From: Patescibacteria group bacterium
GTDB taxonomy: Bacteria > Patescibacteriota > UBA1384 > UBA12157 > JAENIV01
Direction: 5' to 3'
Assembly (NCBI GenBank): GCA_023485405.1
Contig: JAMCZU010000018.1
Coordinates: 1-33,315, forward strand
Length of the DNA stretch: 33,315 nt
The notes beneath the pieces are model-generated. The model did no database searches, had not been told where the DNA came from, and saw only the letters and a list, made by a program, of their open reading frames with translations. A program made the translations under genes and the position numbers. The stretch's first letter is position 1, and each line of letters opens with the position of its first letter. This document shows positions 1 to 33,315 of the stretch, piece by piece.

Positions 1-162
1 TTCGGAGTATTAATCTGCGGTTTTGCGTTTGCCGCTTGGATATTGCGCTATTTTGGCTTTGAAAATATCTGCGCTCTACCATTTTTTAAAGTTATGGGTG
101 CAATCATGATTATTGGTATTGGTTACATCATTTTGGAAATTGAACTTTTAAGAAAAAAGTAA
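1..162 (+). CDS. C-terminal fragment of a membrane protein (5' truncated by window)
   Basis: Frame 1 open from base 1 to TAA 160-162; reads FGVLICGFAFAAWILRYFGFENICALPFFKVMGAIMIIGIGYIILEIELLRKK*; hydrophobic. Confidence 0.6.
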   Translation, partial: FGVLICGFAFAAWILRYFGFENICALPFFKVMGAIMIIGIGYIILEIELLRKK

Positions 163-1065
163 TTAATTTTTTAAAAATTTTACAATTAACTTTTCAGCGT
201 CCTCGTATTTTTCAACCCATTTAATATCTTTATTTTTTCGAAACCAAGTCTCTTGCCTGCGAACATAAGCATGAGTATTGGTTTTAATTTTTAAAATTGC
301 TTCTTTAAGTGTACTGTGCCCCTGAAGATAATCAATAATTTCCTTGTAACCAATTGTATTTAAAGTTGTCAAATCCGGTGGATATTTTTTTAACAAGACT
401 CTTACTTCTTCAACTAAGCCATCTTTGATCATTTGGTCAATCCGCGCATCAATTTTTGAGTACAAAGTTTCTCGATCGGTTTTTATACCAATAATTAAAG
501 TCTTAAATGGTAGTTTTTTCTTTTTTACTAACTCATCCGACGGCCGTCGAGTAAGAGCGGCAACTTCCAGTGCACGGATAATTCTTCTTTTATTCTGTGG
601 ATCAATTTTTAGAGCTGCTCTTAGATCTATTTTTTTTAGCTCTTCATAAAGTTTGGTAATATTCTCTTTTTCCAGTTTCTTTCGAAATTTCTCGCTTTCC
701 TCTTGGATATTCGGGAGAACATAGCCATATAAAACCGCATATAGATAAAGACCAGTACCACCAACTAAAACTGGCAGGGACTTCATTTGGAAATATTGAG
801 AAATAAGATCGTTGGCTAAATTTTGATAGTCCCAAAGAGTAAATCTTTTTGTTGGTTCCGCTATATCAATTAGATCTTGATGAAAGCTCTTATCTTTGCC
901 AGTACCAATATCAAAACCTTTGTAAATTTGTCGTGAGTCCACCGAGATAATTTTAGCCTGAAATTTAGCAGCAATTTTTTTAGCCCAAGCGGTTTTACCC
1001 GATCCAGTTGGCCCAATTATTGCTACAACTTTATTGTTCTTTGTGTTCTTCTTGAGATTTTGCAT
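163..1065 (-). CDS. miaA: tRNA dimethylallyltransferase MiaA
   Basis: P-loop GPTGSGKT, SVDSRQIYKGFDIGTGK, VGGTGLY, and NTIGYKEI motifs typical of MiaA. Confidence 0.95.
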   Translation of the reverse strand: MQNLKKNTKNNKVVAIIGPTGSGKTAWAKKIAAKFQAKIISVDSRQIYKGFDIGTGKDKSFHQDLIDIAEPTKRFTLWDYQNLANDLISQYFQMKSLPVLVGGTGLYLYAVLYGYVLPNIQEESEKFRKKLEKENITKLYEELKKIDLRAALKIDPQNKRRIIRALEVAALTRRPSDELVKKKKLPFKTLIIGIKTDRETLYSKIDARIDQMIKDGLVEEVRVLLKKYPPDLTTLNTIGYKEIIDYLQGHSTLKEAILKIKTNTHAYVRRQETWFRKNKDIKWVEKYEDAEKLIVKFLKN

Positions 1066-1231
1066 CTTTTTCTTTTTCAGCCAGCCTCGACTCGCCGTCT
1101 TCGGCGAGACGGGATTTTCCCTTGATTATTTCTTGCAATCTAAAAACCGAGTGACCAGAAATTTTACGTTCTTTTTTCTGTCTTGCCTTCTGTTTTAAAT
1201 CTTCCTCAATTTTATCCAAATCGTTATTCAT
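1031..1231 (-). CDS. small charged hypothetical protein, overlaps miaA start
   Basis: 66-aa ORF between dodecin and miaA on the same strand; lysine/glutamate-rich; contains an in-frame palindrome (SRLAEDGESRLAE). Confidence 0.55.
   Translation of the reverse strand: MNNDLDKIEEDLKQKARQKKERKISGHSVFRLQEIIKGKSRLAEDGESRLAEKEKDAKSQEEHKEQ
1085..1115. repeat. short palindrome inside the 66-aa ORF
   Basis: CTCGCCG-TCTT-CGGCGAG, perfect 7-bp stem. Confidence 0.8.
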
Positions 1232-1431
1232 CGTTCTACTTCAAAAGCAATTTTTACATTAGCATTCCAGCGAACAATTTTGCCATTTTCCACCTTAGCC
1301 GTCAGACCCACCACATCAACGCCGGTTACATTTCGAACGGTCTGATGAGTACAATCAAGCGCGTGTTTGATTGCATCTTCGATTGATGTTTCGCTTGTAC
1401 CAATTCCTTCGATAATTTTAATCGCCGCCAT
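1228..1431 (-). CDS. dodecin family flavin-binding protein
   Basis: 67 aa; NVTGVDVVGLTAKVENGKIVRWNANVKIAFEVE matches dodecin pattern. Confidence 0.85.
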   Translation of the reverse strand: MAAIKIIEGIGTSETSIEDAIKHALDCTHQTVRNVTGVDVVGLTAKVENGKIVRWNANVKIAFEVER

Positions 1432-1462
1432 TTTTTCTCCTTTTAAATTACTTTTTTATTTT

Positions 1463-1546
1463 TGGTGCCCGGGAGAGGAGTCGAACCTCCACGCCTTTCG
1501 GCATCAGTTCCTAAAACTGACGTGTATCCCATTTCACCACCCGGGC
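1463..1546 (-). tRNA. tRNA-Leu (anticodon UAG), CCA encoded
   Basis: Reverse complement gcccgggtggtgaaatggg...tcagttttaggaactga...ggttcgactcc...cccgggcacca; acceptor, anticodon and T stems pair; long variable arm. Confidence 0.93.
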
Positions 1547-1975
1547 TTATTCCCCTACGGTGATTAAATCTTTTAAATCCTCGAAACTTTTGTCTCCTAT
1601 ACCTTTAATATTTTTTATTTCTTCAATCGTTTGAAAACCACCATTTTCTTCGCGATAAGAAATTATATCGGTCGCTCGTGCTGGACCAATATTGGGAAGT
1701 TTATCTAATTCTTCAGTGGTGGCAGTATTAAGATCAATTTTACCAGTATTATCTTGCTGCGTGCTTTCGCCGGCAACTGTGGCCACTGATTGCTGGCTCA
1801 ATTGAATTCTCAGTAATTCATTTTGACTTTTAAGTTCGGCAATTTCTTGATTTTCCTGTGCTTTCTTTGTTCCTTTGACTTTATCCTGCCAAACAATCCA
1901 AACGCCACCAACAATAATTACTACCAACACAGTGCCAATTAACCATTTGTATTTGTAGAGGAATTCGTCACTCAT
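1547..1975 (-). CDS. ComEA-like helix-hairpin-helix protein with N-terminal TM anchor
   Basis: N-terminal TM; KIDLNTATTEELDKLPNIGPARATDIISYREENGGFQTIEEIKNIKGIGDKSFEDLKDLI. Confidence 0.85.
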   Translation of the reverse strand: MSDEFLYKYKWLIGTVLVVIIVGGVWIVWQDKVKGTKKAQENQEIAELKSQNELLRIQLSQQSVATVAGESTQQDNTGKIDLNTATTEELDKLPNIGPARATDIISYREENGGFQTIEEIKNIKGIGDKSFEDLKDLITVGE

Positions 1976-4044
1976 TCTGGGTGTCTTTCTGTCTCAAATT
2001 CTTCTAATTTTTTGATTAATGCTGGATAATTTTCAAGGCTATTTTTAATAACCTTTTCCGCCGCTTGACGAGTCTTGCTAATTAACATTGTATCTGAAAG
2101 CGAAGCCATTTTCAAATCCGGCAAACCAGATTGACGAATACCAACAAGTTCTCCCGGACCACGTAGCCCTAAATCAATTTCGGCTAATTTAAAACCATCT
2201 TGACACTCAACCATTGCCTGAAGACGTTTTTTGGTAATAGGGGACCAGCTTTCGGAAAATAAAAAACAGTAAGATTGATGCTTACCGCGACCAACTCGAC
2301 CACGAAATTGATGAAGCTGCGCTAGACCAAATCTTTCGGCGCTTTCAATCATCATGACCGTCGCATTTTGAATATCAATCCCCACTTCCACCACCGCCGT
2401 TGAAACTAGGATATCTAATTTTCCAGCATGAAATTTCTTCATTACTGCTTCTTTTTCTTTGGCCTTCATTTTGCCATGCAAAAGACCAATTTTAAATTGA
2501 GGAAAAATGCTTTTTGAAAGTTTTTCATATTCTTGGACAACTGATTTTCGATCAGCATCAAACAAATTAATTTTTAGGCTGTCTTTTGACTCAATTAAAG
2601 GACAAATGACAAAAACTTGATGCCTTTTCTCAATTTGGTCTTTAATAAAATCATAAGCTTTTTGACGATTTTCTGGTGCTACCACTTTCGTAATTACAAC
2701 CTTACGACCTTGGGGCATTTCATTAATGATCGATAAATCTAAATCACCATATAAAGAAAGGGCTAAAGTTCGAGGAATCGGCGTAGCGGTCATCGAAAGA
2801 AGATGAGGAACAACCTTTAACCGATTTGCCCCCACCTGGCAGGTGGAGTTTGATGGTCTTCTCAAATGCGCTCGTTGTTTGACACCAAAACGATGCTGCT
2901 CATCCACAATAATTAAAGCCAAATTGGAAATTTCTACGTCTTTCTGAAGTAAGGCATGCGTGCCAATAATTAAATCGTCTTTTTCTAAATTAGCTTTTTT
3001 ATTAGCCGCCGTCATTAACCCAACTTTTATTTTGTAAGGCGTAAGCAATTTTGAAACATTTTCATAATGTTGATTGGCTAAAATTTCTGTTGGCGCCAGC
3101 CATACCGATTGAAATTTATTGTAAGCTGTCACCATCACTGCCATGGCGGCCACTACCGTTTTACCTGAGCCAACATCACCCTCAAGCAATCTATTCATTG
3201 GCCTGTTTTTACCTAAATCTTGAATAATTTCCCAAGCCGTTTTGCGTTGACCGTTTGTCAATTTAAATGGTAAATTTCCAACAAATTTTTTCAAAATTTT
3301 TTCATTAAAAGTTAGAGCGATCGCCGGACTTTTTGACAACTCTTTTTTGTTAAGGAGCATTTTTAAAGCAATTAAAAATAATTCATCAAAACTTAATCTT
3401 CTTTTGGCGATTTCGATATCAATAGAATTTCCAGGAAAATGAATTTTACTAATCGCCTCATTTAAACCAGTTAAATTCTCTTGCTCTAGTATTTCAACAG
3501 GTAGATATTCTTCGATCAACCTCACTGACACCTGGGAAGTGTCAGTGGGTAAAATAGGTTTAATTAATTTTCGTAAATATTTGCTCGTGATACCTTCCGT
3601 CTCGCTATAAACCGGTAAAATCATTGGCTCTTTTTCATATTGGGTGACAGTTAAGGTTTTTTCTTTATTTTTAAAATCCCAATTAATTTTACCCGCAAAC
3701 AACCATTCATCACCAGGCTGTAAAATTTTAATTAGATAAGGTTGATTAAACCAAATTGCTTTTATTTTGCCAGAATCATCAACAAGTTCCACTTCAACAA
3801 TACTCATCCATTTTCGTCGCGTTCGACTTTGCTTGATATTTAAAATTTTGGCTTTAATAATTACTTCTTGGCCAATCCGCAGATTATTGATCTTTTGAGG
3901 ATTTGAAAAATCGTCATAACGACGAGGATAATAAAAAAGAAGGTCACGGACAGTTTCTATCCCTAACCTCTTTAATTTTTCGACCATCTTCGGCCCGACT
4001 CCGGAAAGATATTGAACTGACGACTCAAGTTTCATTATTGCCAA
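1972..4044 (-). CDS. recG: ATP-dependent DNA helicase RecG
   Basis: Motifs GDVGSGKT, VDEQHRFGVKQR, MTATPIPRTLAL, GLLHGKM, ESAERFGLAQLHQFRGRVGRG. Confidence 0.96.
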   Translation of the reverse strand: MAIMKLESSVQYLSGVGPKMVEKLKRLGIETVRDLLFYYPRRYDDFSNPQKINNLRIGQEVIIKAKILNIKQSRTRRKWMSIVEVELVDDSGKIKAIWFNQPYLIKILQPGDEWLFAGKINWDFKNKEKTLTVTQYEKEPMILPVYSETEGITSKYLRKLIKPILPTDTSQVSVRLIEEYLPVEILEQENLTGLNEAISKIHFPGNSIDIEIAKRRLSFDELFLIALKMLLNKKELSKSPAIALTFNEKILKKFVGNLPFKLTNGQRKTAWEIIQDLGKNRPMNRLLEGDVGSGKTVVAAMAVMVTAYNKFQSVWLAPTEILANQHYENVSKLLTPYKIKVGLMTAANKKANLEKDDLIIGTHALLQKDVEISNLALIIVDEQHRFGVKQRAHLRRPSNSTCQVGANRLKVVPHLLSMTATPIPRTLALSLYGDLDLSIINEMPQGRKVVITKVVAPENRQKAYDFIKDQIEKRHQVFVICPLIESKDSLKINLFDADRKSVVQEYEKLSKSIFPQFKIGLLHGKMKAKEKEAVMKKFHAGKLDILVSTAVVEVGIDIQNATVMMIESAERFGLAQLHQFRGRVGRGKHQSYCFLFSESWSPITKKRLQAMVECQDGFKLAEIDLGLRGPGELVGIRQSGLPDLKMASLSDTMLISKTRQAAEKVIKNSLENYPALIKKLEEFETERHPE
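2832..2846. repeat. palindrome in recG coding sequence
   Basis: CCACCTG-G-CAGGTGG, perfect 7-bp stem; encodes STCQVGA within a locally longer RecG loop. Confidence 0.8.
3523..3547. repeat. second palindrome in recG coding sequence
   Basis: CACTGACAC-CTGGGAA-GTGTCAGTG, 9-bp stem; encodes PTDTSQVSVR. Confidence 0.8.
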
Positions 4045-4967
4045 TTAATTTTTGATTTCTTCAAATCATCGTTCAAACATTCTAAAATAAAATCACTATT
4101 ATAACCAGTTTTACTAAATATAATTGATATTTCTAAAAGTCTGATATCAATTAAAATCATTAATAAAAACAATGTCGTTTTATCAAAATCTCCATAAGAA
4201 CTTAAAAAAACTTTCTTCAGTTTTTCAAAAAGTTGCTGTTTTTCTTCTAACATCACCCTTGAATGCGCAAGAAAAGAAGCTAAATCAATTTCTTTATAAA
4301 ATGCAGAAGTTAAACCAAAATCTATTAAGTAAATTTTATTTTTTTGGATTATAAGATTATTTGGGTTAAAATCACCATGACAAAAATTTTTCTTATCTTT
4401 TGGTAATAAAGACTGTATTTTTCTAATAACCAAATTTAAATTTTTAGTTTTGGGATATTTTTTAGAAATTTCCTGAAACTTAAAATCTTCAAATAGAGAT
4501 CGTGGATCAAAGAGATCAAAAGACGGTATTTTAAGTGAATGAACCTTTTTTACTAAAATAGCACAATTTTTCACATGTTGTTCAAGATTAATAGACTCTT
4601 GTTTAAAAAGATCAGCAAATTTTTGTCCTATTATATTTTCATAAAATAATATTTTTTCTTTTTTTAAATAAGCAAATGGTTGAGGAACTAAAAAAGGTGA
4701 TTTATTAAAACCATTTTCATAAAGATAGCACATAACATTATAATCATGTTCTTTTAAAAGAAATGTCGAGGTCGAAACTCTCACTAGACGTTCTCTATTA
4801 TTAATAGTGAGATCGTAAAGAAGATTAAGAGACCCTTCTTCGTTGTAAGTTTTGTCTCTTTTAATTTTATTTATCTTGACTAAACAATTATATCCAAAAA
4901 TTTTATCGGAATTTTCATTTAAAAAATTTTCTGCTTTGGTTAGATTTGTAAGAAATAAATAATTCAT
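4035..4967 (-). CDS. aminoglycoside phosphotransferase/choline kinase-like phosphotransferase
   Basis: FCHGDFNPNNLIIQKNKIYLIDFGLTS matches APH-family catalytic HGDxxxxN and DFG-like motifs. Confidence 0.8.
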   Translation of the reverse strand: MNYLFLTNLTKAENFLNENSDKIFGYNCLVKINKIKRDKTYNEEGSLNLLYDLTINNRERLVRVSTSTFLLKEHDYNVMCYLYENGFNKSPFLVPQPFAYLKKEKILFYENIIGQKFADLFKQESINLEQHVKNCAILVKKVHSLKIPSFDLFDPRSLFEDFKFQEISKKYPKTKNLNLVIRKIQSLLPKDKKNFCHGDFNPNNLIIQKNKIYLIDFGLTSAFYKEIDLASFLAHSRVMLEEKQQLFEKLKKVFLSSYGDFDKTTLFLLMILIDIRLLEISIIFSKTGYNSDFILECLNDDLKKSKINWQ

Positions 4968-5755
4968 TTTTTTTCGCTATAACGATCATCTTTATAAAGA
5001 TTGTACCACTCAGACATTAGACTTTTAGCAAAAAATGGTAATGCGTATTTTTGAGATTCCGCTAAATCAAATGGAGGAATATTATTTTTTATCCTAGCTT
5101 TCATAAAATATTCATGCAAAAGACTATATTTTTCTGCACTAATACTATTACTACTATGTCGATAGTTTACCAAGACTTCTTTGGTATAACCGAATTTGCA
5201 TTTACTGTTTAAAAATCTCAAATAAAGATCAAAGTCTTCACAAACAATAAAATTCGGATCAAACTTACCCACTTCGAGAAATTTATCACGTCGAAAAGCC
5301 GCACTAGCATTAGTTAAAAAATTAAACATTGGCAAAAGTTTTTCATTAAATGGTTGCAAAAGCCTATCTTTTCCTTCCTGACCAGGAGAAAAATCCCTCA
5401 CACCACCATAAAAAACATCGTAATTATTTTTTGTCATTTCCTCAAAAGTAACTCGCGCCCGCAAAGGCTCATTAATATCATCTCCATCAGCCATAATCAT
5501 AATATTACTTTTTGCTTTATCGATAGCAAAATTTCTACCATTAGATATACCGGCTGTACCCTGCGGTAATTGAAAATAAAAAAACCTTTTTTCTTGAAAT
5601 TTTTCAACTGTTTCCTTAACCATTTCTTCACTATGATCATCTACAATAATAGCTTCCCAATCTTGGACATCTTGTTTAATTAAACTAGAAAGCATTTCCT
5701 CAAGTTCTTTGGTTCTGTTTTTTACCGATGTAATAAAACTTACTCTTGGTTCCAT
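4964..5755 (-). CDS. glycosyltransferase family 2
   Basis: VSFITSVKNRTKELEEMLSSLIKQDVQDWEAIIVDDHS, DGDD; start moved to MEPRVSF (preceded by agaggaaaa). Confidence 0.88.
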   Translation of the reverse strand: MEPRVSFITSVKNRTKELEEMLSSLIKQDVQDWEAIIVDDHSEEMVKETVEKFQEKRFFYFQLPQGTAGISNGRNFAIDKAKSNIMIMADGDDINEPLRARVTFEEMTKNNYDVFYGGVRDFSPGQEGKDRLLQPFNEKLLPMFNFLTNASAAFRRDKFLEVGKFDPNFIVCEDFDLYLRFLNSKCKFGYTKEVLVNYRHSSNSISAEKYSLLHEYFMKARIKNNIPPFDLAESQKYALPFFAKSLMSEWYNLYKDDRYSEKK

Positions 5756-5768
5756 TTTTCCTCTTTTA

Positions 5769-6884
5769 TTATTTATTTTTAACTTTCCAATCATTAATTA
5801 CTTTTTGGTAAACATTTTCATAATTTTCAACCATTTTATTAACAGAAAAATTTTCTTCAACATGCTTACGACAATTTACTCTCATTTTTTTATAATTGCG
5901 ATCACTCATAGAGTATAATTTCTTGACTGCCTTTACCATTGAAGGTACTTTATCTTTTGGACAAATATAACCTGTTTTCCCTTGAACAATTAACTCCGGA
6001 ATTGCCCCTCTTCTAAAAGCAATTACTGGTGTACCACAGGCCATTGCCTCCACTATAACAAATCCAAATGGTTCTTCCCATCTTACTGGGAACAGAATAG
6101 CCTTACTTCTTTTATAAAATCTTTTTAATTTTAACCCAGAAAGCTCGCCGACATATCTAATTCTTTTATTTAATCTTGGTTGAATTTCTTCTCTAAAATA
6201 TTTTTCATTATAAATTGGTCCAGCAATCTTAAGAGGAACTTTGGCTTTTTCAGCCACTTCGATTGCCGCACCTAAACCCTTATAAGGATCTATACGACCT
6301 ATCCAGGAAAGACGTTCTTTGGAATCTTCGGAAAAGCTAAATTTTTTTAAATCAACACCATTATAAACTACATCAAATACTTTAATTTTTTTAGCAATTT
6401 TTTTTTGCTTTTTTGAAATTGCAATATAATAGTTCCCCAACTCTTCAACAGTCATTTTATTTAAAGTTGCTAGATAATATGGAGGAAGGTGCAAGGTTGA
6501 CATTAAAGGCAAATCTACTAAAAATTTATGAAGTCCAAGTATTTCGAAATTGTCTGAATTATCGTGGACAATATCAAAATCTTTTGTATGATTTCTTAAA
6601 TAGTATAAAGTTTTTAGATAACCCAGTGCCTCTCTTTCGCCATAAGCTCTACCTGCTTCACAATTTAAAACCTTCTTAGGATTTCTTGAAGCTTTCCAAA
6701 AATTTTTTTTAATTACAGGAATAATTTTTACCCCTTCTATTCTGGAATCACTGGAAGCAAATAAGGTCACTTCATGTCCCTTTTTTGCAAGCAAATAGCT
6801 TAAATAATAAATAAATCTTTCTTGCCCCATTGCTGAAGTGATTTGAATAGACGCAAATAACTTACCAATAATAGCAATTCTCAT
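5769..6884 (-). CDS. glycosyltransferase family 4
   Basis: [55 protein letters not shown]. Confidence 0.9.
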   Translation of the reverse strand: MRIAIIGKLFASIQITSAMGQERFIYYLSYLLAKKGHEVTLFASSDSRIEGVKIIPVIKKNFWKASRNPKKVLNCEAGRAYGEREALGYLKTLYYLRNHTKDFDIVHDNSDNFEILGLHKFLVDLPLMSTLHLPPYYLATLNKMTVEELGNYYIAISKKQKKIAKKIKVFDVVYNGVDLKKFSFSEDSKERLSWIGRIDPYKGLGAAIEVAEKAKVPLKIAGPIYNEKYFREEIQPRLNKRIRYVGELSGLKLKRFYKRSKAILFPVRWEEPFGFVIVEAMACGTPVIAFRRGAIPELIVQGKTGYICPKDKVPSMVKAVKKLYSMSDRNYKKMRVNCRKHVEENFSVNKMVENYENVYQKVINDWKVKNK

Positions 6885-6997
6885 TATCTGTCCTTAATAG
6901 TAGATTTTAACATAAAAACTTTGATTTAATTATACTATAATCTATGATAAAATATTTTAAAAAAATTAAGTTTGAATAATTTTTTATTAACATTATT

Positions 6998-7726
6998 TCA
7001 GTTTACTTGATATAAAAGTTTTTCGTCAAACGGGATCCAGCCACGACACATTTTAACTAAAAGTGTATAATTTTTAACATCCTCAAATGATTTTGAATTG
7101 GTTATATTTTTATTCCAAAGTCGGTATTTTAATACTTTTTCAGCAGAATAAACAAAAAGCTTCCCTTGAAGTGCTAATCGCGACCAGAGATCATAATCTT
7201 CCGCTATGCGAAAGAAAGGATTGTAAGGATTGTTAAGCAGAAGGCTTCTTTTTATTGCGACCGTTGAATGTGGAATAAAATTTAGTTCTTTCAATTTTTC
7301 TAGCGAGAATGGCCAAACTGGGGTTTTTCGTTCATGAACAATATTTTTTTGTGACTCCCAAATATCCAAATTACCATAAAAAACTTCCGCACCCGGAGTT
7401 TTAGCAAAAGCATCAACTGTTACTTTGACACGATTTGAATATGCTAAATCGTCGGAATCTAAAATTGCTAAGATGTTACTTTGAGCCTGGATGGCAGCGT
7501 AATTTCTAGCACAACTTGCACCAAAACCATGAACATCTGGTAAATTATAGTAACGAAAACGCCGATCGTTCATTTCTTGAATAATCGTTGCTGTATTATC
7601 ATTGCCATGATCATTAACAATAATTGCCTCCCAATCATCAACGGTTTGATTAAGCAACGATTCTAGTGTTTCTTTAATAACTGCTTGATGATTTTTAGTC
7701 GCAATCAAAAAACTAATCTTTGGCAT
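6998..7726 (-). CDS. glycosyltransferase family 2
   Basis: ISFLIATKNHQAVIKETLESLLNQTVDDWEAIIVNDHG, ILDSDD. Confidence 0.9.
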   Translation of the reverse strand: MPKISFLIATKNHQAVIKETLESLLNQTVDDWEAIIVNDHGNDNTATIIQEMNDRRFRYYNLPDVHGFGASCARNYAAIQAQSNILAILDSDDLAYSNRVKVTVDAFAKTPGAEVFYGNLDIWESQKNIVHERKTPVWPFSLEKLKELNFIPHSTVAIKRSLLLNNPYNPFFRIAEDYDLWSRLALQGKLFVYSAEKVLKYRLWNKNITNSKSFEDVKNYTLLVKMCRGWIPFDEKLLYQVN

Positions 7727-7739
7727 ATTCTCCTTTTAT

Positions 7740-8354
7740 TTATTGATATAATTTGATATTTTTTTGGATTTCTTCCCAGGTTTTTATGACTACTGCCGGA
7801 TTACCACCAACGATTGAGCGGGCAGGAACATCTTTGTTAACTACACTGCCAGCCGCAATAATACTTCCTTCACCAATTTTCACACCGGGTAAAATAATAC
7901 AGTTGGCACCAATCCAAACATTATCTTCAATTATTATTGGTTTAGTTATGCCAGTTGTATTAATGCGATTAGCAGAATTGTCCATTGATAAATGATGAGC
8001 ATTACAATCAAAAATTTGACAATTACCTCCAATTAAACAGTTCTGACCAATTTCAATTCTTTCTCTTGCATGAATACATGATCCATGAATTCTTGTCCTG
8101 TCACCAATTTTTACCAACGCTCCTTTGTTAATATTAGCAAATAGTTTCACTGGTGAATGAATATTAATATGATATCCATAATTTTGGGAATTTAAAGTCA
8201 CATCTTTACCAATTTCAATTAAACCACCATCTCTAATATCAATAATTGGCTTGTCGCGCACAATTAAATTACCATCGAGAGTTAAGCCTTTTTTTCTTTT
8301 AATAAAAAATACAATCCATTTATTTTTCAAATTTTCATAAGCTTGAATATACAT
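7740..8354 (-). CDS. hexapeptide-repeat (left-handed beta-helix) acyltransferase
   Basis: [52 protein letters not shown]. Confidence 0.9.
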
Positions 8355-8358
8355 ATTC

Positions 8359-9387
8359 CTACTTCCGGTATATTGCTAAATATTCATCAACCATTCTGTC
8401 TAAAGTAAAATTCTTTTCTACCCATTGACGACAATCTTGACGTGAAATTTGTTGAATATTTTTTATTTTATTAATCATCTCGTCAACGTTGTCAACCACA
8501 AAACCAGTCTCACCATTTTTAACTACTTCCGGCAAAGCACCCTTGCGAAAAGTAGCTACCGGTGTTCCGCAGGCCATCGCTTCAACTGGTACCATCCCAA
8601 ATGATTCCGGATAGTCTGAAGTAAATAAAAGCGCTTGCGCGTTTGCCAATAAATCATTTTTTTCTTTTCCAAAAATAGGACCAACATATTCAATATTTTT
8701 ATTTAAACTCGGCTTAATTTTTTCGTCGAAATAATCTTGATAATCAATCCCGCCAGCAATGATTAGTTTTTTATTTAATTTTTTTGCGACCTCAATTGCC
8801 ACATGAGGAGCTTTAATCGGCGTTATCCGACCCATCCATACTAAATAATCTTTGGGTGATTGATTAAACTTAAAGTTGTCAAGATCAATACCATTATAGA
8901 CTAAATATTTATTTTTATATTCAGTAAATAAATGATTAAACGAATATTTTGAAGTTGTTACTAATTTAGTTTGAGGATATTCGGCAAATATTTTCTTTGT
9001 TAAGCTTTTGTCTAAATAATTGCCGTGAGCCGTCACAACTATATTTTTATCTGAATTTAATAAAAAACCCGATTGCCATTCAGCTAAATTAACATGAATA
9101 CAATCAAAATCATATTTAAGAGCTTCTTTTAAAGCCATCATTTGATAAGTAACGTATCGTCTAACAAAATATTTATTATCAAGAGGTAAATTTTCTTCGC
9201 GTAAATTTTTCAGATTAGTAATGCCAATAACTTTTCCATCAATTTTACTTTCTTCTAATCCAAACAAAGTTATATTGTGACCATTTTCGATTAATTTTTT
9301 GCTAAGAGAATAAACAAAAGCCTCTAATCCACCCATTGATTGGTTACTAATTGGCAAATATGAAAGTGAAACAATTGCAATTTTCAT
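8359..9387 (-). CDS. glycosyltransferase family 4
   Basis: [54 protein letters not shown]. Confidence 0.9.
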
Positions 9388-9389
9388 TC

Positions 9390-10610
9390 TTATTCAATCC
9401 ACTCAAATAATTTATCTATTTTTTTCTCAAGATTTTTACGAACAATATGTTTAACTGTCGCCCGATACGAATCACGAATACTATTAGTTGCTTTTTCCCA
9501 GGTAAATTTCTCTTCGATTAATTTAAAACAACGCTCGCGCATCGCTTGACGAAGTTTTTCATTATCTAAAATTTTATTGACTTTTTCGGCAATTTCTTTT
9601 GATGAACGCGGGTGAACCAAAAATCCGGTTTTGCCATCTTTAATAATATTAGGAATACCACCAATATTGGAGGCCACCACCGGTGTTTTAGCCGCCATTG
9701 CTTCCAAGATCACCAAACCAAAGGCTTCCTTAACGGTTGAAGGCACTACCACCACATCGGCTCGTTGATAAAATTTGCGCAGTTCCTTGACATAGTCTCT
9801 ACCAAAATAACCCAAGAAATGAACATTCTCGAGTTTTAATTCTTCGACTTGTTTTTCTAAAGTTTCTTGATAATCACCGCCACCTAAAATATATATCTCG
9901 GCTTGAATATCTTTTGCCGCTCGAATTAGATATTCAACCCCTTTTTCTTTATCTAACCTTCCAACATAGATAACCAGTCTTTTACCTTTAAGTTTATATT
10001 TTTTTTCAACTTCAGAAATATTAACCGGTTTAGAATAAAGATCCATATCAACGCCCGGAAAAACAGTTCTGGTTTTTCTTTTAAAGGCTTGACCAAAAAG
10101 AGAGTAAAATCGGTTTTTAGTATCAAAACTATTTGGAAAAATTCGGCTAGCTCTTACAAGAGAATGTTTGGTCAAAAGTCTAATCCTTCTATCCTCTAAA
10201 GCGGTATTCAAATCAGGACCATGAATACTAACCACAAAAGGGATGTTGTACATTGCTTTAATATAATCAGCCACCCAAACCAAGAAAGAAGCATGCTGAA
10301 CATGAATAATATCTGGTTTAAATTCATCAACTGCTTTAACTGTCGTTTCTAAATATGGCAATAAATATTGTGTAAATTCTATGTTGGACATTTGAGAGTA
10401 TTTTTTAGCGTTTGGATAATCAGGATGATTATGAAAAACACCCGCAAAAGGAGTTTTAACTTCATAAATTTTAATTTTTTGCAAAGGCCGATCGTCCGGA
10501 CAGACGATTGCGACTTTATCAGTTTTAGTTAGTTCTTCAGCTAGTTTTCTTACATAAGTGCCACTGCCTGAACCCCACAAGGGCGCTCGATGTAATATTA
10601 ATATCTTCAT
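9390..10610 (-). CDS. glycosyltransferase family 4
   Basis: LVIYVGRLDKEKGVEYLIRAA, VVPSTVKEAFGLVILEAMAAKTPVVASNIGGIPNII. Confidence 0.92.
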   Translation of the reverse strand: MKILILHRAPLWGSGSGTYVRKLAEELTKTDKVAIVCPDDRPLQKIKIYEVKTPFAGVFHNHPDYPNAKKYSQMSNIEFTQYLLPYLETTVKAVDEFKPDIIHVQHASFLVWVADYIKAMYNIPFVVSIHGPDLNTALEDRRIRLLTKHSLVRASRIFPNSFDTKNRFYSLFGQAFKRKTRTVFPGVDMDLYSKPVNISEVEKKYKLKGKRLVIYVGRLDKEKGVEYLIRAAKDIQAEIYILGGGDYQETLEKQVEELKLENVHFLGYFGRDYVKELRKFYQRADVVVVPSTVKEAFGLVILEAMAAKTPVVASNIGGIPNIIKDGKTGFLVHPRSSKEIAEKVNKILDNEKLRQAMRERCFKLIEEKFTWEKATNSIRDSYRATVKHIVRKNLEKKIDKLFEWIE

Positions 10611-10619
10611 AATTTTCCT

Positions 10620-11483
10620 TTAACTTTCTCCCCACTCCTCAGGTGGCATTTTTCTTTCGATTTGATTTAAATCATCTTTACTTTCTAAAACTGCTTTTTT
10701 GCCTAATTTTTGAGCCAAAGCTGGACCATAAATTGATTCCATAATTTGATAAAGTCTGTCCGGATCGTTAACCGCCATCGCTTGCGGAAACCAATATCGC
10801 GGTAAATTTTGTAAACCCGCTGAAAATCTTCTTTCAACAGCCAATTTTTTCCGATATTCGGGTGATTGGAAAAATCTATCTAAAACTTTCTGATATTTTT
10901 CTGAACGATCCAGTACTTTTTCTTCCGCCGATATTCCCTGTGTTTTTAACCCAAATTTTTCCATTAATTTTTGGGCTCTATCTAAATGATACTCATTAGA
11001 TAAAACAGCTAAATTTTGATATTTTTCTTTATCTTGATCAATGATATTACAAACATTGGCCACATTTTCAATTGTATTAGTTGCTTTGTCTTCTAAAACA
11101 ATTACCTTATTAATTTTGTCATCTTCAATACCAGCATTTTGCAAGATATGGCCAGCATATTCTTTCATTTTTTCTGCTTCCGAAACTTCAATTCCTTTAT
11201 CAGTGGCGGTTTTTCCTCCGGTAAATATTATTTCTTTTGTCAAACCATCGAGATACATTTGGGTAGCCGCAATTGTTCTCATTTTAGCATCAAATGGTAA
11301 CATCCAACCTTCGGATTTTTCTAATTTAGGATTGGTTTTCCACAACGGATCTTTAAGACCACCACCTAAAACAACAACGCTATCAAAAGGCTCTGGTTTT
11401 TCAATTTCTACAGATTTTTCATACTCCAAAGCAGCTTGCCATTCTTCCTCTGACTTAAACTCCGTTGGTTCGAATTCTGACAT
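10620..11483 (-). CDS. DUF218/YdcF-ElyC-like protein
   Basis: FDSVVVLGGGLKDP...IIFTGGKTATDKGIEVSEAEKM...LEDKATNTIENV...NEYHLDRA resembles DUF218 motifs. Confidence 0.75.
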   Translation of the reverse strand: MSEFEPTEFKSEEEWQAALEYEKSVEIEKPEPFDSVVVLGGGLKDPLWKTNPKLEKSEGWMLPFDAKMRTIAATQMYLDGLTKEIIFTGGKTATDKGIEVSEAEKMKEYAGHILQNAGIEDDKINKVIVLEDKATNTIENVANVCNIIDQDKEKYQNLAVLSNEYHLDRAQKLMEKFGLKTQGISAEEKVLDRSEKYQKVLDRFFQSPEYRKKLAVERRFSAGLQNLPRYWFPQAMAVNDPDRLYQIMESIYGPALAQKLGKKAVLESKDDLNQIERKMPPEEWGES

Positions 11484-11484
11484 C

Positions 11485-12462
11485 TTAAACCTTCTTTAAA
11501 AATTGAGCGGCTAGTTCCGGCGAGACAACATCAATGACGATTCCTGAACCCATTTCGTAGCCACCAAATTTAGAGACTCTGGGCGCAATTTCCAAATGCC
11601 AATGGTAATAATCATCCAAATGATCTTTTTTAACTGGGCTAGTATGAACCCACCAGTTAAGTGGTGGTGATTTTAGCGATGCATTTAGTTTCGATAAGCA
11701 ATCATAAACCACTCGCCCCATATTATCAAGCTCTCCTTGAGAAATTTGTTCAAAAAACGATGAATGTTTTTTAGGCAAGACCCAAATTTCAAAAGGAAAA
11801 CGAGAAGCAAAAAAGGTGAAAGCAACAAAATCTTCATTTTCCGAGACAATTCGACAATTTTGCTTTTTTTCTTCTTCGATCATGGCGCAAAAAACACATT
11901 TACCTTTATCTTGAAAAAACTTTTTTGAACCAACTAACTCATCTTCGATTAAATTAGGAATAATTGATGAAGCAAAAAACTGTGAGTGTGGATGTTCAAT
12001 CGAAGCCGCTGCCTCTGGTCCTAAATTATGGATTGGCATCGCATATTCAATAGCCGCATCTTTTTTCCAAAACAAATATCTTTCCTTGTAAACACCAAAT
12101 AATTCCGTCAACGGTTCCCAGCCACCTTCATAAACTTCTGTTTCGTGATCTTTAAAAATAATCACTTCATGGCCACCAACCGATTTAGTTGAAAAATAAA
12201 AATCATCACTTTCATTAATAACTTCCTCGTCCGCACTGTTAAAAGCTGGGTATTTATTGGGAATAACATAGATATTGTCAGTTTCGGCATCTTTAATAGA
12301 AAATTGATAAGCACTTTTCGGGTTAGTCAAACAGAAGGGACATTCTCCGTCCATATGTCTTTTGGGCGCCGAGGCCATCACAAAATCTTCCGGCCGTTTC
12401 GCTCGTTCAGGGGCAATTACCACCCATTTACCGGTCACAATATTTTGCCTTAATTTCGCCAT
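11485..12462 (-). CDS. galT: galactose-1-phosphate uridylyltransferase
   Basis: MAKLRQNIVTGKWVVIAPERAKRPEDF, CPFC, GPEAAASIEHPHSQ, HWHLEIAPR; start placed at MAKLRQN with SD agagg. Confidence 0.9.
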   Translation of the reverse strand: MAKLRQNIVTGKWVVIAPERAKRPEDFVMASAPKRHMDGECPFCLTNPKSAYQFSIKDAETDNIYVIPNKYPAFNSADEEVINESDDFYFSTKSVGGHEVIIFKDHETEVYEGGWEPLTELFGVYKERYLFWKKDAAIEYAMPIHNLGPEAAASIEHPHSQFFASSIIPNLIEDELVGSKKFFQDKGKCVFCAMIEEEKKQNCRIVSENEDFVAFTFFASRFPFEIWVLPKKHSSFFEQISQGELDNMGRVVYDCLSKLNASLKSPPLNWWVHTSPVKKDHLDDYYHWHLEIAPRVSKFGGYEMGSGIVIDVVSPELAAQFLKKV

Positions 12463-12526
12463 AATTCCTCTCTGCAAAATTCCGCGACAAGCGTAAGCTT
12501 GTCCATATTTTGTCTTAATTTAGCCA
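12440..12526 (-). repeat. palindromic element (12486-12503) flanked by 22-bp direct repeats of the galT start
   Basis: TGGCTAAATTAAGACAAAATAT (12505-12526) vs TGGCGAAATTAAGGCAAAATAT (12440-12461), 20/22; palindrome GACAAGC-GTAA-GCTTGTC between them. Confidence 0.85.
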
Positions 12527-12527
12527 A
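12450..12527 (-). other. upstream ORF duplicating the galT N-terminus (MAKLRQNMDKLTLVAEFCREELWRN*)
   Basis: TTG start preceded by AGGAGG; first seven codons encode MAKLRQN as in galT; stop lies inside galT codons 3-5, out of frame. Confidence 0.7.
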
Positions 12528-12536
12528 ACTAACCTC

Positions 12537-13055
12537 CTAAACTATTTTATCTTCTTCGATATATTTATGATAACGAGCCATCGCCACCGCTAGGGCGTCG
12601 GCAGCATCATCAAAACCATCTTTTTTGCCCGAGCTGATATTACGCTGCGGATTTAAGGCCTTGATCACTTCTGCCATCACTTCTTTTTTATCAGATCGGC
12701 CGTAACCCGTCACCGCCAATTTTACCTGCATCGGTGTGTATTCGAAAGTTTGCAGAGCTAATTCTGATTTGGCACAAGCAAGTAAAATCACCCCACGTGC
12801 TTCCGAAATTTTCATCACCGTTTTTTGATTATTAAACATAAACAATAATTCAATCGCAATCTGATCGGGTTTATATTGCGCTATCAAACTAATTATATCA
12901 TTAAAAACACGATTCAAGCGCTCCGAGTCTCGCATCAATTTATCGGTTTCAATGCAACCGTGCGCCACCCAAGAAAGAGCGCCATCACTTTCCGAAACAT
13001 CAATCACGCCCCAACCACACCTGGCGCTGCCCGGATCGATCCCTAAAATTCTCAA
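12537..13055 (-). CDS. ruvC: Holliday junction resolvase RuvC
   Basis: MRILGIDPGSARCGWGVID, AIELLFMFNNQKT, DDAADALAVA. Confidence 0.95.
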   Translation of the reverse strand: MRILGIDPGSARCGWGVIDVSESDGALSWVAHGCIETDKLMRDSERLNRVFNDIISLIAQYKPDQIAIELLFMFNNQKTVMKISEARGVILLACAKSELALQTFEYTPMQVKLAVTGYGRSDKKEVMAEVIKALNPQRNISSGKKDGFDDAADALAVAMARYHKYIEEDKIV

Positions 13056-13064
13056 ATTACCCTC

Positions 13065-13802
13065 CTAATCTTTTATGTCAAAGTTAGCAAAAACCGCGGT
13101 CACATCATCTAAATTATCAAGTGCTTCCATTAAATTCAAAATCTTTTGGGCCTCGGTTTTATCTGAAATTTGAATTAAATTTTTTGGTTCCCACGTTAAC
13201 GAAGGTTCGCGGATAACAACACCGTCTTGTTCAAGCGAACGTTTGACGTTTTCTAATCCGCGTGGTGCGGTATAAACGGTCAAAACACTATCAATCTCTT
13301 CTAAGTCTTGGGCACCCGCATCAATTACTTTTAATTCTAGATATTCATGATTTTGCCCGCCAGCTGGCGGATCAAGATCAATTAAAAATTTACCCATTCG
13401 TTCAAATTGATAGGTAATCGCGCCCAAACTAGCAAGTTTTGCCCCAGCCTTCGTTAAAACATTTTTAATTTCTGAATTAGTTCGATTACGATTATCAGTG
13501 GCTGCGGAAATTATAATGCCAATACCTCCTGGGCCAATCGCCTCATAAAGAACTTCTTCAACTTGAGCACCTGAAATTTCACCGGTACCTCGTTTAATTG
13601 CCCGTTCGATATTTTCTTTGGGCATGTTAGCGGCGCGCGCTTTTTCAATCATCATTTTGAGAGAAAAATTAGAATTTGGATCACCACCGCTGCGGGCCGC
13701 AATAATAATCGCATTGGTCAGTTTTGAAAAAGCTACACCGCGTTTAACGTCGGCCGCGCCTTTTTGCCTTTTAATTTGGGACCATTTTGAGTGTCCGGAC
13801 AT
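13065..13802 (-). CDS. yebC: YebC/PmpR family regulatory protein
   Basis: MSGHSKWSQIKRQKGAADVKRGVAFSKLTNAI; start at MSGHSKW with SD AAGGAG; the upstream ORF extension is a palindromic leader. Confidence 0.92.
   Translation of the reverse strand: MSGHSKWSQIKRQKGAADVKRGVAFSKLTNAIIIAARSGGDPNSNFSLKMMIEKARAANMPKENIERAIKRGTGEISGAQVEEVLYEAIGPGGIGIIISAATDNRNRTNSEIKNVLTKAGAKLASLGAITYQFERMGKFLIDLDPPAGGQNHEYLELKVIDAGAQDLEEIDSVLTVYTAPRGLENVKRSLEQDGVVIREPSLTWEPKNLIQISDKTEAQKILNLMEALDNLDDVTAVFANFDIKD
13357..13370. repeat. 14-bp perfect palindrome in yebC coding sequence
   Basis: CCGCCAGCTGGCGG; encodes DPPAGG; identical copy at 28739-28752. Confidence 0.85.
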
Positions 13803-13816
13803 AAGCAAAACTCCTT

Positions 13817-13880
13817 CGGGTAGTAGAAGTTTGACATTTCCTTTGGAAATGCGAAGCATTTGTCAAACTTTCACTACCCG
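13817..13880. repeat. 64-bp compound palindrome in yebC 5' leader
   Basis: CGGGTAGT...AAGTTTGACA...TGTCAAACTT...ACTACCCG with inner TTTCC/GGAAA and ATGCgaaGCAT hairpins; ends at the SD. Confidence 0.88.
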
Positions 13881-13935
13881 ACCTGAAGTCATTGTAACAG
13901 ATTAAAACACAACGAACAAGACTAAAATACCTTCA

Positions 13936-14793
13936 TTAATTTTTAACCCAATACCCCTCACCATCCGAATCAATTTCAATTGTACCATTTTGGTCAGTCC
14001 GATAAATCCTAACAGCATATTTTTTTAAAAGATTAATAATACTGGAAGCCGGATGACCATAGGTATTATCTTTACCCACCTCGATAATGGCAAGTGCGGG
14101 CCGCACAACTTTTAAAAGATTTTCGCTTAAACCGTTACTTGAGCCGTGATGCGCTACTTTTAAAACAGTCGCAAAAAGATTTTCGTTTAAAATTTTTGTC
14201 TGAAAATCTTTTTCCAAATCACCCATAAATAAAACTGAAAACTTTTTATAATCAAGACGGTTGACGACTGAAGCATTATTTAAATTATCTATCTTTGAAT
14301 TTTGAAGAGGCGAGAGGGGATAGAGAATTTTAATTTTCGTCTCACCAAAGTCTTTGCTGTCGCCTGCTTTGACAATTTTGTCCGGAATTTTTCGAGCAAA
14401 AATTTCTTGACGCCACAAGTCGTAGGTCGAGGAAGGATACTCTACTCCGGTTTCCCAGACTTCATCAACTTTGAACCTGTTAATGACCTCCAATAAACCG
14501 GTTAAATGATCGGCATGTGGATGAGATAAAATGACTAAATTAATTTCCCGATCACCAAAATCCATCACTTTACCCAATTCATTTAAAACACTTGTATCCG
14601 GTCCACCATCAATCAAAATATCTTGACCCGATGGGGTTTTAATATATTCTGCATCGCCTTGGCCAACATTTAAAAAATAGACCTTAAGATCACTAGAAGC
14701 TTGCGGACGAGAATACCTACCAATTAAAAAAACAAAAATTACAATGGCAAAGATGCTAACAACAAATTGAAGATTACGTTTTAAATGGTTCAT
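13936..14793 (-). CDS. ComEC/Rec2-type metallo-beta-lactamase-fold hydrolase (C-terminal module as separate protein)
   Basis: VYFLNVGQGDAEYIKTPSGQDILIDGGPD, LSHPHADHLTGL, VAHHGSSNGLSE; one N-terminal TM. Confidence 0.9.
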   Translation of the reverse strand: MNHLKRNLQFVVSIFAIVIFVFLIGRYSRPQASSDLKVYFLNVGQGDAEYIKTPSGQDILIDGGPDTSVLNELGKVMDFGDREINLVILSHPHADHLTGLLEVINRFKVDEVWETGVEYPSSTYDLWRQEIFARKIPDKIVKAGDSKDFGETKIKILYPLSPLQNSKIDNLNNASVVNRLDYKKFSVLFMGDLEKDFQTKILNENLFATVLKVAHHGSSNGLSENLLKVVRPALAIIEVGKDNTYGHPASSIINLLKKYAVRIYRTDQNGTIEIDSDGEGYWVKN

Positions 14794-14822
14794 TGTAATT
14801 TTTCGTTCTCGTTTTATAAAGC

Positions 14823-14875
14823 TCGTGGCTTCGCCACGCCATTTGTAAGCTTGCTTTACAAGCTTCGCTTATAAA
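14823..14875. repeat. double palindrome between the comEC modules
   Basis: CGTGGC-TTC-GCCACG plus TTGTAA...TTACAA-type stem; overlaps the last codons (KRSL*) of the 14856 ORF. Confidence 0.75.
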
Positions 14876-16310
14876 TCAATAAACTAATCAGAAAATAGAA
14901 AATTGCCATCCACCACCAACTAGCAGTTTTTAGCTCAAAACTGGCCCAAGAAATTCGGGAAAAAATTTCAATCACTACTATTATATACTTTAGTAAAATC
15001 CAGCCGAGGTAGCCGATAACTTGACCCAAAGTGACAAAGATTAATCCACTAATACCAATTGCAAAAACTGCTAACATCGCTGCTGGAATTAACCATAAAA
15101 TCAGAATATTAACGATTGGTGAGACAATGCTGACGCGACCAAAATAATAGATTAAAATCGGTAAAACCGCAATTTGCGCCCCTAGAGTTTCCGCTAAAGT
15201 CAATTTCCAAAATTTTGGTAACCATTTAATAACCTTTAAAGCAGCGATTGGCTTTGATAAATAAACTAATCCTGCAAAAGCCAAAAAAGAAAGCTGAAAA
15301 GAAATATCGAATTTTAAAGCGTAAGGATTAAAAAGTAAAATTAGAAAAGCAACCAGCAAGAGTAAAATGGTCATGTTAATGCGTCTTCCTTCAAACTGAC
15401 CCCAAGCCACCAATGCGGCTAAAATGCCGGCACGGACCACTGAAGCGGAGGCACCAGTCATGACCACGAATCCCAAAATTATTATCAGCGAACCCCAAAA
15501 TTTGAGTTTTCGAGACAGAATTCCAAGTATTAGACCAATGTAAACAATTATAATTGTCACATTATATCCACTGACGGCCACAATATGAGTCGTACCAGTC
15601 CGGTTAAAATCACTCATTAAAGAATCAGGAATATTTCTTTTTGAACCCAAAACAAGCCCCGCGGCAAAAGAAGCATATGGCTCACTCAAGCTTTTATTTA
15701 AAGACTGCTCAAATCTATCACGAATTTGATAGACTATTTTAGTTAAAATATTGCCTTTTTGACCGATTTTTTCAAGTGTTTCCGGATTATAAATTACTCC
15801 TAAAATCCCTTGATGAAACTGATAATCATTTGATGTCTTGAGTGTGCCTTTGATTTTTAAAATATCGCCATATTGATATTCAGGGTAACGGCTAGCCACA
15901 ATTTGAATTTTAGTCTTTTGAAAACTGACCACATAGCTAGCGTTACTGCTTAAAAAATCCGGATGACCAACAATTTGTCCTTCAAATTGTAAATCCTCAT
16001 TAAACGGTAAAATGATTGCTCTTTGGCGATCATCCCAAAAACGGTAAAAACTTAAACCCGCAAATAACCCAATCAAAATAATTAAGCTAAATCGAAAATA
16101 AAAATCTTGCCAAAATAAAATAAGCATAAAAAATAATCCCAATGTTGTTCCGACAAACCACCAGGGATCAATTTTTACAAGATCGCTCAAAAAAATACCA
16201 ATAATAAAACTAGCAAGAAAACTAATGACAAATTTTGATTTACCGATTGGAAGCTTTACTTTTTCCTCCTTTTCTATATAATATACTTTGATATGATTAA
16301 AAAACATCAA
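14856..16310 (-). CDS. comEC: ComEC/Rec2 competence channel protein (membrane module)
   Basis: Multi-TM; FAAGLVLGSKRNIPDSLMSDFNRTGTTHIVAVSGYNVTIII is the ComEC competence-domain signature; lacks the MBL domain; start uncertain. Confidence 0.88.
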   Translation of the reverse strand: MMFFNHIKVYYIEKEEKVKLPIGKSKFVISFLASFIIGIFLSDLVKIDPWWFVGTTLGLFFMLILFWQDFYFRFSLIILIGLFAGLSFYRFWDDRQRAIILPFNEDLQFEGQIVGHPDFLSSNASYVVSFQKTKIQIVASRYPEYQYGDILKIKGTLKTSNDYQFHQGILGVIYNPETLEKIGQKGNILTKIVYQIRDRFEQSLNKSLSEPYASFAAGLVLGSKRNIPDSLMSDFNRTGTTHIVAVSGYNVTIIIVYIGLILGILSRKLKFWGSLIIILGFVVMTGASASVVRAGILAALVAWGQFEGRRINMTILLLLVAFLILLFNPYALKFDISFQLSFLAFAGLVYLSKPIAALKVIKWLPKFWKLTLAETLGAQIAVLPILIYYFGRVSIVSPIVNILILWLIPAAMLAVFAIGISGLIFVTLGQVIGYLGWILLKYIIVVIEIFSRISWASFELKTASWWWMAIFYFLISLLIYKRSL

Positions 16311-16772
16311 AAAAATAACGAGATAATTAAGCTCGAAAAAGAAATCAAAGAATTAAAAACCGGCTGGCAAAGAACGCAGGCTGATTTTGATAATTTCCGC
16401 AAAAAAACCGAGATCGAAAAAGTTGAAAATATGGCTTTTGCCAAAGCGGAATTTATGACTAAACTTACGCCAGTTTTGGATAATTTTTACCGTGCTTTTT
16501 CGCAAATTAAAGCGGACGACCCAACCACTCAAGGTTTTTATCAAATCCAAAAGCAACTCGAAGATATTTTAAATATTGAAGGACTCCAAAAAATTCCGGC
16601 GCAACCCGGCACAAAATTTGATCCTAACTTTCACGAAGCTATTTCTTACGAAGAAAATAATTTACCAGTTGACACCATTATTGGCGAACTCGAATCCGGC
16701 TGGATGTTTCAAGATAAAATCGTAAAACCGGCTAAAGTCCGAGTTTCTAAAGGCAGTACTAAAACCAACTAA
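16293..16772 (+). CDS. grpE: nucleotide exchange factor GrpE
   Basis: KTGWQRTQADFDNFRKKTEIEK...LTPVLDNFYRAF...NPNFHEAISYEE-like; precedes dnaK. Confidence 0.92.
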   Translation: MIKKHQKNNEIIKLEKEIKELKTGWQRTQADFDNFRKKTEIEKVENMAFAKAEFMTKLTPVLDNFYRAFSQIKADDPTTQGFYQIQKQLEDILNIEGLQKIPAQPGTKFDPNFHEAISYEENNLPVDTIIGELESGWMFQDKIVKPAKVRVSKGSTKTN

Positions 16773-16784
16773 TCTAACCATTTT

Positions 16785-16807
16785 ACCCTCATACCAGGTA
16801 TGAGGGT
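16785..16807. repeat. perfect 11-bp-stem palindrome after grpE
   Basis: ACCCTCATACC-A-GGTATGAGGGT. Confidence 0.85.
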
Positions 16808-16827
16808 TGAGGTTAAATGAGCGGGCC

Positions 16828-16856
16828 TTGACAAGAATTTTTATGTCAAGTATACT
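16828..16856 (+). promoter_or_regulatory. sigma70-type promoter of dnaK with operator-like inverted repeat
   Basis: TTGACA - 17 nt - TATACT; CTTGACA (16827-16833) N10 TGTCAAG (16844-16850). Confidence 0.75.
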
Positions 16857-16895
16857 TTACATTAGAGATAAAAATTAATTTGATAAGGAGTTTGT

Positions 16896-18779
16896 ATGTT
16901 AAAGATTATTGGCATTGACCTTGGTACCACCAATAGTGTTGTTACTGTAATTGAAGGTGGCAAACCAAAAGTTATTCCCACCGCTGAAGGCAGCAACCTT
17001 TGTCCGTCAATTGTGGCCCAAAATAAAAATGGTGAACGATTAGTAGGCCTTTTGGCGAAACGTCAGGCCACCACTAATCCAGAAAATACTATTTTTTCAG
17101 TCAAACGACTAATTGGCCGCCGCTTTGAAGAAGATGAAATCCAAAGGGATCTTAAACTCTTACCTTACAAAATGGTCAAATCCGGCGATGGTGTCAAAGT
17201 TGTCATGGGCGGTAAAGAATATTCACCTCAAGAAATTTCAGCTTTTATTTTACAAAAACTAAAAGCTGACGCCGAAAGTTATTTAGGTGAAAAAGTCACC
17301 GAAGCTGTAATTACCGTTCCGGCATATTTTAATGACTCTCAACGACAAGCGACTAAAGATGCCGGTAAAATTGCCGGGCTTGACGTTAAAAGAATTATCA
17401 ACGAACCAACCGCTTCGTCACTCGCTTATGGTCTCGACAAGAAAAAAGAAGGCCATGTCGCCATTTACGACTTTGGTGGCGGTACTTTTGATATTACTAT
17501 CTTGGAAATTGGCGACGGTGTTTTTGAAGTCAAATCCACTGGTGGCGACACTCATTTGGGTGGAGATGACCTTGACCACTGCATCACCGATTGGGTTTTA
17601 GATGAATTTAAAAAGCAAGAAGGGATTGATCTTAAAAATGATCCTTTAGCCCTTCAAAGAATTAAAGAAGCGGCCGAAAAAGCTAAATGTGAACTTTCAA
17701 CTTCTTCCGAAACAGAAATTAACTTGCCATTTATTACGGCTGATAGTTCTGGACCAAAGCATTTAGTCTTAAAAATTACTCGTGCTAAACTGGAAGATTT
17801 AACTGCTGACTTAATTAAAAAAACCATTCCTCTGTGCGAGCAAGTCATTAAAGACGCTAAATTAGAAATTAAAGACATTTCTGACGTAATCTTAGTCGGT
17901 GGCCAAACACGCATGCCTTTGATTTACGAAACAGTTAAAAAGATTTTTGACCGTGAACCATCGAAAGGTGTTAACCCTGATGAATGCGTTGCCTTAGGTG
18001 CCGCCATTCAAGCCGGCGTTTTAAGTGGCGAAGTCAAAGATCTTTTACTTTTGGATGTCACACCTTTAACTTTAGGATTAGAAACTTTAGGTAGTGTGAT
18101 GACTCCATTAATTGAAAAAAACACTACTATCCCAACTAGCAAGTCTCAAGTTTTTTCCACCGCTGCTGACAATCAAACCAGCGTGGAAATCCATATTTTA
18201 CAAGGCGAACGACCAATGGCCCAAGATAATCGGACTTTAGGTCGTTTTATGTTGGATGGTATTCCGCCGGCACCACGTGGTATTCCTCAAGTAGAAGTGA
18301 CTTTTGATCTTGACGCTAATGGTATTTTAAATGTGAAAGCCAAAGATAAAGCTACCAGCAAAGAACAAAAAATTACCATTACTTCTTCTTCCGGGCTTTC
18401 TAAAGAAGAAATCGAGAAAATGAAGCAAGACGCCGCGGCTCACGAAGACGAAGATCAAAAACGCAAAGATTTAATTGAAGCCAAAAACTTGGCTGAAAGT
18501 CTGATTTACACTTCTGAAAAATCCCTCAAAGATGCCGGTGATAAAGTCCCAGAAGCAGATAAAAAAGAAGTTGAAGAAAAAATTAATATACTCAAAGAAA
18601 CGGCTAAAACTGATGATTTGGAAAAAATAAAGAAAGAAACTGAAGATTTAAGTCAAGCGATTCAAAAAATCGGTGAAGCAATGTATAAAAATCAAGAAAA
18701 AACTGAAGCACCTAAAGAAGAAGCAACCGAAAATCCGACTAAAGACGAGACCACTAGCGCCAAAGACGAAGAAAAGTGA
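16896..18779 (+). CDS. dnaK: molecular chaperone DnaK (Hsp70)
   Basis: [56 protein letters not shown]. Confidence 0.98.
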
Positions 18780-18796
18780 TAAAATGAGTATATGAA

Positions 18797-18851
18797 AAGG
18801 CTAAGCCCGCTAAAAGCGGGCCGCCCGATCCAGTTCTCTAAGAACTGGATT
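18797..18851 (+). promoter_or_regulatory. double hairpin leader immediately upstream of the lipoprotein SD
   Basis: GCCCGCTAAAAGCGGGC and ATCCAGTTCTCTAAGAACTGGAT. Confidence 0.6.
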
Positions 18852-18869
18852 TAGGGAGGGGTAATTAAA

Positions 18870-19484
18870 TTGATTAGAAAAATTTTTGCTATTCTTTTGG
18901 TTTTTTCTTCACTTTTGTTTGTGGGCTGCAAAAAAGCAACACCAACCAATGCCGCACCAATTGCAATCCTTTCGGCTGACGGCACGCTCCAGATGACAGT
19001 GATTCGGGCTAATCTAGCTAATGCTCAAGTGGCGGCCAAACTTTGGAAAGACGATGCCCAATTGGTCGGATTGGTCCTAAAAATCTCGCCAGATATAACA
19101 GCCGGAAACCTTACGGAAACCTTTGTTTTTGGCTCACCTCAAGACCCAGCCAATTGGTGGACTTATTCAATCTCGGAAAAGGAAAGTAAAATCGTCCGGT
19201 CCCTGACCCCTAGAGAAGATTATTTAGGCAATAACCTTCAACCGATCAAAGAAGACTATTTAAAAACTTCCTATATTGATGCCATCAAAGCCGCTGAAGC
19301 AGCGAATGGTGCTAATTTTAGAGCCAAAGACGCTAATACCCAGATCAATGTTCTTCTAACACAAGCAAATCCAAACGGTTGGCTCTGGTGGCAAATTGAA
19401 TATCAATCGGCCGACTCAAAACTAAAAATTCTCGTCAGTGCCGATAATGGCAAAGTCTATAACGTAAACGGCGAACCGATATAG
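18870..19484 (+). CDS. putative lipoprotein, uncharacterised
   Basis: TTG start with SD GGAGGGG; signal peptide plus lipobox LFVGC; between dnaK and dnaJ. Confidence 0.75.
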   Translation: MIRKIFAILLVFSSLLFVGCKKATPTNAAPIAILSADGTLQMTVIRANLANAQVAAKLWKDDAQLVGLVLKISPDITAGNLTETFVFGSPQDPANWWTYSISEKESKIVRSLTPREDYLGNNLQPIKEDYLKTSYIDAIKAAEAANGANFRAKDANTQINVLLTQANPNGWLWWQIEYQSADSKLKILVSADNGKVYNVNGEPI

Positions 19485-19509
19485 GACCTGCCTCGCCAGT
19501 CAAGGCGGG

Positions 19510-19538
19510 TTGTTCTCTTAAACTTTTTCTGGTATAAT
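19510..19538 (+). promoter_or_regulatory. putative promoter upstream of dnaJ
   Basis: TTGTTC - 17 nt - TATAAT; predicted TSS close to ATG 19547. Confidence 0.55.
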
Positions 19539-19546
19539 TTATCCTT

Positions 19547-19591
19547 ATGACAAAAGATTACTATAGCCAGCTAAAGCTGTCGCGGAAATAA
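19547..19591 (+). other. short uORF encoding a second DnaJ-like N-terminus (MTKDYYSQLKLSRK*)
   Basis: ATG...TAA, in frame with dnaJ 57 nt downstream ([14 protein letters not shown]). Confidence 0.7.
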
Positions 19592-19603
19592 TTTGTTAAA
19601 AAA

Positions 19604-20212
19604 ATGGAAAAAAATTATTATAAAATTTTAAATGTTTCTAAAGATGCCACTGCCGATGAAATAAAAAAAGCCTACCGAAAATTGGCTTTACAATATCATC
19701 CTGATAAAAATCAAGATCATCAAGACGGTAAGCGTTTTAAAGAAATTAATGAAGCCTATCAGGTTCTTTCTGATCCACAAAAAAGAGCGAGGTACGATCA
19801 ATTCGGCACCGCTGATGATAATTTTTCGTCTTCTTGGAATACCCAGGGTGCTGATTTTCGAGATTTCGGTGGATTTTCCAAAGGTGGCTTTGGTTTTGGC
19901 GGTGGCTTAGGTGATATTTTTGAAGATTTTTTCGGCAGCGTGTTTTCTCAGGTGCAAAGTGAAATCGAAATTAATCTAACTTCTGCTATTTTAGGCGATA
20001 CTTTAAATTTGCAAACATCACAAGGCGAAACAATCACTTTAAGAATTCCGCCCGGCACGCAAGATGGCCAAAGTTTCCGTTTTCCAGGCCGCGGAATGAG
20101 TACTAAACGCGGACGTGGCGACTTAATTATTACCGTGAGAGTTAAAATTCCCCGCCGCTTTTCCAGACAGCAAAAAGAGTTATTGGAGCAGTTGAAAAAC
20201 TTAGGACTGTAA
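19604..20212 (+). CDS. dnaJ: short DnaJ-like co-chaperone lacking the zinc-finger domain
   Basis: J domain with HPDK, G/F-rich region, then a single C-terminal beta domain ([18 protein letters not shown]). Confidence 0.88.
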
Positions 20213-20226
20213 TCTTTGTTGTTGAC

Positions 20227-20467
20227 AGCATTTTTTTGTTATATAATCAATATATATTCATATATTGATGCTGAAATTCAGTATTCCGAATTATAATAGA
20301 TGTAAATAGAAGAATATGGGCTGAGTCTTTAAAAGACTTAGAATGGAGGGGCCCATCCTACGCTCAATCTCTTGCAATATCCTAATTATAGGAATTTTCA
20401 AGTAGATTTCGCTTCGGAGGGTTTCCTGTTTCGCTTCCAGTTAAGGAGCGCGAAACAAGGAGCAAAA
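20227..20467 (+). promoter_or_regulatory. structured 5' leader of the 20468 gene
   Basis: TATAAT at 20242-20247, then TCAATATAT-attc-ATATATTGA, AGTCTTtaaaAGACT, TCCTAattaTAGGA, GTTTCGCT...AGCGCGAAAC hairpins up to SD AAGGAG. Confidence 0.5.
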
Positions 20468-20986
20468 ATGCCGACACCATCGTGGGATTTAGCGATAATC
20501 GTCTTTTTTCTGATTGGTATCGCCTTTGGTTATATTTTACAAAGAGAAAAAATTGTCGCCACATTACTGAGCGTCTACGTTGCTTTGGTTGTGACCCAAG
20601 TTTTTTCTGGTAATGTCTTATCATTTTTTCAAGGTGATAAAACTCTATTTAGCCAAGTATGGATTAAATCTGGTTCTTCACCTTTCACCGTCAGAGTAGT
20701 TATTTTTATGGCCGTGATTATGCTTCTTTCGGCCAAAGGCGGCATTTCGGGGTCAAAAGCAAAAGGTATTTTTTCACCAATTGAAATTATTGGTTTTTCA
20801 TTTTTAACTACCGGTCTTATTTTGTCATCAATATTTTACTTTATGCCACCAGAATCAAGAGATGCTTTTATGGCCGCTTCTCGAATGGCAAATTTAGTCA
20901 TTAAATATTATCTTTGGTGGGTAGTAGTACCAGTTGTTGTTTTAATTGCTCTTGGCTTTTTTAAACGCTCAAGCTCTTCCGACTAG
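20468..20986 (+). CDS. small multi-TM membrane protein, uncharacterised
   Basis: Start at MPTPSWD preceded by AAGGAGCAAAA; about 4 hydrophobic segments. Confidence 0.7.
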   Translation: MPTPSWDLAIIVFFLIGIAFGYILQREKIVATLLSVYVALVVTQVFSGNVLSFFQGDKTLFSQVWIKSGSSPFTVRVVIFMAVIMLLSAKGGISGSKAKGIFSPIEIIGFSFLTTGLILSSIFYFMPPESRDAFMAASRMANLVIKYYLWWVVVPVVVLIALGFFKRSSSSD

Positions 20987-21325
20987 GGTTTTCCTTAAAA
21001 CATCAGTTGAAAAATTAGAACAAGTCATTTTTTGAACCGGTAGTCCTCCTAAATATTTAGCAATATCTTCGTTGCTAATTTTTAGAGCCTCCGAAATTTT
21101 TTTCCCTTTGACCATTTCTGTTAATGCGGATGTTGAGGCAATACAAGCACCACAACCAAAAGCTTTAAATTTGATATCAACAATTTTATCTTCTTTAATC
21201 TTTAAATAGAGCTTTACCACATCGCCACAAACCGGATTGCCGCCTTCAGCTACTGCATCAGCCGAAGAAATTTCCCCCATATTACGGGGGTTTGAAAAAT
21301 AATCAATGACACGTTTATTATACAT
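20969..21325 (-). CDS. IscU/NifU-N-like Fe-S scaffold protein
   Basis: NPRNMGEI, GNPVCGDVVKLYLKI, FKAFGCGACIASTSALTEM, TCSNFS. Confidence 0.88.
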   Translation of the reverse strand: MYNKRVIDYFSNPRNMGEISSADAVAEGGNPVCGDVVKLYLKIKEDKIVDIKFKAFGCGACIASTSALTEMVKGKKISEALKISNEDIAKYLGGLPVQKMTCSNFSTDVLRKTLVGRA

Positions 21326-21474
21326 AGTTCTATCCTATCAAAAAGTCTGTAGTATTCAAATGATTATTTTGATCGGAAAGTTTCAAAATTTTCAATTTTT
21401 AATTTTCAATTTTAATTGAATTTTAAAATTCGAATTTCGAAATTGATTTAAAATTTAGAATTTGAAATTTAAAA

Positions 21475-22185
21475 TTATTTTTTTAAAATAAATCCCACCG
21501 ACGGTAACAAAAACTCTCTCAAAGCGGGGATTTTGGTGATAAAGTGGATTTTAAACAAAATATCCGTTGTTTTTAAAATCTTGAAATTTGCTTGATCAAT
21601 TAATTTCAAAGTTCTCCTAAAAGTCATTGGCCAAAGACCAAGTTCAACTAAAGAATCGGCCGTGATGCTAGAATTAAAAACTGAATTTCGTAAGTGCCGC
21701 GCGACTTTATAAGGAAAATATTGAAAAGGTTTAATTGTTTGTCCCGAAAGTGGGTTATACCAAGGTGGAATCATCACATAAGCGGTGCCAGAATTTTTCA
21801 AAACTCTGTGAATTTCTTTTAAAACTTTCAATTTTTTTTCAGTTGGAATATGCTGAATCACCCCACGAAGTAAGACTAGATCAAAAGACTTATCTTTAAA
21901 TGGTAATTTATCGGCACTACCGATAATTGTTTTCCAGACAAAATCGCCAAGCACGGGCCGCTTTGGCTCTAAATTGACAGCCTGACAATTTCTTCTTTCA
22001 GCTAAAATTTTAGCAAATTCACCTCGTTCACCACCCACATCTAAAACTTTTTTACCTTGCAAATCTATAAATTCTTCAAGTTCTCCAATTAAATCTTGGG
22101 CCAGATATTCGCGCGCCGCATAAAAGCCTTTGTCACCGGAAATAGCAAATTTAGCTAAATTAAAATAATGTCTCAAAATATTCAT
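21475..22185 (-). CDS. class I SAM-dependent methyltransferase
   Basis: KKVLDVGGERGEFAKIL, DKSFDLVLLRGVIQHIPTEKK. Confidence 0.88.
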   Translation of the reverse strand: MNILRHYFNLAKFAISGDKGFYAAREYLAQDLIGELEEFIDLQGKKVLDVGGERGEFAKILAERRNCQAVNLEPKRPVLGDFVWKTIIGSADKLPFKDKSFDLVLLRGVIQHIPTEKKLKVLKEIHRVLKNSGTAYVMIPPWYNPLSGQTIKPFQYFPYKVARHLRNSVFNSSITADSLVELGLWPMTFRRTLKLIDQANFKILKTTDILFKIHFITKIPALREFLLPSVGFILKK

Positions 22186-22234
22186 GAGAATTAAATATAT
22201 CAGATCAGATTATAGAGCGCAATTATTTTAAAAT

Positions 22235-22444
22235 TTACTTTAAGAAATAGATTTCAAAACCATAAAACCCGTGGATCAAAACAACAATTAAAAGAATCCA
22301 CCAAACAAGTTTTCGATGAACCCAAAAAGGTAGTTTCAAAATTCGAGTGCCAATTGAAATTTGCAACAATAAAAGAAATAAAGCTAAAAATCCTAGCCAA
22401 ATATGAAGGGGTTTTGCAAAAATTAAGGGATCAGCTAAAATCAT
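22235..22444 (-). CDS. two-TM histidine-containing protein, resembling half of a cytochrome b561-type module
   Basis: HIWLGFLALFLLLLQ...HRKLVWWILLIVVLIHGFYG; overlaps the cupredoxin ORF by 4 nt. Confidence 0.6.
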   Translation of the reverse strand: MILADPLIFAKPLHIWLGFLALFLLLLQISIGTRILKLPFWVHRKLVWWILLIVVLIHGFYGFEIYFLK

Positions 22445-22800
22445 TGAACGATTATTTTCCCTTTCATTTGTGGATGAATGCTACAATGAAAATCAAAGGT
22501 ACCGGTTGTATCGAAGGTGTGTTTGAAATTGTCTCCCGGTTTAAGATCGCTGCTCTTAAAATCAGCAAAAGTAACAGTGTGAGTGGTTGAATCGTTGTTA
22601 ATAAAAGTTACTTCTGTTCCTTTCGTCACAGTTAATTCCGAAGGATTAAAGGAGAAATTTTTAATTGAAATCGTATTTGATCCAACCGAAGTTACGGTTG
22701 TAGGTGTTGAAGAATATTTTGATTTGTAAAGGTATTTATACCCCAAATACCCTAAAACAATCAAAACGATCACCAAAATAATAATCCATAAATTTTTCAT
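22441..22800 (-). CDS. membrane-anchored cupredoxin (type 1 copper)
   Basis: N-terminal TM; TTHTVTF and CSIHPQM give His, Cys, His, Met ligands. Confidence 0.88.
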   Translation of the reverse strand: MKNLWIIILVIVLIVLGYLGYKYLYKSKYSSTPTTVTSVGSNTISIKNFSFNPSELTVTKGTEVTFINNDSTTHTVTFADFKSSDLKPGDNFKHTFDTTGTFDFHCSIHPQMKGKIIVQ

Positions 22801-22821
22801 ATTTCTCTCCTTTCTTGAAAG

Positions 22822-22852
22822 AAATTCCGCGATAAGCGTAGCTTATCCATCT
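22822..22852 (-). repeat. palindromic element upstream of the cupredoxin gene (same family as 12479-12506)
   Basis: GATAAGC-GTA-GCTTATC adjoining TCGCGGAATT (minus strand). Confidence 0.8.
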
Positions 22853-22890
22853 TTTTCCTTTCTATTAATATTAATTATATTATACCATAT

Positions 22891-23106
22891 TTATTTAGCC
22901 GCACCTTGTTCACAAAAATAAAGATCATGCAATTGATACTCGCTAGCCACCGGGCATTCACCACAAAGACAACCTTGTTTTTTTAGCTCACAGCTAGTTT
23001 TCCCAATCGAGCAAAAAAGTTTTTGGTCTTTCATACACTCATTGTGAGTCGGACAATTTGGACAAAGACAATTAGTATTGTTTTCTGGAGTATTAGGAAC
23101 TTTCAT
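22891..23106 (-). CDS. cysteine-rich DUF2769-like small protein
   Basis: CLCPNCPTHNECMKDQKLFCSIGKTSC...GCLCGECPVASEYQLHDLYFCEQG. Confidence 0.75.
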   Translation of the reverse strand: MKVPNTPENNTNCLCPNCPTHNECMKDQKLFCSIGKTSCELKKQGCLCGECPVASEYQLHDLYFCEQGAAK

Positions 23107-23109
23107 TTT

Positions 23110-24192
23110 TTAATTTTCCTTTCTTGTAATTTTATATAAGTTACCACCCATTAAGTCCGTAAAATAGAGACCATCCGGTCCGAAAGAGAGTCCACAAGGA
23201 CTATTTGGCCCAACACCTGTATATCTTACAAATTCATCACAGGAAACAACACCAGAGTTATCTTGATTAATTTTAAGTTTGATAATTTTTTTGCCTTTAA
23301 TTATTTTACCTTTTGCCATCGGCGTACCAAAAAGCGAAACGAATAATTCATCGTTGTATTGCTCCGGAAACTGACCATCTTGCATAAAAGCAATGGCTGT
23401 TGTTGCTTGCGTAAATTCCCACCAAAAAAGCGAATTTTGGCGCATTGACTTCGGCCAACCATAATTTACACCTGGTTTAACTTTGGCAATTCGGTCGTCG
23501 TTTGATGGACCGTTGTCGGAAATATATAAGGATTGATCACTTTTCCGCCAAGTTGCCCCAAAAGGATTACGAAAACCCTTGGCATAAATGAGACTTTCAG
23601 GATTTGGATTATCAGTAGGTATCGTTCCATTAAAATTCATCCGCAAAATTTTTCCTCTCAAATCCGTCTCGTCCTGAGCTACTTTTGAATCAATCATGCC
23701 GTCGCCTAAATTAACATAAAGTTTTTTATCATATCCAATGGTTAAAGCTTGAACTTGATGAGCGGCATGAACTGAAGGGATATTATCAATAATAGTTGTT
23801 TGAGATTCAATTTTTAGACCATCATGGCTAGAAGTCCTGACTACTTTGGATTTAAATTCTCCCATATCTGCATAAATCATTGATAAGAAAAGATCACCAC
23901 TTTTAGGTTCAACCACAATCCCAATAACACCCGATTCACCTGTACCTGGAAATTTATAATCTGGTTTGTAATTAAGTAAGCCATTGGCATAAGTGTGAAC
24001 CGTCAAATCTTGAGTTATAACCTTAACTTGACCATAAAGCTCACTCAGATATAAAAGAGGATCTTGAGGATTTTGACCAGGATTTGGTACAAAAGCAATA
24101 TTCACCGGTAATTCTAAACCAGTTGCTACTTTCTCCAACTTGAAACCCGGGAATACCCACCAATCATCAATTGTGCTTTCTGCTATTTTCAT
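23110..24192 (-). CDS. glucose/sorbosone dehydrogenase-like beta-propeller (PQQ-type sugar dehydrogenase family)
   Basis: LYLSELYGQVKVI, LYVNLGDGMIDSKVAQDETDLRGKILRMN, YAKGFRNPFGATW, VNYGWP. Confidence 0.85.
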   Translation of the reverse strand: MKIAESTIDDWWVFPGFKLEKVATGLELPVNIAFVPNPGQNPQDPLLYLSELYGQVKVITQDLTVHTYANGLLNYKPDYKFPGTGESGVIGIVVEPKSGDLFLSMIYADMGEFKSKVVRTSSHDGLKIESQTTIIDNIPSVHAAHQVQALTIGYDKKLYVNLGDGMIDSKVAQDETDLRGKILRMNFNGTIPTDNPNPESLIYAKGFRNPFGATWRKSDQSLYISDNGPSNDDRIAKVKPGVNYGWPKSMRQNSLFWWEFTQATTAIAFMQDGQFPEQYNDELFVSLFGTPMAKGKIIKGKKIIKLKINQDNSGVVSCDEFVRYTGVGPNSPCGLSFGPDGLYFTDLMGGNLYKITRKEN

Positions 24193-24200
24193 TTTTGTAA

Positions 24201-24470
24201 TTATTTTTGGCGGCCAGAATTAATATCTGAATAGCTTCTTAAATCAAGCAAGAAACCAATTAAAATTAGTAGCCAACCCCAAATATTATTTTGACCAAGA
24301 GAAGACGCCACTAAAACATAAAACAAAGTTGTAAATGGTAAAAAAATAAAACCTAAAATTGGTAAGACAATATTGCCAAAGACTCTACTTACAAGTGGTG
24401 TAAAAATCCACAAAAGAATAAAAGCCAAACGCGGTGCAAAGGCACCAATGATGGCAAATAAACAAGGCAT
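24201..24470 (-). CDS. small membrane protein, uncharacterised
   Basis: 89 aa, about 3 hydrophobic segments; SD-like aggagg upstream. Confidence 0.7.
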   Translation of the reverse strand: MPCLFAIIGAFAPRLAFILLWIFTPLVSRVFGNIVLPILGFIFLPFTTLFYVLVASSLGQNNIWGWLLILIGFLLDLRSYSDINSGRQK

Positions 24471-24563
24471 TTTTTCCTCCTGTTTTAATTATATCAATTG
24501 TACTACAACAAATCTAACTCCTCTTGAAATTTTTAACAATTTAAGGTAAAATAAATTTGTTAC

Positions 24564-24638
24564 GGGCCAGTAGCTCAGTGGTAGAGCAATTGCCTTTTAA
24601 GCAATTTGTCGTGAGTCCGATTCTCACCTGGCCCTCCA
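24564..24638 (+). tRNA. tRNA-Lys (anticodon UUU), CCA encoded
   Basis: GGGCCAG...ATTGC-CTTTTAA-GCAAT...GTGAG-TCCGATT-CTCAC...CTGGCCC-T-CCA; all stems pair. Confidence 0.9.
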
Positions 24639-24643
24639 TCGAA

Positions 24644-24670
24644 AATACGCCGCTTGGCGTTATTTTTTAA
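24644..24670 (+). terminator. Rho-independent terminator after tRNA-Lys
   Basis: CGCC-gctt-GGCG stem with flanking A/T pairs and T-run. Confidence 0.7.
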
Positions 24671-24874
24671 TTGAGAGTGTGGGCGTCTGAATATAGAGAC
24701 TAGAAATTTTAATAAGGTTTGATATAATTTAATCATTGGTAATATACTCCTGTCTTTCCCTTGAGACAATCAAAGGAGTCCAATTAAAAAATTCAAGGGC
24801 CCCAAACTATTCATCCGTCTCTTTGCGGAAGGTCGAATTGAATAGTCATTAAAAATCAATAATTCGGAGTAAAA

Positions 24875-25081
24875 ATGGACAAAGAAGAAAAGCAAAAATA
24901 CATGCAAGACATTGAAAAAAATGCATGGGAAAGTGCAAGAGACGAGAAGTATCCATTATGGCGAAGATCGCGATGGGATGAATGGGGCTCACCAGTTGGA
25001 TTATCGCTTGGTTGGGCGATCTTTATCGTCCCGCTCGGCCTTTTCCTCTGGCTTTTACACTTAGCTGGCATTTTGCATTAA
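24875..25081 (+). CDS. 68-aa protein with C-terminal TM helix
   Basis: MDKEEKQKYMQ...GWAIFIVPLGLFLWLLHLAGILH; SD-like CGGAG; followed by terminator. Confidence 0.7.
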   Translation: MDKEEKQKYMQDIEKNAWESARDEKYPLWRRSRWDEWGSPVGLSLGWAIFIVPLGLFLWLLHLAGILH

Positions 25082-25086
25082 GCTTT

Positions 25087-25123
25087 CTAAAATCGGCTGT
25101 AATAAGCCGATTTTAGTTTTTAA
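25087..25123 (+). terminator. Rho-independent terminator
   Basis: CTAAAATCGGCT-gtaata-AGCCGATTTTAG then TTTTT. Confidence 0.88.
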
Positions 25124-25133
25124 TTAATATATT

Positions 25134-25355
25134 ATGAAAATATTTGTCTTTGCCAAACCACGGGCAAAAAATAATTTAGTTCAAAAAATAGACGAAAATC
25201 ATTTTGAAGTTTCAGTCACCGCACCACCAATCAAAGGACTGGCTAATAAGGCCATCAGCAAACTTTTAGCCGAATATTTTAATGTTTCTAAATCGGAAGT
25301 AAAATTAATTTCCGGTTTTTCTTTTAAAAATAAAATCTTTGAAATAAGTATTTAA
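25134..25355 (+). CDS. DUF167 (YggU-like) family protein
   Basis: FAKPRAKNN...FEVSVTAPPIKGLANKAISKLLAEYFNVSKSEVKLISG. Confidence 0.88.
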   Translation: MKIFVFAKPRAKNNLVQKIDENHFEVSVTAPPIKGLANKAISKLLAEYFNVSKSEVKLISGFSFKNKIFEISI

Positions 25356-25424
25356 ACATGGTATTATTTTTTCGATTGTACTGTTTTTTTAGAATTAAGT
25401 TATAATAAAAGAAAGGAGGTCTCA

Positions 25425-25961
25425 ATGAATGAGAAAAAATTAGCTAAACATTGGTGGGCATTTCTTATAAGAGGAACTGTGGCCATCTTATTTGCTTTAT
25501 TGGCATTTTTGGCCACTGGTTTTACCTTAAGTCTTCTTTTGATTTTCTTGGGAATTTACTTGCTTTTGGATGGACTTTTCACCGTCATCGCTTCGCTAAT
25601 GGCTGCCAGTGATCACAAAAATTGGTGGATTCTCTTGTTAGAAGGAATCATCTCTTTGGCCGCCGGTATCTTTGTCTTTGCCTGGCCTTCACTCACTTTA
25701 GTAATCTTGATCTATATTGTTGCTTTTTGGGCGATTATTACTGGTATTTTCGAATTTCTAGCCAGTATCACTGCTACTTGGGCCGCACCAGGTAAAATTT
25801 TTATTGGCGTAACTGGCGTTTTGTCGATTATTTTAGGTATTATAATTCTTGTCTACCCACTTTTCACTGTTACAGCCACCATTTGGCTTGTTGGTATTTA
25901 TGCTTTAATTATTGGTTTATCATTAATTTTCTTTGGATTTAAGCTAAAATCTTCAAATTAA
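25425..25961 (+). CDS. HdeD/DUF308 family membrane protein
   Basis: Six TM; WWAFLIRGTVAILFALLAF, GIISLAAGIFVFAWPSLT, GVLSIILGIIILVYPL; SD AAAGGAGGT. Confidence 0.82.
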   Translation: MNEKKLAKHWWAFLIRGTVAILFALLAFLATGFTLSLLLIFLGIYLLLDGLFTVIASLMAASDHKNWWILLLEGIISLAAGIFVFAWPSLTLVILIYIVAFWAIITGIFEFLASITATWAAPGKIFIGVTGVLSIILGIIILVYPLFTVTATIWLVGIYALIIGLSLIFFGFKLKSSN

Positions 25962-25986
25962 AGATCCGTGTATGTATGGGAGAAAA

Positions 25987-26904
25987 ATGGCAAAATGGGT
26001 TAAATTTATTTTAATATTTATTGTTATTGTGATTGTTGGTGGTGGATTAATTTTATTTCTTGGAGGTTTAAAAAAAGGGCAACCATCTTCTTCATCATCA
26101 AAACCACCTACAACCACTAACCCAGAGAGCTCTTCAGACCAAACTGGCTTTGAACTGAAAAAATCAAACACTTATTATACCGTTTATTACCACACTGGTG
26201 ACAATACTAATGCCGACAAAACTTTAGATGTTTTAAAAAAAGCAGTTGATCAATATTATAAAATTTATTACGGCATTACACCGCAAAATACGTCTGTCTA
26301 TCTGCCGTTAACGGTTGATGAATATGTCAAAATTGCTGAATTTCCCGGCGGTAAAGAAAATGTTCAAATTGGCGATGGTTCAGCGCCAAATGGTAAAATC
26401 TATTTATACAAACCGTTCGATGATCCAAAAAAAGGAGAGGGTGTTATTATTCATGAAGGTACTCATGCCGCCATTAATGGATTTTTAGGTGGTGGTCAAC
26501 TAATGGATAATTTCCCTGGATTTCTCAACGAAGGCATGGCTTATCACGCTGAATATATGTATAACGCAGGAGTTGATTACGATCCTTTAAGAGAAATATA
26601 TTTTGCCGATCTTTTAAAAAAAGCGGCAAAAACAAGTAATCCTCCATTAATGAGTTTGGACGATCTAGGCAAAAACTGCCAAGGATATATTAGCAATGAA
26701 GATCTTAATGGTCTCTGCCGTGGTCAAGGCACTTTTACTGTTTGGTATATGACAAAAAATTATGGTCAAGATTTCTGGGGAAAATTTTTAACCGATCTTA
26801 AAACGTCCAGCTCTTGGCAAAAATCCCTCGAAACATTAACTACTAAAAATATTAATCAATTAGGGCAAGAAATTGACACAGCACTCAAGTCAGAAATAAA
26901 ATAA
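25987..26904 (+). CDS. membrane-anchored zinc metalloprotease-like protein (HExxH)
   Basis: N-terminal TM; IIHEGTHAAINGF, GFLNEGMAYHAEY (gluzincin-like). Confidence 0.75.
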   Translation: MAKWVKFILIFIVIVIVGGGLILFLGGLKKGQPSSSSSKPPTTTNPESSSDQTGFELKKSNTYYTVYYHTGDNTNADKTLDVLKKAVDQYYKIYYGITPQNTSVYLPLTVDEYVKIAEFPGGKENVQIGDGSAPNGKIYLYKPFDDPKKGEGVIIHEGTHAAINGFLGGGQLMDNFPGFLNEGMAYHAEYMYNAGVDYDPLREIYFADLLKKAAKTSNPPLMSLDDLGKNCQGYISNEDLNGLCRGQGTFTVWYMTKNYGQDFWGKFLTDLKTSSSWQKSLETLTTKNINQLGQEIDTALKSEIK

Positions 26905-26936
26905 TCTATTTAAGACGTGGGCTAAAATCTTGTTTT

Positions 26937-26965
26937 TTGACTTTGCCAAATTTTTAAAGTACGAT
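26937..26965 (+). promoter_or_regulatory. putative promoter for 27001 ORF
   Basis: TTGACT - 17 nt - TACGAT. Confidence 0.45.
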
Positions 26966-27000
26966 GAAAAATCGGTACAACAAAAAGGAGGACGCGTACC

Positions 27001-27375
27001 TTGGCAATCAAAGAACGGAAAATGTTTGATATTCGAAGTGGGAACCAAGACCCTGAATCGAAAATCACTGTTAGGTACGATACTGACGATACCGTTTTGT
27101 TGCCTTGTTTTTGTAATTACGACCCAACTTTACATAAGCAAGTTCATATCCTGCGTCGAGTAGAGAAACTTGAACCTGACGGTACATGGACAATTTATCC
27201 TTCGGTTATTTGGCTAGATGGTGTCTTCGACGAAGATCAGTTACAAACACTCGCGCTAGTTAAGAAAAATGGCGAAAGTGGTATTTTTATTATGAGTTCA
27301 ACCGACGGCGTGCCTGACGGTGAGCTTATGTCAGCGGCCGAAAAAGCAGGCATTCATACCGAAACAATCAACTGA
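27001..27375 (+). CDS. hypothetical protein, 124 aa
   Basis: TTG start with SD AAGGAGG; no recognised family. Confidence 0.65.
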   Translation: MAIKERKMFDIRSGNQDPESKITVRYDTDDTVLLPCFCNYDPTLHKQVHILRRVEKLEPDGTWTIYPSVIWLDGVFDEDQLQTLALVKKNGESGIFIMSSTDGVPDGELMSAAEKAGIHTETIN

Positions 27376-27399
27376 TAATTCCAGTGATGGGGGTAACAG

Positions 27400-27714
27400 A
27401 TGAAAAGACGTGAATTTTTGATTCTTTTCGGTGCTTTTTGCATCAGCGGTTGTGGTGGTGGAGGCGGTTCATCCCAAATTAAAACCCAAGTCAATCTCGA
27501 AGGAAGTAGCCGAAACATCGAAATAAACTCTAATAGTACGGTCATTGAAGCAATCGCGGCAGCATTTCCGTATAAAAAAGGGGACAACGAAACCACCATC
27601 AATGGTATTACTGATAATTGGCGATACACTGTCAATGGCCAAGAACCATCAATCTATGCCGGCAATTATCGTTTAAACTCAGATAGCACCATTGATCTTT
27701 ATCGTATTTCATAG
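27400..27714 (+). CDS. putative lipoprotein with DUF4430-like domain
   Basis: MKRREFLILFGAFCISGCGGG (KRR-F plus lipobox); WRYTVNGQEPSIYAGNYRLNSDSTIDLYR. Confidence 0.65.
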   Translation: MKRREFLILFGAFCISGCGGGGGSSQIKTQVNLEGSSRNIEINSNSTVIEAIAAAFPYKKGDNETTINGITDNWRYTVNGQEPSIYAGNYRLNSDSTIDLYRIS

Positions 27715-27729
27715 AACACTTTCGAATTC

Positions 27730-27758
27730 GCCATGGGCTTTCAAGTCCATGGCTTTTT
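27730..27758 (+). terminator. Rho-independent terminator
   Basis: GCCATGG-gctttcaagt-CCATGGC then TTTTT. Confidence 0.85.
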
Positions 27759-27838
27759 GATTAAATGGGTTATGTTTATTGATAATATTTTGATATTATA
27801 AAATAAAGGTCGATTATTTTTTATTAAAAAGGATCAGA

Positions 27839-28246
27839 ATGACTCAAATAATTAAAAAAATTGCTAAAATTAGTTTGGCAATCTTTGTTCTATCATTTTT
27901 TACTTTTATTTTTGTTAGTCCAGCCTATGCCGCTTCTTCTGGAGATACTGTCGCTTCCACTGACACAACATCAGCAAAACAGCAGAAAAGCTTAGCCCGA
28001 CAAGAACTAAGAAGAGTATATGTTCAAGGAATTCACTCGATTAACCAAGCAGCTAATGAAGCGATTAAAACAATTGGAACACAGTTTCGAATAATGATGC
28101 AATCAGCCACTACTAGCACCGAAAGAACTCAAATAGTTAGAGCCCGCAACCAAGCCATTCGGGAAGTAATAAAAGCAAAGCAAGACGGACTACGTCAAAT
28201 AAGAGAAGGTTATTTAGAAGGTCTAAGAGAAATAAATAGTCAATAA
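27839..28246 (+). CDS. secreted helical hypothetical protein
   Basis: Signal peptide ending PAYA-AS; remainder polar and helix-forming. Confidence 0.7.
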   Translation: MTQIIKKIAKISLAIFVLSFFTFIFVSPAYAASSGDTVASTDTTSAKQQKSLARQELRRVYVQGIHSINQAANEAIKTIGTQFRIMMQSATTSTERTQIVRARNQAIREVIKAKQDGLRQIREGYLEGLREINSQ

Positions 28247-28264
28247 TATTATCCGTAGAGTCAC

Positions 28265-28293
28265 CTAAAATACACCTTCGAGGTGTATTTTAG
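28265..28293. terminator. bidirectional terminator between convergent genes
   Basis: CTAAAATACACCT-tcg-AGGTGTATTTTAG, perfect 13-bp stem. Confidence 0.9.
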
Positions 28294-28297
28294 TATT

Positions 28298-28723
28298 TCA
28301 ACGACGACTTTTGATGATCTCTTCTAAAAGTTTAGTTTGACGAAGTAATTCTTTGTCTTGTGCTTCGAGACGATCTAAAATATGCTCAATATCGTGATAG
28401 CTCGTTTTAGTTGTCTTGTACTCTTCTTCGGCCCTAATTTCCGCGTGTTTTCCTTGAATATTTTGACCTACCATAATCAGCGGCATCAAAAGCAGTTGGA
28501 CGATGTTTCCCAAAAACAAAAGAAAAGCAAAAGGATAGGGATCGAACGGTTTACCGCCAAAATGGGTCTGCCAAAACATCCAACCAACCATAAAAAGAGC
28601 AAAAAAATAAACGGCATACATCGTACCAATGGCCGTGGTTATTCTCAACGCAATTTTGTCCTGGGTCCCTAGCGCTTTTTTGTGAAGAATATTAATGTTT
28701 TCCGGCTCGTGATTTTGAGACAT
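28298..28723 (-). CDS. DUF1003 family membrane protein
   Basis: DKIALRITTAIGTMYAVYFF...FDPYPFAFLLFLGNIVQLLLMPLIMVGQN...AEEEYKT. Confidence 0.8.
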   Translation of the reverse strand: MSQNHEPENINILHKKALGTQDKIALRITTAIGTMYAVYFFALFMVGWMFWQTHFGGKPFDPYPFAFLLFLGNIVQLLLMPLIMVGQNIQGKHAEIRAEEEYKTTKTSYHDIEHILDRLEAQDKELLRQTKLLEEIIKSRR

Positions 28724-28738
28724 TTAATTCCTTTCTAT

Positions 28739-28752
28739 CCGCCAGCTGGCGG
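28739..28752. repeat. 14-bp palindrome filling the mgtA/DUF1003 gap
   Basis: CCGCCAGCTGGCGG, identical to 13357-13370 in yebC. Confidence 0.85.
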
Positions 28753-28757
28753 ATTTT

Positions 28758-31292
28758 TTATTCAAAACCAAATTTTTTAATAAACCAATTTTTGACAATT
28801 TGAGTCAATAACATATTTAAAACCACAATGCCCAGTAAAAATCCGAAAAACAATATCGGCAAGGGTTCAAAACCAAAATACCGAGCAACTGGACTATAAG
28901 GTAAAAATGAAGTTAATAAAACAATACTCAAGGTCGTATAAATTAAAGTTTTACTCGGCCGACTTTGAATAAAAGGAATTTTTTTAGTTCTAATAATAAA
29001 AATGACTAAAATTTGGGTACACAAAGATTCCACAAACCAACCGGTCCGAAATAATTCTGGCGAGGCGTGAAAAACATACCACATCACGCCAAAAGTTGTA
29101 AAATCAAAAATAGAACTAACTGGACCCACAAAAAGCATAAATTCCTTAATGTATTTTATATCCCATGGCCTCGGCTGGATGAGATAATCAGTGTCAACGT
29201 TATCCGTTGGTAAAGCCACCTGAGAAACATCATAAAGAAAATTATTTAGTAAAAGCTGGCTTGGTAAAGCTGGTAAAAATGGTAAAAAAATGCTTGCCCC
29301 TGACATACTAAGCATATTGCCAAAATTAGAGCTTGAGCCGACTTTAATGTATTTAATGATATTGGCAAATGTTTTTCGGCCTTCAACAACACAATTACCA
29401 AGAATTGATAAATCTTTTTCTAACAAAATAATTTCTGCCGTCTCTTTGGCAACATCGAAAGCATTATCCACTGAAATTCCCACATCAGCTGCCCGCAAAG
29501 CCGGCGCATCGTTGATACCATCACCTAAAAAGCCAACTGTATGTTGGTTTCTTAAAACTTCGATCACTCTTTTTTTCTGCATCGGCGAAAGCCTAATAAG
29601 AACATTGACCTTTTCAATCTCTGCTTGAAGCTGTAAGTCGTTTAACTTTTCAATCATTTCTCCGCTTAAAACATTACTAATCTTAATTCCTACTTCGCTA
29701 CAGATTTTTCGAGTGACTAATTCGTTGTCGCCTGATAAAATTTTTAAATCTATTTTATAGGAATTTAATAATTCGATTGCATCTTTCGCCGTTGGTTTAG
29801 GCGGATCCAAAAAAGCCACAAAGCCAACAAAAGTTAAATCTTTTTCATCAGTAACCGAATAGTCTGATTTTTCTTCAACCTCTTTAAAGCCTAAACCCAA
29901 AACTCTAAATCCATCTCGGCTATAATCATCATAAAGTTTTTGAAGATCATTTTTTACCTCTGTTGTTAAAGGACTTATTTTATCATTAACTAAATATTTA
30001 TTCGATCGAGAAAAGATTTCTTCCGGCGCTCCTTTGGATATAAGCTGCTTTTTTGCATCAATTTTTAGAACTATCGAGGAAAGCCGTCTGGAAAAATCAA
30101 ACGGAATTTCATAAATTTTTCGGCAGTTAGATGAATCAAATTTTTTATGGTTTTGAATTGCTCTGTCGAAAAGATTTTCTGAACCTTCTTGAAAATGGCT
30201 GCTTAAATAGGCTAGACGCAAAAGTTCATCACTTTCTTTTCCTTGCGGGTCACAATGTTTAATTAATACTATTTCATTAATTGTCAACGTTCCAGTTTTG
30301 TCAGTACATAAAATATCCATCGCCCCAAAATTTTGAATTGCTCTTAATTCTTTAACAATCACCTTCTTTTTAGCCATATCGATTGCTCCTTTTGAAAGAT
30401 TAATGGCGACAATCATCGGCAACATTTCTGGCGTTAAAGCCACCGCAATTGCTAATGAAAAAAGAAGGGAATCAAGAATATTACCTTTAAAAATGGCATT
30501 AATAATAAAGATAATAATCACTAAAACAAAGGTAAATTTAATCATTAACCATGAAAAATTATTGATTCCTTTTTCAAAAGAAGTCTGCCCTCCAATTTTA
30601 GTCACTTCATGAGAAAGCTTGCCAAATTCAGTATTCTTGCCAGTTTGTAAAACTAATCCTGTACCAGTGCCGCTGGCAATATTAGAACCCATAAAAGCCA
30701 AATTATCGTTATCCCAAAGTGATTCAGCCTTTTTAAATCCTTGGCTCGGATTTTTTTTTGCTGGAAAAGCTTCGCCATTTAAAACTGCTTGATTGATAAA
30801 TAAATTTTGACTGGAAATAATTCGTAAATCAGCTGGAATCATTTTCCCTGACGTCAATTCCACAACGTCACCCGGAACAATCTCGGCCAAAGGTATATCT
30901 TTTTTTTGTCCGGAACGCCAAACTCTGACAACAATTTTTACCATCGCATTTAGTTTTTTAGCACTTTCTGAAGCATGGTATTCCTGGATAAACGAAAGAA
31001 CACCACTTAAAAGAGCCATCAGAAGAATGATCATAGAATTAATTTTTTCACCAAAAAAATAAGAGAGGATGGCAATGGAAATTAGCATCACAATGAGGGG
31101 ACTGGTAAATTTTGAAAGAAACTTTAAAATAACCCCTTTTTCATTTTGACTAACGATTTGATTCGAACCATACTGAAGAAGTCTTTTTTTAGCCTCTTCA
31201 ATAGTTAGCCCGTTTTCTTTGGTTTCAAGTTTTGCCAGAATGTCACTTAAAGGTAGGGTTGGATCTTTAAGTTCATTAAAATTACTAATCAT
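28758..31292 (-). CDS. mgtA: magnesium-translocating P-type ATPase (MgtA/MgtB type)
   Basis: ALTPEMLPMIVAINLSKGAIDMAKKKVIVKELRAIQNFGAMDILCTDKTGTLT, GDGINDAPALRAADVGISV. Confidence 0.93.
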   Translation of the reverse strand: MISNFNELKDPTLPLSDILAKLETKENGLTIEEAKKRLLQYGSNQIVSQNEKGVILKFLSKFTSPLIVMLISIAILSYFFGEKINSMIILLMALLSGVLSFIQEYHASESAKKLNAMVKIVVRVWRSGQKKDIPLAEIVPGDVVELTSGKMIPADLRIISSQNLFINQAVLNGEAFPAKKNPSQGFKKAESLWDNDNLAFMGSNIASGTGTGLVLQTGKNTEFGKLSHEVTKIGGQTSFEKGINNFSWLMIKFTFVLVIIIFIINAIFKGNILDSLLFSLAIAVALTPEMLPMIVAINLSKGAIDMAKKKVIVKELRAIQNFGAMDILCTDKTGTLTINEIVLIKHCDPQGKESDELLRLAYLSSHFQEGSENLFDRAIQNHKKFDSSNCRKIYEIPFDFSRRLSSIVLKIDAKKQLISKGAPEEIFSRSNKYLVNDKISPLTTEVKNDLQKLYDDYSRDGFRVLGLGFKEVEEKSDYSVTDEKDLTFVGFVAFLDPPKPTAKDAIELLNSYKIDLKILSGDNELVTRKICSEVGIKISNVLSGEMIEKLNDLQLQAEIEKVNVLIRLSPMQKKRVIEVLRNQHTVGFLGDGINDAPALRAADVGISVDNAFDVAKETAEIILLEKDLSILGNCVVEGRKTFANIIKYIKVGSSSNFGNMLSMSGASIFLPFLPALPSQLLLNNFLYDVSQVALPTDNVDTDYLIQPRPWDIKYIKEFMLFVGPVSSIFDFTTFGVMWYVFHASPELFRTGWFVESLCTQILVIFIIRTKKIPFIQSRPSKTLIYTTLSIVLLTSFLPYSPVARYFGFEPLPILFFGFLLGIVVLNMLLTQIVKNWFIKKFGFE

Positions 31293-31346
31293 CTTATATC
31301 TAGTATAGATGATTTGGGCTTAGTTCGAAAGATATTAAATATAACT

Positions 31347-31393
31347 TTACACATCAGCCTTTACACATCGGATGTGTAAGTTTTTATGTGTAA
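31347..31393. repeat. nested symmetric palindrome, two direct plus two inverted 8-mers
   Basis: TTACACAT-6-TTACACAT-3-ATGTGTAA-6-ATGTGTAA, abutting the stop codon at 31394-31396. Confidence 0.88.
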
Positions 31394-32278
31394 TTATTTT
31401 GTAATAACTAAATAATTTGCTATTAAAATTAAGATACCACCAACAAGTATATTTAAAGTTATCACTTGGCCTAAAAACAAAGCAGCCAAAATCGCTCCTA
31501 CTACTGGCTCTAAAAGCATAATAATCCCAGCATCAACGGACGCTATTTTTTTAACACCATAAAGATAGGAAACTTGACTTATAGTTACCGCAAAAATACT
31601 GAAGATAACCAACCAAAACCAAGTCATAAGAGGTAAATTTAAGTGAAAAGCAATTAAAGACTGTGGTAATCCTAAATAATTTGAAAAAGGAATAAAAATA
31701 CTAAGTAAAATAACTGAAAAAGTCACACCAAAAAACTGCGAGCTAATTGGATGGCTTCCTTTTTTAGATAATATACTACCAACGATAATCCAACCAGATA
31801 AAGATAGCCCACCAATTAGAGCCAAAACTAAACCAATTAAGTTATAATGTCCGATCGCCTTAAAAGGATTTATAAGAATGAGTATGCCAATCAAAACTAT
31901 AATACAAGCAATAATTTCTCTAATAACAACTTTTTCTTTTAGTCCGAAACGACAAATCAGGGTTGTCCAAAGTGGTTGAGAATATAATAGAAGCACAACT
32001 ATCGCGACAGGAATACCGAAGAACAACGAAGTATATTGACCAATAATTGTACCAGCACCAACTGCACCGTAAAGCACCATCAGCCAAAAGATATTCTTTT
32101 TTAATAAATAATCTTTTTTTAATAGAATTAATGGTAAAAGTGTTAAGGCACCAAGAGCAAAAGGAATTATAGATATTTCAAGAGCCGAAAGTCCTTTATT
32201 GGCGAATATTTGGCCTCCAAAAACAATCAGACCCGATAATATACCTGCAAGAATAACAAATAAATATTCTTTTTTCAT
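31394..32278 (-). CDS. EamA/DMT family transporter
   Basis: Ten hydrophobic segments; two EamA-like repeats; ASVDAGIIMLLEPVVGAILAALFLGQ. Confidence 0.9.
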   Translation of the reverse strand: MKKEYLFVILAGILSGLIVFGGQIFANKGLSALEISIIPFALGALTLLPLILLKKDYLLKKNIFWLMVLYGAVGAGTIIGQYTSLFFGIPVAIVVLLLYSQPLWTTLICRFGLKEKVVIREIIACIIVLIGILILINPFKAIGHYNLIGLVLALIGGLSLSGWIIVGSILSKKGSHPISSQFFGVTFSVILLSIFIPFSNYLGLPQSLIAFHLNLPLMTWFWLVIFSIFAVTISQVSYLYGVKKIASVDAGIIMLLEPVVGAILAALFLGQVITLNILVGGILILIANYLVITK

Positions 32279-32326
32279 ATTTTTATTCTATCAAAAAATC
32301 ATCTGTTACAGAAGACTAAAAAGATA

Positions 32327-33315
32327 TTAAGATTTCAAGAGATCAATAAAAACATTGCTCGGAATTTCCACCCGACCAAATGTTTTCATTCTTTTTTTAC
32401 CTTTGGCTTGCTTTTTTAAAAGTTTGTTTTTTCGAGTGACATCACCACCATAAAGCTTAGCGGTGACATCTTTTTTCATTGCCGAAATATTTTCACGGGC
32501 TAAAATTTTTCCACCGACGGCTACTTGAATGGCGATTTCAAACATTTGTCGTGGAATTAAATCTTTCAATTTTAAAGCCATTTTTTGCGCTTCACTCTGT
32601 GCTTGTAAGCGGGGGACAATGCGAGAAAATTCTTCAATTTTTTCACCAGCGATCATAATATCAAGCTTAACTAAATCACCCGGCCGCCAACCAATTATTT
32701 CATAATTTTGCGACGCATAGCCGGAAGAAACGGATTTTAATTTATCATAAAAATCAATAATAATTTCCGATAAAGGCATTTCGTAAAACAAAATCGCTTT
32801 TTCTAAAATAAATTTTGTATTTTTGTAAATCCCTCTTTTATTTTGAGCAAGTTCCATAATTGGCCCGAGATATTCTTTGGGAGTGATAATTTCTAAATCA
32901 ACCCAAGGTTCTTCATATTCCTCATGGCCAGAAACAACTTTTTTTTCGTAATAAACTTGGGGTTGAGTGACAATCAAATCTAAATTATATTCTCGCTCTA
33001 GTCGAACTTTAGTGATCTCTAAATGTAACAAACCCAAAAAACCACAACGAAAACCATAACCAAAACTTAAAGAATTTTCGGGCTCAAAAGTTAAACTGGA
33101 ATCATTAAGTTTAAGTTTTTCTAACGATTTTCGAAGCAGGTTAGTATCATCACCGGTAGAATAAATACTTGCATATACCATTGGTTGCGGTTTTTTAAAT
33201 CCGGAAATAGGGGAGACCAAAGAGGGGGAGTCCAAAACAACGGTGTCACCAACCAGGATCTCACTTAAATCTTTAGCGCCGGTGGCGATATAACCGATCT
33301 CCCCCATCTTGAGAA
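32327..33315 (-). CDS. lepA: elongation factor 4 (LepA), C-terminal part, truncated at window edge
   Basis: GEIGYIATGAKDLSEILVGDTV, GFRCGFLGLLHLEI, EPWVDLEIITPKEYLGPIMELAQNKRG, LYGGDVTRKNKLLKKQAKGKKRMK. Confidence 0.95.
   Translation of the reverse strand, partial: LKMGEIGYIATGAKDLSEILVGDTVVLDSPSLVSPISGFKKPQPMVYASIYSTGDDTNLLRKSLEKLKLNDSSLTFEPENSLSFGYGFRCGFLGLLHLEITKVRLEREYNLDLIVTQPQVYYEKKVVSGHEEYEEPWVDLEIITPKEYLGPIMELAQNKRGIYKNTKFILEKAILFYEMPLSEIIIDFYDKLKSVSSGYASQNYEIIGWRPGDLVKLDIMIAGEKIEEFSRIVPRLQAQSEAQKMALKLKDLIPRQMFEIAIQVAVGGKILARENISAMKKDVTAKLYGGDVTRKNKLLKKQAKGKKRMKTFGRVEIPSNVFIDLLKS

Follow-up and report, generated by a model that had tools for sequence, protein, structure and literature searches.

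Why does the start of a galT-like gene stand twice, on either side of a short palindrome? The locus lies in a window (the whole stretch of DNA analysed, 33,315 nucleotides) that is contig 15 of a 37-contig, 832 kb genome (G000). The first-pass annotation described an AGGAGG, TTG-MAKLRQN, the palindrome and ATG-MAKLRQN in succession, with a flank identity of 20/22, a spacing of 65 and a 25-codon Open Reading Frame (ORF) ending inside galT, and the minus-strand sequence agrees with it at every point. The ruvC stop codon TAG occupies 12539–12537, where the AGGAGG overlaps it. TTG GCT AAA TTA AGA CAA AAT begins at 12527 and ATG GCG AAA TTA AGG CAA AAT at 12462, and GCGGAATTTTGCAGAGAGGAATT stands between the palindrome (12503–12486) and this ATG. 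The two start copies end at the 5' foot of the palindrome, and the 25-codon ORF terminates with TAA at 12452–12450. Pfam confirms RuvC upstream and GalP_UDP_transf (galactose-1-phosphate uridylyltransferase-like) downstream. The features of the junction are as follows.

12533–12538, minus strand: native Shine-Dalgarno sequence AGGAGG, overlapping the ruvC stop (sequence)
12505–12527, minus strand: 5' (putatively ancestral) galT start copy TTGGCTAAATTAAGACAAAATAT with the native AGGAGG site (sequence, flank test; TTG and AGGAGG also in G001 and G003)
12486–12503, minus strand: hairpin H1, GACAAGC-TTAC-GCTTGTC (sequence, alignment, covariation, fold)
12442–12480, minus strand: hairpin H2, ATTTTGC (12480–12474) pairing with GCAAAAT (12448–12442) (alignment to covariance model)
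12467–12473, minus strand: replacement Shine-Dalgarno sequence AGAGAGG on the 3' side of the element (sequence; putative use)
12440–12462, minus strand: 3' (putatively new, in-frame) galT start copy ATGGCGAAATTAAGGCAAAATAT (sequence, flank test, junctions of relatives)
12450–12527, minus strand: 25-codon ORF from the old TTG, ending within galT just past the new ATG (sequence)
11485–12462, minus strand: galT-like gene, 325 aa when read from the new ATG, with the N and C domains of GalP_UDP_transf (Pfam)
12438–12507, minus strand: whole galT element, from the 5' TATGG foot to the 3' ATTG, 57 bits (covariance model)

The combination of palindrome and start duplication is not due to chance: the galT flank pair has p=0.0002 against mismatched flank pairs, and the genome has 15 copies of the palindrome, this one included. 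The galT copy scored 57 bits although it was left out when the covariance model was built. According to the model pairing, the GCAAAAT arm of H2 sits within the duplicated start, so that the H2 loop contains the new ribosome site together with the ATG; DNA folding of the galT copy alone favours a slightly different H2. In our view, the galT feature is very probably a copy of a short, non-coding, mobile two-hairpin DNA element whose insertion copied the gene start.

A DNA search finds the palindrome at three further places in the same genome. When two mismatches were allowed, the pattern search found 6 copies in G000, 0 in G001, 32 in G002 (a complete relative in one contig) and 3 in G003, while the reversed control pattern gave 0 matches in these four members of the order. 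The covariance model raises the numbers to 15 copies in G000, 66 in G002 and 4 in G003. It finds no copy in 52 of 55 class genomes (G001 and 51 others) and none in 377 of 380 phylum genomes, under strict filters that may have passed over relatives of the element that are weak or diverged. Among the matches listed for an exact-pattern scan of genome contigs, single chance hits in unrelated genomes predominate; viral contigs gave no exact pattern match. At some loci the element forms head-to-tail tandem arrays.

In the aligned copies, the element is about 50 bp long and consists of (A/G)T(A/G)G, hairpin H1 with a 7 bp stem, GCGG, hairpin H2 with the core A(A/T)TTT...AAA(A/T)T, and AT. The 5' foot is RTRG in 71 of 76 copies (ATAG in 38, ATGG in 27, GTAG in 6). 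On this side RTRG and H1 are joined to a host site that ends in AT and is typically A/T-rich, for example AAAATAT; on the 3' side, AT follows H2. Of the stem cells in 82 distinct copies, 93% pair in the alignment fitted to the model, which was built with loops padded by N after a first MAFFT alignment had misplaced H2. An earlier model-free alignment agrees, although its loops had been padded manually in view of the hairpins. Both sides of a pair are changed in 227 stem cells of H1 and H2, compared with 60 in shuffles (0/500), and sliding the partner column by one destroys the signal. Both-side changes affect 6 of the 7 pairs of H1, matching the compensatory stem changes of the 20–40 bp REP palindromes. 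The stems hold 978 Watson-Crick pairs and 14 G-T pairs, and mismatches (C-T or T-C) are frequent at the second H1 pair. Since helices of RNA usually change by way of G-U pairs, we read the near-absence of G-T as a sign that the hairpin is important, or is corrected, at the level of DNA. A conserved leader peptide was considered as well and rejected, since half of the copies have ATAG rather than ATGG at the foot and the length of H1 varies in all three frames.

To describe placement, we used the 76 copies scoring at least 28 bits. Almost half of them (36 of 76) have their end precisely at the ATG of an ORF on the same strand, where 0.22 would be expected from the flank base rate. Orientation is nearly strict: on the 3' side, 55 copies have an ORF start within 40 nt, and 2 have an opposite-strand ORF start at the 5' side. 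The H2 3' arm commonly carries a GGA-type ribosome site just before the ATG. Adjoining genes include rplP, rplF, rpmF, rpmE, rpmI, rpoC and recA, as well as murC, mraY, folD, uvrC, lexA and dnaJ, named by sequence resemblance and, for the window genes only, tested by Pfam. The reading frame is open for 200 nt on both sides through the element in 3 copies.

A minority of copies lie off gene starts, in tandem arrays, in frame in a prepilin gene or nested in a RAYT palindrome. In the prepilin-like leader (L031 ~1470–1540; G002:C1:239085), the in-frame element stands just before GFTLVEV with TAGCCAAG on both sides. The nested copy TATAGACTAAAGTCGCCGAAATTTCTACCGAAATTATAG lies in a palindrome 3' of a RAYT gene in G003 (L178 ~2000–2060). 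In two places the 5' TAG of the element is apparently the stop codon of the upstream ribosomal protein gene, namely that of rplP in G003 (L210:1909–1955) and, at G002:C1:818173–818221, that of the gene before rplP. A weak element-like match away from gene starts, G002:C1:337677–337745 (L316), is flanked by a 40-nt imperfect direct repeat (28/40) that ends at the junction.

If the element was inserted, relatives should hold empty junctions, and the first-pass annotation called for a search for one between ruvC and galT. This junction has a single start and no element in G001, G002, G003 and the more distant G007. Orthologous junctions were collected for galT and some twenty other genes (21 genes, 57 loci), and the covariance model detects no element at any tested start; its two matches in these loci both lie away from the tested junctions. 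The relatives belong to different genera at family-to-order distance, so some of the junction differences could reflect divergence. Among the genes tested, G000 and G002 have no insertion site in common, from which the two lineages seem to have gained their copies after they diverged.

The annotation also proposed looking for further palindromes with flanking repeats, and members of the dispersed family do duplicate their flank or start. In the anchored test, the 5' flank was fixed at the element junction and compared with all sequence downstream of GCGGA, tandem copies being excluded. The mean flank score is 7.07 versus 5.90 (sd 0.18) for mismatched pairs, a value reached in 0 of 20,000 permutations, and scores of at least 10 occur in 12 copies, against an expectation of 2.8. 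Most of the excess disappears once the anchor is moved by at least 8 nt, and an initial comparison made without regard to the junction gave a weaker result (81/20,000). Copies of the AT|G class, taken by themselves, show a modest excess (39/20,000 and 596/20,000), so a long duplication is not obligatory. The expected duplication at other copies thus holds in part: it is clear and long in about 9–12 of about 71 non-tandem copies, ranging from about 11 to 28 nt, and most copies have none beyond AT. The clearest cases are listed here; the ABC, DUF721-like, phd-like and dnaJ cases are singly non-significant at the DNA level and rest on protein-level agreement and position.

galT: 20/22, MAKLRQN/MAKLRQN
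G002:751303: 19/21, MQGLEII/MQVLEII
pilN: 13/14, MIN/MIN
recA: 13/14, ribosome site and start
lexA: 21/28, decayed
ABC ATPase gene, G000 contig 6: MENI/MENI, one copy with TTG
phd-like gene: MKKT (upstream)/MRKI
DUF721-like gene: among the clearest flank duplications

Two further elements lie in the window itself.

19562–19623, plus strand: second window element, at dnaJ, 31.5 bits (covariance model)
19547–19564, plus strand: putative old dnaJ start copy ATGACAAAAGATTACTAT, MTKDYY (flank test, relatives)
19604–19621, plus strand: putative new dnaJ start copy ATGGAAAAAAATTATTAT, MEKNYY, in frame with DnaJ (flank test, relatives, Pfam)
22797–22851, minus strand: third window element, adjoining the ATG of a cupredoxin-like gene (22441–22800), 47.4 bits (covariance model, Pfam)

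The dnaJ locus bears on which copy is older. DnaJ of relatives starts with M(A/S)KDYY or MSKDFY, nearer to the upstream MTKDYY than to the downstream MEKNYY, and in the phd-like gene the upstream MKKT is likewise nearer to relatives than the downstream copy. These resemblances indicate that the old start is the one upstream, the in-frame downstream copy being new.

We propose that the element moves in a single-stranded hairpin form that would be recognised by an enzyme acting in trans and joined at AT on both sides. In about half of the copies the insertion point would be the AT|G of the start codon, which would leave the ORF untouched, and the H2 3' arm would provide a new ribosome site of the GGA type. 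Entry would have been a few codons downstream in galT, dnaJ, pilN and a small number of other genes, duplicating the stretch from the start codon to the insertion point; the downstream in-frame copy would now act as the start, and the upstream copy would be a relic opening a short ORF. Insertions within coding sequence would survive only if the start was copied, and those without a regenerated start were probably removed by purifying selection. Part of the replacement ribosome site at galT could have evolved later, because the duplication there stops near the ATG.

In the model, the duplicated target is also the pairing partner of the H2 5' arm in galT (ATTTTGC/GCAAAAT), pilN (GTTTA/TAAAC) and dnaJ (AATAATTT/AAATTATT), which suggests that this arm may take part in the choice of target. 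Its pairing with the original 5' flank is modest, at 3.97 of 9 compared with 3.58 in permuted pairs (49/20,000). The arm reads AATTTTCC or ATTTTCTCC, and the complements are GGAAAAT and GGAGAAAAT. Tentatively, the element might actively target translation starts, with the H2 5' arm as a DNA guide pairing with the Shine-Dalgarno sequence and spacer and joining at AT|G, a proposal that we regard as possible but rather unlikely.

The insertion reading of the first-pass annotation, in which the gene start was duplicated and a replacement ribosome site supplied, is borne out by the element-free single-start junctions, the dispersed family and the other duplicated flanks. What the annotation named as evidence against it was a relative carrying both MAKLRQN copies without the element, or an absence of flank duplication at other copies; neither was found. 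Its second reading, a tandem duplication at galT that captured a pre-existing palindrome, agrees with the two starts being direct repeats 65 bp apart, and the head-to-tail arrays elsewhere indicate that slippage occurs. However, no relative has the palindrome at the ruvC-galT junction, and the same element with unrelated flanks is present at dozens of other, unrelated gene starts, which leaves this reading highly improbable. A cis-acting RNA leader, in which the two hairpins would regulate translation with H2 masking the ribosome site, deserves more weight and is still improbable. The element's strict orientation, exact abutment on start codons, ribosome site within the H2 3' arm and strong covariation all fit such a leader, but the regulon would include rplP, rplF, rpmF, rpoC, recA and murC, genes that adjoin the element with no common pathway, and the orthologues in relatives are without the element at every tested gene. 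Copies off starts, in tandem or in frame in the prepilin leader fit poorly as well, and so does the rarity of pair changes through G-U (14 G-T versus 978 Watson-Crick), unlike RNA helices in general. The Rfam search of the window, in which tRNAs alone reach the gathering score, gives no match for the element. A secondary regulatory effect at single genes is possible.

Within the preferred explanation of a mobile element, a narrower form holds that a REP-type repeat was moved by the genome's own RAYT or IS200-like Y1 transposase. The RTRG foot (71 of 76) resembles the GTAG/GTRG tag of REPs (PMC3733652, PMC8266576), H1 frequently retains a C-T mismatch, comparable to the bulge retained in E. coli REPs, and Y1 genes occur in all four genomes. 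Against this, the inspected RAYTs have palindromes of their own on either side, different from the element and often with the core ACCTNCGAGGT, the inspected IS200-like copies are flanked by other hairpins, and G001 has four Y1 matches but no element. We know of no variable long flank duplications for IS200/IS605 chemistry, which weakens this form further, and we hold it to be rather unlikely. Target-primed insertion by reverse transcription could explain why the clearer duplications vary in length (~11 to 28 nt), but G002, with 66 copies, has no RVT_1 match and G001 has five matches and no element, so that such a route appears extremely improbable; a recognisable reverse transcriptase encoded in G002 is effectively refuted as the mobiliser. 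No mobilising enzyme was found among the inspected Y1/RAYT/IS200-like loci or the RVT_1 matches, and the inspected RAYT and IS200-like genes were rejected as cognate mobilisers, their flanking palindromes being different from the element.

The RAYT-type Y1 genes (~223–255 aa) number several per genome, with about nine in G000, and have their own palindromes, unrelated to the element, on both sides (L184, L178, L190, L188, L181 and other Y1 loci in G000, G001 and G003; L186 in G002). Two IS200-like copies in G002 (L172 and L176; G002:C1:124384 and 910880) encode the same 170-aa protein, and this suggests recent IS activity there.

Among known repeats, REPs are small palindromes that occur in many copies and have no coding capacity; the 5' foot of their hairpin carries a conserved tetranucleotide, and their stems vary in a compensatory manner (PMC3733652, PMC2817692, PMC8266576). 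The element shares all of these traits, but its foot is RTRG, with GTAG proper in 6 of 76, it has a second covarying hairpin (H2) and often ends on start codons, and a subset of copies has flank duplications. No cognate RAYT flanked by the same repeat was seen at the inspected Y1/RAYT loci. YPAL of Yersinia is a 168 bp intergenic repeat with internal inverted repeats and target duplications of 3–26 bp (review PMC2229807). YPAL and RU-2 resemble the element in small size, internal inverted repeats and a target duplication of variable length, as found here; YPAL, however, is intergenic, no start-codon register is described for it in PMC2229807, and the difference in length alone (~50 versus 168 bp) argues against a sequence relation. 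Rickettsia palindromic elements (~105–150 bp), many of them tolerated as in-frame inserts in proteins (PMC2229807, PMC10969869), are also palindromic repeats that spread in a reduced genome and affect genes. There the insert stays in the protein, whereas the present family has one clear in-frame insert (prepilin, L031), with 36 of 76 copies at a start codon and 3 frame-open.

Like MITEs such as RUP and ERIC, the element is short, non-autonomous and accompanied by a target duplication (0/20,000 permutations) that is clear in a subset only. Unlike them, it has no terminal inverted repeats, its ends being RTRG and AT around two separate internal hairpins, and the duplication is not a fixed TA but varies. 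By analogy, the ends of IS200/IS605 have subterminal hairpins and a short 5' motif possibly guiding to the cleavage site (PMC8266576). Here, however, no transposase gene lies between the ends, ~50 bp leaving no room for one, Y1 genes lie elsewhere, and a subset of copies has long flank duplications. In the searched papers on candidate-phyla bacteria, we found no description of a RAYT/REP, MITE or similar palindrome family. The element is therefore classed as a start-codon-associated small palindromic mobile repeat (REP/MITE/YPAL-like) outside every tested family, and the start-codon register and start duplication are its distinctive features.

Gene-start annotation is affected in turn: in two genomes, the leaders of dozens of genes are changed, and some of these genes have double starts. 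The family also raises the question of which enzyme moves such repeats, and it offers a testable example of a mobile element with a start-codon register. The usual view of small palindromic repeats is that they are passive and lie outside genes. In reduced genomes, this family often adjoins the very start codon of core genes (rplP, rplF, rpoC, recA, dnaJ, murC), and provides sequence evidence of how an insertion at a gene start was survived, the start being copied and a ribosome site supplied. If the targeting proposal is true, starts would be a safe-site strategy in a nearly gap-free genome, in which joining downstream would copy the start and the gene would survive.
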